A program made the translations under genes and the position numbers. A stretch of DNA of 64,000 bases from Spirochaetaceae bacterium (GTDB lineage: Bacteria > Spirochaetota > Spirochaetia > Treponematales > Treponemataceae), in contig JAGAAX010000039.1 of assembly GCA_017614995.1 (NCBI GenBank), positions 62,001 to 126,000 of the forward strand, written 5' to 3'. The notes under the pieces were generated by a model that saw nothing but the letters and a program-made list of their open reading frames with translations, was not told the origin of the DNA and made no database searches. Shown here one piece after another: positions 1 to 64,000 of the stretch. Position 1 is the stretch's first letter, and each line of letters opens with the position of its first letter.

Positions 1-20
1 GTGGGAAAGATAAAGTTTAA
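1..20 (+). CDS. C-terminal tail of an unidentified gene cut by the window edge
   Basis: Read from base 3, the frame gives G-K-D-K-V then a TAA at 18-20. It is called as a gene end only because the same residues (GGKDKA-stop) and the following non-coding bases recur at 1812-1857 at the end of a longer coding remnant. The function is unknown and almost all of the gene lies outside the window. Confidence 0.45.
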
Positions 21-46
21 AAGCATAAGCTCTGAAACATGCTCCC
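1..46 (+). repeat. Direct repeat copy 1 (gene tail plus downstream bases)
   Basis: Bases 1-46 match 1812-1857 at 43 of 46 positions. The match covers the last codons of a gene and about 26 non-coding bases beyond its stop. The two copies bracket the vapBC pseudo-module and higBA. The repeat may extend left of the window. Confidence 0.8.
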
Positions 47-116
47 TATCACAAAATGAGCGGCTACAGGTAAAGATAGATAACAAAACACTTGAGATTA
101 CGTAACTCTATGGCAG

Positions 117-519
117 TTACGGTTTTAGCCAGTTTTCTATTTTAAGTCCGTCAATACGCCTGAAATGCTCTTCGTTGTTTGTTACTAGAACAGCATGATT
201 TGTAATAGCGCTTGCACCTATGAAAATATCCGCATCTTCAATAAGTTTTCCTTATTCTACGGAGGACTGCATAAATTTGGGCTGCCTGCATAAAATCTGC
301 ATCAGAAATTGGAATTACAGAAATATGTTTGCAAAAAATTTCAAAATAGTTCTGTAATCTTTTAGACTGACTGTAGAGAATTCCGCGCATAATTTCATAT
401 TGGACTACATTTGAAATTGCAAATTCATTTTGAAAAAAGACGGAATCAAAATTTGCCACGACAGTTTCATTCCGTTCCAGTAAATAACTTACAATGTTTG
501 TGTCGAGCATATAAAGCAT
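117..519 (-). pseudogene. vapC: VapC-type PIN-domain toxin, frameshifted
   Basis: The first 93 codons (from 519) encode a PIN domain start, with MLDTNI and the acidic YEIMRG motif, and stop at 238-240. The missing C-terminus is present in another frame at 117-249 and carries KLIEDADIFIGAS and the LVTNNEEHF core, ending with TAA at 117-119. A single-base loss near 245-250, at an A-rich run, explains both halves. The protein closely parallels the intact VapC at 4113-4511. It sits 1 nt after its antitoxin gene. VapC proteins are RNases, usually of tRNA or rRNA; here the catalytic set is split, so the toxin is probably dead unless this is a sequencing error. Confidence 0.8.
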
Positions 520-520
520 T

Positions 521-757
521 TTAGAATCTTTCCTTAAAGTTGATGCGATGATTTCTGATGTCTTCAGCCTCTTCGTGCGTCATTGCTTCGAATATGCTGT
601 GAAGTTCATTTAAGGCAGATTGTTTTTCCGTTGATATTTTTGTTCCATTAAAATCTTCGTCTAATGCGGTTATAACAAGACGCTGATTGGGGCGAAATCG
701 AGATGTATCTTCTGCAACACATGTTGAACCGTCAAAATATCCGTTTACTGAAACCAT
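521..757 (-). CDS. vapB: VapB-type antitoxin
   Basis: This 78-residue protein begins MVSVNGYFDG. The ATG at 757 is chosen over an in-frame GTG at 769 because a GGAGG lies 5 nt upstream of it. It shares the GYFDG start and an acidic helical C-terminus with the antitoxin at 4508-4741, and like it precedes a PIN-domain gene. The expected role is to bind and neutralise the VapC toxin and autorepress the operon. Since the partner toxin is frameshifted, it may now be an orphan antitoxin able to protect against related toxins; that is inference. Confidence 0.8.
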   Translation of the reverse strand: MVSVNGYFDGSTCVAEDTSRFRPNQRLVITALDEDFNGTKISTEKQSALNELHSIFEAMTHEEAEDIRNHRINFKERF

Positions 758-796
758 ATCGACCTCCACTCATGTATTATAACACATGCGATTTAC

Positions 797-816
797 ATTG
801 CAAGCTTGAGATTGCC
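797..816. repeat. 20-bp repeat upstream of vapB, copy 1
   Basis: ATTGCAAGCTTGAGATTGCC is identical at 797-816 and 4799-4818, each 40-60 bp upstream of a vapB start on the minus strand. In this copy the second half of the adjoining hairpin is degraded. The rest of 758-980 holds no gene that I can support, only the higBA promoter at its right end. Confidence 0.75.
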
Positions 817-980
817 ACAAAAGGTAAGGTCACTGAGCTTATTTCTGCCGTTTATAAGCCGAACCCTTCACCGGGGGAAGCCAAGCATAAAATTTAGCCA
901 CGCATTTTCTCAAATTCACTGATTGTAAACACAACATAGCTTTACAATACACCATTCTTGTTTGCTCATACGGGAATTCC

Positions 981-1010
981 TTGACAAATATGGGATTTAT
1001 CACATATTAT
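981..1010 (+). promoter_or_regulatory. higBA promoter with inverted-repeat operator
   Basis: TTGACA (981-986), an 18-nt spacer and TATTAT (1005-1010) form a strong sigma70-type promoter. An inverted repeat AATATG (987-992) / CATATT (1003-1008) lies between and over the boxes, the expected place for autorepression by HigA. The predicted start of transcription coincides with the ATG at 1017. Confidence 0.75.
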
Positions 1011-1016
1011 TTTAGT

Positions 1017-1373
1017 ATGGATATGTACGACGTACTATTTTATGATTTACCAGACGGTTCAAAACCCGTTAAGGATTTTATGGACACACTTGATGCAAAA
1101 ATGTTTGTTAAAGTTGTAAGAACCATAGATATGCTTAAACAGGTTGGGCCTTCTATGCGGCTTCCATATTCAGAACACCTTGATGACGGAATTTTTGAGA
1201 TTCGTGTAAAACAAGGAACGAACATAACTCGTGTGTTGTATTTCTTCTTTGTGGGTAAAAAAATTATACTTACAAACGGTTTTGTTAAGAAAACACAGAA
1301 AACCCCAAAGAATGAATTAGCATTAGCCAAGAAGTATCGTGACGAATATAAGTCGCGAGGAGGAAAGAAATGA
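1017..1373 (+). CDS. higB: HigB-like (RelE/ParE superfamily) toxin
   Basis: This 118-residue protein belongs to the phage-derived Gp49/HigB-like group. It shows the core fold pattern with a basic strand (GIFEIRVKQG), a central hydrophobic hairpin (RVLYFFFVGKKIILTNGF) and a basic C-terminal helix (KTPKNELALAKKYRDEY). Such toxins cleave mRNA on the ribosome. The start at 1017 fits the promoter, whose -10 box ends 6 nt upstream, so the mRNA is probably leaderless; the next ATG (1023) is an alternative. Its stop overlaps the start of higA (ATGA at 1370-1373). Toxin-first order is typical of higBA. Confidence 0.85.
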   Translation: MDMYDVLFYDLPDGSKPVKDFMDTLDAKMFVKVVRTIDMLKQVGPSMRLPYSEHLDDGIFEIRVKQGTNITRVLYFFFVGKKIILTNGFVKKTQKTPKNELALAKKYRDEYKSRGGKK

Positions 1374-1648
1374 CAGATTTTGATGAATATGTTGCAGAAA
1401 AACTTAAAGACCCTGAATTTAAAGCTGAATACGATGCTCTTGAACCTGAATATGCAATCATTCAAGCAATGATTGATGCACGCAAAGAAAGCGGTCTTAC
1501 CCAAAAAGAACTTGCTGAAAAAACTGGAATCAATCAGGCGGACATCAGTAAGCTTGAACGTGGAAATGCGAATCCCTCGCTTAGAACGCTTAAACGTCTT
1601 GCTGCTGGCATGGGGTGTACTCTCAAAGTTGAATTTGCAAGGATGTAG
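1370..1648 (+). CDS. higA: HigA antitoxin, XRE-family HTH
   Basis: This 92-residue protein has a helix-turn-helix at about residues 40-88 (SGLTQKELAEKTGINQADIS and the NPSLRTLKRLA helix). It overlaps higB by 4 nt with an SD (AGGAGG) inside the toxin's end, so the two are translationally coupled. It should neutralise HigB and repress the operon through the inverted repeat at 987-1008. The acidic N-terminal extension (DEYVAEKLKDPEFKAEY) is usual for this antitoxin group. Confidence 0.88.
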   Translation: MTDFDEYVAEKLKDPEFKAEYDALEPEYAIIQAMIDARKESGLTQKELAEKTGINQADISKLERGNANPSLRTLKRLAAGMGCTLKVEFARM

Positions 1649-1663
1649 CAACATAATCGTTAG

Positions 1664-1831
1664 TTCATCGGGAGAATTATTGATTCGATAAATGCTATTT
1701 CTAATCCTTCAAGCGTGCAGAGCCGCCTTGCCGTAGTTGTAGCGCATTTGCCTGACACCGAACTTCCGCAAAAGCTTTTAGATTCGCTTCTTCTTGCAGA
1801 ACCGTACATCGGTGGGAAAGATAAAGCTTAA
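1664..1831 (+). pseudogene. Duplicated 3' fragment of the upstream gene
   Basis: An open frame after the TAG at 1661-1663 runs to a TAA at 1829-1831. It reads like genuine protein (IDSINAISNPSSVQSRL, then LPDTELPQKLLDSLLLAEPY) but has no start codon or SD. Its last residues GGKDKA match the gene end at window position 1-20. I do not recognise the family. It is best explained as the tail of the gene left of the window, duplicated when the TA modules were inserted. Confidence 0.6.
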
Positions 1832-1857
1832 AACCATAAGCTCAGAAACATGCTCCC
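1812..1857 (+). repeat. Direct repeat copy 2
   Basis: 43 of 46 bases match 1-46, running through the fragment's stop codon into non-coding sequence. About 1.8 kb separates the copies. Confidence 0.8.
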
Positions 1858-1944
1858 GGCGTGTTTGTGCCAAAGCCTCGCAGTGACTCCCTTTAGTGTC
1901 AAGGCGAGTTTTGTCCCGTCCTCGCCTGCTGAAACTTTTTGATA

Positions 1945-2313
1945 TTATAATTTCATAATTTTTTGGATTGTCTTATCACAGATTTCTGAGACAGTTTTTA
2001 CAAGTTCTTTTTTTTCATCATAAATAATTTTTGAAATTAAGTGTATATCAGATTTTTCAGAATCAACCTTTTGTTCAATTAGAAGCTCAAACGGCTGTTT
2101 ATGAAGTGATTTTGCCAATTTTAAAAGAGTTTTATCGCTAATCCAAGTTTTGCAATGTTCAATATCAGCAAGATAGGAAAGTGAAATGTCAGCATTTTCT
2201 GCCAAAAGTTCTTGTGTTAAATGCAAACTCTTTCTAAACATGCGTATGTTGTTTGAAAGCGTTTTTCTTAAAACATCTGTCTCATCTTTGTTCTTTTCTA
2301 AAATGTCTGACAT
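1945..2313 (-). CDS. XRE-family transcriptional regulator
   Basis: This 122-residue protein has an N-terminal helix-turn-helix (LRKTLSNNIRMFRKSLHLTQ, then the ISLSYLADIE recognition helix) and a C-terminal helical tail that may dimerise. The ATG at 2313 is preferred to the longer frame from 2367 because a TATAAT (complement of 2320-2325) ends 6 nt before it. The upstream 54 codons would run through the promoter. It is divergent from the LRR lipoprotein gene and shares its control region, so it probably regulates that gene and itself. Confidence 0.82.
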   Translation of the reverse strand: MSDILEKNKDETDVLRKTLSNNIRMFRKSLHLTQELLAENADISLSYLADIEHCKTWISDKTLLKLAKSLHKQPFELLIEQKVDSEKSDIHLISKIIYDEKKELVKTVSEICDKTIQKIMKL

Positions 2314-2319
2314 GAAGTA

Positions 2320-2370
2320 ATTATATGATAATATCGTATATTGACAAAATATGATATTGATATACATTAT
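2320..2370. promoter_or_regulatory. Divergent promoters sharing one -35 region
   Basis: Leftward: TTGTCA (complement of 2342-2347), 16 nt, TATAAT (complement of 2320-2325), 6 nt, ATG 2313. Rightward: TTGACA (2341-2346), 18 nt, CATTAT (2365-2370), serving the lipoprotein gene at 2412. The two -35 hexamers overlap on opposite strands. GATAATATC-like repeats lie on both sides (2327-2335 and 2380-2388) and are candidate XRE operator half-sites. Confidence 0.65.
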
Positions 2371-2411
2371 AAAGTAGCGATAATATCATTTGTTTTAAAG
2401 GAGCAATAAAA

Positions 2412-3668
2412 ATGAACAAAACAGTAAAAATTCTTGCTATTGCAAGTTTTTTTGTAATCTTATTAGTTGCTTGTAGTAAAAAATCTACAAAAGCAAATAA
2501 CAACAAAGATTCTGGTAATCAAAAACTTGAAGCTAAAAAAAATTCTTCTGCTGAAAAGAAGAATGCTCAAAACAAGTTATTTGACATACCAGAATCTCCT
2601 GCATCTGATTTTTCATATGAACTTTCAGATGACAATTCAGGTGTAAAAATCACTGCGTATAAAGGTGGTGCTAATTGCCGTATACCTGCTGAGATTGAAG
2701 GAATGCCTGTAACAGAGATAGCTGACAGAGCTTTTTACGATAAAAATAATATTGTTGTACTTGTAATGCCAGATACTATAAAAAAAGTTGGTGAATATAG
2801 TATTTCTAGCAAGTCCGTAAAGGCTGTAAAACTATCTTCTTCGCTTTCAGCAATTGGAAACCACATGTTCTCCTATTGCGAATCATTAGAGGAAATAACT
2901 ATTCCTGAAAGCGTTACAACAATTGAAGAGGACGCCTTCAGTCCCAGTGGTTTAAAATCGATATATATCCCTGATACAGTTAAAGAAATTCAAGAGGACG
3001 CATTTGCATCCTGTAAAAGCCTTTCAAATGTTCGGCTTCCATCAACACTAAAGATTTTACCGGTGGGCATCTTTAGTGTCTGCAAATCATTGGAATCTAT
3101 AGATCTTCCAAACGGAATTACAGAAATTGGTGGCCAGGCATTTTACTGTTGTGAGTCTCTTTCTTCATTGAAAATTCCTGAAACCGTTACAAAAATAGGC
3201 TATTTGGCATTTAACGGATGCAAATCCCTTACTTCGTTAACCATTCCGAATTCCGTTACATCTATTGGAAAAAACGCTTTTGGAGAAGCCCAGAATTCTT
3301 TTGATGAATGTGGTTTAAAAAGTTTGGATATACCAAATTCTGTTACTAAACTAGAAGAGTGTACTTTTTGTTCATGTAAATCATTAGAAAAACTTCATCT
3401 TCCAGATTCTCTTGAAGTAATACCCAACAACATATTTCCTATTTCACTACAGTCCGTAAATATTCCTGCATCTACAAAGAAAATAAAGGGCAGAGCGTTT
3501 AGAGATATGAAAAATTTAACAGAATTAATCATTCCAGATTCTTTAACAAAAATTGAATTTGAAATTTCAGAAGGTGCTATGCGCAATTTTGAAGGGACAA
3601 ATTTAAATCTTGCAAGTCAAAAAAGACTTAAAGATCTAGGATATAATGGAAAATTTTCATCTAAATAA
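2412..3668 (+). CDS. BspA-type leucine-rich-repeat lipoprotein
   Basis: This 418-residue protein has an N-terminal lipoprotein signal with lipobox LLVAC (acylated Cys21), then a Lys/Asn/Ser linker (22-60). From about residue 70 there are roughly a dozen LRR_5 repeats of the form 'I..AFxxCxSLxxLxIPxSVTxIG'. The start has a good SD (AAAGGAG). BspA-like proteins of Treponema and Tannerella are surface exposed and bind host proteins or other bacteria. Transcription is probably set by the divergent XRE regulator. The repeats degrade toward the C-terminus, which is normal for the family. Confidence 0.9.
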   Translation: MNKTVKILAIASFFVILLVACSKKSTKANNNKDSGNQKLEAKKNSSAEKKNAQNKLFDIPESPASDFSYELSDDNSGVKITAYKGGANCRIPAEIEGMPVTEIADRAFYDKNNIVVLVMPDTIKKVGEYSISSKSVKAVKLSSSLSAIGNHMFSYCESLEEITIPESVTTIEEDAFSPSGLKSIYIPDTVKEIQEDAFASCKSLSNVRLPSTLKILPVGIFSVCKSLESIDLPNGITEIGGQAFYCCESLSSLKIPETVTKIGYLAFNGCKSLTSLTIPNSVTSIGKNAFGEAQNSFDECGLKSLDIPNSVTKLEECTFCSCKSLEKLHLPDSLEVIPNNIFPISLQSVNIPASTKKIKGRAFRDMKNLTELIIPDSLTKIEFEISEGAMRNFEGTNLNLASQKRLKDLGYNGKFSSK

Positions 3669-3691
3669 ATCAGAAACTATCTAAAAAATTA

Positions 3692-3729
3692 CAAATAGAT
3701 ATTCGGTTATGACTCCGAATATCTATTTG
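3692..3729 (+). terminator. Perfect 15-bp inverted repeat after the LRR gene
   Basis: CAAATAGATATTCGG (3692-3706) pairs perfectly with CCGAATATCTATTTG (3715-3729) around an 8-nt loop. It lies 24 bp after the lipoprotein stop. There is no clear U-run, so it may be an mRNA 3' stabiliser as much as a terminator. It argues against starting the next gene at 3709, which lies inside the loop. Confidence 0.5.
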
Positions 3730-3765
3730 CTTAACAAAACACAAAGGTATAATAAGGATTTAATA

Positions 3766-4035
3766 ATGGATTTCTTAGATTTTATTTCTCGTATAGGAGA
3801 AAATCTCAACTACAGTCTAGATATTAAGGAACTAGGACAAAATTCAAGAACATTTAATGCTTATTTGAAGTTATTTTCTACGTTTCGTTATATATCAGAT
3901 AATAAACTTGATGCTAATACTAGTGCAGACAGTAAATTAATTAAAAATGAGATCACAAAAATTACAGAAGATTTTTCAGTTCTTATGGAAGAAGAATTTG
4001 GAATCAAAATTCATTTAAAAGTTGACTGGATTTAG
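3766..4035 (+). CDS. Small hypothetical protein
   Basis: This 89-residue product is acidic and has no signal peptide, membrane segment or family motif that I recognise. The ATG at 3766 is chosen because AAGGA precedes it and a TATAAT (3748-3753) lies just upstream; the longer frame from 3709 would start inside the hairpin. It is followed by a strong terminator. The coding call rests on the RBS, length and reasonable codon use. Confidence 0.55.
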   Translation: MDFLDFISRIGENLNYSLDIKELGQNSRTFNAYLKLFSTFRYISDNKLDANTSADSKLIKNEITKITEDFSVLMEEEFGIKIHLKVDWI

Positions 4036-4051
4036 ATTTACATTTAAAACT

Positions 4052-4089
4052 AAAAAAGGGCCCTGCCGTTTATAGACAGAACCCTTTTT
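4052..4089. terminator. Bidirectional terminator, repeat copy A
   Basis: A-run and GGG pair with CCC and a T-run, with the inner sequence TGCCGTTTATAGACAGAACC. It lies between convergent genes (3766-4035 and vapC) and can serve both. The inner sequence recurs at 4875-4895. Confidence 0.8.
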
Positions 4090-4112
4090 GCGTTTTTGCA
4101 GAAAAGTGGAAG

Positions 4113-4511
4113 CTAAGATATTACTTCAATTTTTAAGTTATTTATTCGTCCTAGATGACCTGCATTATTTGTCAGCAATATAGCATTGTTTTCCAATGTG
4201 CTTGCACCTATGAAAATATCAGCATCTTCTATAGGCTGTCCTTTTTTAGCTAAATCCGAATATATTTCTGAAGCAATAATAAAAGTATTTGCTGTCATTT
4301 CTTGTATGCCAAACAGAGTAGCTAAATCTTCAAATACATGAAGCTTTTTGACTGCGTCAATAACAAGAAAACCTCTCCGAATTTCATAATATGCGATAAT
4401 GGGGATTTTGATTGTATGTCCGCTCCAGATTAATTCTGATATACGTTTTTCAACAGAATTGCTGCCCTTGATATAATAGCTGATAATATTCGTATCGAGA
4501 TAATAAGTCAT
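4113..4511 (-). CDS. vapC: VapC-type PIN-domain ribonuclease toxin
   Basis: This 132-residue PIN protein keeps the acidic set: MTYYLDTNIISYY (Asp6), YYEIRRGF, IEDADIFIGAS and LLTNNAGHL near the C-terminus. That is the usual length for VapC. It overlaps its antitoxin gene by 4 nt (ATGA at 4508-4511), so it is translationally coupled. VapC toxins cleave tRNA or rRNA when freed. It is the intact relative of the broken copy at 117-519. Confidence 0.9.
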   Translation of the reverse strand: MTYYLDTNIISYYIKGSNSVEKRISELIWSGHTIKIPIIAYYEIRRGFLVIDAVKKLHVFEDLATLFGIQEMTANTFIIASEIYSDLAKKGQPIEDADIFIGASTLENNAILLTNNAGHLGRINNLKIEVIS

Positions 4512-4741
4512 AGACCGGCTCTATCATGAGGGCTTACACGTGAAGCTACAGCTTTATCAAAAGCAGATGATTCTTCTTCTGAAAGAATACCGTTCAGCTT
4601 ATGCAGGGTGGCAAGTTGTTTTTCAATTTGCGCATTTTCATCAGCAGTTGGAATAGTGATATACACTTTTTGATTTACCGGTAAATCGAGCGGCTCTATT
4701 GTGCGTACTGCAGTTCCATCAAAATAACCTTGTACTGTCAT
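4508..4741 (-). CDS. vapB: VapB-type antitoxin
   Basis: This 77-residue protein starts MTVQGYFDGTAV. The ATG at 4741 is chosen over 4762 because AGGAGG lies just upstream of it. The N-terminal half resembles the AbrB-like/VapB DNA-binding part of this antitoxin group, and the C-terminus is acidic and should wrap the toxin. It forms an operon with the VapC downstream. The region upstream holds the REP-like element at 4799-4835. Confidence 0.85.
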   Translation of the reverse strand: MTVQGYFDGTAVRTIEPLDLPVNQKVYITIPTADENAQIEKQLATLHKLNGILSEEESSAFDKAVASRVSPHDRAGL

Positions 4742-4798
4742 ATTGAACCTCCTGATAAGCATTTTTTATAGTATATCATATATTTGGATTTTTTCCAT

Positions 4799-4835
4799 AT
4801 TGCAAGCTTGAGATTGCCGTATCAAGTACGGCAAT
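4799..4835. repeat. REP-like element upstream of vapB, copy 2
   Basis: The 20-bp sequence identical to 797-816 runs into a 9-bp hairpin ATTGCCGTA-tcaag-TACGGCAAT (4813-4835), then GAC. The same GAGATTG...CAATGAC design occurs at 60383-60411. Confidence 0.75.
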
Positions 4836-4861
4836 GACAAATCCATTTTTGCATTGCAAAC

Positions 4862-4901
4862 AAAAAAAGGATTCTGCCGTTTATAGACAGAACCCTTTTT
4901 T
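4862..4901. terminator. htpG terminator, repeat copy B
   Basis: On the minus strand, GGGTTCTG pairs with CAGAATCC and is followed by a long T-run, 27 bp after the htpG stop. It shares TGCCGTTTATAGACAGAACC with the terminator at 4052-4089, so the vapBC module lies between two copies. Confidence 0.85.
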
Positions 4902-4929
4902 GCTTAATGCGTGCTCAAAGCAGCAGCGG

Positions 4930-6855
4930 TTATTTTACCATCAGCTTGTTAATGCGCTTGACAAAATCAGCGGGGTCTTTGAGTTCGCCACCTGAAACAA
5001 GCAGAGCCTGGTCAAGAAGCACGTTAGAAACGTCTGCAATGTACTCTTCGTCAGAAGAAGATTTTAACGCAGCTACAAGAGCGTGGTCGCCGTTTACTTC
5101 AAGAATAGGCTTAACCTCGTTCATTGTTGCCTGACCCATTGCTTTCATCATTCTTTCAAGCTGAAGCGACGGGTCGTTTTCGTCAACAACAATGCAAGAA
5201 GGAGAATCTGAAAGGCGTTTTGAAAGAACTACGTCTTTTACACGCTCGCCGAGGGCTTTTTTAATCTTTTCAACGACAGGCTTGAATTCTTCAGCCTTTT
5301 TCTCGGCTTCAGCCTTATCAACGCCAAGTTCCTCGTCGCTGCCGGCGCGGTTTACGGCTTTAAGGTCAAAGTCTTTGTACTTGTTCAAAGACGGAATAAC
5401 AATGTCGTCGATTTCGTCTGCCATAATAAGAACTTCAAAGCCTTTAGACTTATAAGCTTCAAGCAGAGGAGAAGCGCGGAGCTGTTTTTCGTCGCTGCCT
5501 GTAATATAGTAGATAGCTTTCTGATCTGGCTTCATGCGCTGAACATAATCTGCAAAGCTTGTCCATTTATCGTCGCCTGTGCCTTCTTCGGCTGTACTCT
5601 TAAAGCGGACAATTTCGGCAAGTTCTTCGCGGTTTGCAAAATCTGAATAAAGACCTTCTTTTAACGGGCGGTTATACTGAGAAACAAACTTGTTCCACTG
5701 CTTTTTGCCCTCTTCATCAGTCTTTTCAGAAAGCTTTTTGAATTCGCCGAGAAGCTTCTTTACAGAAGAAGTCTTGATGTTTGTCAAAATGCGGTTCTGC
5801 TGCAAGATTTCGCGGCTTACGTTAAGCGGCAAATCCTCGCTGTCAATGATACCGCGCACAAAACGCAGGTATGTCGGCAGAAGCTCTTTGTCATCGTCGG
5901 TGATGAACACGCGCTTTACATAGAGCTTTACGCCGCTCTTATAGTCAGCCTGATACATGTCAAAAGGTGCTGTTTCAGGCACATAGAACAATGTCGTGTA
6001 TTCCTGTGTTCCTTCCGCGTGTGTATGAACATACATAAGCGGGTCGGCTGTGTCGTGCGAAATTGTCTTGTAAAAATTGTTGTAGTCTTCTGGCTTCAGC
6101 TCGCTCTTAGAGCGCTGCCACAAGGCGCTTGCACTGTTAATCTGCTCAACTTTGGCTTCTTTTCCAGTTTCTTTGCCCTTGTCGTCATATTTGCGCTGAT
6201 CATAATGCAGAAAAATCGGAAAAGCGATGTGGTCTGAATAGCGTTTGATGATTTCTTCTGCCTTCCAGCGTGAAGCATAAGCACCGTCGTCTTCGTTAAG
6301 GTACATTACAACGGCTGTACCGTTAGAAGCATCAAGCCCATATTTCTTTACATCTTCGTTATCAGCAGGAACTTCTTCAAGCTCATAAGAGTTTGTGCCG
6401 TTGCTAGACCAGCGGTAAATTGTGTCTGTGGCTGCCTTGCGGCTGTAAACATCAATTTTAGAAGAAACCATGAATGCTGAATAAAAACCTACACCGAACT
6501 GACCGATGAGGGCTGAATCTTTCTTAGCGTCAGCGGCAAGTTTTTCCATAAAGGCTTTCGTGCCTGAACGAGCAATTGTACCGAGGTTTGCAACCAAATC
6601 GTCCTGGTTCATACCGATACCGGTATCTTTTACAACGAGAATCTTTTTGTCCTCGTCAAAAGAAATATCAATACGCGGGTCAAAATTAACTGATTTATAC
6701 GATTCATCAGAAACAGTCAGATACTTTAATTTGTCCAGAGCATCTGAAGCATTTGAAACGATTTCGCGCAAAAAAATGTCTTTGTTTGAATACAATGAAT
6801 GGATAATAAGCGTAAGAAGCTGATTTACTTCTGTTTGAAACTGATAAGTTGCCAT
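4930..6855 (-). CDS. htpG: Molecular chaperone HtpG (Hsp90)
   Basis: This 641-residue protein has full Hsp90 layout: an N-terminal GHKL ATPase (FLREIVSNASDALDKLKY, then DTGIGM and the GQFGVGFYSAF lid), a middle domain with SREILQQN, and a C-terminal dimerisation domain. The length is standard for bacterial HtpG. It acts in the cytosol as an ATP-driven chaperone. The start has an AGGAG SD. The promoter is TTGCCG-N17-TATTTT (complement of 6907-6935). No CIRCE operator is visible. Confidence 0.98.
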   Translation of the reverse strand: MATYQFQTEVNQLLTLIIHSLYSNKDIFLREIVSNASDALDKLKYLTVSDESYKSVNFDPRIDISFDEDKKILVVKDTGIGMNQDDLVANLGTIARSGTKAFMEKLAADAKKDSALIGQFGVGFYSAFMVSSKIDVYSRKAATDTIYRWSSNGTNSYELEEVPADNEDVKKYGLDASNGTAVVMYLNEDDGAYASRWKAEEIIKRYSDHIAFPIFLHYDQRKYDDKGKETGKEAKVEQINSASALWQRSKSELKPEDYNNFYKTISHDTADPLMYVHTHAEGTQEYTTLFYVPETAPFDMYQADYKSGVKLYVKRVFITDDDKELLPTYLRFVRGIIDSEDLPLNVSREILQQNRILTNIKTSSVKKLLGEFKKLSEKTDEEGKKQWNKFVSQYNRPLKEGLYSDFANREELAEIVRFKSTAEEGTGDDKWTSFADYVQRMKPDQKAIYYITGSDEKQLRASPLLEAYKSKGFEVLIMADEIDDIVIPSLNKYKDFDLKAVNRAGSDEELGVDKAEAEKKAEEFKPVVEKIKKALGERVKDVVLSKRLSDSPSCIVVDENDPSLQLERMMKAMGQATMNEVKPILEVNGDHALVAALKSSSDEEYIADVSNVLLDQALLVSGGELKDPADFVKRINKLMVK

Positions 6856-7169
6856 TTCACAAATCTCCTAATTTTTGCCGCCTTTTTAAGACAGCTCTGC
6901 ATAACTAAAATACGAATTTTTAACCGAAACGGCAAGATTAATTTTTACTGCGTGACAATCCGAAGCAAAAAACGTCAGACTTTGCAACCCTTTTCAACAA
7001 TACACAAACACTTGCAAAACATTTAAATCTTTATTACATTGACTTTAGATGTTACGTTTGAGATGACTGTCGGCAGACCTGCTGCCTAACGAGCCTACGA
7101 GTGCTCCTACCACTACATCAACAAGTATATCAACCCAACAACACATTTTTCTCATTTTTTGGAGGTCTT
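6856..7169. other. Intergenic region with htpG and IIC promoters
   Basis: There is no gene here. It holds the htpG promoter (minus strand, -10 complement of 6907-6912, -35 complement of 6930-6935) and a candidate rightward promoter TTGCAA (7012-7017)-N17-TACATT (7035-7040). The roughly 120-nt leader of the IIC gene includes a small GGCAG/CTGCC hairpin near 7071-7085; I could not match it to a known riboswitch. Confidence 0.6.
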
Positions 7170-8237
7170 ATGCACCCACGTGTTAAAAGGTATCTCATCG
7201 ATGCTATGAGTGGTATGGCGCAGGGATTGTTCGCTTCTCTTCTGATAGGAACAATCGTAAAAACTTTGGGACAGCAGCTTTTGCGTCTTGGCGAGAACCC
7301 TGTCTTTACTTTTTTGGTTAATGCAGGCAATTTTGCCACAGAAAGCCACGTTGTAGGCGCGGCTATGGCTGTGGGCATCGGCTATGCAATGAAAGTACCG
7401 CAGCTTGTGCTTTTCTGTCTTGTTGCAGTCGGAGCAGCGGCAAATGTTTCTGGCGGAGCAGGTGGCCCGCTTGCAGTTCTTTTTATTGCTATTATCAGCG
7501 CGGAACTTGGCAACCTTGTAAGCAAAAAGACAAAGCTTGATATTCTTGTTACGCCGCTTGTAACAATCTTGAGTGGTGCGCTTCTTACAGTGCTTACAGC
7601 TTCTTATATCGGCAAGGCTGCCTCTGCTTTCGGTAATCTCATTATCTGGGCAACAACACTCCACCCGTTTGTAATGGGCATGATTGTTTCTGCTTTAGTC
7701 GGAATTGCACTGACACTGCCGATTAGCTCTGCTGCAATCTGCGCGGCTTTGGGCTTGACTGGTCTTGCAGGCGGCGCGGCTGTTGCAGGCTGCTCTGCAC
7801 AGATGATTGGCTTTGCAGTTATGAGCTTTAGAGAGAACCGCACAGGCGGCCTTTTGTCGCAGGGGCTTGGCACATCAATGCTTCAGATGCCGAACATCAT
7901 AAAGAACCCGAGAATTTGGATTCCGCCGATTCTTACTTCGCTTATAACCGGCCCGATAGCTACATGCATTTTTGGTCTTGAAATGAACGGCACCGCCGTT
8001 TCTAGCGGAATGGGCACTTGCGGCTTTGTCGGTCAGATTGGCGTTATTACAGGCTGGTACAGCCCTAGCGAGGTTGCAGTTTCGCATGGCGCAACTGCCA
8101 TAAGCCCGACATTCTTTGACTGGCTTGGGCTTATCCTCATCTGCTTTGTGCTTCCGGCTGTGCTTACATGGGCTTTCGGCCTGCTTTTCCGCAAAATCGG
8201 CTGGATTAAAGACGGCGATTTGACTTTAGACGAATAG
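7170..8237 (+). CDS. PTS IIC-like membrane transporter (PTS_EIIC_2 type)
   Basis: This 355-residue, highly hydrophobic protein has about ten membrane spans, with Gly/Ala-rich loops (SGGAGGPLAVLF, GLTGLAGGAAVAG, SGMGTCGFVGQIG). It matches the stand-alone EIIC_2 family, which often lacks its own IIA and IIB partners; none is encoded nearby. The ATG at 7170 is used because GGAGG precedes it; a longer frame from 7101 lacks an SD. The substrate is unknown and phosphotransfer is not certain for this group. Confidence 0.75.
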   Translation: MHPRVKRYLIDAMSGMAQGLFASLLIGTIVKTLGQQLLRLGENPVFTFLVNAGNFATESHVVGAAMAVGIGYAMKVPQLVLFCLVAVGAAANVSGGAGGPLAVLFIAIISAELGNLVSKKTKLDILVTPLVTILSGALLTVLTASYIGKAASAFGNLIIWATTLHPFVMGMIVSALVGIALTLPISSAAICAALGLTGLAGGAAVAGCSAQMIGFAVMSFRENRTGGLLSQGLGTSMLQMPNIIKNPRIWIPPILTSLITGPIATCIFGLEMNGTAVSSGMGTCGFVGQIGVITGWYSPSEVAVSHGATAISPTFFDWLGLILICFVLPAVLTWAFGLLFRKIGWIKDGDLTLDE

Positions 8238-8258
8238 ACTATTTAATTGCTATGACAC

Positions 8259-8297
8259 AAAAAAAGGAGGCTGTGCATTTCGCAAGCCTCCTTTTTT
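8259..8297. terminator. Bidirectional terminator
   Basis: A long A-run plus GGAGGCT (8259-8272) pairs with AGCCTCC plus a T-run (8285-8297). It lies between convergent genes and can end both. Confidence 0.9.
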
Positions 8298-8325
8298 ATT
8301 CGGTTTTATGATTGAACAGCGCGGT

Positions 8326-9069
8326 TTATTCTTCTGTTTCGCTGTTAATACGTGAAATTTTTCTGTTGCTGTAGCCGAACCAGATGATAACAATAGCTGT
8401 TGTAAAGATAATCGAAGCAACAGCTTCAAGAATTCCGTTTGTTGTGGTTACAAGAATTGCAACCTCTTTGGTAAGCAAGCCGTTTGAGAACACAACAAGC
8501 GAGCTTAAAACAAACACTGTGTTTGCAATTGAACCGAAGAATGCGGCAATGGCAACTACAGACTTTTTGTCGTCTGTTGCAAAGAAGATAGCCAGAAGGC
8601 TGCCAAAAAATGCTGAAGCTGCTGCTGCAAAAGTTTTTGGCAATGCTTCGATAGAGCCCAAAATTGTATAAACGAAGGCGGCAACCAAAGCGCCCAAAAG
8701 TGCAGATACAATGTAGCCTGCAACTTTAGGCATTTTCTTAATTTTGTTCAATCCAGAATAAACAAGCCATGTTACAACCGCAATAAGAAGTCTTGGAACA
8801 ATTGAAACCAGCGGATTTACAAAGAACGGGTCCAATGCTCCGGCTGGAGAAATAGCAGCACGGATTAAACTGTATAATCCGAAAACAAAGGCTGTCACAA
8901 GCCCTACGATAGGACCTTCAATTATTGTGCCTACAATAACAGGTACATGCAGAAGTGTTACAGAAACTGTCGGTGAACATGGAATCATTCCCAAATTTGT
9001 TAAACCGAGCAAGATGATAAGTGCGCTTAAAACGCCGGCTGTTGAAATTTTTCTAAGTTTTGTATTCAT
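8326..9069 (-). CDS. ECF transporter S component (substrate-binding membrane subunit)
   Basis: This 247-residue protein has six or so membrane helices. The pattern resembles the pantothenate/vitamin ECF S family, with an N-terminal helix after a basic start (MNTKLRKISTAGVLSAL), the loop TLLHVPVIVGTIIEGPIVG and a long DPFFVNPLVS segment. S components bind a vitamin and dock to a shared EcfAAT energising module, which is not encoded here. The start at 9069 is set by homology and by the promoter whose -10 box ends 6 nt upstream; no SD is present. The exact substrate is not assignable. Confidence 0.8.
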   Translation of the reverse strand: MNTKLRKISTAGVLSALIILLGLTNLGMIPCSPTVSVTLLHVPVIVGTIIEGPIVGLVTAFVFGLYSLIRAAISPAGALDPFFVNPLVSIVPRLLIAVVTWLVYSGLNKIKKMPKVAGYIVSALLGALVAAFVYTILGSIEALPKTFAAAASAFFGSLLAIFFATDDKKSVVAIAAFFGSIANTVFVLSSLVVFSNGLLTKEVAILVTTTNGILEAVASIIFTTAIVIIWFGYSNRKISRINSETEE

Positions 9070-9075
9070 GGATTC

Positions 9076-9104
9076 AATATGACATTTTTGGAAAAAATGT
9101 TCAA
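9076..9104 (-). promoter_or_regulatory. Promoter, leaderless geometry
   Basis: TTGAAC (complement of 9099-9104), 17 nt, CATATT (complement of 9076-9081), 6 nt, then the ATG at 9069. Confidence 0.7.
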
Positions 9105-9141
9105 GTCTTTTTAAGGTTTTATATAAAATATTTTGCCCTGC

Positions 9142-9174
9142 AAAAAAAGGCTGCCCGCTCATTGGACAGCCTTT
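9142..9174 (-). terminator. Terminator of the M48 peptidase gene
   Basis: On the minus strand AAAGGCTG pairs with CAGCC followed by a T-run, 8 bp after the M48 stop. Confidence 0.85.
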
Positions 9175-9181
9175 CAAGTGT

Positions 9182-9976
9182 TTATTTCTTCTTAGTTGAT
9201 ACTGCTTTTTTATATTCGTCTGTATTGCGCTGATAAAGTTCCTTTAACTTGGCAATGCGGTTGTCATCAAGCGGGTGCGTTGAAAGCCACTCAGGCATAG
9301 AGCTTGAACCGCTGAGCGTTTTAAGCTTTTGAAGCATTGAAAGTCCGCCGTCCGGGTTATAGCCTGCGCGCGCTGCATACAAACTACCGAGATTGTCTGC
9401 TTCATATTCGTTCTGCCTTGAATAAGGCAAAATAACGCCATATTCAGAGCCAAGACCATAAGCTACAGAAAAGAGCGTTGCGCTTGTCTCAGACTTCATT
9501 GCGCCTTGTGCAACCGAACCGACAGCCGAGATAACAGCCTGCTGGCTCATGCGCTGTGCGCCGTGTCTTGCTGTTACGTGGCCAAGTTCATGGCCAACAA
9601 CATAAGCAAGCTCATCGTCAGAAGCAATTGCCATAAGACCAGAATAAACTGCAATCTTTCCGCCTGGAACAGCAAAAGCGTTCACCTGCTCGTCTTCAAT
9701 AACATGGTACTCCCACTGTGTTCCTTCCGGCGCATCTTTGCCTACTGCCTCAATAAGACGCTTTGCAATTTCATCAAGGCGTTTGTTATAAGTAGCATTT
9801 GTAGAAAGTTTGCTTTCTTTCAGAATTTCATTGTACGATTCTGTTCCAAGCTGCTGCTCTTCTTCAAGAGACATCAAAATAAGTGCTTTTTTGCCGGTGC
9901 TTTCAACTTTACTATAAGCACAGCAAAGAAACGGCACAGCAATAAGCAATGCAATAACTACAGTAAATCTTTTCAT
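9182..9976 (-). CDS. M48-family zinc metallopeptidase, exported
   Basis: This 264-residue protein has an N-terminal signal region (MKRFTVVIALLIAVPFLCC) and the catalytic HELGH motif in YVVGHELGHVTARHGAQR, with the third ligand in the NEYEADNLG motif. That is the BepA/LoiP-like, Oma1-related periplasmic layout. A lipobox is unclear, since the residues before Cys are not the usual small ones. Its role is probably quality control of outer-membrane or periplasmic proteins. The ATG at 9976 has GGAGG upstream; the frame could extend to 9991 without an SD. Confidence 0.9.
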   Translation of the reverse strand: MKRFTVVIALLIAVPFLCCAYSKVESTGKKALILMSLEEEQQLGTESYNEILKESKLSTNATYNKRLDEIAKRLIEAVGKDAPEGTQWEYHVIEDEQVNAFAVPGGKIAVYSGLMAIASDDELAYVVGHELGHVTARHGAQRMSQQAVISAVGSVAQGAMKSETSATLFSVAYGLGSEYGVILPYSRQNEYEADNLGSLYAARAGYNPDGGLSMLQKLKTLSGSSSMPEWLSTHPLDDNRIAKLKELYQRNTDEYKKAVSTKKK

Positions 9977-10006
9977 AAGAAAATCCTCCAAATATATTTG
10001 AAAAAA

Positions 10007-10834
10007 TTATTTTTCCAGTTCTTTTATTAAAGCAAGCAGCTTCAGCTCGTTTTCTGTAAAGTTTATTCTGCTTTCTTTCAAAGTCTTATCAGGTACATAT
10101 GCTTGGCTTTGCAGAAAGAATTCATTCAGTTTTTTGTCTTTAAAAACATAGCCCTTTGAAGCATAAACAGCATTTCTTAGCAGACGGAGTTCATTTTTGT
10201 TGAGCTGTATCAGATTCCATTTTATTTCATCTTGCTTATAGTCTTCTTCAATATAGAAAGCATATCTTTTTACGGTTTCAAAATAGCTGTCTGCGTTATT
10301 TTCAATTTTAAATGGAATTTCAAAACAAATTTCTTCTGGTTTGTATGAAGATTTGTAAACCTCATGCCCCACAAATAACAGCGGGCGTACTCTCTGATAA
10401 AAATAACAAAAATCATCAGGGTCATAATCTTTGTTATTATTGTCAATTACAAAGTTTTCAAGTTTCAGAATTGTTTCATTATCTATTGTTCTGTCATTAA
10501 AAATAATAGGCATTTTCCCATAAGACGCATCATTTCTTCCTGCCTGAAAATAGTAAAGGCTCCATACATAACCTTCAGGCGGTTCGGGAACTTTTATTAT
10601 CTTTGTTTTATTTAAATCATAACAAATTGCGTTACATTTTCCAGAGAAAAAACCATCTAAATAGCTGCCTTCAATTTCAGAATACTTATAAAAAACCGCA
10701 TCAGGAAATTCTTGCTTAATTTGCTCTATATCAAAATCTCTATTAAAGAAATAAAGCTGGTTTTCGTTGTTTTCCTGCCCAAAACAGAAACCGGCACAGA
10801 AAATTAATAATGCTAAAAAGACAAATTTCTTCAC
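10007..10834 (-). CDS. Exported YARHG-domain protein
   Basis: This 275-residue protein begins with a GTG. It has a signal peptide (LALLIFCAGFCFGQ, cleavage after CFG) and a C-terminal YARHG-like domain (about 205-265) with RLLRNAVYASKGYVF and a following SQAYVPDKT. YARHG domains are extracellular and of unknown function. The middle part has no recognised domain. A promoter TTAAAC-N17-TATAAG lies upstream on the minus strand. Confidence 0.7.
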   Translation of the reverse strand: MKKFVFLALLIFCAGFCFGQENNENQLYFFNRDFDIEQIKQEFPDAVFYKYSEIEGSYLDGFFSGKCNAICYDLNKTKIIKVPEPPEGYVWSLYYFQAGRNDASYGKMPIIFNDRTIDNETILKLENFVIDNNNKDYDPDDFCYFYQRVRPLLFVGHEVYKSSYKPEEICFEIPFKIENNADSYFETVKRYAFYIEEDYKQDEIKWNLIQLNKNELRLLRNAVYASKGYVFKDKKLNEFFLQSQAYVPDKTLKESRINFTENELKLLALIKELEK

Positions 10835-10923
10835 TTTTGTTTTTGCTCCCTTATAAGCATAGCATTGCTTCAGTTTAATTGTATCAAAAATGAATTTTCT
10901 ATGCGAAAAGTTACAAAAGAAAG

Positions 10924-13038
10924 CTATTCATATTCTTCAACGGAATCTGCACGGCTTGTGAGATTTTGAATTTCAGAACTGATGGTCGTACTTATGTTCA
11001 AAAGCGATTCTGTTTCAGTGCGGACTTCTTCTGTAATGCTTGTCATCTGTGCCAAAGAAGAAAGAACCTGCTTGCCGCCGATACTCTGCTCTTCTATGGA
11101 AGTCTTAATAACATTTTCCTGAGACTTAACCGTATTTGAAAGGTCAACAACCTGATCAAAGCGTTTCTGAGCCTCAATAGAAGATTCTGAAGTTTTGTCT
11201 ATCTTCTCTTTTATCTGCTTCAATACATTTGAGATTGTCTGCGCCTGTTTTCCTGAATTTTCTGCAAGCTTACGGATTTCATCTGCAACAACAGCGAAAC
11301 CTTTTCCGGCATTTCCGGCATGAGCCGCTTCAATAGCAGCGTTCATTGCCAAAAGATTTGTCTGGGTTGCAATTTCTTCGATAACGGTGCTTGTCTGAAC
11401 AAGGTTCTGAGAATCAGCCAAAATCTGCTTGATGTGCTCCGAAACGACATTCAAGCCCTTCTTGCCGTCGTTAGAAGCAGTCGCCAAATTTGCTACAGCC
11501 TCGCTGTTCTGGTCAAGAATCTGGGTAATTGAAGCAATGCTGGCTACCATTTCCTCAATAGAAGCCGATGACTGCGTTACATGATTTGTCATGTCTGCTG
11601 TCTTTGCAGCAAGCTTTTTAATCTGCTCCATGTTCAGATTGAATTTCTCGATACTTGATGCAACAACATCTTCGATAGCTTCTTTTACTTTTACATGTCT
11701 TTCTTCAGAAGCCTTTTTGATTGCAAGGTCATTATAATGGCAGCAGTTTTCAGGCCGGTTAAAGCCGTTATAAACAGCTAAAGCCATCTGGTCACAATCA
11801 TTATAACCGCATGCACCGCAGTTCAAGAAATCTCTTGCCTTGTGCTTGTGCATAGCTATGTGCACGTGACGGATTTCTTCCCTAGTCGGCTGCTTTACAA
11901 ACTGTGAGAAAATATCGCTTCTGTCTATGTATTTTCTGTCGTACATGCCTTCGCGCCAGTATTTATTCAGACTTTTAGAGAAAGCTTTTTCTGCGCCGCG
12001 GGCTGTGCGGAAAAGGTATTTTTTCCTATTGTCAGCAATTGCCTTGAGATTGCGTTTTTCAATATCATACTCAAGAGAACCTAAAGAACGGAGTTTGTTA
12101 GAAGTTGCAGGACCGCCGTTACAGCCGTTCTTGCAGCTAAGACAGTCTATTACCTTATAGGTGACATTCGTATTCTTTTTTAAAGCTTCGTCCAGACTTT
12201 CAAAATAATCGTATACTTCGGGAACACCTTCAACTTTTCTTATCTTTATTGTTTCTTTAGGCAGTTCGCGTGCTATGGTTCTCATCAAGCCGCCCGGCAT
12301 AGAAAACAGAACGGCACGCTCGGCTTTTGGTCCGTCAAAATCTCTCGGCGGATAGTCATTTATCTTTATATCATTGTTCAGTATGTATTTTTCAAGCGAA
12401 ATAATAGTGACATTATAATCGCCAAGACCTATATCATCAAATTCATGGCGCTTGGCATAACAGGGCGAAATAACCGCAATTTTATGGTCTTTATATTCCG
12501 GAAAAAATGTTCTGATCATTTTCATAGTATGCGCCATAGGGCTGTCTGCCGGAGCAAGACAAGGAATCAAATCAGGGTGATACATTTCAACATAAGAAAC
12601 AAGCGCAGGGCAAGGCTGGGCAAGAAATGCTTTGGGGTTATGCTTTTTAAGATATTCAATATATGATTTTACGGTAAGTTCAGCACCATAGCTGACATCA
12701 AAAATGGCAAAAACACCCATTGAATGAAGCCAGCTATTAAAAGAAAGATAATTTCCGTCAAAACTGGCAGCAACGGCAGGTGCTACAATTGCAATAATCC
12801 GCTCTTTTCTCTGTAATGCTTCAAAAAAAGCCTTAGAATTATCCATGCCGGTACGCGCGCCCGTCGGACAAGCTGAAATACATGCACCGCAACTGATACA
12901 TAATTCATGTATTACTTTAACATGATCTCCAGAAGCATCATTACAAAACTTTACAGGACATACAGAAATGCAGCGGCGGCAATTGATACATTTTTCTGCA
13001 TCTACATCGATAACTGCACTTAAATAACGGTCTGACAC
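10924..13038 (-). CDS. Hydrogenase-like sensory methyl-accepting chemotaxis protein (cytosolic)
   Basis: This 704-residue protein has no membrane span. Domain order: two [4Fe-4S] ferredoxin motifs (Cys17/20/23/27 and 47/50/53/57); an [FeFe]-hydrogenase large-subunit domain (about 75-330) with H-cluster loops AQPCP (Cys143), SPCYAK (Cys193) and SCKNGC (Cys302, Cys306); an Fe-S motif CGACGYNDC...C (407/410/415/432); and an MCP signalling hairpin (about 450-700) with the canonical tip [19 protein letters not shown]. The proton-transfer Cys next to Cys143 is Pro, so a sensor rather than a turnover enzyme is likely. This matches the 'chemotactic' sensory [FeFe] class. Output should go through CheA/CheW. 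The start is a GTG with a GAGGAG SD. Confidence 0.92.
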
Positions 13039-13059
13039 TAAAGACTCCTCATTTTAATA

Positions 13060-13103
13060 AACGAATTCGTTATTATTATAAAACCATTTTTGGAAAATAG
13101 CAA
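13060..13103 (-). promoter_or_regulatory. Promoter and palindrome of the hydrogenase-like MCP gene
   Basis: TTGCTA (complement of 13098-13103), 17 nt, TATAAT (complement of 13075-13080). The perfect 12-bp palindrome AACGAATTCGTT (13060-13071) lies at the predicted transcription start, an operator-like position. Confidence 0.6.
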
Positions 13104-13154
13104 AATTTGCCTGCAAAGGAACTGAAAATGAAGAGAAAAAATTAGATTTCGGGC

Positions 13155-13643
13155 TTAATAGCCGAATTTGCCTTCAAGAGACTCGTCGTTTTCTACCCAG
13201 TCTGAAACAGGAATAACGCGGAAATGGTCTTTGTCGTCTCTTATGTAGACAGTCTCTATGCCGGCGTTGATTATTGTGCGCTTGCACATTGAGCAGCTTG
13301 AGGCGTTCTTTATATATGAACCGTCTGCCATTTCAAGGCCTGTCAAATAAAGAGAAGCTCCAATCATTTTGTCGCGGCTTGCGCTTATTATGGCGTTTAC
13401 TTCAGCATGAACTGAACGGCAGAGCTCGTATCTTTCTCCGCGCGGAATCTGCATTTTCTGGCGTATACATTCGCCGATGTCTGAGCAGTTTTTTCTGCCG
13501 CGCGGCGCACCTACATAGCCGGTGGCAATAACTTCGTCGTTTTTGACAATAACCGCGCCGTAGCGGCGTCTTAAGCATGTGCTTCTCTGCGAAACGATTT
13601 CAGCCAAATCAAGATAATAATTGTGTTTGTCGCGTCTTTCCAT
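13155..13643 (-). CDS. dCMP deaminase family protein
   Basis: This 162-residue protein has the zinc-dependent cytidine/dCMP deaminase signature: SVHAEVNAI (zinc His and catalytic Glu) and SSCSMCKRTI (zinc Cys pair). An extra cysteine-rich insert (NCSDIGECIRQKM) resembles the second zinc site of dCMP deaminases. The expected reaction is dCMP to dUMP in pyrimidine supply. An AGGA-type SD precedes the ATG. It lies 30 bp after the hypothetical gene at 13674-14003 and is probably co-transcribed with it. Confidence 0.85.
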   Translation of the reverse strand: MERRDKHNYYLDLAEIVSQRSTCLRRRYGAVIVKNDEVIATGYVGAPRGRKNCSDIGECIRQKMQIPRGERYELCRSVHAEVNAIISASRDKMIGASLYLTGLEMADGSYIKNASSCSMCKRTIINAGIETVYIRDDKDHFRVIPVSDWVENDESLEGKFGY

Positions 13644-13673
13644 AATATTCCTGCAATTTGTTAAATTTTTCAG

Positions 13674-14003
13674 CTAAAAGAGAGCCTTGCCAATAAAACA
13701 GAATGTCGGCATTTCACCGGTCTCGCCAATACAGCCGTCAACATCATCGTTAAAGAAAGAGAAGCCGCCCAAAATTACTGAAGAATCTGAAAAGATGGAT
13801 TTCGGTTTGCGCAAAATCAGCAGCTCGGCAGAAGACAAAGCCGTATCCCATTTTACTTTATTGAATGAGTCGCGGATTTCATCGTCTGAAATTTCAAAGT
13901 CGTTTCCAACTTCTATGCTGACATAGGCAACTGGTGGAAGGTCTTCTGTTGAGAAAGGAAGCATCTGTTTATAGATTTTCTCAGAAATTTCTTCTGCATT
14001 CAT
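13674..14003 (-). CDS. Hypothetical protein, first gene of the dCMP deaminase unit
   Basis: This 109-residue acidic soluble protein has no recognised domain. It carries two cysteines near the C-terminus (VDGCIGETGEMPTFC). There is no SD. The promoter TTGATT-N17-TAAACT (complement of 14010-14038) ends 6 nt before the ATG, so the message is probably leaderless. Confidence 0.6.
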   Translation of the reverse strand: MNAEEISEKIYKQMLPFSTEDLPPVAYVSIEVGNDFEISDDEIRDSFNKVKWDTALSSAELLILRKPKSIFSDSSVILGGFSFFNDDVDGCIGETGEMPTFCFIGKALF

Positions 14004-14021
14004 ATAAACAGTTTAGTAGCA

Positions 14022-14131
14022 TAACCGCTAAAAATCAAGTTCAGTTAAGTGTAACGAGCTTCTCAACTTAAGTTGATATTAGCGGTTAAAAGCGCCGGCA
14101 ACATGCAGCGCAGAATCTGCAAAGCATGTTG
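14022..14131. repeat. Two adjacent inverted repeats in the fabV-14003 gap
   Basis: Outer arms TAACCGCTAA (14022-14031) and TTAGCGGTTA (14079-14088) enclose a second pair, ATCAA...GTTAAG with CTTAAGTTGAT (14067-14077). A separate hairpin GCAACATGC (14098-14106) / GCATGTTGC (14123-14131) follows. They lie after the fab operon and over the upstream part of the neighbouring promoter; neither has a clean U-run terminator form. Confidence 0.6.
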
Positions 14132-14194
14132 CTGACCTCTATATTATTTTCGGTAAGACAAGCGAATTTTCTGATTTTCTTGTTAAGAATTTCT

Positions 14195-15427
14195 TTAAAT
14201 TCTGTCAAATGAAGCTATGTCAGCTTCGTAGTCTACACCGGCAATGTCAAAGCCGCTTGTTGCAAGAAAATCGTGTCTGTAGCCTTCAAGATCTGTAAGC
14301 TGTGCGCTGTTTTCGCTTGTTACAGTCGGCATAATGCGGCTTACTTCAGCCTGAACCTCAGGGTTCATCTCAAGGTCGTCGATTCTTATGCGGTTTTCTT
14401 CGTCAACTGGAACAGGCGTCTTTGTGCGGTCTTCGCTTATGTAAAGACGTTCTGCAAAAAGGCGGTTAATCTGCTCGATACAGCCTTCGTGTGTTCCGCG
14501 TGCCTTCATAACCTTGAACAAGACAGAAAGATAAAGCGGAATAATAGGGATTACGGCACTGGCGCGTGTTACAAGGCCTTTGTTTACAGAAACATAAGCG
14601 TGACCGCCGAATGATGCCATTTTTTTGTCAAGCTCGTGCGCTGTCTTTTCAAGATGTTCCTTAGCCTTGCCGATTGTGCCGCTTCTATAAATTGCATGAG
14701 AAACTTCCGGTCCGATGTACGAATAGGCAATTGTCATGCAGTTTTCTGCAAGAAGATTTTCTTTTGAAAGCTTGTCAATCCAAAGTGCCCAGTCTTCACC
14801 GCCCATAACTTTCTGAGTGTTTGCAATTTCTTCGTCTGTGGCAGGTTCGGCTGAAATTTCTTTCAATGCACCTGTAAAAGGGTCAATCGTCATGCCAGAA
14901 AAAACTTTGCCGGTCGGTTTGAGCACAGATTTGTACATAACGCCTGTGTCAGGGTCTACGCGCACAGGACTTGCAAGGCTGTAAACAACAAGGTCAAACT
15001 TCATGTTCTGTGCCTTTGCAGCGTCAACAACCTGCTGTTTTATTTCATGCGAGAATGCGTCGCCGTCAATTGTAATAGACTTGAGGTTCTCTTTTTTTGC
15101 GGCTGCGTCAAAAGCAAGGTTATTGTACCAGCCCGGTGTTCCCCATTTTGTAGCGCTTCCTGCTTTTTCAAAAGAAACACCGATTGTAGCTGCGCCGTAG
15201 CCGAAAGCGGCGGTTATGCGGCTTGCAAGACCATAGCCGTTAGAGCAGCCGAGAACAAGCACATTCTTTGGGGCAGCCTTGCTGTCTTTGGATACACTTT
15301 TTCCGGCTTTTGCTCTTTCGGCAGCCTGTGCCTTAACAAATGCAATCTGGTCTTCAACTGCTTTTTTACAGCCTGCCGGATGTGCATTCAAACAAATATT
15401 GCTTCTAACCATCGGTTTAATAATCAT
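14195..15427 (-). CDS. fabV: Trans-2-enoyl-CoA/ACP reductase (TER/FabV)
   Basis: This 410-residue NADH-dependent reductase is of the family typified by Treponema denticola TER. It has an N-terminal VLVLGCSNGYGLASR nucleotide loop, the catalytic Tyr-x8-Lys (IYRSGTIGKAK) and the full-length FabV C-terminus. As last gene of a fab operon it probably does the final enoyl reduction in fatty-acid synthesis, although TER enzymes also reduce crotonyl-CoA. It has an AAGGAG SD and an 11-bp gap after fabZ. Confidence 0.95.
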   Translation of the reverse strand: MIIKPMVRSNICLNAHPAGCKKAVEDQIAFVKAQAAERAKAGKSVSKDSKAAPKNVLVLGCSNGYGLASRITAAFGYGAATIGVSFEKAGSATKWGTPGWYNNLAFDAAAKKENLKSITIDGDAFSHEIKQQVVDAAKAQNMKFDLVVYSLASPVRVDPDTGVMYKSVLKPTGKVFSGMTIDPFTGALKEISAEPATDEEIANTQKVMGGEDWALWIDKLSKENLLAENCMTIAYSYIGPEVSHAIYRSGTIGKAKEHLEKTAHELDKKMASFGGHAYVSVNKGLVTRASAVIPIIPLYLSVLFKVMKARGTHEGCIEQINRLFAERLYISEDRTKTPVPVDEENRIRIDDLEMNPEVQAEVSRIMPTVTSENSAQLTDLEGYRHDFLATSGFDIAGVDYEADIASFDRI

Positions 15428-15437
15428 ACTGAACTCC

Positions 15438-15878
15438 TTATTTGTCTGCGTTGCCTACAAGGCACATCCATGTAGCTTCTGCCGCAACTTCATCGCCGAC
15501 ATAAGCCACACCCTGCTGCTTAATCATGTGAGGTGAAACGCGCAGATTCTCAACTTCAAGACGTACCTTGTCGCCCGGGCGCACCTGATGGCGGAACTTT
15601 ACTTTATCTACAGTGGCGAGAAAGAAAAGCGAACCGTCTTCAAATATATGCTGTGCGCTCATACCTGCACCGCCAGCCTGAGCCATTGTTTCAACTAAAA
15701 TAACGCCAGGCACAACCGGGTATTCTGGGAAGTGACCTTTAAAGAAAAACTCTTTGTCGGTAAAAGTACGCTCTGCAACAACTTTGTCTTTGTCAGCACT
15801 TATAATGCGGTCAACAAATTTGAACGGATCTCTGTGCGGAAGCAAAGATTCAATATCATCTGTCAAAAAATCGCTCAT
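15438..15878 (-). CDS. fabZ: 3-hydroxyacyl-ACP dehydratase FabZ
   Basis: This 146-residue hot-dog fold protein has the catalytic His in FKGHFPEYPVVPG and Glu in VILVETMAQAGG. It begins with the typical ESLLPHRDPF leader. It dehydrates hydroxyacyl-ACP. It lies 10 bp after fabF and has an AAGGA SD. Confidence 0.96.
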   Translation of the reverse strand: MSDFLTDDIESLLPHRDPFKFVDRIISADKDKVVAERTFTDKEFFFKGHFPEYPVVPGVILVETMAQAGGAGMSAQHIFEDGSLFFLATVDKVKFRHQVRPGDKVRLEVENLRVSPHMIKQQGVAYVGDEVAAEATWMCLVGNADK

Positions 15879-15887
15879 ATCTGTTCC

Positions 15888-17144
15888 TTATGCCTTGTAT
15901 TTCTTGAAAATAACGACACCGTTGTGTCCGCCAAAACCGAGCGAACCGGAAGCAGCGCAATTAATCTCGCCTTTTACGCCGACATTCGGAACATAATCCA
16001 AATCGCAGCCATGCTCTAAATCAGGCTCGTCAAGGTTGATTGTTGGCGGATAGAAGCCGTCCTGAATTGCCTTAACACAGACAGCAGCTTCTATAGCACC
16101 GGCTGCACCAAGACAGTGACCTGTCATGCTCTTTGTAGAAGAAATCTTCATCTTGTAAGCATGGTCGCCGAAAGTCTTTTTTATCATTTCTGTTTCAGAA
16201 GGATCGTTAATCGGTGTAGAAGTTCCATGTGCATTGTAATAATCAACTTCTTCTGGCTTTATGTTTGCATCTTTAAGAGCTTTTGCAATGGCAAGAGCAC
16301 CGCCTGAACCGTCCGGATTCGGGCTTGTGATGTGATAAGCGTCACTTGAAGCACCGTAGCCTGCAAATTCAGCATAAATTTTAGCACCGCGTGCCTTTGC
16401 GTGTTCTTCTTCTTCAAGAATAAGCACAGCAGAGCCTTCGCCCATTACAAAGCCTTCGCGGTTTTTGTCGAAAGGACGGCTTGCCTTTTCAGGGTTGTCG
16501 TTGTAAGAAGAAGCCAAAGTTTTGAGCACGCTGAAAGCAGAAATGCCGTAGCCTGTAACTGTAGCTTCAGCACCGCCAGCAAGACAAACATCGAGGCGGC
16601 CGGAACGGATTTGGTCTAAAGCTGCACCAAGAGCATCTGTACCGGAAGCACATGCTGTAGCAAGCGCCATAGACGGGCCTCTGATATTAAAAAGCATACT
16701 TACATTGCCCGGTGCTTCGTTTGGAATAAGCATCGGAATTGAAAGCGGCGGAACGCGTTCCGGCGCAACCTGAAAATATTTTCCCATTGAAGATTCAAGA
16801 ATTTCAAAACCACCGATGCCGACACCGAAAATTACGCCTGTGCGCTCGCCAAGCTCGCCGTCCATATCTGCTTTTGAAAGACCGGCATCTGCCATAGCCA
16901 TAGTTGAAGCTACAGCGGCAAATTTTGTAAAGCGTGCCATTTTTCTGGCTTCCTTTCGGTCAATCCATTTTGTTTCGTCAAAATTCTTTACTTCACCGGC
17001 AATTTGAACACTATAGCCTGTAGCATCAAAGCCGGTAATTTTTGCAATTCCGCTTTTACCGGCACACAGAGAAGCCCATGTTTCGTCAATAGAATTGCCA
17101 ACAGGTGTAACAGCACCTAAACCAGTAACAACAACTTTTCTCAT
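15888..17144 (-). CDS. fabF: 3-oxoacyl-ACP synthase II FabF
   Basis: This 418-residue condensing enzyme has Cys in ALATACASGTDA, His in YNAHGTSTPIND and in STKSMTGHCLGAAG, and the GFGGHN C-terminal loop. It elongates acyl-ACP with malonyl-ACP. Its start lies 2 bp after the fabG stop, with a GGGGG SD inside the fabG end. Confidence 0.97.
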   Translation of the reverse strand: MRKVVVTGLGAVTPVGNSIDETWASLCAGKSGIAKITGFDATGYSVQIAGEVKNFDETKWIDRKEARKMARFTKFAAVASTMAMADAGLSKADMDGELGERTGVIFGVGIGGFEILESSMGKYFQVAPERVPPLSIPMLIPNEAPGNVSMLFNIRGPSMALATACASGTDALGAALDQIRSGRLDVCLAGGAEATVTGYGISAFSVLKTLASSYNDNPEKASRPFDKNREGFVMGEGSAVLILEEEEHAKARGAKIYAEFAGYGASSDAYHITSPNPDGSGGALAIAKALKDANIKPEEVDYYNAHGTSTPINDPSETEMIKKTFGDHAYKMKISSTKSMTGHCLGAAGAIEAAVCVKAIQDGFYPPTINLDEPDLEHGCDLDYVPNVGVKGEINCAASGSLGFGGHNGVVIFKKYKA

Positions 17145-17145
17145 G

Positions 17146-17892
17146 TTAAGCCCCCATTCCGCCGTCTACGCCTAAAACCTGCGCAGTAATATATGTTGAT
17201 AAATCTGAACCTAAGAAAACAGCCGCATTTGCAACGTCCAAAGGTTTTCCGCTTCTCTTTAATGGAATTGTATCAAGCCAGCCTTTGCGTGCTTCTTCTG
17301 AAATTGCATCGGTCATGTCTGTTTCAATAAAGCCCGGAGCAATTGCGTTTACTCTAACGCCGCGGCCGCCAACTTCTTTTGCAAGACTTTTTGTGTAGCC
17401 GATAAGACCGGCCTTGCTTGCGGCGTAGTTTACCTGTCCGCCCTGACCATGAAGCCCAACAATACTAGACATATTGATGATTGAACCGGCGCGCTTTCTA
17501 ATCATGTCGCCTGAAATAATTTGGCAAGTGATAAACACAGCCGTAAGATTTACAGCAAGAACAGCGTCCCAGTCCTCTTTTTTCATGCGGAACGACAGAC
17601 CGTCGCGTGTAATACCCGCATTGTTTACAAGAATATCAAAAGAACCGGCTTCTGCAAGCGCGGCTTTTACTGTAGCCGTAAGCTCTTCTGCATCTGCACA
17701 GTTTGCATAAATTTCGTGGAAAGCTGTGCCCTTTTCGGCAGCGAATGCCTCAAGCTCGGCTTTTGCCTGTGACGGCTTTGTGCACAAACCCCAGACTTCG
17801 CAGCCTTCTTCGAGATAGCGGCGTGCAATTTCTTTGCCCAATCCGCGGGAAGAGCCTGTTATCAAAGCTTTTTTGTTCTCTAAAAAACCCAT
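17146..17892 (-). CDS. fabG: 3-oxoacyl-ACP reductase FabG
   Basis: This 248-residue SDR has TGSSRGLGKE (NADP loop), NNAG, NMSSIVG (catalytic Ser) and YAASKAG (Tyr-x3-Lys). It reduces 3-oxoacyl-ACP with NADPH. It has a strong AGGAG SD and sits 12 bp after fabD. Confidence 0.95.
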   Translation of the reverse strand: MGFLENKKALITGSSRGLGKEIARRYLEEGCEVWGLCTKPSQAKAELEAFAAEKGTAFHEIYANCADAEELTATVKAALAEAGSFDILVNNAGITRDGLSFRMKKEDWDAVLAVNLTAVFITCQIISGDMIRKRAGSIINMSSIVGLHGQGGQVNYAASKAGLIGYTKSLAKEVGGRGVRVNAIAPGFIETDMTDAISEEARKGWLDTIPLKRSGKPLDVANAAVFLGSDLSTYITAQVLGVDGGMGA

Positions 17893-17904
17893 CTTCCTCT
17901 CCTT

Positions 17905-18858
17905 TTAGTTATTTTCAAGTTCTATAAAATTTTCCCACTCAAAAGAAGGAATTTTTTCCATATTACCGCTGTCGCGCCACAAGCCGTTCAAAACTTTTCC
18001 CGGGCCAACTTCCAGCAGTTTGAATTCGTCAGAAGCGTTTGCAGCGCAAAACTTTGCGATTTCGCTTTCTTCAGAAGTCCACAAAACAGGGTGTGTCAGA
18101 TGCTTTATGCAGTTTTTCTTTGCTTCTTCTGCGCTCTGAACCTGCTTGCCAGAAACATTTGAAAAAATCGGGAATTTCGGGTTATTGAAATGAAGCTCGT
18201 CAAGCACCTTTTCAAACTGGTCAGCAGCTCTCTGCATCAAAGGTGAATGGAAAGGACCTGCAACTTTAAGCGGAATAAACCGCTTTACACCGGCATTTTT
18301 AAGTGCTTCACCGGCTTTTTCAAGCCCGTCTTTAGTGCCAGAAAGAACAGTCTGGCGCACGCTGTTAAGATTAGCCGCAAAAACGCCGTCTATTCCTTTA
18401 ACAGCTTCAATTACAGCTTCAGGCGGAAGCCCGATACAGGCAGCCATTCCTGGTGCATTGCCTTGAGATTCTGCTGCAATCTGCTCGCAGACAGCCTGCA
18501 TGATTTCACCGCGGCGTTTTACGGCATAAGCTGTCTCATCAAAAGACAAAACGCCAGAAACGCAGAGTGCGCTCCATTCGCCTAAACTGAAACCGGCTGC
18601 CACAGAAGGCTCTGCACCGAATTTTTTCAGGATTTCCACAGCCGCAAGAGAAGAAGCTGTAATTGCCACCTGGCTGTTGTCGCTTCTTGCAAGTTCAGCC
18701 TCTGTTGAATTCCACAAAAGAGCAGGAACATCAATTCCAGTAACCTTGCTGAATCTGTCAAGAACAGCCTTGCCTTCTGCGTGTTTTTCGCATACAGCCT
18801 TCATCATGCCGGGCGTCTGTGCGCCCTGCCCCGGAAAAGCAAAAATGTACTTTACCAT
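17905..18858 (-). CDS. fabD: Malonyl-CoA:ACP transacylase FabD
   Basis: It has FPGQGAQ at the N-terminus, catalytic Ser in AAGFSLGEWSAL, and His in VAGPFHSPLM. The ATG at 18858 (MVKYIFAFPGQG) is chosen by family alignment; it overlaps the fabH stop by 7 nt, and the GGGGAGG SD lies 12 nt upstream, which is rather far. It loads malonyl groups onto ACP. Confidence 0.94.
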   Translation of the reverse strand: MVKYIFAFPGQGAQTPGMMKAVCEKHAEGKAVLDRFSKVTGIDVPALLWNSTEAELARSDNSQVAITASSLAAVEILKKFGAEPSVAAGFSLGEWSALCVSGVLSFDETAYAVKRRGEIMQAVCEQIAAESQGNAPGMAACIGLPPEAVIEAVKGIDGVFAANLNSVRQTVLSGTKDGLEKAGEALKNAGVKRFIPLKVAGPFHSPLMQRAADQFEKVLDELHFNNPKFPIFSNVSGKQVQSAEEAKKNCIKHLTHPVLWTSEESEIAKFCAANASDEFKLLEVGPGKVLNGLWRDSGNMEKIPSFEWENFIELENN

Positions 18859-19808
18859 GTCAGTGAACATCCTCCCCAAGTTAATCCGGCACCAAACCCT
18901 GCAAGCAGAATCTTCATGCCATGCTTCAATATTCCGCGTTCCGCCAAATCTACAAGCGAAATCGGAATAGAAGCGCTAGATGTATTTGCGTATTCTCCAA
19001 GTAATATAGGAAATTTTTCAAGCGGATAATTAAGACGTTTTGCCGCAGCGCGGATAATGCGCTCATTTGCCTGATGGCAGACAAACAAATCAACATCGTC
19101 AAATGTCAACTTGTCTTTTTCCATTACAGTCTGAATTATTTCAACCATTTTGCCGACCGCAAAATTATAAACGGCGTGACCTTCCATGCGGAGCTTAAGA
19201 TCGCCCGGATCTAAATAAAGAACATCTGCTCCATTTCCGTCTGCGCCCAAAACAAAAGATCCGAATGCATCTTTGCCGTCATCTGTTCTTTCAAGAACAA
19301 CAGCACCTGCGCCGTCGCCAAAAAGTATGCAAGAGCTGCGGTCGCTCCAGTTCACAATCTTTGAAAGCATTTCAGAGCCGACAATAAGCGCGTGCTTCCA
19401 GTTCATCTGGTTGAGCATAGAACGGCCAACCTGCAAGCTGTAAATAAAGCCTGAACATGCTGCTGACAAATCGAACACAGCCGCATTTGCAGCTCCTGTT
19501 CCTCTTTGAATAAGACATGCGTTAGAAGGAAAGCTCCAGTGATTTGCACTGGCTGTTGAACATACAATCAAGTCAATGTCTTCGGCTTTGACATTAGAGC
19601 CGTTAGCCTGTGCATTAAGCAGAGCCTGCAAAGCAGCTTTAGTACCGAGTGTGGCAGAATTTTCGCCTTCGCCGCAAATATAGCGGCTGCCAATGCCTGT
19701 GTGAGAACGAATCCATTCGTCAGATGTTCCCAGTTCTTGAGGTAATTCATCGTTTAATACTTTTTTTTCTGGAAGAGCCTTTCCGGCTCCAATAATCTTT
19801 ACAGCCAT
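18852..19808 (-). CDS. fabH: 3-oxoacyl-ACP synthase III FabH
   Basis: It has the Cys-His-Asn triad: DLSAACSGF, VCHQANERI and EYANTSSASIP. FabH starts each chain by condensing acetyl-CoA (or another starter) with malonyl-ACP. The ATG at 19808 (MAVKIIGAGKALP) matches family starts and has a weak GGGGT SD; the frame stays open to 19919, but that part holds the promoter. It is first in the fab operon. Confidence 0.95.
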   Translation of the reverse strand: MAVKIIGAGKALPEKKVLNDELPQELGTSDEWIRSHTGIGSRYICGEGENSATLGTKAALQALLNAQANGSNVKAEDIDLIVCSTASANHWSFPSNACLIQRGTGAANAAVFDLSAACSGFIYSLQVGRSMLNQMNWKHALIVGSEMLSKIVNWSDRSSCILFGDGAGAVVLERTDDGKDAFGSFVLGADGNGADVLYLDPGDLKLRMEGHAVYNFAVGKMVEIIQTVMEKDKLTFDDVDLFVCHQANERIIRAAAKRLNYPLEKFPILLGEYANTSSASIPISLVDLAERGILKHGMKILLAGFGAGLTWGGCSLTW

Positions 19809-19821
19809 ATTTACCCCGTCT

Positions 19822-19850
19822 TTGATAGCAAACAAATCGACATTATCCAA
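19822..19850 (-). promoter_or_regulatory. Candidate fab operon promoter
   Basis: TTGGAT (complement of 19845-19850), 17 nt, TATCAA (complement of 19822-19827), 13 nt upstream of the fabH start. No palindrome of FapR type is obvious. Confidence 0.5.
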
Positions 19851-19912
19851 AGAAATGTCGCAAACAGCCTTATGATGAACAAAAATGCCAAAAATGTCAA
19901 TATAAAATTTCA

Positions 19913-19942
19913 TAGACAAATAAGCTTGATTTTCGCTATAAT
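19913..19942 (+). promoter_or_regulatory. pheT promoter
   Basis: TAGACA (19913-19918), 18 nt, TATAAT (19937-19942). The roughly 80-nt leader holds two small hairpins, the second being AAAACAGC (19980-19987) with GCTGTTTT (19999-20006). No T-box features were found. Confidence 0.6.
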
Positions 19943-20029
19943 CTAGTCAGTGCGCTTTTTATGCGCTTATCTATGGAATAAAACAGCACTTTTACAAAGC
20001 TGTTTTCCGCCGTCTATGAGGAACATTTA

Positions 20030-21760
20030 ATGCCAAAAATTGAAGTCAACGAAAAACTTTTTTTCAACCTGCTTGGTAAAAAGTATGATTATGCAAAATT
20101 AGAGAACCGCCTTGAAAGCGGAAAAGCAGAGCTTGACGAAAAACCGGACGAATCGCAGCCGGCAGATCAGCGTGTCATTAAAATTGAGCTTAACGACACA
20201 AACCGCCCGGACTTGTGGTCAACAGCCGGTATTGCGCGCTGCCTTAGAATCCACGACGGCGGCAAACGAACCGATTATTCGGATTTTCTTTCTACAAAAA
20301 ACAAAACCTGCGATTTTGGCAACCGCGTTGTAAACGTAAATGCCAACATCAAAGATATAAGACCTTACATGACGGCTTTTGTCATTTCGGGCAAACCGAT
20401 TGACGAGCCGATGCTTCTCGACATTATTCAGACACAGGAAAAACTCTGCTGGAACTACGGCCGCAAGCGCCGCTCAATTTCAATGGGTGTTTACCGCTCG
20501 GCAAACATCAACTGGCCTGTAACTTATCAGGCTGTTGACCCGGACAAGACATCATTTGTTCCGCTTGGCTGCGAAGAAAAGATGACCTGCCGTCAGATTT
20601 TGAGCGACCACCCGAAAGGCAAAGAATACGGCTGGATTCTCAAAGACGCAAAGATGTTCCCACTTCTGACAGACGCAAAAGGCGAAGTAATGTCTATGGC
20701 ACCGATTATCAACAGTGCTACACTCGGCGCTGTTCAAGTCGGAGACAAAGACCTTCTTGTTGAAATGACCGGCACAGACATGGCTTCTCTGCTGCTTTCA
20801 ACATCAATTGTTGCCTGTGACTTTAAAGACGCAGGCTACGAAATTCTGCCTGTACAGGTAAACCATCCGTATGACACTGGTTTCGGCAAGTCAATTGTTA
20901 CGCCTTATTATTTCCAGGAAACTACTTCTACGACAATCAAGGCTGTAAACAAGCTTTTGGGTTCAGACTTTACAGAAAAAGAAGCCGTTGACCTGCTTGC
21001 AAAACTTGACGTAACCGCCGAACTTAAAGACGGAAAAATTGTAGTAACACCGCCGCCATACCGCAACGACTTTTTGCACGAAGTTGATATTATAGAAGAC
21101 ATTATGATGGGCAAAGAGCTCATCAACTTTAAGCCTGAAAAACCGAGCGACTTTACGATTGGACGCCTTTCAAAGCTTACAACTTTCAGCCGCAAGGCAA
21201 AAACACTTATGGTCGGCTTGGGCTATCAAGAAATGATTTTCAACTATCTTGGCTCAAAGCGCGATTATATTGACCGCATGAACATTGACGGCTCTAAAGT
21301 TATTGAGATTTCTAACCCAATGACAGAAAACTATCAGTTTGTACGCCCTTCAATTATCGCTTCTCTGCTCGGTGCAGAATCTGGTTCGGGCAACGCTGTT
21401 TATCCGCACAAAATCTTTGAAATCGGAAAAGTTGCATATCTCGACGATTCTGAAAACACCGGAACAAAGACACGCCAGAGCCTCGGTTTTGTTACAGCCG
21501 TAAGCGATGCAAACTTTAACACAGCCGCAAGTGAAGTTGCCACAATTCTTCACTTCTTAGACCATGAATACATCGTAAGCGAAAGTGATGATCCGCGCTT
21601 TATACCGGGCAGACAGGCAAACATACTGATGAAAACTGCTGATGGCAAGACAAAGACAGTCGGCATTTTCGGCGAAATTCATCCGGCAGTTCTTGAAAAC
21701 TGGGCTATCGCAGTTCCATGTTTTGCTGGTGAAATCGACCTTGAAGATTTGCTGAACTAG
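20030..21760 (+). CDS. pheT: Phenylalanyl-tRNA synthetase beta subunit, archaeal/eukaryal type
   Basis: This 576-residue protein is shorter than the usual bacterial PheT (about 800) and lacks the N-terminal EMAP-like tRNA-binding domain. It has the B3/B4 region, a B5 domain (VTPPPYRNDFLHEVDIIEDI) and a C-terminal core ending in HPAVLENWAI. This short, archaeal-like form is known in spirochaetes and points to an ancient transfer. It charges tRNA-Phe with a PheS partner, which is not in the window. It has a GAGGA SD and is divergent from fabH. Confidence 0.92.
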   Translation: MPKIEVNEKLFFNLLGKKYDYAKLENRLESGKAELDEKPDESQPADQRVIKIELNDTNRPDLWSTAGIARCLRIHDGGKRTDYSDFLSTKNKTCDFGNRVVNVNANIKDIRPYMTAFVISGKPIDEPMLLDIIQTQEKLCWNYGRKRRSISMGVYRSANINWPVTYQAVDPDKTSFVPLGCEEKMTCRQILSDHPKGKEYGWILKDAKMFPLLTDAKGEVMSMAPIINSATLGAVQVGDKDLLVEMTGTDMASLLLSTSIVACDFKDAGYEILPVQVNHPYDTGFGKSIVTPYYFQETTSTTIKAVNKLLGSDFTEKEAVDLLAKLDVTAELKDGKIVVTPPPYRNDFLHEVDIIEDIMMGKELINFKPEKPSDFTIGRLSKLTTFSRKAKTLMVGLGYQEMIFNYLGSKRDYIDRMNIDGSKVIEISNPMTENYQFVRPSIIASLLGAESGSGNAVYPHKIFEIGKVAYLDDSENTGTKTRQSLGFVTAVSDANFNTAASEVATILHFLDHEYIVSESDDPRFIPGRQANILMKTADGKTKTVGIFGEIHPAVLENWAIAVPCFAGEIDLEDLLN

Positions 21761-21808
21761 TGTTTCGCAATAGTTTTTCTACAGGAAAAGCTTAACAAGC
21801 GAAACGAC

Positions 21809-21831
21809 CAAGTTTTGCTTCGCAAAACTTG
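21809..21831. repeat. CAAGTTTTGC-type palindrome
   Basis: CAAGTTTTGC (21809-21818) pairs with GCAAAACTTG (21822-21831), followed by TAAA. The same design recurs at 28528-28552 and 37227-37251. Confidence 0.7.
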
Positions 21832-21854
21832 TAAATTGTCATGAAGCTTATAAT

Positions 21855-21887
21855 AAAAAAGCCGCAGACTTTTCTGCGGCTTTTTTT
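21855..21887. terminator. Bidirectional terminator of pheT and the symporter
   Basis: GCCGCAGA and TCTGCGGC pair around a 4-nt loop between an A-run and a T-run. Confidence 0.92.
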
Positions 21888-21904
21888 GGCTGATAACTGC
21901 ACAA

Positions 21905-23131
21905 CTAAATATAGAACCTCACTTCCTTGTGTTGAACCAAATTTTCGTGGACGGCAATAATGTATGTGCCGAAGAACGCAGTTACAGCATCTATTGCAGC
22001 GGCGGCAGAGCATAAGAAGAACGCAGCAGGCTTAATAATAAGGTAGCTTGTGTCAAAGCCGCGTCCGTAAAGCGAACACATAACAGCAAGGGCAATTATC
22101 GGGCCGTCTTTTGCATAAGAACCCAAAAGAAACGACAAAACAAAAGCCATCATCATAATCCATGGAAGTTCATTCAAAATTTTCATGTCTGAATAAGACT
22201 GCCATATCACGATAAACGAAATGCTCAAAACCATTGCAGCACCGCCGCGCGCAAATGTTGAGAACACAGGCAGACAGACAGAGCTTATCCTTGAATGAAC
22301 GCCGAGACTCTCTCTTGAGTGGCGGATACTTACACCCAAAGTCAGATTATAGTCGCCTGAAAAGAAAGCCGTAATTATTGAAGCCGTATTTGCAAAAAGC
22401 ACCCTGTACGGATGTCTTTCTCTAAATATCAGTCTTAAAAGCAGTGGATAAATTATCAGTATAATTGCGGCGGCATCTGCCCCAACAAGAAGAATCAGAT
22501 GAATAAGCGCATTATTCTTCATTATACTAGGAAAATTCATCATCCATGTGCATGAAACCGCAATAAGACCGACTGCAAGCATATCGATGAAAAAGCTTAT
22601 TACAGCATAACTTACTCTCGCCAGAGAATCAAACAGAGTGAGCGTAGGCTTTGCTCCGGCTTTTTCTGCCGCACAGCCTGCACCGGCAAAACCGGCAAGA
22701 ATGTACAGAGGCAGAAGAAAAGAACCTTCCAAAAAAGAAGAAAAGTTAGAAACCGGAAAAAGCTTCATTATATTTTCAGGAATTGAAAGCGTATATATTG
22801 CAGTAGCTTCTTCTACTGAAATTGGAATTCTAGGCGGCTGAAACACAAGCACAGAAAACACGCCCAAAACCGTAAAACCGGCTGTTGTTATCAGCGCAAT
22901 AATCACACAGTTAAAAGCCGTTCTTAAAAGCGCTTTTGATTCGCGGATTTCAAAAACCGCAACTGTCATTGAAAAGAAAAGCAGCGGCAGCAGCGCGTAA
23001 CGGCCGGCAGACAAAGAAAAATCAGATAAATATTGAACAACTGCAACAGCCGCCTGATTTGAGCTTTGCAGAATAAACGACAGGATAATACCTAAGGCAC
23101 AACCTAAAATATATTTCAACCAAATTTTCAT
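21905..23131 (-). CDS. Dicarboxylate/amino acid:cation symporter (DAACS, SDF family)
   Basis: This 408-residue membrane protein has eight or so spans and two re-entrant segments. The C-terminal signature of GltP/DctA-type carriers is present in a diverged form (FFSGDYNLTLGVSIRHS, FARGGAAMVLS, KPAAFFLCSAAAAIDAVTAF). It probably imports a dicarboxylate or acidic amino acid with Na+ or H+. There is no SD, and the promoter -10 box ends 6 nt before the ATG. Confidence 0.85.
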   Translation of the reverse strand: MKIWLKYILGCALGIILSFILQSSNQAAVAVVQYLSDFSLSAGRYALLPLLFFSMTVAVFEIRESKALLRTAFNCVIIALITTAGFTVLGVFSVLVFQPPRIPISVEEATAIYTLSIPENIMKLFPVSNFSSFLEGSFLLPLYILAGFAGAGCAAEKAGAKPTLTLFDSLARVSYAVISFFIDMLAVGLIAVSCTWMMNFPSIMKNNALIHLILLVGADAAAIILIIYPLLLRLIFRERHPYRVLFANTASIITAFFSGDYNLTLGVSIRHSRESLGVHSRISSVCLPVFSTFARGGAAMVLSISFIVIWQSYSDMKILNELPWIMMMAFVLSFLLGSYAKDGPIIALAVMCSLYGRGFDTSYLIIKPAAFFLCSAAAAIDAVTAFFGTYIIAVHENLVQHKEVRFYI

Positions 23132-23137
23132 AAAGGC

Positions 23138-23166
23138 AGAATACCTAACATTTGAGTTACCGTCAA
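23138..23166 (-). promoter_or_regulatory. Symporter promoter, leaderless geometry
   Basis: TTGACG (complement of 23161-23166), 17 nt, TATTCT (complement of 23138-23143), 6 nt, ATG 23131. Confidence 0.75.
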
Positions 23167-23188
23167 CGGTGAATCAAGATTTTTCTAC

Positions 23189-23217
23189 TTGAGTGCTTTC
23201 ATTTGTTGATTTATAAT
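23189..23217 (+). promoter_or_regulatory. Promoter of the SDR-like gene, leaderless geometry
   Basis: TTGAGT (23189-23194), 17 nt, TATAAT (23212-23217), 6 nt, ATG 23224. Confidence 0.8.
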
Positions 23218-23223
23218 GGAACA

Positions 23224-23907
23224 ATGAAGAAAACGACATTGATTGCCGGCAAAGATTATCCTGCCGGAACTGCCTATTCAACATTTGCAGTAGAAGCTCA
23301 AAGAAATGTTTTGATTACTTTGCCTTATGGCGTAGACAGCGACATCTCTCCATTGAATACAGAAACAATGGCATGGAACAGACCTTCTCCTATTTCTGCA
23401 AGAGGCGCTGTGCTAAAAGCAATCAACGCATATAAATCATTAGACGAAGTTATACTTGTTTTTGACGCCCAGTTCTTTGCACCAGATTATACTTCCGGCG
23501 AAATTGAAGGCATCTCTCACAGCGTTGATGACCTTATTCTGGGTTACAGCTACATGGCACACGAAGCCATCACCCATTTTGAAAAACAGGGTTCAGGCAG
23601 GCTTGTGTTTATACTGAAATACGCCTCTACTTCGGCAAACCCTCTGCGTTCTGGCCCTGAAGTACGCCCTGCAAGCATTCCGCTGGCTGTTGCGCAAGAA
23701 GCTTTTATAGCACTTGCCGAAAACTACGCCGCACGCTTTGAAAATGACAAGCCTTATCAGATTAGCCTTGTAAGAGCAGACACTAACAGCGACTCTGAAA
23801 TCTGTACATGGCTTTTTTCTTATTTAGATGATTTGCAGAACAGAAAAACATCAGGCTGGCTCAAAGTAGGAACTAAAACCGGCAGAGTTTTCTCTTTCTT
23901 GAAATAA
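23224..23907 (+). CDS. Hypothetical protein with SDR-like fold features
   Basis: This soluble 227-residue protein alternates hydrophobic strands and helices (EVILVFDAQFF, GRLVFILKYAS, AQEAFIALAENYAARF) in a way that resembles short-chain dehydrogenases. A glycine-rich cofactor loop and a clear Tyr-x3-Lys are missing, so a lost or altered activity is likely. The ATG at 23224 rather than 23203 is chosen from the promoter. It sits 24 bp before the mgtC-like gene and is probably co-transcribed with it. Confidence 0.65.
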   Translation: MKKTTLIAGKDYPAGTAYSTFAVEAQRNVLITLPYGVDSDISPLNTETMAWNRPSPISARGAVLKAINAYKSLDEVILVFDAQFFAPDYTSGEIEGISHSVDDLILGYSYMAHEAITHFEKQGSGRLVFILKYASTSANPLRSGPEVRPASIPLAVAQEAFIALAENYAARFENDKPYQISLVRADTNSDSEICTWLFSYLDDLQNRKTSGWLKVGTKTGRVFSFLK

Positions 23908-23931
23908 TCTTTTTAATAGGAATCTGCTCCT

Positions 23932-24633
23932 GTGTTTGAACAGCTTTTTGAAACTTTAACAAGCTCCTCTCTTTCTTTTGAAACAATGGCTTTACGCCTT
24001 GTGTTAAGCACTATCGCCGGTTTTGTAATCGGCTTTGAAAGAAAGATTCATCTTCAGAATGTCGGCTTAAGAACGCACATATTAATCTGCCTTTCAACAA
24101 CTGTGATTATGCTCACTTCGCTTTATATACCGCAGCTTTACGCATCGGCAAAAAGCGACCCGTCAAGAATAGCCGCGCAGATTGTTTCAGGCATAGGCTT
24201 TTTAGGCGGTGGCGCAATTCTGCACCAGGGGCTTAACATACGCGGCTTGAATTCTGCCGCTACAATATGGACAGCCGCCGGCATCGGCATGGCTATAGGC
24301 TGCGGCATGATTGCCGTAGCATTTCTTGCTGTTTTTATTTCGGTTCTTCTGATGTTTACGCTTGAATGGTTCGAGCAGAAACATTTTCCGGCTGAGCAGA
24401 TTAAGCATCTTGAGCTTATCTTCAAAAATGACATGATTAATATACAGCTTCTAAGTCAGGAACTTAAAAACCGCGGTCTGCTTATAACAAACGTTGATTT
24501 TTCAAAAGAACTTGACGAAAAGCAGATAAGAATCATCTATACGGTTAAAGTTCCTGACACACTGGATATTTCTAATCTGGTTGAAGGCATTAAATTCATC
24601 GGCAATCTAGAAAAAATCAAGCTGAAATACTAA
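23932..24633 (+). CDS. MgtC/SapB family membrane protein
   Basis: This 233-residue protein has an N-terminal MgtC domain: about five spans including RLVLSTIAGFVIGFER, VGLRTHILICLS and SGIGFLGGGAILHQG. A C-terminal soluble ACT-like part (170-233) follows. MgtC proteins influence Mg2+ starvation survival and ATP synthase activity in other bacteria. It starts with GTG after an AGGA. Confidence 0.9.
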   Translation: MFEQLFETLTSSSLSFETMALRLVLSTIAGFVIGFERKIHLQNVGLRTHILICLSTTVIMLTSLYIPQLYASAKSDPSRIAAQIVSGIGFLGGGAILHQGLNIRGLNSAATIWTAAGIGMAIGCGMIAVAFLAVFISVLLMFTLEWFEQKHFPAEQIKHLELIFKNDMINIQLLSQELKNRGLLITNVDFSKELDEKQIRIIYTVKVPDTLDISNLVEGIKFIGNLEKIKLKY

Positions 24634-24643
24634 CAGTTTTTTG

Positions 24644-26071
24644 CTATTTGCCTACACAGAACTGCGAGAACACAGTCTCAAGAATGTCAGAGCTTGTCAC
24701 TTCACCGGTCAATTCGCCTAAAGAAGCTACAGCATCTTCTATATCTTGAACGGCAGCGTCTAAAGTAAAGCCCTGCTGCGTACAGCAAAGTGCATGGTTG
24801 CAAGAGTCAAGTGCTTCTTCGACCGCATTTTTCTGGCGCTCGCTGCCTAAGCCGACACCCTCTTTTGAAGCAGCACATGATTTTCTAAGCACTTCTGCAA
24901 TGGCTTCTGTCAAAGCTTGAATGCCAGAGCCTGTTTTTGCGCTGACACCAAAAACCGGCAGATTCTTCCATTCAACTGGAACAATGTTTGCGGCACATTC
25001 TTCAGCGTTTTTATATTCAGTTTTATCTATTTTATTAAGCACAAGAACAAGCGGAATTTCATTCGTTAAAGAATTTTTGTCAGTAAAGCCTTTTAAAAAC
25101 TCCAAGTCTTCTTCTCTAAAGCCGTAAGTTGAATCAATAACATAAAGAACCGCGTCAGAGTGCTGAATAAGCTCTTTTGTGCGCTCAACGCCCACTTTTT
25201 CAATTTCGTCCTCAGTTTCGCGCAGCCCCGCCGTATCAAAAAGCCTGACCGGAATACCGTCAAAAGAAGCGTAGCTTTCTATAAAGTCGCGCGTTGTTCC
25301 ATGTATGTCTGAAACAATTGCCCTGTCCTCTTTTAGAAGCAGATTGAACAGGCTTGATTTTCCGGCATTTGTCTTGCCGCAAAGCACAATTTCCGCACCG
25401 TCCTGGTACAATTTTTCAGCCTGCCATGACGAAGCCAAAACCTTGAGGTTTTTTATAGCTTCTCTCAATGCTGAATCATCAAAAGTTTCAGAGATATTTT
25501 CCTCATCTTCAGGATATTCGATGCCCACTTCTATAGAAGCAAGCACTTTTAAAAGCTCTTCTTTTACAGCCTGTATCTCTGAATAAAGCGCACCTTGCAG
25601 GCGGTTTGCGGCGCGGTTCCGGCTTTCGTCTGTTTTTGCACCGATAATCTCTCTTACAGCTTCTGCTTTTGTAAGGTCAGCTTTGCCGTTAATAAAAGCG
25701 CGGAACGTGTATTCGCCTTTTTGCGCCGGTCTGAAACCTGCGGCAAGCAGAGCATGATAAACGCCAAGCACCGTTGATGTTCCGCCATGACAGAAAACTT
25801 CTGCCATATTTTCGCCGGTAAAGCTTTTTGGAGCTTTGTACACAGCAACCATTACTTCGTCAATCTTTTCTTTTGTTTCGCTGTCTAAAATCCAGCCATA
25901 AACCAAAGTATTTGCTTCTGCCTCAAGCAGCGCTTTCGGTCTTGAAAAGCATTTTGATACAAGCTCAATTGAGTTTTTGCCCGATGTGCGCACAATTCCC
26001 AATGCAGCCGGAACTAATGCCGTTGCAACAGCCGCTATAGGCTCGTCAGGTGTGTACTGCTCATTTATCAT
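24644..26071 (-). CDS. mnmE: tRNA modification GTPase MnmE
   Basis: This 475-residue protein has an N-terminal formyl-THF-binding domain, a helical domain, and an inserted G domain with GKTNAGKSSLF (P-loop), DIHGTTRD, DTAGLRE and NKID. It ends in the FCVGK motif carrying the essential Cys. With MnmG it makes the 5-carboxymethylaminomethyl group at wobble U34. Its start overlaps the end of the PAP2 gene by 11 nt. Confidence 0.97.
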   Translation of the reverse strand: MINEQYTPDEPIAAVATALVPAALGIVRTSGKNSIELVSKCFSRPKALLEAEANTLVYGWILDSETKEKIDEVMVAVYKAPKSFTGENMAEVFCHGGTSTVLGVYHALLAAGFRPAQKGEYTFRAFINGKADLTKAEAVREIIGAKTDESRNRAANRLQGALYSEIQAVKEELLKVLASIEVGIEYPEDEENISETFDDSALREAIKNLKVLASSWQAEKLYQDGAEIVLCGKTNAGKSSLFNLLLKEDRAIVSDIHGTTRDFIESYASFDGIPVRLFDTAGLRETEDEIEKVGVERTKELIQHSDAVLYVIDSTYGFREEDLEFLKGFTDKNSLTNEIPLVLVLNKIDKTEYKNAEECAANIVPVEWKNLPVFGVSAKTGSGIQALTEAIAEVLRKSCAASKEGVGLGSERQKNAVEEALDSCNHALCCTQQGFTLDAAVQDIEDAVASLGELTGEVTSSDILETVFSQFCVGK

Positions 26072-27005
26072 CCGGCACCTCTTTTTCGGCTTCTGCCCTG
26101 CCTGTCAAATGCAGCATGTCAAAAACAACAGGCGCGCCGAAAGTTATCCACCAGCCTAAAAAGCAGAATTGTGTAAATATCACATATCTTGCAATCTGCT
26201 GAAATTCTTTTGCAAAATTTGAAACATAATAAGCCGCACCGGCTATGACCGCGCCTGCAAAAAAGCGCAGAATTTTTTGGGCAATACTGCCTTCTTTTGC
26301 AGAAAAACCGCCGTTTTCGTTTATGTAAATTCTTCCGGCTGCAAGCCCGAAAACAAAGGCAGGCATTTCTATACGTGTGTTATTAAAACACAAAAGCAGA
26401 AAACATGGCGCAAAGCAAACCAAAATCTTAAGCGAACGGCGCAAAGCTGCAAAAAATGCCGCGATTCTTGCGCCAAAAACAAATTCACAGAGAACAAACA
26501 AAAAGCCTATAGACCAGCCCGCCAAAACATCAGACGGATAATGAACGCCTAAATAAACGCGCGTAAATCCAATAAGCAGCGGAAAAACAAAAGCAAGCCC
26601 AAGCTTGAGCGCATTGTATTTGCGCTTTTGAAGTGCGTTTATGTTCTTTGCAAGAAACGGCCACAAAATCGCAGAATTCTGTGCATGACCAGACGGCGTT
26701 GCATAATCATTTTCAGTCATAATCCTTAGAGAAGAATCAACTTCATACGGGCGCGGCACTTTCAGCGCGTCTTTTATGACGTAATTCAAGCCCGTAGACA
26801 AGCCCAAAAGCAGACCGAGTCTAAAGCCTTTTTTTTCGTCAAAGCACCATGCAAAAAGCAGAATAATCAAAATACTGAATTCCGGATTGCCCAAAAAAGT
26901 TATTCCCCTGATAACAGCGGTTAATGCCGGAGAAGAAAAACTCTGAACGTGGCGGATAAATTCAAGTCCCCAATTATAAACAGATGAAAAATTCTCAAAA
27001 AACAT
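26061..27005 (-). CDS. PAP2-superfamily membrane phosphatase
   Basis: This 314-residue protein carries the three PAP2 motifs: KDALKVPRPY, TPSGHAQNS and TRVYLGVHYPSDVLAG, followed by several C-terminal membrane helices. Substrates in the family include phosphatidic acid and undecaprenyl-PP. It has a good SD (AAAGGA). It is co-directional and overlapping with mnmE, so the two form an operon. Confidence 0.9.
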   Translation of the reverse strand: MFFENFSSVYNWGLEFIRHVQSFSSPALTAVIRGITFLGNPEFSILIILLFAWCFDEKKGFRLGLLLGLSTGLNYVIKDALKVPRPYEVDSSLRIMTENDYATPSGHAQNSAILWPFLAKNINALQKRKYNALKLGLAFVFPLLIGFTRVYLGVHYPSDVLAGWSIGFLFVLCEFVFGARIAAFFAALRRSLKILVCFAPCFLLLCFNNTRIEMPAFVFGLAAGRIYINENGGFSAKEGSIAQKILRFFAGAVIAGAAYYVSNFAKEFQQIARYVIFTQFCFLGWWITFGAPVVFDMLHLTGRAEAEKEVPDDK

Positions 27006-27079
27006 ATTTGTCCTTTTCTTTTTTTATAGTAAAATAACTAAAAGCTCAAGACATGAAAACTACATCTTCAGGGGTGTTT

Positions 27080-28168
27080 ATGAATAATTCTGTAACAAAG
27101 ACTGTCGGTATTTTGACTTCCGGCGGAGATGCTCCCGGACTGAATGCCGCAATCCGCGGTATTGCACGCACCGCAATGGATGAATATGGCATGAAAGTTA
27201 TAGGCATTCATAACGGCTACCAGGGCTTAATCAACGGCGAATATGAGGAGCTGAAACCCTTTGATATTACCGGCATTTTAACACGCGGCGGCACAATTCT
27301 CGGCACATCGCGTGTAAAGCCTTTTAAAGACCCCGAAAAAGATCCCAAAACAGGCAGAACCCCTGTAGAAAGTATAAAACGCACATACAAAAAGCTTGGT
27401 CTTGATGCGCTTGTTGTTCTAGGCGGAAACGGAACAAACACTACAGGCTATCTTCTTTCTCAAGAAGGGCTTAATGTAATAGGCCTGCCAAAAACAATAG
27501 ACAATGACTTAGTTGGTACAGACGTAACTTTTGGCTTTCATACGGCTGTAGCCGTTGCAACAGAGGCAATAGACCGTCTGCACACAACTGCACACAGCCA
27601 CAACAGAATAATGGTCATTGAAGTTATGGGCCATAAAGCGGGCTGGCTCGGTCTTTACGCAGGTATTGCAGGCGGCGGCGACGTAATTCTTATTCCAGAA
27701 ATTCCTTATGATGTTGAAATAATCGGAAAACATTTGACAGAAAGGCAGAAACAGGGCAAAAGCTTTTCTATTGTTGTTGTTGCAGAAGGCGCTAAATCAA
27801 TTGAAGAAGCCCAGCTTGATAAAAAAGAACTTAAACGCCGCCGCGCCGAAATGACAGGCTCAATCGGCTATAGAGTTGCAAGAGAGCTTGAGCGCGCAAC
27901 AGGGCTTGTCTCGCGCGTAACGGTTTTAGGCTACTTGCAGCGCGGCGGAATCCCTGAACCCTATGACAGAGTGCTTGCAACACGTTTTGGCGTAGAAGCT
28001 GCGCACATGCTTGCACGCGGCGAATTCGGCAGAATGGTCGCCATCAAGAACGAATGTGTTACATCTGTTCCGCTTGAAGAAATCAGCGGAAAAATCAAGA
28101 AAGTTCCGCTTACGCATGAACTGATTCTTGCAGGCAGGGCTGTCGGAACTTGCTTTGGCGACAAATAA
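27080..28168 (+). CDS. pfkA: 6-phosphofructokinase
   Basis: This 362-residue PFK begins TVGILTSGGDAPGLNAAIRG. The nucleotide/phosphoryl site reads LGGNGTNTTG where most enzymes have GGDGS. The catalytic loop reads PKTIDND, with Lys where classic ATP enzymes have Gly. Gly after the Asn favours ATP use, while the Lys is typical of PPi-type and actinobacterial clades, so donor specificity is uncertain. The start at 27080 has AGGGG upstream; 27053 lacks an SD. Confidence 0.88.
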   Translation: MNNSVTKTVGILTSGGDAPGLNAAIRGIARTAMDEYGMKVIGIHNGYQGLINGEYEELKPFDITGILTRGGTILGTSRVKPFKDPEKDPKTGRTPVESIKRTYKKLGLDALVVLGGNGTNTTGYLLSQEGLNVIGLPKTIDNDLVGTDVTFGFHTAVAVATEAIDRLHTTAHSHNRIMVIEVMGHKAGWLGLYAGIAGGGDVILIPEIPYDVEIIGKHLTERQKQGKSFSIVVVAEGAKSIEEAQLDKKELKRRRAEMTGSIGYRVARELERATGLVSRVTVLGYLQRGGIPEPYDRVLATRFGVEAAHMLARGEFGRMVAIKNECVTSVPLEEISGKIKKVPLTHELILAGRAVGTCFGDK

Positions 28169-28182
28169 TATTCAAAAGATTC

Positions 28183-28212
28183 TTGCCAAAAACATCTGAT
28201 TTACGCTAAAAT
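28183..28212 (+). promoter_or_regulatory. tRNA-Ala(CGC) promoter
   Basis: TTGCCA (28183-28188), 18 nt, TAAAAT (28207-28212), about 12 bp before the tRNA. Confidence 0.6.
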
Positions 28213-28223
28213 CAGTTTCATCT

Positions 28224-28296
28224 GGGGCATTAGCTCATCTGGTAGAGCAATTGGTTCGCAATCAATAGGTGGTCGGTTCAAGTCCGATATGCTCCA
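28224..28296 (+). tRNA. tRNA-Ala (CGC)
   Basis: This 73-nt cloverleaf has acceptor GGGGCAT/ATGCTCC with the G3-U70 pair that defines tRNA-Ala, D-stem GCTC/GAGC, anticodon loop TTCGCAA (anticodon CGC, reading GCG) and a T-loop TTCAAGT. CCA is not encoded. Confidence 0.95.
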
Positions 28297-28323
28297 TTTT
28301 CACACTAAAACTGAAAAGAACAT

Positions 28324-28359
28324 AAAAAAAGCGGTTTGCTGATGCAAACCGCTTTTTTT
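28324..28359. terminator. Bidirectional terminator between two tRNA genes
   Basis: AAAAAAAGCGGTTTGC pairs perfectly with GCAAACCGCTTTTTTT around a 4-nt loop. It ends both convergent tRNA transcripts. Confidence 0.95.
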
Positions 28360-28360
28360 A

Positions 28361-28433
28361 TAGCAGGAGTAGGACTCGAACCTACGACCTCCGGGTTATG
28401 AGCCCGACGAGCTGCCAACTGCTCTATCCTGCG
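28361..28433 (-). tRNA. Initiator tRNA-fMet (CAT)
   Basis: This 73-nt tRNA has anticodon loop CTCATAA. Initiator features: an unpaired C1-U72 end, three G-C pairs (GGG/CCC) closing the anticodon loop, and an A11-U24 pair. CCA is not encoded. Confidence 0.95.
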
Positions 28434-28527
28434 TCGTGTGCGGGTATGATAAATCATTTTTTACTATTTGTCAAGGCGTTTTGCATTGGGTTTTATCCCC
28501 TATTTTGGTTTAATCTAGCAAAACGGC

Positions 28528-28552
28528 CAAGTTTTCGCAATGCGAAAACTTG
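28528..28552. repeat. CAAGTTTTCGC-type palindrome
   Basis: CAAGTTTTCGCA (28528-28539) pairs with TGCGAAAACTTG (28541-28552), then TAAATGGT; it belongs to the same family as 21809-21831. Confidence 0.75.
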
Positions 28553-28650
28553 TAAATGGTGTACAATGATTTGTTTGGGTTTTATCCTCCGTTCGGGCTT
28601 AATCTCGCAAAACGATTCAGTTTTCGCTTAAATTTTGTTTCTCAAGCTTG

Positions 28651-28674
28651 TCAGTTTGCGTAAACGCAAACTGA
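28651..28674. repeat. Palindrome related to the CAAGTTTTGC family
   Basis: TCAGTTTGCGT and ACGCAAACTGA pair around AA. A half-site GCGAAAACTTGTAA lies further right, near 28723-28738. Confidence 0.6.
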
Positions 28675-28785
28675 GCTGTTTTGCCTGATTGTGCTTTATA
28701 CTATAGATTACGCTTTTGCAAAACGCGAAAACTTGTAACGGGTGCACAGCTTTATATTTGGATTTATCCTCAACTTAAGTTTAAT

Positions 28786-31700
28786 CTAATCCGCTCTTGA
28801 AGGCACGTGGATTACGTCGCGGGGTTTTGAGCCGTTGGCTGGGCCTACAATTCCGCGGGCTTCCATTTCTTCAACAAGACGGGCAGCTCTGTTATAGCCT
28901 ATCTTAAGGCGGCGCTGAATATAAGACGCAGAAGCCTTGCCTGCCTGAAGCACAATTTCAAGTGCCTTTTCGTAAAGCGGGTCTTCGCCGTCAGAAAACA
29001 GCGACGGGTCAGTTTCTTCCTCTTCTTCGTCAAAGAAAATTTCTTCGTCAATGTATTCTGGCGGACCGTATTTCTTTACATATTCAACAACATTCTCAAC
29101 TTCGTTGTCTGAAACAAACGTACCCTGAATACGAACGGGGAACGGATCTACAGCCGAAGCATAAAGCATATCGCCCTTGCCGAGAAGCTTTTCTGCGCCA
29201 ACCTGGTCAATAATGATGCGGCTGTCCATTTTTGAAGCAACCATGAACGCAATTCTTGTCGGTATGTTTGCCTTAATCAAGCCGGTAATTACATCAATTG
29301 ACGGACGCTGTGTAGCAAGCACAAGATGAATACCAACGGCGCGGCTCATTGCGGCAAGACGTGCAATCGTTGATTCAAGCTCTTTGCCGGTTGTTGCCAT
29401 AAGGTCTGCAAATTCATCAATAACAACAACAATATACGGCAGCTTCTCGTTTGCAAGATTGCGTTCCTGAATACGGCGGTTGTAGCTCTTAATGTCGCGC
29501 ACACCCATTCTGTCAAGCAGCGCGTAGCGGCGTTCCATTTCGCAAAGACAATACTGCAAAGCCTGAAATGCTTTTTTCGGCTCAGTAATTACAGGCGTAA
29601 GCAGATGCGGAATGTCATTGTACAATTTAAGCTCAACAACTTTAGGGTCAATCAAAATCATTTTGACCTGCTGCGGTGTGCGCTTGTACAAAATCGAAAG
29701 AATCATTGTATTAACACAGACCGACTTACCTGAACCTGTTGAACCTGCAATCAAAAGATGCGGTGTAGCGGCCAAATCTAATAATTTGGCTTCTCCAGTA
29801 ATGTCCTTGCCCAAAACAACAGGCACTTCCATTTTGTCAAAAAGCGGCGAATCGTTGTCGATAAGCTCGCGGAAGCTTACGATTGAGCGCTGTTTGTTCG
29901 GCACTTCTATGCCGACAGCGTGTTTGCCCGGAATTGGAGCAACAATGCGCACGCTTGAAGCTGCAAGGCGGAGCGCGATATTGTCCTGAAGCCCGACAAT
30001 CTTATTCAGTTTAACACCAGGTGCCGGCAGAATCTCAAACATTGTGATAACCGGACCTTTGCGGATAGCCGTTACATCAGCTTCAATCTTGAATTCAGAG
30101 AGTGTCTCTTTGAGAATCTCACCTGCGCGCTCGGTTTCTTCGTCAATAATCCAATACTGTCCATCAGGGTAAGTATCTAACAAACCTTCTGTCGGAATTT
30201 TATAAGCTTTTACAGGTTTTGGAGCTGAAACAGGCATAGTTTTCTGCGCAAGCTCATGCTCAAATCTTTCTTCAGGTGAAATATCAGGTTCTTCAAAAGT
30301 TTCTTCTTCTTTTTCATCTTCTGTTGTCAGCGAAGAAAAGCTGTTGTGCACAAAGCCGTCAGATTCAGAAACCGGCTCTGCTACAGGCTCTGCAAAAGTG
30401 TCTTCTGCATATTCATCTTTTTCTTCATAGTCTAAGTTGTCACCATAATCATCATCAAAAGAAGGAATATTAAGCTCAGGTGTTTCAATTGGTTCTGCTA
30501 TTACTTCATCAACATCAAGAATTTCCTCAACTTCTGGAACTTCCGGCTCTTCAATTATTTCTTCATAGTCTTCTGTATCTTCAGCAGAATCTTCAACTAC
30601 AGTCTCTAATTCTTCAATTGTGTCTTCAACTACAGGTGCCGGATCATGTTTTATTTCATTAACTTGAGGTTCTTCAAAAACAGCTTCTTCTACAACATCT
30701 GTTTCTTCAACCTCTGCAACTTCTTCAGCCGGTGTCTGTACTGATTCAGTAAAATAAGATTCTGTATCTATTTTTTCTGCACAACTCTCTGGTAATTCGT
30801 CAAAAGGATTCTCCAGAAAAGCTGCTTCATCGCTGTTCGTAAAGTCTTCTTCTATTTCTACTTTTGGAATCTGGTCAATATAAGAATTTGCCGCAATATT
30901 TGAGTTAAACTTATTCACAGAATCTATTTCATCATCTTCTGAAATATCGTCAATTTCAGTTTCTGCGATTTTTTCGGCTTCTTTTTGAAGAGCTTTTGCC
31001 TGCAAAGATTTGTGCAGAGCTTCTATAGGCGATTCTTCACTTGAAAATGCATCTGGTTTTGCCGGTTCAGCATTGTCATCAGGAACAATCGGCGCATCCA
31101 CGAGAATCCGTTTAAAATTAACAAAAACCGGCTCTTCTTCGCTTTGAATAGGAAGAATCTGCTTTTCTTCGTTTTTCTTGTCGAGCTCTTCTTTTGCTTC
31201 TTCTTCGATTTTTTCTTCTGCGCTTTCAGTCTCATTCTCTTTCAGCGCGTCTTTGTTCGGTGTTTTTCTTATATAATCGCCGATTTTGTTGTAGTTTTTC
31301 CAGACGGAACCTTTTTTGGCAATCTGCTCGCCATACGGAACATACTGCGGAATTATAAAGGTCACGTTGTCTTTATCAGCTTCTTCAGCCGGTTTTTCAG
31401 TCTGTTCTAAATTGTCTCCGGCTGCTTCTGGAGCAGCTTCTTCTTTATGAGCGTCTAATGTTTCAGTTTCTGAACCGTTCAGAATGCTTGTTGTTTCAAA
31501 TGCCAGAGTTTCAACTTCAGCTTCTGCTTCAGGTTCTTCAACTTTTTCTGCAACAGGCTGAACTGTTTCTTTTGAGAATGCGTTTAACGGGATGTCGTCT
31601 TTTTCGTTCTTTTTGGATTTCCAGGCCTTTTTAGCTAAAAAATAATCTGAAAACATTCCAATAAGAACATATTCAATTGCAACTGCCAGACCGGCAACGG

Positions 31701-32058
31701 CAAAAATGGCGGCAATTTTAAAGCCCAGCAAAGCCGAAGTGTCTGTCGTCAAAAAGTGTTTTGCAATTCTTTCTGCAAATACAACTGTAACAAAAGGAAA
31801 AACTGAACAGGCAAGATAAATGCTCCATCTTAATGTGCACAAGCCGGTAAAAACCAAAAGACCAGCCGCAAACATGCAGAGAGGAACTAATATTGAAGAA
31901 TATCCATAAGCTTGAAAGAGCACAGCCCCGATTTTAAAGACCGCAGGCTGCTGTTCGCCAAAAGCAAAAAACTGCATCAATATAGTACAAATAAAGAACA
32001 CAGCAATTGCTTCTAACAAAAACCCGAAAACTATTGAAAATTTATCAGACCGATTCAT
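28786..32058 (-). CDS. ftsK: DNA translocase FtsK/SpoIIIE
   Basis: This roughly 1090-residue protein has four N-terminal membrane spans (about 10-150), a very long Glu/Pro-rich acidic linker (about 160-600), an alpha/beta motor with Walker A (IAGSTGSGKSVCVN) and Walker B (VVVIDEFADLM), and a gamma winged-helix end (SYIQRRLKIGYNRAARLVEE) that reads KOPS-like sites. It clears chromosome dimers at the septum. The ATG at 32058 has GGAG 9 nt upstream; a TTG at 32073 is possible. Confidence 0.96.
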   Translation of the reverse strand: MNRSDKFSIVFGFLLEAIAVFFICTILMQFFAFGEQQPAVFKIGAVLFQAYGYSSILVPLCMFAAGLLVFTGLCTLRWSIYLACSVFPFVTVVFAERIAKHFLTTDTSALLGFKIAAIFAVAGLAVAIEYVLIGMFSDYFLAKKAWKSKKNEKDDIPLNAFSKETVQPVAEKVEEPEAEAEVETLAFETTSILNGSETETLDAHKEEAAPEAAGDNLEQTEKPAEEADKDNVTFIIPQYVPYGEQIAKKGSVWKNYNKIGDYIRKTPNKDALKENETESAEEKIEEEAKEELDKKNEEKQILPIQSEEEPVFVNFKRILVDAPIVPDDNAEPAKPDAFSSEESPIEALHKSLQAKALQKEAEKIAETEIDDISEDDEIDSVNKFNSNIAANSYIDQIPKVEIEEDFTNSDEAAFLENPFDELPESCAEKIDTESYFTESVQTPAEEVAEVEETDVVEEAVFEEPQVNEIKHDPAPVVEDTIEELETVVEDSAEDTEDYEEIIEEPEVPEVEEILDVDEVIAEPIETPELNIPSFDDDYGDNLDYEEKDEYAEDTFAEPVAEPVSESDGFVHNSFSSLTTEDEKEEETFEEPDISPEERFEHELAQKTMPVSAPKPVKAYKIPTEGLLDTYPDGQYWIIDEETERAGEILKETLSEFKIEADVTAIRKGPVITMFEILPAPGVKLNKIVGLQDNIALRLAASSVRIVAPIPGKHAVGIEVPNKQRSIVSFRELIDNDSPLFDKMEVPVVLGKDITGEAKLLDLAATPHLLIAGSTGSGKSVCVNTMILSILYKRTPQQVKMILIDPKVVELKLYNDIPHLLTPVITEPKKAFQALQYCLCEMERRYALLDRMGVRDIKSYNRRIQERNLANEKLPYIVVVIDEFADLMATTGKELESTIARLAAMSRAVGIHLVLATQRPSIDVITGLIKANIPTRIAFMVASKMDSRIIIDQVGAEKLLGKGDMLYASAVDPFPVRIQGTFVSDNEVENVVEYVKKYGPPEYIDEEIFFDEEEEETDPSLFSDGEDPLYEKALEIVLQAGKASASYIQRRLKIGYNRAARLVEEMEARGIVGPANGSKPRDVIHVPSRAD

Positions 32059-32164
32059 TAAAATAAACTCCAAAACCAGAACCGGAAAAATCCGGCTAAA
32101 TAGACTTTATCATTATCGGAATTTAAATCTTTGATATTAGCCCGAATATTGACTTTGCTAAGTT

Positions 32165-32758
32165 TTAAACTATTCCTACGCCTAAGGCAGCAGCCTGTGT
32201 CCGCATGGCAAGAATGCAGCGCTGAATTATTTCGTCATTATCAATGCCCGGAATAACGGCTTTCATAAGTTCCATTCCGTTGGAAATTACTTCGCGGTTG
32301 CAGCCGGCTGCAAATGCAGGTGTCTTAAACTTTTTAAGCACAGACTTCACTTCAAGATCCATTACGCTTCTTGAAGGTCTTGCCATTGCGCATGCAAAAA
32401 TAAGCCCTGTCAGCTCGTCTACTGTATAGAGCACTTTTTCCATTCTATGAACCGGCTGCACGTCACAGCAAATGTTCCAGCCATGGCTCTGTACCGCATG
32501 AATCAGCTCATCTGTAATGTCCGGGAAATTTGCTTTTTCGCTTTCTAAAATGTCTTTTGCTTTTTTGCAGTGCTCCTCTGGAAACTGCTCAAAATCAATG
32601 TCATGCAATAAACCGACACATTCCCAGAATTCGCTGTCAGGCTCGCCGAGCGACTCTGCCCAATATTTTAAAACGACCGACACTGTAAGGCAATGTCTCT
32701 GAAGTGTTGTACTTGTCACATATTTTGCCAGCAAATCGTGTGCGTCTTTAATCTTCAT
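32165..32758 (-). CDS. HD-domain hydrolase family protein
   Basis: This 197-residue protein has QRHCLTVS, GLLHDIDFEQF (HD pair) and a later VDELTG motif, the usual form of small HD phosphohydrolases. The substrate is unknown. The start at 32758 (MKIKDAHDLL) has AGGAG upstream; the longer frame to 32917 overlaps the divergent gene. The promoter TTCACA-N17-TATTCT lies at the complement of 32780-32808. Confidence 0.85.
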   Translation of the reverse strand: MKIKDAHDLLAKYVTSTTLQRHCLTVSVVLKYWAESLGEPDSEFWECVGLLHDIDFEQFPEEHCKKAKDILESEKANFPDITDELIHAVQSHGWNICCDVQPVHRMEKVLYTVDELTGLIFACAMARPSRSVMDLEVKSVLKKFKTPAFAAGCNREVISNGMELMKAVIPGIDNDEIIQRCILAMRTQAAALGVGIV

Positions 32759-32812
32759 ATATAAACTCCTAACTTTGAGAGAATACAATATAGAGCGGAT
32801 TTTGTGAAGCAA

Positions 32813-32841
32813 GTGACAGCGGGCATGGAAAATGCTATAAT
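32813..32841 (+). promoter_or_regulatory. Promoter of the SpoU gene, leaderless geometry
   Basis: GTGACA (32813-32818), 17 nt, TATAAT (32836-32841), 6 nt, ATG 32848. Confidence 0.8.
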
Positions 32842-32847
32842 GCCGGT

Positions 32848-33630
32848 ATGAAAAACAAGAAATTACACGAACTTGCTGTATGCGGCATTGAAGCGGTAAA
32901 AGCTTTGGAAAAAGCACATGGCGACATAATTACGCGGCTTTACTTTAATCAGGAAAGAGCGCCTCAATTCGGCGGCTTATGCAAGCGTCTTGCCAGCGCA
33001 AAAAAGCCTTACAACTGTGTCAAAGACGATTCCGAGCTTGAAAAGCTCTGCGGCAGTGTTCATCATCAGGGTGTCGTCGCAATGATTCCACAGCCTGAAA
33101 TTCCACAGCTCAATTCTAAAGTTGTTGCCGGATGGGTCAAAAATAAAGAGCATGTCATTCTTTTAGACCGGGTCGGCAATGCAAATAACCTCGGAGCAAT
33201 CATAAGAAGCGCCGTTTTTTTCGGCATAGACAATATTGTTATTCCATTAGACGAAGCGCAGTCAAGTGTTACTACAAGCAGTTACCGCGTGGCGCAGGGC
33301 GGTATGGAATACGTCCGGCTTTTTACGGTAGCTTCAATTCCAAATCTTATGCAGGATCTTAAAGGAAAAATGGTGCGCCTCGGCACAGAAGTTAGAGCCA
33401 AAAAGACCTTGAAAGACCTGCCATCTATTGCTGACGGCAAGCCTGTTCTGCTTGTTCTCGGCAACGAAGAGCATGGTATTTCGCAGAGCGTAATCGACAA
33501 CTGCGACGAGCTTATCCGCATTGAAGGCAAAGAGCAGCCTTATTATGGAAACACAATCCGCACCGCTGTTGAAAGTCTCAATGTTGCACAGGCTGCTACT
33601 CTGTTCATTTACGAGCTTAGCAAGCTCTAA
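32848..33630 (+). CDS. SpoU/TrmH-family RNA 2'-O-methyltransferase
   Basis: This 260-residue SPOUT enzyme has an N-terminal substrate-binding part and the three knot motifs: DRVGNANNLGAIIRSA, LVLGNEEHGIS and a C-terminal variant of the SLNVAQAATLFIYE loop. It methylates a ribose 2'-OH in rRNA or tRNA; the exact site cannot be told. Its end overlaps the convergent mutarotase-like gene by 4 nt. Confidence 0.92.
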   Translation: MKNKKLHELAVCGIEAVKALEKAHGDIITRLYFNQERAPQFGGLCKRLASAKKPYNCVKDDSELEKLCGSVHHQGVVAMIPQPEIPQLNSKVVAGWVKNKEHVILLDRVGNANNLGAIIRSAVFFGIDNIVIPLDEAQSSVTTSSYRVAQGGMEYVRLFTVASIPNLMQDLKGKMVRLGTEVRAKKTLKDLPSIADGKPVLLVLGNEEHGISQSVIDNCDELIRIEGKEQPYYGNTIRTAVESLNVAQAATLFIYELSKL

Positions 33631-34526
33631 TAGCCGGGCTTTATTTTATAAGTTCTCTGCCATTTTACAGTTTCTTGCGGGGCGGCGCTGAATCTGAAAA
33701 ACATTTCTGGGCTTATTGCCCTGCTGTGTCCCCAAAGGTTTACGCCGTCTGGAACAAAAGAATCTTCTTCTGTTATTAAAAGCCCGTATCTTTTGTCTTT
33801 CAGCGTCCAGCTTGAAACAGCATCACCTTCTGTTTTTGCTTCAAAAATTCCGCCGACAAAGAATTCGCCTTCAGGCTCTTTTCTAAAAATTATTGATTTG
33901 CCGTCAGTTTCCAGTGCATCTGCATCTTTTTTCTCCGCCAGTTTCTCAACATCAAACTGCCAGCCAAATCCAAGCTCTATATTATTCGAGATTTTTCCGT
34001 AAAGCCCAGGGCAAAAAAAGTTGTGCACATATTCGGTTGTCGCAAAGCTTTTTTGTCCTACGTTCTTCAGTTCGTAGTCAATCGTAAAGCCGTCTTGGAG
34101 CAGCGTGATTGTCTTTTTGTATTCGTAGGCGTATCCGTTTTTCTCACCAGACTCGCAGTAAAATTCTGCAATATCTGAACGCGGTCTTTTTAAATGGAAT
34201 TTAAGCTGTTCGAGTTGATACTGTGTATAGAAAAAATACGGCTTCTCATCTTTTTTAAGCCAGCCTGTACCAATCTTTGGAAACAGTCCGTCTGCACCTG
34301 CATCGTCATAGCCTATGCAGTCATTTATACCGAATTCATTGTGAAGTCCGCGCCCATAAATTTTTGCATTTCTATAGAACAGTTTTTTCTCCTGTCCGAG
34401 CAGCGGAATTCCGCGGAAATAAACCTGAGTTATTGTGCCGTTCCAGTCGAACCGACTGCCTTTGTAGCGCTCGCCAGCAGTTTCAATTACCAGAACTATG
34501 TCTTTATTCTTAATTTTTATAGCCAT
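33627..34526 (-). CDS. Aldose 1-epimerase (galactose mutarotase-like) superfamily protein
   Basis: This 299-residue beta-rich protein shows DWNGTITQVYFRG near the start, GLHNEFGI and TTEYVHNFF in the middle and FRFSAAPQET at the end, fitting the COG2017 superfamily. The canonical mutarotase His-His-Glu set is not all clear, so the sugar and reaction are unknown. There is no SD; the promoter ends 6 nt before the ATG. Confidence 0.75.
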   Translation of the reverse strand: MAIKIKNKDIVLVIETAGERYKGSRFDWNGTITQVYFRGIPLLGQEKKLFYRNAKIYGRGLHNEFGINDCIGYDDAGADGLFPKIGTGWLKKDEKPYFFYTQYQLEQLKFHLKRPRSDIAEFYCESGEKNGYAYEYKKTITLLQDGFTIDYELKNVGQKSFATTEYVHNFFCPGLYGKISNNIELGFGWQFDVEKLAEKKDADALETDGKSIIFRKEPEGEFFVGGIFEAKTEGDAVSSWTLKDKRYGLLITEEDSFVPDGVNLWGHSRAISPEMFFRFSAAPQETVKWQRTYKIKPGY

Positions 34527-34532
34527 ACGCCC

Positions 34533-34561
34533 ATGTTACAACTTCGATTATTACAATTCAA
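34533..34561 (-). promoter_or_regulatory. Promoter of the mutarotase-like gene, leaderless geometry
   Basis: TTGAAT (complement of 34556-34561), 17 nt, TAACAT (complement of 34533-34538), 6 nt, ATG 34526. Confidence 0.75.
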
Positions 34562-34591
34562 GAGCTCGCTTTAAATTGCAAATGCCAAATT

Positions 34592-34676
34592 GTCGGGCGG
34601 GTCCCAGCTACGGAAAAAATAAGGAAACCTTCCCATAGGGCGCCCTTCCTTATTTTTCCCTGCGTCCCGCCCGGAC
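34592..34676. repeat. Large 85-bp imperfect palindrome, MITE- or sRNA-like
   Basis: Outer arms GTCGGGCGGG and CCCGCCCGGAC enclose a second pair, GGAAAAAATAAGGAA with TTCCTTATTTTTCC, separated by short unpaired bulges. The centre holds GGGCGCCC. The GC-rich outer arm stands out from its AT-rich flanks. It could be a mobile palindromic repeat, a structured RNA or a strong terminator for the gene ending at 34704. Confidence 0.7.
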
Positions 34677-34703
34677 TATTTTGCTTTTACAAGTTGGGCA
34701 CAT

Positions 34704-35609
34704 TTATAAATCAAGCTTTTCAATATGCAGATTTTCAGCATTTTTTGCTGCTTTATAATTATTTGAAATAGTTCTATGACTTCCTAAAAAAATGAACAAA
34801 ATGCCAAGCCCGATATTTGGAAGCAATGATTGCATAAATTCTAAATCTTTTAAAAAAATAGGGGTAATAAAAATAAATCCAAGTAGTGTCATATCTTTAA
34901 ATTCTTTCATAAATTCGATATACAAAACAGCATATTGCGCAAATAAAAATGCAATTATAATTGTTATTACATTAAGGATTATTCCTGTTCTGGTTAATTT
35001 ACCTTTTGCTATATCATAGCCTTTAAATGCACAAAACGAAATGGCAAGACCTGCAATAGAAGCAAAAAATCCAAGAGAACCGATTATTATCCATAAAATG
35101 GAACCTATAAGAGCACCAATTAAGCTTGCAAAAAATCCTTTTATATAATTATTTTCTTTTTGTTGATCCAGTTCAAATCTTCTTTCAAGATCTTCTCCGC
35201 ATTTATTGCACAATAAAGAAAATTTATTGCCATTAGTATAATAGGCAAGATTTTCAGTACAGTCACAATTGTTACATATACATTTACCATCAATTTCAAT
35301 TATTTTTGTAACAATTCCTTTTAAAAACTCAATAACATTTTCTTCTTCTTTTTCTTTATAGATGATGGATATTACATTCTGATTTAAACTATATTCAGAT
35401 ATTTTGTCATTTTGTTGTAAGCTGTCAAAATATTCAAATAATCTACTTCTTTGAGAATTCTGTGCAAAATTAAATGAAATTATCAATTCATCTTCAGAAT
35501 CTTGTTTGTCTTGTACATCGAAATAAAATCCTTGAACTTTTCCAATCCAGTCAATCCAAATATTCTTGAAAGAGTTTTCTTCAAGATTTTTCACATTTTT
35601 ATCTTTCAT
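34704..35609 (-). CDS. Hypothetical membrane protein with cysteine knuckle
   Basis: This 301-residue protein has a soluble N-terminal part (1-110), a Cys-rich motif CICNNCDC...CNKCG (about 118-150) that may bind zinc, then four or five membrane spans (about 160-290). The family is not recognised. It is more AT-rich than its neighbours, which may mean transfer. The ATG at 35609 has a GGAG SD. Confidence 0.7.
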   Translation of the reverse strand: MKDKNVKNLEENSFKNIWIDWIGKVQGFYFDVQDKQDSEDELIISFNFAQNSQRSRLFEYFDSLQQNDKISEYSLNQNVISIIYKEKEEENVIEFLKGIVTKIIEIDGKCICNNCDCTENLAYYTNGNKFSLLCNKCGEDLERRFELDQQKENNYIKGFFASLIGALIGSILWIIIGSLGFFASIAGLAISFCAFKGYDIAKGKLTRTGIILNVITIIIAFLFAQYAVLYIEFMKEFKDMTLLGFIFITPIFLKDLEFMQSLLPNIGLGILFIFLGSHRTISNNYKAAKNAENLHIEKLDL

Positions 35610-35713
35610 TTTTTACTCCGAGTTTGGTAAAAGTATTTATAATATTTTTAGTATAACTTTTTTATATTACTTTGTAAATATTACATTGTTACTTTACCAA
35701 TCAAATTTCGCCC

Positions 35714-35742
35714 TTGCTTTTTGTCATTTGTCTTTTTATACT
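35714..35742 (+). promoter_or_regulatory. argA promoter, leaderless geometry
   Basis: TTGCTT (35714-35719), 17 nt, TATACT (35737-35742), 6 nt, ATG 35749. Confidence 0.75.
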
Positions 35743-35748
35743 TTGCTT

Positions 35749-37110
35749 ATGCACAGTACTGATATATTCACAAAAGCAGAAAGTATCCGCGACGTTATCC
35801 GATACATAAGGCTTTTTAAAAGCGCCACGCTGGTTATTCACATTGACGACAGCATTATTGATTCGCCGATTTTTGCGAGCCACATCAGAGACATTTGTTT
35901 TGTCAAAGAAGCAGGTCTCCGCGTCATTATTGTTCCGGCTGCAAGAAAGCGTATCAATTAAATTCTTGACCGCGAAGAAATTCCATGGAAGATTCAGAAC
36001 GGCTACCGCATCACAAAAGAAGAGGCGATGCCGCTTATCAAAATGGCTGCTTTCGATGTATCAAATCAGATTATGACTTCGTTTGCTGCTGAAAAAAATA
36101 CAGCCGTTATCGGCAACTGGGTAAGGGCACGCGGCAGAGGCATTCAAAACGGAATAGATTTCGGCACAGCAGGTGAAATTGATAAAATCCAGGTGGACGC
36201 AGTTTCTACAGTTTTGGAGAACGGGTTTATCCCGATTTTTCCATGTATCGGCTGGAGCATTGCAGGAAAGCCCTACAATATTTCGTCAACTCAACTGGCG
36301 GCGGCGCTTTCAGTTAAGCTTAAAGCTGACAAGCTTTTCTTTTTGACGCAGAACACAAGCATAACAAACAAAGATTTTGATATTCCGCCTAACACAAAAA
36401 TCTCGCAGGAAGGCAACGTTTTGGCTCTTAATGTTGGCGAAATACCAGAATTTCTGCACTTAAACGAAGAGCGCATCAGTCATTTAGACAATGCTTCTGA
36501 CCACAACAAAACCCTGAAACAGAGCATGTCTTTGCTGCGCCTGGGACTTACCGCCTGCCGCGCCGGTGTTCCGCGCGTACACATTTTGAACGGCTCTAAT
36601 AACGGCACAATTCCATGTGAGCTTTTCTCTAACTTTGGCTCAGGCACAATGATTTATGAGGACAATTACGGCGGAATCCGCAACATGACTATTGAGGACA
36701 TTCCGGACGTTTTAAACGTTATGCGCCCGTTTGTTGATGAAGGCATTCTGCTGCCGCGCACAGAAGTTGATCTCTCTGAACAGTACAACGACTATATTAT
36801 TTATGAGCTTGACGGCGGAATTAAGGCTTGTGCCGCACTGCATGTGTACAACGAAAGGCAGGCAGAAATTGCGGCTGTAGCTGTAGACAAGCGTTGCAGC
36901 CATATCGGCGTCGGTCCGAAACTTGTGCATTATCTTATTGAAAAAGCCCAAAATCTGAACATTTCTGAAGTTTTTGTGCTTACAACCCGCACAGCCGACT
37001 GGTTTGAGCAACTTGGTTTTGCACCGGTTGCAATTGAGTCTCTCCCCGAAGAACGCCAGAAAAAGTGGAAACCCGAGCGCGGCTCAAAGGCTTTAGCACT
37101 GAAACTCTAA
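35749..37110 (+). pseudogene. argA: N-acetylglutamate synthase (ArgA type) with in-frame stop
   Basis: A 454-codon frame is interrupted once, by TAA at 35959-35961, with no frame change. Before it: FTKAESIRDVIRYIRLFKSA and the first kinase-like strands. After it: ENGFIPIFPCIGW, an amino-acid-kinase fold, and a C-terminal GNAT domain (RNMTIEDIPDVLNVMRPFVD, EIAAVAVDKRCSHIGVGPKL). The stop replaces one residue in a short loop (PAARKRIN-stop-ILDREEIP). Full length is otherwise normal for ArgA, which catalyses the first step of arginine synthesis. It may be a recent nonsense mutation, a sequencing error or readthrough. Confidence 0.85.
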
Positions 37111-37159
37111 TAATATGTGTAACACTTATTAAGTTTTCACGCAGTGTAATAAGCAACAG

Positions 37160-37175
37160 TGTTTCACGTGAAACT
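37160..37175. promoter_or_regulatory. parS site (ParB-binding), one mismatch
   Basis: TGTTTCACGTGAAACT differs from the bacterial parS consensus (TGTTNCACGTGAAACA) only at the last base. It lies about 7 kb from oriC. Confidence 0.85.
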
Positions 37176-37226
37176 CGGGTTCGCGATTGGGTTCAATCTA
37201 TGGGAAAAGATTTTGAGCGAACCCTG

Positions 37227-37251
37227 CAAGTTTCCGCTTCGCGAAAACTTG
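37227..37251. repeat. CAAGTTT palindrome between the parS sites
   Basis: CAAGTTTCCGC pairs with GCGAAAACTTG with one mismatch around TTC; same family as 21809 and 28528. Confidence 0.65.
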
Positions 37252-37280
37252 ATAAAGCTATGTATAATTTTCAGCAAAAG

Positions 37281-37296
37281 TGTTCCACGTGAAACA
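37281..37296. promoter_or_regulatory. parS site (ParB-binding), perfect
   Basis: TGTTCCACGTGAAACA matches consensus parS at all 16 bases. It lies 106 bp from the first site and 12 bp beyond the end of the ROK gene. ParB loading here would organise the origin region; parA and parB are not in the window. Confidence 0.93.
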
Positions 37297-37307
37297 AATT
37301 TGGCTGT

Positions 37308-38234
37308 TCAGCAGAAGATTGAAGTTCTTTTCTTTATGAGATACACAAAACCTGATTCACATTTGGCTTCGTAGTCAGCGGCATATATTATGGTTTGTTT
37401 CTCGGAAACGGCGGTTTCTGATTTTGGGCTTTGCAGCTCATTATAGATTATCAGTGTTTTTGGGTTGTACATAATATTGACAGTCTTTATAAGGTTTTGC
37501 AAAAGCTTTTCTACGTCTGTACTGCCATTTTGCGCCATCTGGTTTAATGTGCTGCCGCCTATGTTCAGTTGCCCGATTTCGCCAGCCACACCTTGAAAGC
37601 CGGTGAGAACTTCGGTTTTGTAGATTAAGCCGCATTGAATGTCGGTCTTTGAAATATGCAGACAAACCGAATATTCATTATCTAAAAACTGAATCTGCTT
37701 TTCAGAAATATTGCCGAAACAAACCAAGTTTATTTCTTTTTCTATAAAAACTGAAATCCCGTACTTTTGTTCAAACTGTGTTTTAAGGTCAAAGGCTTTG
37801 CCGTTTTCGTAGATGATTCCGTCTTTAACAGACATCTGCACACTCAAAGCAATACACGCAAGATTATAGTTTTTGCGCACACTGTCGATTATTCCGGCAA
37901 GCTGAATCTGCAAATCTAAGGCGCTTTTCTTTGTGCTTTTTCTTGCAGCTTCAGAATAGGTTGAATCAAAAACAATGCAGTCTATCGTTTTGGGCTTAAC
38001 TTTTATGCAGAGATAAAACACATAATTTTTGTTTATGACAAATTTGCCCAACCCGCTTTTCTTGATTTCGCCTGATTCAAGCATGCGTTCTATAAGAGCT
38101 GCAACAATTTCAAGCGGAAGTTGTGTAAGCCCTGCAAGCTCTTTTTTGGAAAATTCACTGCCGGTTTCAAAAGCTTCTTTTACAAGCGAATAGCTGATAT
38201 TGTCTAATGTGTCAGAATGATTGGGTGTCTGCAT
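37308..38234 (-). CDS. ROK-family protein with N-terminal winged helix
   Basis: This 308-residue protein has a winged HTH (about 15-70; EFSKKELAGLTQLPLEIVA and LLESGEIKKSG-type wing), then a ROK-type domain with VCLHISKTDIQCGLIY and the GFQGVAGEIGQLNIGG motif. It lacks a clear sugar-kinase zinc motif, so it is probably a sugar-responsive regulator of the NagC/XylR type. The start at 38234 is by domain fit; no good SD or leaderless promoter is seen. Confidence 0.75.
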   Translation of the reverse strand: MQTPNHSDTLDNISYSLVKEAFETGSEFSKKELAGLTQLPLEIVAALIERMLESGEIKKSGLGKFVINKNYVFYLCIKVKPKTIDCIVFDSTYSEAARKSTKKSALDLQIQLAGIIDSVRKNYNLACIALSVQMSVKDGIIYENGKAFDLKTQFEQKYGISVFIEKEINLVCFGNISEKQIQFLDNEYSVCLHISKTDIQCGLIYKTEVLTGFQGVAGEIGQLNIGGSTLNQMAQNGSTDVEKLLQNLIKTVNIMYNPKTLIIYNELQSPKSETAVSEKQTIIYAADYEAKCESGFVYLIKKRTSIFC

Positions 38235-38294
38235 TTTATTCCATTTTAAATAATTATCACATAATTCATTGTATAATATATTATTGCGTCTGTA

Positions 38295-38326
38295 TAAAAA
38301 AACCGGAGTTTGAAAACAAACCCCGG
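38295..38326 (-). terminator. gyrBA operon terminator
   Basis: On the minus strand CCGGGGTTTG pairs with CAAACTCCGG (one mismatch), loop TTTT, then seven T. Confidence 0.85.
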
Positions 38327-38447
38327 CGCCTGATGCTCTATATAACCGCCACACCCTCCCAAGGCAATTATACAAAATTAGTTTATCTGCCTTTCAGCAG
38401 ACTGGGTGTATTAATAGTCTATATTAACCATTGGAAAATAGTCAACT

Positions 38448-40910
38448 CTAGTCTTGCGAATCTTTGTCATTTTCAGATTCAGCAATCTTATCAAGACCAA
38501 TAACCATATCAGGCTGGTCTATATTCAAGATGCGCACACCCTGAGAAGTTCTTGACTGCTCTGAAATTTCAGAAGCTTTTACACGCAAAGTCTTGCCCTG
38601 GCTGGTTACGCAGACCATTTCTTCGTTTTCGCTTACAGTAATAGCTCCTATTATTTCGCCGGTCTTTTCTTTTACTTCATAGACTTTCTGACCACCTGTG
38701 CCGCGGCCATGACGGCTGAACTCGTCAAAGTCAACACGCTTGCCGTAGCCGAATTCGGTCATTATAAGCATTTTCTCTTCTTTCTTTACCTGAAGAGCAA
38801 CAGCCACTTCATCGTCTGTCATAAGATGAATGCCTGTAACACCACGCGAAGAACGGCCCATTGCGCGCACTTCTTCTTCGCCTATACGCAGCGCCTTGCC
38901 TTTGCGTGTTATCAGAACAACTTCATCATTGCCGGACGTAAGCTGTGCTGTAACAAGCTTGTCGCCCTCATCAAGACGGATTCCGATAATTCCGCGTGTT
39001 TTTGCATTTGCAAATTCTGAAGTCTGAACCTTCTTAACAACACCGTTAGCTGTTACCATAAATAGATACTGGTCTTCCCGCATCTCTTTCATTGGAACAA
39101 CTGTAGTGATTTCTTCGTTAGGCGAAACCTGAAGAAGGCTCTTAATATGTGCACCGCGCGAAGTCCGGCTTGCTTCTGGAATCTCATGAACTTTAAGCCA
39201 GAAAGCCTTTCCTTCGTTTGAAATGAACATTACATAGTCGTGCGTAGAAGCTGTAAAAAGCTGATTTATAAAATCGTCCTCTACAAGCTTTGCACTGTTA
39301 GAGCCTTTTCCGCCGCGTCCCTGTGCCTTATAAGCAGAAGCAGAAATTCTCTTGATATAACCAAGGTTAGAAATCAGGATAATTACTTCTTCTTTCTTGA
39401 TAAGGTCTTCAATATTAATCTGCTCTACTTCGTCAGAAATTATGTCAGTTCTTCTGTCATCGCCATATTTTTCAGCAAGCTCGTTTGTCTCTTCTTTGAT
39501 TTTGGCAAGAATTTTTTCATGGTGAGCAAGAAGATCTTCTAAATAAGCTATTAAAGCTTTGATTTCTGCCATCTCTTTTCTGAGTTCGTCAATCTTGAGA
39601 TGTGTCAAACGCTTCAACGGCATATCTACAATTGCCTGTGTCTGCTCTTCGTCAAAGTCAAATCTTTTCTGGAGCTGTGCTTTAGCGTCAGCTTCATCGC
39701 GGCTTCCGCGGATAATTTTGATTACTTCGTCAATGGCGTCAATTGCAATTATCAGCGCTTCAAGTATGTGCTCGCGGTGCTTTGCCTCGGCAAGCTCAAA
39801 CTTTGTGCGGCGTGTAATTACCTCGTCTCTGTGGTCTACAAAGCACTGAATAAGCTGCTTTAAGTTCAAAACCTGCGGACGGCCTTTAACCAAAGCAAGG
39901 TTTATTACGCCGAAACTTGACTGTAATTCAGTCTTAGAAAAAAGCTGGTTGATGACAATCTTTGTAATTGCACCGCGTTTCAGGTGAATTACAATACGCA
40001 TTCCGGTTCTGTCTGATGATTCATCGTTGATTGCCGAAATGCCTTCTATTGCCTTATCTCTTGCCAGTGCACCGATACGCTCACAGAGAGTTCTTGTGTT
40101 TACACCATAGGGAACTTCTGTAAAAACGATTGATTCTGCGCCGTTTTTGCTTACTTCAATATTGAATTTGCCGCGTACAAGGATTTTTCCGCGGCCTGTT
40201 TTATAAGCCTGTTTTATGCCTTTCCGTCCAAAAATAATTCCACCAGTCGGAAAGTCAGGGCCTTTTATGTGTGTCATCAGCTCATCTATAGAAATTTCAG
40301 GGTTGTCTATATATGCGCCGATTGCATCACTTACTTCGCGGAGATTGTGCGGAGGTATATTTGTTGCCATACCGACCGCAATACCCATTGAGCCGTTACA
40401 CAGCAGAAACGGAAACTTCGTCGGCAGAACAGAAGGTTCTGTTGTTGTGTCGTCAAAGTTAGGCACCATATCAACAGTATTTTTGTTGATGTCGGCAACC
40501 ATTTCTTCGGCGATACGCGCCATTTTTGCTTCGGTATAACGGTAAGCAGCAGGCGGGTCACCGGCAATTGTACCGAAGTTTCCGCCCGGTTCTACTACAA
40601 TATATCTCTGGCTGAAATCCTGACCCAAACGTACAAGAGCATCATAAACAGAGGCATCGCCATGCGGATGAAAGTGACCCAATACATCGCCGACGATTGT
40701 CGCGCATTTACGGGTTTTTCCGCTGTAATGCAGACCCTGCTTATTCATGTCATAGATAATTCTGCGGTGAACAGGCTTTAAGCCGTCGCGTACATCTGGC
40801 ACAGCGCGGCTTGTAATAACAGACATTGAATAGTCTATAAATGCCTGCTTAACTTCATCTTGAATAGGAATCTGAATCAGCGTTCCCTTAGTATTTTCTG
40901 TTGCTTCCAT
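38448..40910 (-). CDS. gyrA: DNA gyrase subunit A
   Basis: This 820-residue protein has the catalytic Tyr in DPPAAYRYTEAKM, a coiled-coil tower and a C-terminal beta-pinwheel with GYxKR-type blades (NLGYIKRIS, GRGGKG as the GyrA-box-like loop). The quinolone-pocket helix reads HGDASVYD, so the residue equivalent to E. coli Ser83 is Ala. It lies 20 bp after gyrB with a TTAGGA SD; the two form one operon. Confidence 0.98.
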   Translation of the reverse strand: MEATENTKGTLIQIPIQDEVKQAFIDYSMSVITSRAVPDVRDGLKPVHRRIIYDMNKQGLHYSGKTRKCATIVGDVLGHFHPHGDASVYDALVRLGQDFSQRYIVVEPGGNFGTIAGDPPAAYRYTEAKMARIAEEMVADINKNTVDMVPNFDDTTTEPSVLPTKFPFLLCNGSMGIAVGMATNIPPHNLREVSDAIGAYIDNPEISIDELMTHIKGPDFPTGGIIFGRKGIKQAYKTGRGKILVRGKFNIEVSKNGAESIVFTEVPYGVNTRTLCERIGALARDKAIEGISAINDESSDRTGMRIVIHLKRGAITKIVINQLFSKTELQSSFGVINLALVKGRPQVLNLKQLIQCFVDHRDEVITRRTKFELAEAKHREHILEALIIAIDAIDEVIKIIRGSRDEADAKAQLQKRFDFDEEQTQAIVDMPLKRLTHLKIDELRKEMAEIKALIAYLEDLLAHHEKILAKIKEETNELAEKYGDDRRTDIISDEVEQINIEDLIKKEEVIILISNLGYIKRISASAYKAQGRGGKGSNSAKLVEDDFINQLFTASTHDYVMFISNEGKAFWLKVHEIPEASRTSRGAHIKSLLQVSPNEEITTVVPMKEMREDQYLFMVTANGVVKKVQTSEFANAKTRGIIGIRLDEGDKLVTAQLTSGNDEVVLITRKGKALRIGEEEVRAMGRSSRGVTGIHLMTDDEVAVALQVKKEEKMLIMTEFGYGKRVDFDEFSRHGRGTGGQKVYEVKEKTGEIIGAITVSENEEMVCVTSQGKTLRVKASEISEQSRTSQGVRILNIDQPDMVIGLDKIAESENDKDSQD

Positions 40911-40930
40911 GTATTATTCCTAAGTTAGCC

Positions 40931-42892
40931 TTAAATATCCAAATTAGCGTATGTGGCGTTTTCTTCAATAAAGTTGCGGCGCGGTTCTACGTCTTCGCCC
41001 ATACAGATTGAGAATATCTGGTCTGCTGCCACTGCGTCCGGAATTGTTACAACTTTCATGTGTCTTGTTTCCGGGTTCATTGTAGTATCCCAAAGCTGGG
41101 TTCCGTCCATTTCACCAAGACCTTTATAACGCTGAACATCAGCTTTATCGCGCTTGTCGCCGAGCTTTTCAAGCTCTGCGTCGCGTTCCTCGTCTGAATA
41201 AACATAGACAGTCTTTCTGTTATATTCGATTTTGAACAAAGGCGGCATTGCAAGATATACATAGCCTTTTTCAATTAATTCCGGCATATATCTGAAAAAG
41301 AATGTCAGCAAAAGCGTTCTGATGTGGCTTCCGTCAACATCGGCATCAGCCATAATAATGATTTTGTGATAGCGGAGCTTTTCAATATTAAAGTCTTTGC
41401 CAAAACCTGCGCCAAGACTTGCAATTATAGGCTGAAGCTTGTCGTTGTTGATAACCTTGTCCGGGTGTACTTTCTCAACATTGAGCATTTTGCCCCAAAG
41501 CGGAAGAATAGCCTGTGTTTTTGCGTCTCTGCCCTTTTTGGCAGAACCGCCCGCAGAATCTCCCTCTACTATGTACACTTCACATTCTGAAGGGTCTTTG
41601 CTTGAACAGTCACTCAACTTGCCCGGCAGTCCGAACGAATCAATACCCGACTTTCTGTTTGCTTCAAGAACTTTTCGCGATTTAATGCGTCCAATTGCCT
41701 CGTTTACGGCTTTTTCGAGCATCAGGTTGAATACCTGCGGATTCTGCTCGCACCAAAGCGTAAGCTTTTCTTTTACAAGCGAATCTACAATAGTGCGCAC
41801 TTCTGTGTTGCCGAGCTTTGTCTTTGTCTGACCTTCAAACTGAGGTTCAGGCACTTTTACAGAAAGAACGGCTGTAAGTCCTGTGCGTATATCTTCGCCG
41901 GTAAGCTTTTCTTTTACGACTTTATCTTTGTCTTTGCTGTCTTTTGTATCTTTGAGTTTTGGATTCAGTTTTTTGAAAAGCTTTTCGTTATTTTCAAGCT
42001 GTTTGTTGAACACAAAGGTAAGGGCGTTTTTAAAACCGTCAAGATGAGTTCCGCCCTCGTGTGTGTTGATGTCATTTACATAAGAATAAATCTTATCTAA
42101 ATCAAAGCCTTCGTTATATTGAAGCGAAATTTCTGTAATAACATCGTCCTGCTCGCCAGAAATATAGATAGGCTCTTCTGGTACGACTTTTTTTCCTTCG
42201 TTTAAGAATTTCGTGTATTCGTTGATACCGCCATCAAATTTAAGTTCAATCTCTTTCGGCGTTTCAAGACGCTCATCTCTAAAGACAATTACAATTCCCG
42301 GATTGAGAAACGCAAGTTCGCGGAGTCTCGCTAAAAGCACGTCAAAATTGTATGTGGTTGTTTCCTGGAAAATTTCGGCGTCAGACTTCCAGCGTATTGT
42401 TGTTCCATGAAGTTCAGTCTCACCAAGATACTCAACCTTTGTTATAGGAACACCTTTTTCGTATTTCTGGCAGTAGCGTTTGCCTTCGCGGTTTACATAA
42501 GCTTCCATCCAGACAGAAAGAGCGTTTACACATGAAACACCGACACCATGCAGACCGCCAGAAACTTTGTAGTTTGACTTGTCGAATTTACCGCCGGCAT
42601 GAAGCTGAGTCAGAACAAGCTCAAGCGCGCTTACTTTTTCAGTCGGGTGAATATCAACAGGAATACCGCGTCCGTCGTCCTCTACGCGGCAAATGTCATC
42701 ACGCTCAAGGGCTACAGTTACTTTTGTACAATAACCTGCCATGGCTTCATCAATTGAGTTATCCACAACTTCGTAAACAAGATGATGAAGTCCGTTAGGG
42801 CCTGTTGAACCGATATACATACCAGGTCTTTTTCTTACTGCTTCAAGACCTTTTAAAACTTTAATGTTATTGGCGGAATAAGAAGATGACAT
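40931..42892 (-). CDS. gyrB: DNA gyrase subunit B
   Basis: This 653-residue protein has a GHKL ATPase (EVVDNSIDEAMAGYCT, VEDDGRGIPVDIH), the transducer, the TOPRIM motifs EGDSAGGSAKKGRD and DADVDGSHIRTLLL, and a normal C-terminal QRYKGLGEMD. It has an AAGGA SD and is divergent from dnaA. Confidence 0.98.
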   Translation of the reverse strand: MSSSYSANNIKVLKGLEAVRKRPGMYIGSTGPNGLHHLVYEVVDNSIDEAMAGYCTKVTVALERDDICRVEDDGRGIPVDIHPTEKVSALELVLTQLHAGGKFDKSNYKVSGGLHGVGVSCVNALSVWMEAYVNREGKRYCQKYEKGVPITKVEYLGETELHGTTIRWKSDAEIFQETTTYNFDVLLARLRELAFLNPGIVIVFRDERLETPKEIELKFDGGINEYTKFLNEGKKVVPEEPIYISGEQDDVITEISLQYNEGFDLDKIYSYVNDINTHEGGTHLDGFKNALTFVFNKQLENNEKLFKKLNPKLKDTKDSKDKDKVVKEKLTGEDIRTGLTAVLSVKVPEPQFEGQTKTKLGNTEVRTIVDSLVKEKLTLWCEQNPQVFNLMLEKAVNEAIGRIKSRKVLEANRKSGIDSFGLPGKLSDCSSKDPSECEVYIVEGDSAGGSAKKGRDAKTQAILPLWGKMLNVEKVHPDKVINNDKLQPIIASLGAGFGKDFNIEKLRYHKIIIMADADVDGSHIRTLLLTFFFRYMPELIEKGYVYLAMPPLFKIEYNRKTVYVYSDEERDAELEKLGDKRDKADVQRYKGLGEMDGTQLWDTTMNPETRHMKVVTIPDAVAADQIFSICMGEDVEPRRNFIEENATYANLDI

Positions 42893-42971
42893 GTTGCTTC
42901 CTTAAGAAATAACTTTTAAGCATTAAGATAAATACAAAACATGCTTTATATAGTAGAAACTTGTAAAAGCC

Positions 42972-43013
42972 AGTATATCCATATTGCGAAAAAAAGTAAA
43001 GGCAGAGTATAAT
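42972..43013. promoter_or_regulatory. Overlapping divergent promoters of gyrBA and dnaA
   Basis: gyrB: TTTACT (complement of 42995-43000), 17 nt, TATACT (complement of 42972-42977). dnaA: TTGCGA (42984-42989), 18 nt, TATAAT (43008-43013), 6 nt, ATG 43020. The two promoters occupy the same 42 bp face to face, so polymerase on one should exclude the other. Confidence 0.7.
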
Positions 43014-43019
43014 GTGTAT

Positions 43020-44483
43020 ATGTCAACATTTGATTATAGCGATTTCTGGAATGAAGCTTACAGACTTCTTCATGAGGAATTTGCGGCAGCTCAAAAAGAA
43101 CAAGAATTTATACTATGGTTCAATATTGAATACGTTTCTTCTGTGCAGGGAGTTATAACCCTTTCAGTACCATCTGCATTTATCAGAGACCAGCTTCAAA
43201 GAAAAAATTATATTTCGATGATTGAAAACAAGCTTTTTGAAGTTCTCGGTCAGCCTATTAAGACAAATTTTATAGTTAAGCCTGTTCAGATTCCGCAGCA
43301 GAATTTCTTCCAAAACCAGAATCCGCCACTGCAAAATCAGAACCAGCAGAGCAGTTATCAACAACCTGTAAACAACTTTTCACAGATTCAAAACAATGTT
43401 TCTACAGGTTTTCAACATGAACAAAAAGATTCACAGGTTATTGCAAAACCAAAGCACCCTACTTTAAACGAAAAGTACACATTCGACAAATTTGTAACCG
43501 GCGACAATAACGCTTTTGCCTATAATGCGGCTATTTCTGTTTCAAACAACCCCGGAAAAGCTTATAATCCTCTGCTTATTCTTGGAAATGTCGGTCTTGG
43601 AAAAACCCACCTTATGCAGGCCATTGGTAACGCCATTTACAACAATATTGGCGGAAAAATCATCTATATTACTGCTGAAAATTTTACAAATGAATTTATT
43701 GAATCAATAAACACAAAGTCTCAGTCAAAATTCAAGAACAAATACCGCAGCGCAGACGTGCTTTTAATAGACGATATTCACTTTTTGCAGAACAAGGAAG
43801 GCACACAGGACGAGCTTTTCTCAACCTACGAAGCTTTATACGGCGCAAACAAGCAGCTTGTCTTTACCTGCGACCGTCCTTTGTCAGAGTTGAAAAATCT
43901 TACAGACAGATTGCGCTCAAGATTCGGGCGCGGTCTTACGGTAGACCTTAACCTGCCGGACTATGAAACAAGATGTGCCATTCTCGTCAAAAAGCTTCAG
44001 GAACAGGAACACACTCTTCCTAGAGACGTTATTGAGCTTATAGCCAAAAACATAGCATCAAATGTCCGCGACCTTGAAGCATGTCTTACAAAGGTAGTTG
44101 CCTATATAGAACTTACAGGACAAAAAGCTACAGTTGAAAGCGTTCAGCATCTTTTAAGAGATTCTTTTAATTCATCAAAAAAAGAAAATATCTCAATCGA
44201 GATAATCCAGAAAGTTGTTGCAGAATCTTACGGAATTTCTTGGATAGACCTTAAAGGCAAAAAACGCACAAAGAACATAGTGCTGCCAAGACAGCTTGCA
44301 ATGTACATTGCCAAAGAAATGACAGAATATTCTACAACAGAAATAGGCTCTGAATTCGGCGGAAGAGACCACACGACAGTAATGCATTCAATCGATAAAA
44401 TAAAAGACGCTATAAAAACAGATTCTTCTTTAGATCCTTATATACAGGGACTTAAAAGAAAGATAGAGGAGTATCAAAAATAA
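43020..44483 (+). CDS. dnaA: Chromosomal replication initiator DnaA
   Basis: This 487-residue protein has domain I (about 1-90), a Gln/Asn-rich linker (100-155), an AAA+ domain with LGNVGLGKTHLM (Walker A) and VLLIDDIHFLQ (Walker B), and domain IV with the DNA-binding signature GRDHTTVMHS. The ATG at 43020 fits the promoter; a longer frame from 42984 would run through the promoter. There is no SD, so the message is probably leaderless. Confidence 0.97.
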   Translation: MSTFDYSDFWNEAYRLLHEEFAAAQKEQEFILWFNIEYVSSVQGVITLSVPSAFIRDQLQRKNYISMIENKLFEVLGQPIKTNFIVKPVQIPQQNFFQNQNPPLQNQNQQSSYQQPVNNFSQIQNNVSTGFQHEQKDSQVIAKPKHPTLNEKYTFDKFVTGDNNAFAYNAAISVSNNPGKAYNPLLILGNVGLGKTHLMQAIGNAIYNNIGGKIIYITAENFTNEFIESINTKSQSKFKNKYRSADVLLIDDIHFLQNKEGTQDELFSTYEALYGANKQLVFTCDRPLSELKNLTDRLRSRFGRGLTVDLNLPDYETRCAILVKKLQEQEHTLPRDVIELIAKNIASNVRDLEACLTKVVAYIELTGQKATVESVQHLLRDSFNSSKKENISIEIIQKVVAESYGISWIDLKGKKRTKNIVLPRQLAMYIAKEMTEYSTTEIGSEFGGRDHTTVMHSIDKIKDAIKTDSSLDPYIQGLKRKIEEYQK

Positions 44484-44694
44484 CCTGTTGATAAGCATAT
44501 ATTTTTCAGTGGATAACAGTGGAAAACTGAAAATCAAAAAGAATATGTGGAAAAACGAGGAAAAACTTAATAATAGTTATAAACAATTTAAAACTCTATG
44601 TTATAATCGTTTATATAAGTTTTAACCGTTTGCACAGACATTACTATTACTACTACTTAAATTTATATAAATATAATATAAGTTCGGAGGATTT
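44484..44694. other. Origin of replication oriC
   Basis: The dnaA-dnaN gap holds DnaA-box-like 9-mers related to TGTGGATAA: TGTTGATAA (44486), AGTGGATAA (44508), AGTGGAAAA (44518), TGTGGAAAA (44546), and TTATAAACA (44577). A trinucleotide run ATTACTATTACTACTACTT (about 44640-44658) gives 3'-GAT-AAT-GAT-GAT-GAA-5' on the lower strand, the DnaA-trio form, followed by an AT-only stretch (44659-44684) likely to unwind. Genes diverge from here in both directions overall. Confidence 0.8.
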
Positions 44695-45798
44695 ATGAAA
44701 TTCACATTTGACAGAGACGCTTTATTAAAAGAAATAAGCATTGCACAAGAAATAATTTCAACAAAGAACGCATTGTCCATTCTTTCAAACGTTTACTTTA
44801 AGGCTGAAAATGGAACTCTGGTTATAAAAGCAACAGACACAAAAGTTAATTTTGAAACACGTATACCTGTAGACATTGAAGAACCTGGTTCTACTACAGT
44901 TTTGTGTGACAAGCTTTTGAACATCTTAAATAATCTTCCTTCTGGTGACATTGAATTTAAGCAGGAAGACATAAACATCTTTATCAAGCCTATCTCTAAA
45001 AAAGCAAGCTTTAAATTAAAGAGCATCGCAAGCGACAAATTCCCTGAATTTTCATCAAATGACACAATTCCTTATTTTGAAGTATCTTCCGGTGAATTTA
45101 AGAAAATGATTACTCAGACAATTTTTGCTGTTTCTGATGATCAGACAAGATACTTTATGAATGGTGTTTCATTTGAAAAGAAAGATGAAAATCTTATAAT
45201 GGTTGCTACAGATGGCCGCCGCCTTGCATATATTGCAAAACCTCTTGTTCAGGGTGTAAATGACTTTAATCAGATTATCATTCCTATAAAAGTTCTTAAT
45301 ATTATCTTGAAAAGAGCACCTGCTGAAGGAAATATCTTTATCTCTGTTTTAGACAAAACAATTTTCTTCAAATTCGGAAATTACGACCTTTCTTCGGTTC
45401 TTATTGACGGGGCTTTTCCAAATTATCAGCGCGTTATTCCAGAAAAGCAGGAATTCTATTTTGAGATTGACAAAAAAGAACTTTCAGAAGCATTGCGCCG
45501 CGTTGCACTGCTTGTTGAACAGAAATCTCACCGCGTTTATTTTGAAATAACGCCGGGAACATTGATAATAAGCTCTCAAGAATCTGAAATTGGTACGGCT
45601 AAAGAAGAAATTCCATGCCGTTATGAAGGTGAAGAAGTCAAAATTGCCTTGAATTATCTTTACATTGAAGAGCCTCTTAAGGTAATTGATTCTGAAAGAA
45701 TATGCATTGAGTTTACTGAAAAAATGCATGCAATAACTTTAAGACCAGAACCAGCAGAAGATTTCTTCCACATTATTATGCCAATGCAGATGGAGTAA
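44695..45798 (+). CDS. dnaN: DNA polymerase III beta sliding clamp
   Basis: This 367-residue protein has three clamp repeats, starting MKFTFDRDALLKEISIAQ and ending in the family's HIIMPMQME tail (usual MPMR). It has a CGGAGG SD. Confidence 0.98.
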   Translation: MKFTFDRDALLKEISIAQEIISTKNALSILSNVYFKAENGTLVIKATDTKVNFETRIPVDIEEPGSTTVLCDKLLNILNNLPSGDIEFKQEDINIFIKPISKKASFKLKSIASDKFPEFSSNDTIPYFEVSSGEFKKMITQTIFAVSDDQTRYFMNGVSFEKKDENLIMVATDGRRLAYIAKPLVQGVNDFNQIIIPIKVLNIILKRAPAEGNIFISVLDKTIFFKFGNYDLSSVLIDGAFPNYQRVIPEKQEFYFEIDKKELSEALRRVALLVEQKSHRVYFEITPGTLIISSQESEIGTAKEEIPCRYEGEEVKIALNYLYIEEPLKVIDSERICIEFTEKMHAITLRPEPAEDFFHIIMPMQME

Positions 45799-45801
45799 GA
45801 C

Positions 45802-46875
45802 TTGCCTTTTTTGTCTCTTTCGCTGGCAAATTTTAGAAACCTGAACAACGGTACTCTTGATATTTCTGCTAAAGAAGTGTTTTTTGTCGGCGAAAACGGA
45901 CAGGGCAAAAGCAACTTGCTTGAATCTCTTTATTTTGCGTCTTATGCCAGTTCTTTTAGAACTCACACTGATTCAGAAATTGCAACTTACGGCTTGAAAG
46001 ACTTCAGCGTAAGAACACAATTCAAAGACATGAATGAGAAAACCAGTTTTATCGGCATTTATCTGAAAGACGGCAAAAAAAAAATTGAAAGAAACGGCAA
46101 AACAGTAAAAGACAGAAAAGAACTGGTTAATACAATTCCATGTGTTTTGTTCTGCCACAGCGACATGGAATTTGCTTCCGGCGAGCCTGAACGGAGGCGC
46201 TTTTTTATAGACCAGTCTTTGACAATGCATGATTCGCTTTATATAGATACACTGCGCTGCTACAAGAAAGTCTTAAAATCAAGAAATATTGTCTTAAAAG
46301 AGCAGAAAACACAGGTTCTTGAAGCTTTAGACTTGCAGCTTGTGGAAAACGGTCTTGAGATTCAAAAAAAGAGAAAAGAGCTTATACGTTTCTTTGACTT
46401 GTACTTTTCTGATTTGTATAAAGAAATTTCAGGTATTGAAAATGTACATGTAGTATACGTACCGTCATGGAAAGCTGAAACTTCCGTAGAAATTCTTGAG
46501 ATTCTTTCTCAAAAAAAAGACATTGATATTCAGATGGGCACTACAATGTCCGGTCCTCACAGAGACAATATAAGATTTGTAAAAGACGGAAAACCTTTTG
46601 TGCCGGGTGCTTCAACAGGGCAGCGCCGGCTTTTGTCAATTCTTCTAAGAATTATGCAGGCAAAGTATTACATGGAACAGACGCATAAAAAGCCTGTTCT
46701 TCTTATGGACGATGTTCTTCTTGAGCTTGATCCTGAAAAGCGCAGAAAAGTAACGGCTCTTCTGCCTGAATATGACCAGCTTTTCTGCACTTTTTTGCCC
46801 GGCGAGCCTTATGAACGCTACAAAAAGACAACAACTAAGATTTATTTTATAAAAAACGGAAACTGGAATGAATGA
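45802..46875 (+). CDS. recF: DNA repair ATPase RecF
   Basis: This 357-residue SMC-like protein has GENGQGKSNLLESLYF (Walker A), MSGPHRDNIRF, the STGQRRLLSI signature and LLMDDVLLELD (Walker B). It starts with TTG just 3 bp after dnaN, with GGAG overlapping the dnaN stop. It loads RecA at gaps. Confidence 0.95.
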   Translation: MPFLSLSLANFRNLNNGTLDISAKEVFFVGENGQGKSNLLESLYFASYASSFRTHTDSEIATYGLKDFSVRTQFKDMNEKTSFIGIYLKDGKKKIERNGKTVKDRKELVNTIPCVLFCHSDMEFASGEPERRRFFIDQSLTMHDSLYIDTLRCYKKVLKSRNIVLKEQKTQVLEALDLQLVENGLEIQKKRKELIRFFDLYFSDLYKEISGIENVHVVYVPSWKAETSVEILEILSQKKDIDIQMGTTMSGPHRDNIRFVKDGKPFVPGASTGQRRLLSILLRIMQAKYYMEQTHKKPVLLMDDVLLELDPEKRRKVTALLPEYDQLFCTFLPGEPYERYKKTTTKIYFIKNGNWNE

Positions 46876-47359
46876 AAGTTTTTCTAAAGCTTCGGATTTG
46901 GTAAATTCTTTTTTTGACAGCAATATGCAGACTAAGTCGTCTCTGCTTACAGTCTGGGGTGCGGTAGTTTCAACTGTAAAAGGCAACGGACTCCAGCTTG
47001 CAGACCACAGCCGCGTTTTAGACTATAAAAACGGAACGCTTCTCATTGAGGCAGATCATTCAGCCTGGATTCAGATTCTTCAGATTAACAAAAAATACAT
47101 TATTACCGGGCTTCAGCGGAAGCTTCCGCAGCTTGAGATACGCAATTTAATGTTTAAACTTTCAGGGCAGGTTTTTAGAGAGACTGAAAAGAAAGAGCTT
47201 ACAAGGGCAGAACTTCTCAAAGAAATGAACGAAAAATATTCATTTGTTGAGGAACGTATTGAAGAAGATTATGAAAAAAACGCCAAAAAAGACGTAAAAA
47301 TGGATGGACGCCTTAAAGAACTTTTCGATAAATTGAAAAACGACATACAAAGTTGTTGA
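46868..47359 (+). CDS. DUF721 / DciA-like protein
   Basis: This 163-residue protein has the DUF721 pattern: VWGAVVSTVKGNGLQLADHS, GTLLIEADHSAWIQILQ and EIRNLMFKLSG. DciA proteins help load the replicative helicase in bacteria lacking DnaC. Position next to recF in an origin cluster supports this. It overlaps recF by 8 nt. Confidence 0.85.
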   Translation: MNESFSKASDLVNSFFDSNMQTKSSLLTVWGAVVSTVKGNGLQLADHSRVLDYKNGTLLIEADHSAWIQILQINKKYIITGLQRKLPQLEIRNLMFKLSGQVFRETEKKELTRAELLKEMNEKYSFVEERIEEDYEKNAKKDVKMDGRLKELFDKLKNDIQSC

Positions 47360-47384
47360 CCAATTAAGATTTACTATTTATACT
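47356..47384 (+). promoter_or_regulatory. rpmH operon promoter
   Basis: TTGACC (47356-47361), 17 nt, TATACT (47379-47384), with a leader of about 75 nt before rpmH. Confidence 0.8.
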
Positions 47385-47467
47385 ATAGAACCTATTTTAC
47401 GCTGAAGTAAAACAACAAAATTCAGGCAGTTCTCTGAACAGCCTTATCATAAAAGGAGACGTGTTCC

Positions 47468-47623
47468 ATGAAAAGAACATATCAGCCAAGTAAAGTAAAA
47501 CGCAACAGAAAATTTGGTTTTCGCGCACGCATGAAGACAAGAGGCGGCCGTCTTGTATTAAAACGCCGCAGACAGAAGGGTCGCTATAAGCTTACTGTAT
47601 CTGACGAAAAGAAGCCTTATTGA
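47468..47623 (+). CDS. rpmH: Ribosomal protein bL34
   Basis: This 51-codon gene starts [20 protein letters not shown] and continues with the universal [15 protein letters not shown] core and a short [15 protein letters not shown] tail. It has an AAAGGAG SD 9 nt upstream and is first of rpmH-rnpA-yidD-yidC-jag. Confidence 0.98.
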
Positions 47624-47637
47624 TTTCTGTAAGGTGA

Positions 47638-48000
47638 ATGAAAACGGACTTTCAGAAAACCGGTCTTTTTAAACGTGAAGAACGGATAAAAAGACCGGAT
47701 GATATCCGAAAACTTTTTAAGGAAGGAAAAAAAGTAAGTGCTAACGGTGCAAAGCTTTTTTTTTATGCAAACAATTCTGAAATAAACAGAGTTGCTTTTG
47801 TTCTTCCGCGTGGATACGGCTTGTCTGTAGAAAGAAACAAATCTAAAAGATTGAGCCGTGAAGCTTATCGCCATTTAAAATCACACCTGAACACCGGATA
47901 TGATATGCTTATTTTAGTTTATCCCGGAAATGATTCGTTCCACTCGCGGTGTGAACTTATAAGATATCTCTTTATGAAAGCCAATCTGATTAAGTCATGA
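47638..48000 (+). CDS. rnpA: Ribonuclease P protein component
   Basis: This 120-residue basic protein has the RNase P protein core [30 protein letters not shown], here with the conserved RN(K)xKR-type motif. It binds RnpB RNA for tRNA 5' processing. It overlaps yidD by 4 nt. Confidence 0.93.
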
Positions 48001-48218
48001 AGCGATTGTTATCACGTATCTTATGCGTTCTCATCAGAGCATACCAAATAGGAATATCTCCCCTTTTGCCTAAAAGTTGCAGATATTATCCAACTTGTTC
48101 TCATTATGCCATTGAAGCTATAAACAAATATGGACCTTTCAAGGGTACTCTGCTTGCATCAAAACGCATTTTACGTTGTCACCCTTTTCATAAAGGCGGC
48201 TATGATCCTGTACCATAA
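47997..48218 (+). CDS. yidD: Membrane protein insertion efficiency factor YidD
   Basis: This 73-residue protein has the family motif [21 protein letters not shown] and ends [13 protein letters not shown]. It aids YidC-mediated insertion. The start is ATGA-coupled to rnpA. Confidence 0.96.
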
Positions 48219-48256
48219 TTAAAACAGCCGCCTTCTGTCAGGAGTAAATTTTTTTA

Positions 48257-50050
48257 ATGGAAAAAAATACAATTATTGCTGTTGTTTTGTCATGCCTTGT
48301 AATTGTTGCAACCTTTATTGTTCAGACTAAATTTTTTCCGCCTGTTGAACAGCAGCAGATTGTTCAGGCTGAAGAAACTGTAACTGAAGAGCAGAATAAT
48401 CAGATTAATACACAGACTGTCATTAACAGCGAAGTTTTATCTGAGGCAGCTTCAATTGTTTCGGAAGAGCAGGAAACAATTGAAGAACAGACTTTTGTTA
48501 TAAAGACCAATCTTGTTGAGGCAGTCTTTACAAACCGCGGCGGCGATTTGATTTCTTATAAGCTGTTAGACCATAAAGACGGCGGCGATTTCGTTCAGAT
48601 GGCTGACAACATTACAGAAAAAAAACGCGGTTTCAGTGTTCTGCTTGGAGACAACACAAACAACCCTGTAGACGAAATCTTCAATGTTAAGCGTATAAAC
48701 GAGCATTCTCTGGGCTTTTATAAGAAACTTTCAATAAAAAACGCGGACGGCTCGACAAGCAGTTTTACGCTTATCAAGCAGTATACGTTCAACCCGGACG
48801 AATATGTTTTTAAGCTTGATATAATTATTGACGGCGATGAAAGTTTTCATGGCATGAACTTTAATAATGCCGGCTACACAATTTGTACCGCGCCGCAGAT
48901 GGGGCCTCATTACGACCAGAAAAAGAACCGCTTAGAAACACGTACTTTCATGTCTTATTCAGGCGAAAAAAAGAAAAAGCAGATGCTTTCTTTGGGTCAG
49001 ACCAAAGAATTTACAAAGCCTTTTTCTTGGGCTGGCGTCGGCGGTAAGTATTTTACGGTTTTAATTGCACCGGTAAACAATGACTTTCAAAAAGTAAATT
49101 ATTCATCGCTTTTTGATTCTATCCCTGACTATGCAAACTCTCAGGTCTTTTTGACAAGAAACCCTGTTTCTTCTCAGAAGTCGCAGGACACTTTGTATGT
49201 CTATATGGGACCTAGAACAGAATCTTCTTTAAAGATTTACAATAACGCGGCTGACAACAAGTTCGGTCTTGCAGGCAAACGCTTTAACGAAAGCATGGAA
49301 AGCTCTGGCATTTGGGGCTGGCTTGAAGTTATCTTGAAATCAATTCTTGAACTGTTTTATAAGATAATTCCAAACTGGGGTGTCGCAATCGTTTTGATGA
49401 CAATCCTTTTGAAGATTATTCTTTTTCCGCTTTCAAAGAAACAGCTTGTTTCAAGCAGCAAAATGCAGGAAGTTCAGCCTAGAATGCAGGAACTTCAGGA
49501 AAAATATAAGAATCAGCCTGAAAAACTTAACGCTGAAATGGCAAAGCTTTATAAAGAAACAGGCTACAACCCTGTATCAGGTTGTCTGCCTATTCTTATC
49601 CAGTTCCCGATTCTTATTGCTATGTACAATTTGTTCAACAATTATTTTGAATTCCGCGGAGCTATGTTCATTCCGGGCTGGATTCCGGATCTGTCAGTAG
49701 GCGACAACATCGGCGTGGTAATTCCTCTGCTTAACAGAGATTTGCACATTCTGCCGATTATCTACCTCGGCTCGCAGTTTATTTCGACAAAAATTATGCA
49801 GGACACGTCTCCGACACCGCAGCAGAATGCCTCAATGAAGTATATGTTCTACGCGATGCCGCTGCTGTTCTTCTTTGTGATTTACGATTCTCCGTCTGGT
49901 CTCATCCTTTACTGGACATTGAGCAACCTTTTGCAGCTTGTTCAGCAGGTAATTCTTAATAAACTTGCAAAAAAACAGCAGGCACCGGCAAAAACCGGAT
50001 TGAAATTGGTAAACCCCACAAAAAATGATAAGAAAGGAGCAAAGAAATGA
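48257..50050 (+). CDS. yidC: Membrane protein insertase YidC
   Basis: This 597-residue protein has an N-terminal anchor, a large periplasmic beta domain (about 80-340) and a C-terminal five-span insertase core starting GIWGWLEVILKSILELFY. The core includes the hydrophilic hairpin KKQLVSSSKMQEVQPRMQEL. It has an AGGAG SD and ends in a Lys-rich tail. Confidence 0.96.
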   Translation: MEKNTIIAVVLSCLVIVATFIVQTKFFPPVEQQQIVQAEETVTEEQNNQINTQTVINSEVLSEAASIVSEEQETIEEQTFVIKTNLVEAVFTNRGGDLISYKLLDHKDGGDFVQMADNITEKKRGFSVLLGDNTNNPVDEIFNVKRINEHSLGFYKKLSIKNADGSTSSFTLIKQYTFNPDEYVFKLDIIIDGDESFHGMNFNNAGYTICTAPQMGPHYDQKKNRLETRTFMSYSGEKKKKQMLSLGQTKEFTKPFSWAGVGGKYFTVLIAPVNNDFQKVNYSSLFDSIPDYANSQVFLTRNPVSSQKSQDTLYVYMGPRTESSLKIYNNAADNKFGLAGKRFNESMESSGIWGWLEVILKSILELFYKIIPNWGVAIVLMTILLKIILFPLSKKQLVSSSKMQEVQPRMQELQEKYKNQPEKLNAEMAKLYKETGYNPVSGCLPILIQFPILIAMYNLFNNYFEFRGAMFIPGWIPDLSVGDNIGVVIPLLNRDLHILPIIYLGSQFISTKIMQDTSPTPQQNASMKYMFYAMPLLFFFVIYDSPSGLILYWTLSNLLQLVQQVILNKLAKKQQAPAKTGLKLVNPTKNDKKGAKK

Positions 50051-50748
50051 CATACGAATACGAAGCAAAATCAGAGAAAGAAGCCATTGAAATGGCTGCA
50101 AGCGATCTCGGCCTTGAAAGAGACCAGTTTGATGTAGAAATTCTTGAAACACAGAAAAATGGCATTTTTAAGAAAGGCTATGTAAAGATTCGTGTACATA
50201 CTGTAGATACACCGAGCCGCACTGGAGATTCAGAATTTGACGGTTCAATTCCGAAAGAATCAAAGCTTATTGCAGACCCTCTTCCAAAAGACGAATTTGA
50301 AAAACGTCTTATCGAGTTTGTTACAGAAATGATTCAGAAGATGGGCTACGAAGTAACTGTTGAAGTTATGTTCAGAGAAGAACACAAAATTGGCATGAGA
50401 CTGATTTCTGACCATTCTTCAATTTTGATTGGACGCAAAGGCAAAAACCTTGACGCATTACAGCTTCTCTCTAATGTCTATGCAGGCAGACTTGGCCACG
50501 AAGACGTGCGCGTTATTCTTGATACTGAAAACTACCGTATCAGACGCGAAGAATCACTTGTTCGTCTTGCCTACACAACAGCAGACAAAGTGCGCACACA
50601 GAGAAATTCAATTCTCTTAGAGCCGATGAATCCTTTTGAAAGACGTCTTATTCACACAACATTGAATGATATTCCAGATGTTGAAACCAAAAGCGAAGGT
50701 GATGGTTTATATAAGCAGGTACGTGTTATATATAAAGGACTTCGCTAA
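50047..50748 (+). CDS. jag: Jag/KhpB RNA-binding protein
   Basis: This 233-residue protein has a Jag-N domain (1-50; SEKEAIEMAASDLGLERDQF), a KH domain with LIGRKGKNLDALQ and an R3H domain with NPFERRLIHTTL. KhpB with KhpA binds RNA and affects cell elongation in other bacteria. It is ATGA-coupled to yidC. Confidence 0.95.
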   Translation: MTYEYEAKSEKEAIEMAASDLGLERDQFDVEILETQKNGIFKKGYVKIRVHTVDTPSRTGDSEFDGSIPKESKLIADPLPKDEFEKRLIEFVTEMIQKMGYEVTVEVMFREEHKIGMRLISDHSSILIGRKGKNLDALQLLSNVYAGRLGHEDVRVILDTENYRIRREESLVRLAYTTADKVRTQRNSILLEPMNPFERRLIHTTLNDIPDVETKSEGDGLYKQVRVIYKGLR

Positions 50749-50750
50749 AA

Positions 50751-51572
50751 GTGAAAAAACATATTGTTTTTAGTCTGGCTTGTTTTGTGCTTGTTGGTTG
50801 TTTTTCAGCCTATGCACAGACAAGCTTGAATTCCATTCTTTCAGATGATGTTGCAGAAGAATTGCTGAAGAACGGAAAAATCGAATACAGCTCATACATG
50901 AAAGAATACACTCCAAAGCTGTTTCTTAATAAGGCACAGCTTGGAGAAAAAACAGCCAGCTACTGGGAAGAAAGCGGAAAAACTCAGAAGCCGGTCTTTT
51001 ATTTTGAAGGCATTTATCTTACAAAAAAAGCTGTTGCTACAGAAAAAGGCAAGGACATGGAAGAAATTACAAAAAATGTCCGCGCCCTTTCTACTTTGGC
51101 AGGTGTTGAGTATTATTCAAACACCAGAAAGAAAATGCGTATTCTTTACGAAGAGTCTTATGCAGTAAATAACCCCGAAGAGCGTAAGCGTATTGAAGAC
51201 CCTGTAAACGAAGAACCTAACGGCCAGGTTATTTATTCTGAACAGAAAGATTCGACTTTCGGCAAATTTCTGTATAAATACACTTATTTTCAGCGTGACA
51301 ATGAGCTTTTAATCCGTATTACAAACGTAGACAACCTGACTTTTGCAGGAATCAAGATAATCAAGCCCGAAAACATGATGACTTCTATTCTTTTATATGA
51401 TTTGGGCGATTATTATTTAACGTATACGCTGATTAAGGTCGATGTTATTTCGGTTTCAATTATTGAAAACAAGATGACAAAATCTTTTCAGGCACGTGCC
51501 GAAGCTATGTTTTCATGGCTTCTGACTGTGTTTGACAAAATCGATGAAAAAAATCTAAAGGGATTGGAATAA
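50751..51572 (+). CDS. Exported treponemal hypothetical protein
   Basis: This 273-residue protein has a signal peptide with either a lipobox (VLVGC, Cys17) or a SPase I site (SAYAQ). The mature part is beta-rich and includes a YYSNTRKKMRILYEES motif; no known domain is recognised. It starts with GTG 2 bp after jag and probably belongs to the same transcript. Confidence 0.7.
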   Translation: MKKHIVFSLACFVLVGCFSAYAQTSLNSILSDDVAEELLKNGKIEYSSYMKEYTPKLFLNKAQLGEKTASYWEESGKTQKPVFYFEGIYLTKKAVATEKGKDMEEITKNVRALSTLAGVEYYSNTRKKMRILYEESYAVNNPEERKRIEDPVNEEPNGQVIYSEQKDSTFGKFLYKYTYFQRDNELLIRITNVDNLTFAGIKIIKPENMMTSILLYDLGDYYLTYTLIKVDVISVSIIENKMTKSFQARAEAMFSWLLTVFDKIDEKNLKGLE

Positions 51573-51628
51573 GGAAGCTCTGAAAATTTCGGTTTTTCGA
51601 GATTCCCATAGTTCATTAGGAGGAAAGA

Positions 51629-52678
51629 ATGAAAAAAATTGCAATCGCTATAATTTTTTTGTGTGCATTAATAAGTGTTGGAGGATGCGCCCCTATGAGT
51701 AAAACATTGGAAAAAATCAAAGGACAGGACGGTGTTTTTGCTGTAATTGAAACATCAAAAGGAGACATTCTCCTTGAGCTTTTCTATAAGGAAACACCGC
51801 TGACTGTAACAAACTTTGTCGGCCTTGCAGAAGGAACTTTGACTGCTGCAAATAAAAAGCCTTTTTACAACGGCTTGAAATTCCACCGCGTAATCAGCGT
51901 AGCTAACGGTGACGGTCAGGATTTTATGATTCAGGGCGGTGACCCGAAAGGTAACGGCACAGGCGGTCCTGGCTACCGTTTCCCGGATGAAATTGTTCCG
52001 TCTTTGAAGTTTTCTAAGGGCGGCGTTCTTGCTATGGCTAATGCAGGACCGGGCACAAACGGAAGCCAGTTCTTCATTACAATTACGGCTACTCCGTGGT
52101 TAGACGGAAAACACACAATTTTTGGTAGAGTTGTAGACGGTCAGAAGATTGTAAATAATCTGCGTCAGGGTGAAGTTATGAAAAAGGTAACGATTATCCG
52201 CCAGGGTGCAGAAGCTAAGGCGTTTACAGCTACTCAGGCTGATTTTGACCGCCTGAATAAAGACATTCAGACCCGCCTTGCAGCAGAAGCCGAGGCAGCA
52301 AAAGCAGCTATGAACAAGCAGCTTGATGAAAACTACGGCGATTATACTATTATGGACAGCGGAATCAGATACAAGATTTTGAAAGATGCTGCCGGAAACA
52401 AGATTGGCAAAGGTAAGGCTGTAAAAGTTAAGTACAAGGGTTATTTGCTTGACGGAACAGTTTTTGATGATTCAGATTTCCATGAGCCTATTTCGTTTAT
52501 GACAAACTCTGGCAGAATGATTAGAGGTTTTGACATGATGGTTCAGGATATGAAGCTTAACGAAAAGCGTTCAATTGTTTTGCCGCCAGAATATGCTTAC
52601 GGTTCAAGCGGAGCCGGCGGTGTAATTCCGCCTGATGCATATATCTGCTTTGATTTGGAAGTAATCGAAGCAAAATAA
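51629..52678 (+). CDS. Dual cyclophilin-FKBP peptidyl-prolyl isomerase lipoprotein
   Basis: This 349-residue protein has lipobox SVGGC, a cyclophilin domain (about 35-195; [32 protein letters not shown]), an Ala-rich helix (205-235) and an FKBP domain (about 240-349; [35 protein letters not shown]). Dual-family immunophilins of this order are known from T. denticola. It probably folds periplasmic or outer-membrane proteins. It has an AGGAGG SD. Confidence 0.95.
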
Positions 52679-52717
52679 GCTGACTATCATTCTCGGGTGG
52701 AAATGATACCCAAAAAG

Positions 52718-52751
52718 AAAGGCTTGGTTCTAATTGAACTAAGCCTTTTTT
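52718..52751. terminator. Bidirectional terminator
   Basis: AAAGGCTTGGTTC pairs with GAACTAAGCCTTT (one G-T) and is followed by a T-run, between convergent genes. Confidence 0.85.
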
Positions 52752-52769
52752 GTTGTGTAAAGCCGCTGT

Positions 52770-54599
52770 TTATAGATTAAGCGAGGCGGCGTAATCCTTT
52801 AATTCGTTGATTTCGTCTTTTAGGGTTTCAATGCCGCTTAACCAAAAGTCTCTGGTCTCAATATCGAAACCGGCTTTGCGGCATACTTCTTCACATGAAA
52901 GTCTGCCTGTCTCAAAAAGTATAGTCTTGTAGGTTTTGGCGAAACCTGCACCTTCTTTTTTGTAGCGCGCATAAAGCCCTGCGCTGAAAAGCATACCAAA
53001 AGCATACGGAAAATTATAAAAGTCTAGGCTTGTGCTGTAATAATGTGATTTTAGCGCCCACATATAAGGGTGATATTCAGCTAAAGAGCCATAAGTCTTT
53101 TTTTGGGCATCTAGCATTAAATTGCAGAATTCTTCAGATGAAAGCTCGCCGTCCTGGCGCTTTTCAAAAACGGCGCGCTCAAAGTAAAACCTTGAGAGAA
53201 TGTCGATAAGCACCTGGCAGCAGTCCTGAAGATGAAGTTCTATCATACTTATGCGCTCAAAGCCGCTTGTTGAGGCGATAATGCCCTTTTGAACGATTGT
53301 TTCAGCAAAGTTAGAAGCAGTCTCGGCAAGCGTCATCGGATACTGCGTGAGCTCGTAATCGCGGTCTTTTATGCAGTAAAAATGGTAGGCGTGTCCAAGC
53401 TCGTGCGCCAAAGTCGTAATGTCAGAAAAAGAGCCTGAAAAATTCGATAAAATGCGCGAAACCTTTTGTTTTGGAAAATCCATGCAATAAGCGCCGCCGA
53501 CTTTGCCCTCTCTGATTTCTGCGTCTACCCAGTTATTGGCAAAAGCGTTTTTAGCAAAATCGCCCAACTCAGCAGAAAACGAACTAAATCGCTCAATTAT
53601 ATAGTTTTTAGCTTCTTCAAAAGTCCATGTCTTTGAGAGCATGTTTTCAGCTTGCCCTGCACAATTGTCCTGGAGCGGTGCAAACAAGTCGTAGAACGCC
53701 AGTTTCGGATTCTTTTCCTTAGGAAAAAGAAGTTTTGCTTTTACAGCCAAATATTCCTGCCAGAGCGGAATCGAGCTTTCGATTGAGCCGATGAGAGCGT
53801 CTAAAGTTTTTGCGCTTATTCTTGACTGCGCCAGAGCCTTGTCTAATGCGGTCTGCCAAAGCCTGCGCTTGTTAAGCGTAATTGTAGTGCCTTTTATGCT
53901 GTTAAGACACGCTGCAAGCGGAATTGACATGCCCTCTAAAAGCTTAAGCTCTTTCTCAAAAGAAGCTTTCCTTAAAGCGCGGTCTTTGTCGTATGCATCG
54001 TTTCTTAACTGGTTAAATGTTTTTCCTGTTTCAGAGTCTTTTAAAGTTGAAATAATCTGTTCCTGAAGCCGGCTGAAACTTTCAGCTCCGCTTAAATTAA
54101 GCTGGTCTGCAAGCTCTTCAAGTTCGGGCTTCATATTGTGCTTGTTTAAGGCGACCGTCTCTTCAAAAATGTAAGAATATTCTTCTAATTGTGGAAATCT
54201 TGTGTATATATCTGTTAATGATTGTGGATAACTATTAACAACTTGAGAAAAAGCGGTTGAAAACTTGAGATTAATCTGTTCAATGTCAATAAACAAGTTT
54301 TCTATGCAGGAAATCTGGTTTATAAGCTGTGAATTTGTTGTATCTACCGAATAGGCTGAATAAACATAGGCATAAAGCGAGCCTGCAACGCTTTGAAGCC
54401 TGTTTGACTTTTCGACGAAATCAGCAACCCATTGTGGAAAATCTGTGGAAAAAAGATTTGACGCTAAAAGTGCATTTAATTCAGTTTTTAGCGTATCGAG
54501 CTGTGCCATATCGCTTTTGAAATCGTTGCTTTCAAAAGACTTGTAAATCGATGCTAAATCCCATCTTGGAGCGGCTAAACTGTTCATTTTTTTCCTCAA
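52770..54599 (-). CDS. pepF: Oligoendopeptidase F (M3 family)
   Basis: This 609-residue protein has zinc motif LAHELGHAYHF and a downstream Glu in MTLAETASNFAE, typical of PepF. It degrades peptides of moderate length in the cytosol. It overlaps the hydrogenase-like phosphodiesterase gene by 4 nt (ATGA), so both are co-translated. Confidence 0.94.
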   Translation of the reverse strand: MRKKMNSLAAPRWDLASIYKSFESNDFKSDMAQLDTLKTELNALLASNLFSTDFPQWVADFVEKSNRLQSVAGSLYAYVYSAYSVDTTNSQLINQISCIENLFIDIEQINLKFSTAFSQVVNSYPQSLTDIYTRFPQLEEYSYIFEETVALNKHNMKPELEELADQLNLSGAESFSRLQEQIISTLKDSETGKTFNQLRNDAYDKDRALRKASFEKELKLLEGMSIPLAACLNSIKGTTITLNKRRLWQTALDKALAQSRISAKTLDALIGSIESSIPLWQEYLAVKAKLLFPKEKNPKLAFYDLFAPLQDNCAGQAENMLSKTWTFEEAKNYIIERFSSFSAELGDFAKNAFANNWVDAEIREGKVGGAYCMDFPKQKVSRILSNFSGSFSDITTLAHELGHAYHFYCIKDRDYELTQYPMTLAETASNFAETIVQKGIIASTSGFERISMIELHLQDCCQVLIDILSRFYFERAVFEKRQDGELSSEEFCNLMLDAQKKTYGSLAEYHPYMWALKSHYYSTSLDFYNFPYAFGMLFSAGLYARYKKEGAGFAKTYKTILFETGRLSCEEVCRKAGFDIETRDFWLSGIETLKDEINELKDYAASLNL

Positions 54600-57184
54600 T
54601 ATTGTTTGTTAATCAATCTTTGTTCAAAGTCTTCGACAGAGAGCGGCTTGTCAAATATAAAGCCCTGAATGACGTTGCATTTCAGTTTTTTAAGAATTGA
54701 AAGCTCTTCTTTGGTTTCAACTCCTTCAGCAATTACTGACATATTAAGCTCTTTTGCCATGTTGATGACGTTTGCGATTACGGTTCTTGCCCGTTTGTTG
54801 ACCACAACCGTCTTTATAAAGCTTTTGTCAAGCTTGAGAACGTCAAAGTCTAGGTCTTGCAGCAGGCTGAGAGAAGAATAGCCCGAACCGAAATCGTCTA
54901 TGGAAACCGGAATGCCTTTGTCTTTCAGTATGTCTATAGTGTTTTTCAAGATTTCTTTCATTTCGGCAATTGACGTCTCTGTAAATTCAACTTCTATTAA
55001 ATTATGCGGAATCTTCCAGAAGTCAATGATGTTGCAGATACGTTCCGCAACTTCTTGGTGCGTAAAATGCTGTTTAGAAAAGTTTACAGAAATCGGAACA
55101 AGCTCTATGCCCTTTTTTATCCATTCATCAAGCTTTTTGCAAATCTGATTGAGCATAAAAAAGTCGAGCCTTTTGATAAAACCTGTCGATTCACAAACCG
55201 GAATAAATTTGTCAGGCGGAACGACTGTGCCGTTGTGGTTCCATCTTATTAAAGCTTCTGCGCCGACAAGCTTGTTTGTAAGCTGGTTGACTTTGGGCTG
55301 ATAAACCACATAAAGCGAATTATTCAAAAGTGCCTGCTGAATATGCTGGCTTATCGAAATTGTCTGCGAGACTTGTTTTGCAATGTCCTGGTCGTAAACC
55401 AAAAAGTCTTTGTTATGCAGCGAGCGGACTGTAAAATATGTTGTAGAAATCCGGTCTATAACGGTGTCTGTGTTCGGTTCGCTGCCTGTAATATTGTAGA
55501 GAGCCGCTCTTATAGAAAGATTGCTTATATCAGCAATCTGAAACTGCTTAAGCGTCAAAAGCTCAAGATGGTTCAGCTTGTAGAACAAGTCGTTTATACG
55601 CTCTTTTTTCGATATAACATAAAAGTTGTTTCCGTTTAGAAGATAGATTTTCTCATTTTTGGTTTCGTCAAACAGCTCTCTTGCTTTTGTGGCAAATTCG
55701 GCAAGAATATCGTTGCCTTTTATAAAACCCACCTGCTGATTGATAAATATAAAATTCTTTATGTTTATCTGCATTACGGCAAAGTCGCTGCTGTTTGGGG
55801 CGGCAAGAACGTCTGATAAGTCTTTGATAAACAAATACTTGTTCGGAAGCCCTGTAAGCTGGTCGTATGTAAAAAGCTTATAGTTTTCCTCTTTCTCGTA
55901 TTGAACACAGTTTTCGATGTTGTTGTAGCCGTTTGCGACAGCTTCTGCCATCTGATGGCACGAGTTGTAGCCGCAGGCATGACAGTCTATGTGCCTTGAT
56001 TCTTCGCTTGTTTTATGCATACGCACAAAAACTTCGTTGATTATCTCTTTGGGCACTGTAAACGGCTTCAGATACTTGCTGTGAAATTCTCTGTGAAAGT
56101 CTTGCAGGTCTAAATCTTTGAAATTGCTTCTGAAAAGGTCAAGGCGCGTTGTTCTCGGCAGAGTGCGGTCGTATTCTTTTGACTTGCCGTTCTGCAGAAT
56201 GTTGAATCTTATGCACTGATGCTGTTCGACGATTTTTTCTATAGAAAAGCTTGTTTTGTCTATACATGGACCTGAACAGCAGCCGTTGTTGCAGTTTAAA
56301 AGCTCGAAAAACACGCCTTTTGTGCAGTTATGCTCGGCAATTGACTTTAGAGAGCCCAGCTCTGATCTGCTGTATAAGACCGGTGACTTGCTTATGATTG
56401 TCTTTTCGTAGCCGATAAAATGCTCAAGGTTTTCTTTCATTCCGCCGGGAAAAGGATAAAGCGCGCCGAGATCGAAATCAGCAATATCGCTTTCTGAATA
56501 ATACTGATTAAAGTCAATGTCTTTCAGCTTTTTAAAGAAATGCTCGAATGTGACGTTGTAGCTTATTAAATTATGTGTGGCTTCGTCCTCAATTTCTGGA
56601 AAATTTGAAATACAGGGGCTTAAAAACACCAGTTTGTTGCTGTCGTTTAAGTATTTGCGCACATAAACGGCAAGACAAAAAATCGGGGAATAAATCGGAA
56701 TAAGCGCAGGAATAATCGACGGCTCGTATTTTTCTATAAAATTTACGATAGTCGGGCAGGTTGCAATAATTCCGCCCTGATTTGCGTCATTCAGAAAATA
56801 CTCAATATGCGCCCAAGTGGAAATATCTGCGCCAAAGCTGGCATTGTAGATTTTTTTTACGCCTATTGAGCGCAGATAGCCCAAAACGCCGTTTGCTATG
56901 TTCGGGTAATTTATGAAAAAAGACGGGTCAATGGCTATAGAAAGACTTTCTCCGTTATTTAGGTCTTGAAAAAAAGAGTCTGTGTCGTCAACGTAATAGC
57001 GTGCATCGTGTTTGCAGACACTCAGGCATTGTCCGCAGAGAATGCACTTTGACATGTTTACACGAATATGATTCTTATTATTTTTTTTTTCGGCAATATT
57101 TGCTCCCGGAATCGGGCAGCATGAAATGCAGTGGTTGCAGCCGATACAATTATCATTTGTATAGATATAATGCTTCATATTCAT
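54596..57184 (-). CDS. Hydrogenase-like sensor fused to degenerate GGDEF and EAL c-di-GMP phosphodiesterase
   Basis: This 862-residue protein has no membrane span. Order: two [4Fe-4S] motifs (Cys13/16/19/23 and 47/50/53/57); an [FeFe]-hydrogenase domain with loops ATCP (Cys143), SPC (Cys191) and NCNNGC (Cys298, Cys302); an Fe-S motif CHACGYNSC...C (401/404/409/426); a GGDEF domain (about 435-600) with the catalytic motif eroded to NGNNF; and an EAL domain (610-855) with GAEALIRW, N701, E733, DDFGSGYSS, K784 and AEGVE intact. It should hydrolyse c-di-GMP under control of the metal-cluster input. The Cys before Cys143 is replaced by Thr. The start may be 57184 or 57178; no SD is seen. Confidence 0.9.
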   Translation of the reverse strand: MNMKHYIYTNDNCIGCNHCISCCPIPGANIAEKKNNKNHIRVNMSKCILCGQCLSVCKHDARYYVDDTDSFFQDLNNGESLSIAIDPSFFINYPNIANGVLGYLRSIGVKKIYNASFGADISTWAHIEYFLNDANQGGIIATCPTIVNFIEKYEPSIIPALIPIYSPIFCLAVYVRKYLNDSNKLVFLSPCISNFPEIEDEATHNLISYNVTFEHFFKKLKDIDFNQYYSESDIADFDLGALYPFPGGMKENLEHFIGYEKTIISKSPVLYSRSELGSLKSIAEHNCTKGVFFELLNCNNGCCSGPCIDKTSFSIEKIVEQHQCIRFNILQNGKSKEYDRTLPRTTRLDLFRSNFKDLDLQDFHREFHSKYLKPFTVPKEIINEVFVRMHKTSEESRHIDCHACGYNSCHQMAEAVANGYNNIENCVQYEKEENYKLFTYDQLTGLPNKYLFIKDLSDVLAAPNSSDFAVMQINIKNFIFINQQVGFIKGNDILAEFATKARELFDETKNEKIYLLNGNNFYVISKKERINDLFYKLNHLELLTLKQFQIADISNLSIRAALYNITGSEPNTDTVIDRISTTYFTVRSLHNKDFLVYDQDIAKQVSQTISISQHIQQALLNNSLYVVYQPKVNQLTNKLVGAEALIRWNHNGTVVPPDKFIPVCESTGFIKRLDFFMLNQICKKLDEWIKKGIELVPISVNFSKQHFTHQEVAERICNIIDFWKIPHNLIEVEFTETSIAEMKEILKNTIDILKDKGIPVSIDDFGSGYSSLSLLQDLDFDVLKLDKSFIKTVVVNKRARTVIANVINMAKELNMSVIAEGVETKEELSILKKLKCNVIQGFIFDKPLSVEDFEQRLINKQY

Positions 57185-57224
57185 ATACTGAATTCAGTAT
57201 AAATGATGAATTTTGATGCGTCAA
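57184..57224 (-). promoter_or_regulatory. Promoter and 18-bp palindromic operator of the hydrogenase-like EAL gene
   Basis: TTGACG (complement of 57219-57224), 17 nt, TATACT (complement of 57196-57201). The perfect palindrome TATACTGAATTCAGTATA (57184-57201) covers the -10 box, the transcription start and the first base of the ATG, so a bound repressor would block initiation. Confidence 0.75.
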
Positions 57225-57246
57225 CTTGAGATTTTTGAGATATGAT

Positions 57247-58731
57247 TTAAGTTTTGAAAAACATCTGTACGCCGGTTTTTGGGTGCGTAAAGCCCAGCTC
57301 AAATGCGTGCAGCATTAGCCTTTCGTTTTCGGTCTGTGTGCCGTAAAGGTTGTCGCCGATAATCGGGGCATTTAAGCCATGAATACTTGAAGAATGAAGC
57401 CGTAGCTGGTGCGTGCGCCCGGTTTCAGGCTCAAAAATAACGCCAACAGGCTCATAATTTTTGCGGAAATGTTCAAGCTGGGTTTTGTTAAGCCTGAACA
57501 CTGGAAGCATGGCTTCAGCTTCTTGCGGCGGCAGAAACTGAAAGTTTGTAATGCCCCATTTACCGTAAATTTCGTCGTAGATTTGGTGCGGTCTGTTTTC
57601 AACGTCCAGTCTGAACGGCAGCTCGATTCTGCCCGAAACCGGCTCATTTTCAATTACGGGGTTAAGCTTGCAGCCTTTGCCGAAGCTGGGCTTGTTTTTT
57701 AGAAAAGCCACATATTTTTTGTGCACTTTTCCTTCCATAAATTGAACCGAAAGGTTTTTGTGGCTTTCTTTGTCGAGTGCCAGAACCAGAAGCCCAGAAG
57801 TATCCATGTCGAGGCGGTGCACTGACGGCTGCTCAATACATTGTGGAAAAATCCGCTTTAGGCGCGTTGTTACGCTGTCAAGCTTGTCTTCGCCGCGTCC
57901 CGGTATCGACAGAAGCCCGGACGGTTTGTTTATAACCACAATTGAATCATCGCGGTATAGGATTTCAAGCCCCAAAATAAAGGGCAGAATCGGCGCACAT
58001 TTCTCGTCGCAGGGTGGGTAAAACTCTTTATGGCGTTTTTTCTTTGAAGCCGGTTCTGTTCCATAATAGAATTCTGCAAGGCTTATAGGTTTCAGTTTAT
58101 GCTGAAACACAAAACTCAATAGTTTCGGCGCGCAGCATTCTCCGCAGCCTGTAGGCGGCTGCGTTCCGTCTTTAAAGATGTCTTTAAATTGCAGAAGATT
58201 TCCGTCAGCGCAATAAAACCTGTATAAAGAGAAAATTTCAGTCATTGACTGCTGCGACATGGTTTTGCGCTCTTTTTGAAGCGCACTTTTTGCGCGCCTT
58301 AACGACTTAAGGTACTGCACTTGGGCAAAATCAGGCTTTTCTTCAAGATATCGGCTTTCTAAAGTCTTAATCTCTTTTGTTAGCGCTTCAATCTGGTCTG
58401 TTAGCTGGTGTATAAGCCGGTCTGACTCTTTTGTAGTCTCGTAGAATGTTGTTTCGTCAAGCAGCGGCGGCACCCAGCCGGGAACATTCCAGACGCTGTT
58501 GAACTGACCTGAAAAAGCTTTTAAGACAATTTCCTCGTTGTTTTGGTTAAGGCAGACGCATACGCCGAACATCTGGCCGAGAGAATCTTTTTGAGTTATA
58601 CAGTCTGTGGAAAATTTTGCATCGCTTTTGTCTATTGGCGTTTCAAAGTCTATACGTTTTTCAGCATCAAGTTTTTGCATTAAGTCAATGCAGTATTTTT
58701 TAGCTTTTTCTTCAGGTAAAGGCGCAAACAT
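57247..58731 (-). CDS. RluA-family pseudouridine synthase with N-terminal extension
   Basis: This 494-residue protein has an N-terminal domain (1-245) with helical segments and Cys pairs (GCGECCAPKLL, PPCDEKCAP). The RluA catalytic domain follows, with INKPSGLLSIPGRG, HRLDMDTSGLLVLA (catalytic Asp) and EPETGRTHQLRLH. This long form is known in other bacteria. It targets rRNA or tRNA uridine; the site is unknown. Confidence 0.88.
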   Translation of the reverse strand: MFAPLPEEKAKKYCIDLMQKLDAEKRIDFETPIDKSDAKFSTDCITQKDSLGQMFGVCVCLNQNNEEIVLKAFSGQFNSVWNVPGWVPPLLDETTFYETTKESDRLIHQLTDQIEALTKEIKTLESRYLEEKPDFAQVQYLKSLRRAKSALQKERKTMSQQSMTEIFSLYRFYCADGNLLQFKDIFKDGTQPPTGCGECCAPKLLSFVFQHKLKPISLAEFYYGTEPASKKKRHKEFYPPCDEKCAPILPFILGLEILYRDDSIVVINKPSGLLSIPGRGEDKLDSVTTRLKRIFPQCIEQPSVHRLDMDTSGLLVLALDKESHKNLSVQFMEGKVHKKYVAFLKNKPSFGKGCKLNPVIENEPVSGRIELPFRLDVENRPHQIYDEIYGKWGITNFQFLPPQEAEAMLPVFRLNKTQLEHFRKNYEPVGVIFEPETGRTHQLRLHSSSIHGLNAPIIGDNLYGTQTENERLMLHAFELGFTHPKTGVQMFFKT

Positions 58732-58805
58732 ACAACTGTGGCTGACTATATTACATTTTATTACAAAAAAACAGGGGGTTTAGTAAAATTACCTAATAAA
58801 AAAGA

Positions 58806-58834
58806 TTTACAAAATGCTGTTGGTGTCGTAGAAT
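58806..58834 (+). promoter_or_regulatory. Promoter of the fucose-isomerase-like gene
   Basis: TTTACA (58806-58811), 17 nt, TAGAAT (58829-58834), with a leader of about 42 nt. Confidence 0.7.
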
Positions 58835-58882
58835 TCATAAAATCAGTACAATCAAAAAATCGGTTTATCCTAGGAGCAAAAG

Positions 58883-60379
58883 ATGATTAACAACAAACCA
58901 AAAATTAAGATCGGTATCGTAGCTGTCAGCCGCGACTGTTTCCCGGAGTCTCTCGCTGTAAACCGCAGAAAGGCTCTTATTGCTGCTTACACAAAGAAGT
59001 ACGGCAAAGACGAAATCTACGAATGCCCAATTTGTATCGTAGAAAGCGAAATCCACATGTGCCAGGCTTTGGAAGACATCAAGAAAGCCGGATGTAACGC
59101 TCTCTGTGTTTATCTCGGAAACTTCGGTCCGGAAATTTCTGAAACTTTGCTTGCAAAGCACTTTGACGGTCCAAAAATGTTCTGCGCTGCTGCAGAAGAA
59201 ACTTCTAAGGACGGCGGACTTATTCAGGGTCGTGGTGATGCTTACTGTGGTATGCTCAACGCTTCTTACAACCTCAAGCTCCGCAACATTAAGGCTTATA
59301 TTCCTGAATATCCTGTTGGAACTGCTGAGCAGTGTGCAGACATGATTCACGAATTTGCTCCTATTGCTAAGGCTGTTTATGCTTTGAATCATCTCAAAAT
59401 TATCAGCTTTGGTCCTCGCCCGCTCAACTTCCTTGCCTGTAACGCACCTATCAAACAGCTTTACAATATCGGTGTTGAAATTGAAGAAAACTCTGAGCTT
59501 GACTTGTTCGAATCATTCAACAAACATGCCGGTGACAAACGCATTAAAGAAGTTGCTGCTGATATGGCTAAAGAACTCGGCGCAGGAAACAAGAAGCCTG
59601 AAGTTCTTGAAAAACTCGCTCAGTATGAACTTACTCTTCTTGACTGGGTTGAAGCTCATAAAGGCTACCGCGAATTCGTTGCAATTGCCGGTAAATGTTG
59701 GCCTGCATTCCAGACACAGTTCGGATTTGTTCCTTGCTATGTAAACAGCCGCCTTACAAAGATGGGTATCCCTGTTTCTTGTGAAGTTGATATTTACGGA
59801 TGTCTTTCTGAATTCATCGGTACTGTTGTTTCTGACGACACAGTTACATTGCTTGACATCAACAACACTGTTCCACAGGATATTTACGACGCAGATATTA
59901 AGGGCAAGCATGGCAAGTACACAATTCAGGATACATTCATGGGCTTCCACTGCGGAAACACAGCTTCTACAAAGCTTTCTTTCTGCGAGATGAAGTACCA
60001 GCTTATTATGGCTCGTGCTCTTCCAATCGAAGTTACAAACGGTACTCTCGAAGGCGACCTCGTTCCTGGCGATATCACATTCTACCGCTTGCAGTCAACT
60101 GCCGACAACATTCTCCGCGCATATATTGCAGAAGGTGAAGTTCTTCCAGTTGCTACACGCTCATTCGGTGGTATCGGTATTTTCGCTATTCCAGAAATGG
60201 GCCGCTTCTACCGCCACGTACTTATCGAAAAGAACTTCCCGCACCATGGTGCAGTTGCATTCGGCCACTTCGGCAAACAGCTCTTCGAAGTATTCAAGTA
60301 CATCGGCGTAGCAGTAGACGAAATCGGCTACAACCAGCCGGCTGGAGTTCGCTACCCAACAGAGAACCCTTGGCGCTAA
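58883..60379 (+). CDS. L-fucose/L-arabinose isomerase family protein
   Basis: This 498-residue protein belongs to the FucI/AraA-like fold. It has an N-terminal Rossmann-like part (KIGIVAVSRDCFPESLAVNR), a central CEVDIYGCLSEFIGT segment and a C-terminal metal region with GFHCGNTAST and HHGAVAFGHFG. It would interconvert an aldose and ketose; whether fucose is the substrate is not decided. There are no neighbouring sugar genes. Its codon choice differs from flanking genes (more C-ending codons), consistent with high expression. It has an AGGAG SD. Confidence 0.85.
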   Translation: MINNKPKIKIGIVAVSRDCFPESLAVNRRKALIAAYTKKYGKDEIYECPICIVESEIHMCQALEDIKKAGCNALCVYLGNFGPEISETLLAKHFDGPKMFCAAAEETSKDGGLIQGRGDAYCGMLNASYNLKLRNIKAYIPEYPVGTAEQCADMIHEFAPIAKAVYALNHLKIISFGPRPLNFLACNAPIKQLYNIGVEIEENSELDLFESFNKHAGDKRIKEVAADMAKELGAGNKKPEVLEKLAQYELTLLDWVEAHKGYREFVAIAGKCWPAFQTQFGFVPCYVNSRLTKMGIPVSCEVDIYGCLSEFIGTVVSDDTVTLLDINNTVPQDIYDADIKGKHGKYTIQDTFMGFHCGNTASTKLSFCEMKYQLIMARALPIEVTNGTLEGDLVPGDITFYRLQSTADNILRAYIAEGEVLPVATRSFGGIGIFAIPEMGRFYRHVLIEKNFPHHGAVAFGHFGKQLFEVFKYIGVAVDEIGYNQPAGVRYPTENPWR

Positions 60380-60382
60380 GGT

Positions 60383-60445
60383 GAGATTGTCGGGTCAAGC
60401 CCAACAATGACATTGTACGTCATCCCGAACTTGTTTCGGGATCTC
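60383..60445. repeat. REP-like element with two hairpins
   Basis: GAGATTGTCGGGTCAAGCCC then AACAATGAC forms one hairpin, and TCCCGAA-CTTG-TTCGGGA forms a second. The first shares its design with 4799-4835. Confidence 0.8.
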
Positions 60446-60450
60446 ATAAT

Positions 60451-60487
60451 AAAAAAAGCCGTCCTTCTTGCGAGGGGCGGCTTTTTT
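60451..60487 (+). terminator. Terminator of the isomerase gene
   Basis: An A-run and GCCGTCC pair with GGGGCGGC and a T-run. Confidence 0.85.
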
Positions 60488-60502
60488 ATGCTCTTTAAAA
60501 CA

Positions 60503-60530
60503 AAAAGAGCAAGGTATAAACCTTGCTCTT
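60503..60530 (-). terminator. tRNA-Ala(GGC) terminator
   Basis: On the minus strand AGAGCAAGG pairs with CCTTGCTCT around TTTATA and is followed by T's, directly after the tRNA. Confidence 0.85.
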
Positions 60531-60531
60531 A

Positions 60532-60605
<74 letters not shown>

Positions 60606-60616
60606 GAATTAAGAAA

Positions 60617-60645
60617 AATATAAACGAAACCTCAAAAAAGGTCAA
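60617..60645 (-). promoter_or_regulatory. tRNA-Ala(GGC) promoter
   Basis: TTGACC (complement of 60640-60645), 17 nt, TATATT (complement of 60617-60622). Confidence 0.8.
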
Positions 60646-60668
60646 TGTATTCCCACCAGAATCTTTTG

Positions 60669-62678
60669 CTAGGCAAAGGTGCGGTTGCTGTTTCTTTGGA
60701 TAAATTCTTTGAAATCGGCGACATTCATCGGTTTGGCGTAGTAGAAGCCTTGTATAAGGTTGCAGCCGATTTCTTTTAGGCTTAGGGCAGAAATCTCGTC
60801 CTCAATGCCTTCTGCAAGCGTAACCATGCCCTTTTCGTTTGCCATGCTGACAAGATGTTTCAGGCAAATCATGTTCTGCTCGTCTTTGCAGGCAAGGTCT
60901 ATCAGCGACTTGTCGAATTTAATCTCAAAGAACGGATAAGACATAAGGCGCGCTGTGTTAGAAAAGCCTGTTCCATAATCGTCAAGCGCAAAAAGAACGC
61001 CTTTTTTTGTAAGCGAATTGAGCATGTGCCCAAAGTTAATTTCGTCCTCGGCAGCAAGAGATTCAGTTATTTCAAAACGGAATACATCTTTTGGGAGCTT
61101 GTAAGAAGAGATAATGTCAAGCAAATGTTCGACAATATTGGCTTGAAAGAGCTGCATGACTGAAAGGTTTATATTTACCGTTTCTATACCGAATTCAAGC
61201 AGGTTTGTCTCAAGAATGAATTCGCAGGTCTTTTTTAGCGCAATGTCGCCAATTTGAAGAATATCGCCGTTGCGTTCAGATTCGGGTATAAATTCAACAG
61301 GCGGAATATATCTGCCGTCGTTGCCTTTTAAGCGGATAAGCGATTCAGCACCAATAAAACGCTTTTTGACTGTGCTGTAAATAGGCTGCAAAAAAACCTC
61401 GAAAGATTCATTCTGAATTGCGTCCTGAACGGTGTGAATAATGGCTTTTTTCTCATAAAATTTGTTGAAAAGCGAATAATCGAGCGTTACAACCGAGTCA
61501 GGTTCAGGCTTTATGTGGGCAACTGCAAATTTCAGAATGTCGATAATTTCGTCTGTAAGCAGAAATTTGTGCTCGTCTTTAAGCACGTTAAAAATTTTTA
61601 AGTTTTCAATTTTATAGATTGAAAGGTTGATGCGGTAAGCAAGCGTTTTTGAGACATTTTCAGAAAAATTGACATAAAACGGATTTTTAGAAATTTCAGA
61701 AAGAATCTGGGTTTTTCCGTTTGAAACGTCGCCGCTTTCGCAGAAAAAGCCGTAAGTGTTGTCCGCAATATGAAACAGATACTTGTTCTCGCACGAGGCA
61801 TTTATGTGCTTAAGATAGTTTGTAATAAGCTTATAGGCATGCGTTGTGCCTATTTGAATCTTTAGCGAGTTGAAATTATCAAGCTGAAAGAAAATAAGCG
61901 AAACCGGCTTTCTAGAATTTACAGAAACATTTAAGAATTCTGTAAAAGCCGCCTTGTTATATGTGTCTGTCGATTTATGCACATAAGAAAGCGGATTCTT
62001 GAGCGCCAGAAAGCACACAAGCAGAGAAACCGAAATTGCAAAGCCTATAACAAGGCAGTGCGGGTTAAAATACTGAAAAATAATGGCAACAACCAGAGCA
62101 ATGCTGTAAAAAACCACGCATGTAATTGTTGCAGCTTTTATCTTCTTTTTGAATTTAAAGCAGTGAATAAGCCCAAGAATAATGTAGAAGCCGGCAATTA
62201 TGTAGAGAACGGTCATGCCTGCGCCATGATGATAAGCACCGGTTTCGTCGTTGTACATTGTCCAATGCGTCAACGGCGATGTAATTGTAGAAATCAGAAT
62301 ATAGTAGACTGTTAAGCCGAGCGTGTATTTAATCACTTTTGGGGTTTCAGCATAAGTGTGTGTCATTGAAAGCAAAAAGTAATAGTAAAACAGCGGAATC
62401 ATGTTTACTGAAAGAATGTGTACAATGTTTACTATGTTGGTTAAGACCGGCGCTTTTAACGCATAATACTGATTTGTATAAACGGACAGAAGATTAAAGA
62501 TAATGCCGGTTAGAGCAGATGCCGTCAAAAGTAGAAAAACTTTAGAATTATGAGTCGGAAAATGTTTGTAAAAAATCAGAACAGCAAGAATAATCGACGT
62601 AATGATAAGGCTTGCAATATCGAAATATATAATGTAATTCACAAAGTTAATATATAGACAATAGAATTTTATGTCCAT
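60669..62678 (-). CDS. Membrane EAL-domain c-di-GMP phosphodiesterase with degenerate GGDEF
   Basis: This 669-residue protein has seven or so N-terminal spans (about 15-235) resembling the 7TM sensor domains of signalling kinases. A GGDEF-like domain follows with its catalytic motif lost (ADNTY). The EAL domain has GAESLIRL (Glu about 445), NINLSV, FEITES, DDYGTGFSN, KFDKSL and AEGIE. The metal and base residues are kept, so it is probably active. The start at 62678 is by topology; GGAG lies 14 nt upstream and an in-frame TTG at 62711 is an alternative. Confidence 0.87.
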   Translation of the reverse strand: MDIKFYCLYINFVNYIIYFDIASLIITSIILAVLIFYKHFPTHNSKVFLLLTASALTGIIFNLLSVYTNQYYALKAPVLTNIVNIVHILSVNMIPLFYYYFLLSMTHTYAETPKVIKYTLGLTVYYILISTITSPLTHWTMYNDETGAYHHGAGMTVLYIIAGFYIILGLIHCFKFKKKIKAATITCVVFYSIALVVAIIFQYFNPHCLVIGFAISVSLLVCFLALKNPLSYVHKSTDTYNKAAFTEFLNVSVNSRKPVSLIFFQLDNFNSLKIQIGTTHAYKLITNYLKHINASCENKYLFHIADNTYGFFCESGDVSNGKTQILSEISKNPFYVNFSENVSKTLAYRINLSIYKIENLKIFNVLKDEHKFLLTDEIIDILKFAVAHIKPEPDSVVTLDYSLFNKFYEKKAIIHTVQDAIQNESFEVFLQPIYSTVKKRFIGAESLIRLKGNDGRYIPPVEFIPESERNGDILQIGDIALKKTCEFILETNLLEFGIETVNINLSVMQLFQANIVEHLLDIISSYKLPKDVFRFEITESLAAEDEINFGHMLNSLTKKGVLFALDDYGTGFSNTARLMSYPFFEIKFDKSLIDLACKDEQNMICLKHLVSMANEKGMVTLAEGIEDEISALSLKEIGCNLIQGFYYAKPMNVADFKEFIQRNSNRTFA

Positions 62679-62831
62679 AAATTTTCTAAAATCTCCAATT
62701 AGAATTAACAAAGTAAATGTTTTGTATCTTAATTTGAGAAACTTTGTAAATTTTTATAAACGAAGATTATATATTTGTTGACTTATTGACTGACTTTATT
62801 ATTCTGATTTGTTATAATTCAGAAGAATCAG

Positions 62832-63572
62832 ATGAATATTGTTTTATTTAAAGAAAATGAAATTTCTCAAAGACTGCCGTTAAGAGATCCGCGCGGCGAG
62901 CATATAAAGAAAATTCTGCACAAATCTGCCGGAGAAACTTTTGAAGCTGGTATAATCAATGTTTCAGAGGGCGAGTGCCGCATTCTAGAAATTACGGAAA
63001 AGGACATAGCTTTTGAATATAAGTCGCTGCGCCCGGTTGCGCCGCTTTACCGGCTGAAGCTTGTTATAGGCTTTCCGCGCCCGATACAGCTTAAACGGCT
63101 TCTCCGCGATGTGGTAAGCCTCGGCGTTTCAGAGATTCATCTTACAGGCACAGAATTAGGCGAAAAATCTTATTTGAAGTCTACTCTGCTTGAAAGGGGC
63201 GCAGCCGAGGCGATGTTGATTGACGGTGCGTGTCAGGCAAAATCTGCCGCGCTTCCGGCTTTGTACATGCACAATAATTTGTCTGAATATTTTGAGGCTG
63301 TTTTTAGAGATGTTCAGTCTGAGGATGAGCTTGTTCTTTTAGACAATATAAAGCCGGAATTCAGGCTTTCAGATGCTGTTATGCAAAGGCAGTTTGAAGG
63401 CAAAACCGTAATTGCTGCAATAGGCTCTGAACGCGGCTGGACAGACAGAGAAAGAGACAAATTTAAAGAGAAAGGCTTTAAGTTTTATAGTCTTGGCAGC
63501 CGCGTTTTAAGAACTGAAACAGCCGCGACAACGGCAGTTTCGCTTGCGCTTGCCGCCATGAATATTCTTTAG
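62832..63572 (+). CDS. rsmE: 16S rRNA m3U1498 methyltransferase RsmE
   Basis: This 246-residue SPOUT enzyme has an N-terminal PUA-like part (LPLRDPRGEHIKKILH) and the knot motifs FPRPIQLKRLLRD, AAIGSERGWTDRERD and LGSRVLRTETAATTAV. It methylates N3 of U1498. A TATAAT at 62813-62818 puts the start of transcription within about 7 nt of the ATG. Confidence 0.93.
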   Translation: MNIVLFKENEISQRLPLRDPRGEHIKKILHKSAGETFEAGIINVSEGECRILEITEKDIAFEYKSLRPVAPLYRLKLVIGFPRPIQLKRLLRDVVSLGVSEIHLTGTELGEKSYLKSTLLERGAAEAMLIDGACQAKSAALPALYMHNNLSEYFEAVFRDVQSEDELVLLDNIKPEFRLSDAVMQRQFEGKTVIAAIGSERGWTDRERDKFKEKGFKFYSLGSRVLRTETAATTAVSLALAAMNIL

Positions 63573-63586
63573 AATTGGAGTAAAAA

Positions 63587-64000
63587 ATGAACCAAGACCA
63601 GATAAAAGAAATGCTGCTTAAAATTGAAGATACGGAATTAGACTTCTCTGTAACTTTTACGGGCAAAGAAAGCAAAAAAGTAAACGGCTTATACAAGCCC
63701 GACACGCATGAGATTTTGCTTCATACCAAAAATTTTAAGACAGACAATCAGCTTGTTTACACCACCATTCACGAATATGCACATCATCTTATTGCTGAGC
63801 AGAATCCGCTTAAATGTTCTGGAAGAGCCCATACAAACGAATTCTGGGCAAAATTCCACGAGCTTCTTGAAAAAGCTGAACAGCAGGGCTTGTATGTGCT
63901 CGGCTTTGAGAATTCGCCTGAATTAGAAGCTTTGACCGAAGATATACGCAAAAATTACCTTGAAGCCAACGGTCAGCTTATGATTGAATTCGGCAAAAAG
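63587..64000 (+). CDS. Zinc metalloprotease-like protein, 3' end outside the window
   Basis: 138 codons run off the window edge without a stop. HEYAHHLIAEQN gives an HExxH motif, and RAHTNEFWAKFHELL gives a likely third ligand region, as in small SprT-like or ImmA-like peptidases. A GGAG SD lies 8 nt upstream, 15 bp after rsmE, so they are co-transcribed. Confidence 0.75.
   Translation, partial: MNQDQIKEMLLKIEDTELDFSVTFTGKESKKVNGLYKPDTHEILLHTKNFKTDNQLVYTTIHEYAHHLIAEQNPLKCSGRAHTNEFWAKFHELLEKAEQQGLYVLGFENSPELEALTEDIRKNYLEANGQLMIEFGKK

What the first reader, a model, noticed from the sequence alone, without database searches (positions are those of the whole stretch)
54596..57184. [FeFe]-hydrogenase-like sensor wired to a c-di-GMP phosphodiesterase
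Seen: one soluble polypeptide joins two ferredoxin motifs, an H-cluster domain with four ligand cysteines (143, 191, 298, 302), a further Fe-S motif, an eroded GGDEF and an EAL domain with all metal and catalytic residues. Known: sensory [FeFe] hydrogenases are described with kinase, phosphatase and chemotaxis links. Direct fusion to GGDEF-EAL is, as far as I know, little or not described. Inference: H2 or redox state sets c-di-GMP level, and so motility or attachment, in an H2-rich gut niche.
Basis: partly seen in the sequence, partly recalled or inferred. Interest (0 to 1): 0.8.

Follow-up and report, generated by a model that had tools for sequence, protein, structure and literature searches.

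The report
Hydrogenase-derived sensor on c-di-GMP phosphodiesterase
In gut spirochaetes and some gut Firmicutes, a protein module borrowed from hydrogen-handling enzymes is fused to an enzyme that destroys the bacterial signal c-di-GMP, and in this lineage the module keeps its iron-sulfur sites but seems to be losing the part that handles hydrogen.

Summary
ORF 54596-57184 (minus strand, 862 aa) is two [4Fe-4S] ferredoxin motifs, an [FeFe]-hydrogenase H-domain, a C-terminal Cx2Cx4Cx16C cluster, a dead GGDEF and an intact EAL domain. It is no oddity: the same fusion is in 58 of 274 genomes of its spirochaete family (all verified), in one distant spirochaete and in nine Lachnospiraceae genomes, and arose at least twice. 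I found no published description.

The H2-sensor inference is only partly supported. This genome does have HydE, HydF and HydG. But across the family the fusion is independent of HydG (16 of 58 carriers against 58 of 216 others, odds ratio 1.04), and all 25 HydG-lacking carriers tested also lack HydE. All cluster cysteines are invariant, yet residues lining the organometallic [2Fe] site are eroded in the spirochaete clade: the cyanide-contact lysine is kept in 17 of 35, against 100% in every related sensor group, and is Asn here.

Best reading: a cytosolic c-di-GMP phosphodiesterase gated by iron-sulfur/redox state, with the [2Fe] site lost or being lost here. True H2 sensing is more plausible in the Lachnospiraceae fusions. 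More than half of the spirochaete genes have an adjacent NosP-like FIST gene; this genome has none.

The parts
54596..57184 (-). H-domain/GGDEF/EAL fusion protein, 862 aa
57116..57148 (-). first [4Fe-4S] ferredoxin motif, C13-C23 (CxxCxxCxxxC)
   Evidence: invariant in 43 aligned proteins
57014..57046 (-). second [4Fe-4S] ferredoxin motif, C47-C57
   Evidence: invariant in 43 aligned proteins
56255..56974 (-). [FeFe]-hydrogenase H-domain, res 71-310; ligand Cys 143, 191, 298, 302; C299->T142, Q325->I168, M353->S189, K358->N194, M497->L296 (CpI numbering)
   Evidence: PF02906; alignment to the genome's own HydA; fold match
55907..55984 (-). C-terminal [4Fe-4S] motif Cx2Cx4Cx16C, C401-C426, as in TmHydS/TamHydS
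   Evidence: PF04060; motif named in PMC8163306
55385..55870 (-). degenerate GGDEF domain (signature NGNNF)
54644..55345 (-). EAL c-di-GMP phosphodiesterase domain with complete active site
57196..57224 (-). sigma-70-like promoter TTGACG-17-TATACT directly upstream, conserved in four species of the genus
57185..57200 (-). perfect 16-bp palindrome ATACTGAATTCAGTAT overlapping the -10 box; not conserved in two of the four species
52770..54599 (-). M3-family (PepF-like, by reading of the sequence) oligopeptidase, overlapping the fusion gene by 4 bases; neighbour kept in four species of the genus
57247..58731 (-). RNA pseudouridylate synthase (PF00849), upstream neighbour kept in the genus

Best explanation
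The protein is a cytosolic c-di-GMP phosphodiesterase whose EAL activity is switched by an N-terminal module descended from sensory [FeFe]-hydrogenases. [quoted passage not shown] the output domain begins about 10 residues after the last cysteine of the C-terminal cluster; EAL is complete; GGDEF cannot be a normal cyclase. INFERRED: a change in oxidation state or occupancy of the Fe-S chain (low-potential electron pressure via ferredoxin, or cluster damage by O2, NO or iron lack) moves the helix that leaves the C-terminal cluster, shifts the GGDEF-EAL dimer and turns c-di-GMP hydrolysis up or down, and so motility or attachment. INFERRED: in this spirochaete clade the organometallic [2Fe] subcluster is no longer needed, so H2 itself is probably not the ligand here; in the Lachnospiraceae fusions, which keep the [2Fe] pocket and mostly have HydG, H2 could still be sensed.
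For: (1) Fusion vs HydG in 274 genomes: 16/58 vs 58/216, odds ratio 1.04, p = 1; detection is sound, HydG and HydF agree (odds ratio 502). (2) None of 34 HydG-lacking genomes, 25 of them fusion carriers, has HydE; 4 of 4 HydG-positive controls do. 14 of 22 high-quality carrier genomes have neither HydG nor HydF. (3) Cubane-ligand cysteines 35/35; K358 equivalent Lys only 17/35 in spirochaete fusions against 5/5, 9/9, 13/13, 3/3 in the other sensor groups and 21/21 in group A HydA aligned from the same family. Of H-domain columns invariant in 33 other sensors, [2Fe]-lining ones are kept less (mean 0.41) than the rest (0.69), p about 0.02. (4) H-domain dN/dS stays low in maturase-less pairs (about 0.04-0.21), so it still works without maturases. 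(5) EAL site intact in all 35. (6) The same module carries EAL, MCP or histidine-kinase outputs, all joined after the C-terminal cluster.
Against: This genome has all three maturases, so the protein could be matured. Group A HydA proteins with a complete [2Fe] pocket also occur in near-complete genomes of this family without HydE/F/G, so unknown maturation cannot be excluded and absence of maturases is weaker evidence than it looks. M497 and C299 vary in proven sensory hydrogenases too (PMC10055695), so only part of the pocket argument is specific. The pocket statistic is modest, its site set was chosen by me, and rows are related. dS is near saturation in many pairs. In TamHydS the C-terminal cluster did not change redox state under H2 (PMC13104023), so the proposed signal path is unproven.
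Confidence: 0.5

Rival explanations
1. H2 sensor: HydE/F/G install [2Fe]H, H2 binding reduces the H-cluster and the signal passes through the C-terminal cluster to the EAL domain, setting c-di-GMP by H2.
For: Maturases in this genome; homology to group C/D sensors and the shared Cx2Cx4Cx16C cluster; missing proton-shuttle Cys is normal for sensors (PMC10055695); H2-metabolising host with group A HydA; Lachnospiraceae fusions keep the pocket and 7 of 9 have full HydG.
Against: No association of the fusion with maturases; K358->N194 and M497->L296 here, the latter change blocking proper [2Fe] insertion in a prototypical enzyme (PMC10055695); pocket erosion across the clade.
Confidence: 0.3
2. 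H2 or redox sensor with unconventional maturation: these spirochaetes build a diiron site without HydE/F/G.
For: Group A HydA with intact TSCCP / MPCTAK / EVMAC motifs in complete or near-complete genomes lacking HydE, HydF and HydG.
Against: Such HydA could work without H2 or be recent leftovers; no alternative maturase was looked for or is known to me; the spirochaete fusion pockets are eroded.
Confidence: 0.1
3. The H-domain is a structural leftover: EAL is constitutively active or controlled by other proteins, and the Fe-S clusters only hold the fold.
For: TamHydS shows that one N-terminal cluster is needed for structural integrity (PMC13104023); the H-domain evolves faster than the EAL domain.
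Against: 16 ligand cysteines invariant over deep divergence, purifying selection on the H-domain, the same module on three kinds of signalling output, and at least two separate EAL fusions.
Confidence: 0.1

Closest known systems
[quoted passage not shown]
   Same: Two N-terminal [4Fe-4S] clusters, H-domain with four ligand cysteines, no C299, C-terminal Cx2Cx4Cx16C cluster (PMC8163306, PMC13104023).
   Different: Output is a fused GGDEF-EAL, no PAS domain between cluster and output; CN-contact lysine lost here; spirochaete relatives often in genomes without maturases.
HydDB groups C1 (histidine kinase-linked), C2 (chemotactic), C3 (phosphatase-linked)
   Same: Putative H2 sensors sorted by signalling partner (PMC5037454); the window's other H-domain protein (10924-13038) has the C2-like MCP form.
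   Different: None of the listed classes has an EAL/c-di-GMP output.
[NiFe] group 2c, diguanylate cyclase-linked (putative)
   Same: Same idea: hydrogenase-type sensor tied to c-di-GMP (PMC5037454).
   Different: Unrelated metal enzyme, and linked to synthesis rather than a fused phosphodiesterase.
DosP (PdeO), oxygen-sensing c-di-GMP phosphodiesterase
   Same: Best sequence match for the GGDEF-EAL half: redox/gas-sensing input, dead GGDEF, active EAL.
   Different: Haem-PAS input instead of Fe-S/H-domain.
Eukaryotic Nar1/IOP1 (NARFL), from memory
   Same: Hydrogenase-like proteins that keep Fe-S cysteines but work without the [2Fe] site: a precedent for the proposed loss.
   Different: Fe-S assembly factors, not signalling proteins; not compared here.

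Membership tests
Sensory [FeFe]-hydrogenase (group C/D) | Two ferredoxin-type [4Fe-4S] sites plus H-domain with four cluster-ligand cysteines | tested here: met
Sensory [FeFe]-hydrogenase (group C/D) | C-terminal Cx2Cx4Cx16C [4Fe-4S] motif | tested here: met
   C401-C426; motif from PMC8163306
Sensory [FeFe]-hydrogenase (group C/D) | Altered C299/M353/M497 positions typical of sensors | tested here: met
   T142, S189, L296
Sensory [FeFe]-hydrogenase (group C/D) | Residues that hold [2Fe] by hydrogen bonds, said to be conserved in sensors (PMC10055695); K358 taken as the test | tested here: not met
   N194 here; Lys in 17/35 spirochaete fusions, in all members of the other sensor groups. The paper passages read do not name K358; its role is from general knowledge
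Sensory [FeFe]-hydrogenase (group C/D) | PAS domain after the C-terminal cluster (group C only) | tested here: not met
   GGDEF follows within about 12 residues
Sensory [FeFe]-hydrogenase (group C/D) | Maturases HydE/F/G in the genome | tested here: met
   but not in most carriers
Sensory [FeFe]-hydrogenase (group C/D) | Phylogenetic placement with TmHydS/TamHydS | not tested
   reference sequences could not be fetched with the tools left
Sensory [FeFe]-hydrogenase (group C/D) | Binds an H-cluster and reacts with H2 | not testable with these tools
   needs FTIR/EPR and H2 assays
EAL c-di-GMP phosphodiesterase | Complete metal and catalytic residues and EAL fold | tested here: met
EAL c-di-GMP phosphodiesterase | Hydrolyses c-di-GMP | not testable with these tools
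   bench assay
Diguanylate cyclase | GG[D/E]EF active-site signature | tested here: not met
   NGNNF

The most novel reading that the evidence does not exclude
A whole family of hydrogenase-derived signalling proteins has given up the organometallic [2Fe] centre and works as a pure iron-sulfur sensor that controls c-di-GMP (and, on other branches, chemotaxis and kinase outputs), in genomes with no H-cluster maturases; in many spirochaetes it is operon-paired with a FIST (NosP-like) sensor, while a separate Lachnospiraceae branch keeps a true H2-gated phosphodiesterase.
Probability: 0.4. Interest if true: 0.75.

Novelty: new variant of a known kind. Interest (0 to 1): 0.6.

Why it matters
It would link hydrogenase-type iron-sulfur chemistry to c-di-GMP, the messenger that sets motile versus attached life, in abundant gut spirochaetes and Lachnospiraceae. 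The census of c-di-GMP input signals read here (PMC8846402) mentions no hydrogenase or iron-sulfur sensor, and HydDB lists no [FeFe] class with c-di-GMP output. It also challenges a working rule: an H-domain with all its cysteines is usually read as an H2 enzyme or H2 sensor, yet here the domain persists under selection in dozens of genomes without HydE/F/G.

Tried and rejected
Chance assembly chimera: rejected (conserved architecture and synteny). Active diguanylate cyclase: rejected for this protein (NGNNF), although two relatives, L023 and L027, keep GGDEF. Single origin of all EAL fusions: rejected (AU p = 0.0002), with the caveat of long branches and of a group named after seeing the tree. 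HydG absence as proof of no H-cluster: weakened by the HydA control. Correlation of HydG with the K358-position Lys (6/13 vs 11/22) or with FIST adjacency: none found. Riboswitch or other Rfam RNA at the locus: only three tRNAs in the window. Searches for the phrase 'fefe hydrogenase' are probably uninformative because papers print a bracket after FeFe. TmHydS/TamHydS reference sequences could not be fetched, so formal group placement was not done. The paper expected to cover K358 mutants is not held.

Full report
OBSERVATION. The gene runs on the minus strand, 57184 down to 54596, and encodes 862 residues without interruption. Pfam finds ferredoxin-type 4Fe-4S domains, Fe_hyd_lg_C, the FeS domain PF04060, GGDEF and EAL, all significant. 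The C-terminal motif is C401-x2-C404-x4-C409-x16-C426, exactly the Cx2Cx4Cx16C motif of sensory hydrogenases (PMC8163306). An AlphaFold2 model matches [FeFe]-hydrogenases over residues 2-370 (Z 30.1, 3.2 A over 349 residues) and EAL phosphodiesterases over 606-861 (Z 29). The relative placement of the domains is not reliable (pTM 0.54).

CONTEXT. The window lies in a 3.05 Mb, 64-contig spirochaete genome (95% complete); a close relative's record is titled uncultured Spirochaetales. The family name Treponemataceae is my inference. The gene has its own TTGACG-17-TATACT promoter, conserved in four species of the genus, and sits between a pseudouridylate synthase and an M3-type peptidase; that order is kept in three further species. 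The genome has six Fe_hyd_lg_C proteins. One lies in the same window (10924-13038) and carries a chemotaxis-receptor output; another, at a contig edge, looks alike. HydG and HydF are neighbours on the same contig, HydE lies on another.

DISTRIBUTION. A search of 274 genomes of the family with the N-terminal 432 residues gave 58 carriers of an H-domain-GGDEF-EAL protein; I confirmed the EAL domain in all 58. Many have a longer C-terminus, with a PAS match in some of them. Across the phylum one further carrier, from a distant family, turned up (G346), while four others carry kinase-type C-termini. In named genomes, nine Lachnospiraceae/Clostridiales records (Roseburia and others) have the same fusion, while most Lachnospiraceae relatives carry MCP or hybrid-kinase outputs. 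In a tree of the sensor module, EAL fusions fall in two places: one clade with most spirochaete and all Lachnospiraceae fusions, and three spirochaete proteins nested among Lachnospiraceae kinase forms. A single clade is rejected (AU p = 0.0002). The module is therefore a portable input domain that met EAL at least twice.

IS H2 THE SIGNAL? I tested this three ways. First, maturases: HydG is in 74 of 274 genomes, HydF in 80, with near-perfect agreement (odds ratio 502). The fusion is not associated with HydG (16 of 58 carriers, 58 of 216 others; odds ratio 1.04, p = 1), and 42 carriers have neither HydG nor HydF. HydE is also absent in all 34 HydG-lacking genomes tested, 25 of them carriers, and present in four HydG-positive controls. 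Second, residues: the four cubane ligands are invariant in 35 of 35, but the Lys that contacts a cyanide of [2Fe] (K358 in CpI numbering; role from general knowledge) is Lys in only 17 of 35 spirochaete fusions, against all members of every other sensor group examined and 21 of 21 group A HydA. In this protein it is Asn194, and the M497 position is Leu296; M497L in a prototypical enzyme lacked a properly integrated [2Fe] cluster (PMC10055695). Among H-domain columns invariant in 33 other sensors, the [2Fe]-lining ones are kept less often (0.41 vs 0.69, p about 0.02), while ferredoxin and C-terminal cluster regions stay at 0.96 and 0.91. Third, selection: dN/dS of the H-domain is low in maturase-less pairs as well (dS is often near saturation, so these are rough).

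THE CONTROL THAT LIMITS THIS. Group A HydA with complete catalytic motifs also occurs in complete or near-complete genomes of this family that lack HydE, HydF and HydG. Either those HydA proteins do something without H2, or an unknown maturation route exists. So maturase absence alone cannot prove that the fusion lacks a [2Fe] site; the residue evidence carries more weight for this clade.

MECHANISM. In EAL, kinase and MCP versions the output starts shortly after the last cysteine of the C-terminal cluster, which makes that cluster and the following helix the likely physical switch (inference). For TamHydS the C-terminal cluster was not reduced by H2 (PMC13104023), so the switch may be conformational or respond to other redox inputs. 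My best explanation is a phosphodiesterase gated by Fe-S/redox state (0.5); H2 sensing as first proposed stands at 0.3.

PARTNER. In 31 of the 58 carriers and in G346 a FIST-domain gene ends at the start of the fusion gene, with overlap or a short gap. It matches NosP weakly (1e-35 to 1e-39, far below the curated cut-off). NosP is an NO sensor acting on c-di-GMP circuits (PMC8846402). This genome has no FIST gene, so the partner is not essential.

KNOWN OR NEW. HydDB lists C1-C3 [FeFe] sensors by kinase, chemotaxis and phosphatase links, and a diguanylate-cyclase-linked [NiFe] class 2c (PMC5037454); no [FeFe] class with c-di-GMP output. A review of [FeFe] diversity has no mention of GGDEF or EAL, and a census of c-di-GMP inputs has no mention of hydrogenase or iron-sulfur. 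The one paper found with FeFe, hydrogenase and EAL domain is about gene neighbourhoods of [NiFe]-hydrogenase and was not read. Only open-licence papers were searched. From memory, a 2012 study of termite-gut treponemes (Ballor, Paulsen, Leadbetter) described hydrogenases and H2 sensors there; it should be checked. Verdict: observation confirmed, new variant of a known kind, H2 as signal unproven and, in this clade, less likely than redox sensing.

Noticed in passing
10924-13038 (minus) and G000:C37:1-1692 (L006): Two more H-domain proteins in the same genome, one with an MCP signalling domain (HydDB C2-like) and one alike but cut by the contig end: three H-domain signalling proteins in one genome.
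   Followed up: partly
L066:4840-5967, L067:4871-5983, L072:4846-5961, L075:4833-5948 and others: FIST-domain (NosP-like) gene directly upstream of the H-domain-EAL gene in 31 of 58 spirochaete carriers and in one distant spirochaete; absent from the window's genome.
   Followed up: partly
G035, G038, G041, G103, G131, G145, G260, G261 and others (L089-L100): Group A HydA with complete catalytic motifs in complete or near-complete genomes that lack HydE, HydF and HydG: orphan hydrogenases or unknown maturation.
   Followed up: partly
60669-62711 (minus): A second EAL-domain protein with a hydrophobic, probably membrane-bound N-terminus about 3.5 kb upstream; syntenic in a sister species (L063).
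   Followed up: no
57185-57200: Perfect 16-bp palindrome ATACTGAATTCAGTAT between the -10 box and the start codon, leaving almost no leader; not conserved in two of the four species of the genus.
   Followed up: partly
L121, L156 (Lachnospiraceae P6A3, XBB2008): Lachnospiraceae genomes with MCP-type H-domain sensors but no HydG match: maturase-less sensors are not confined to spirochaetes.
   Followed up: no
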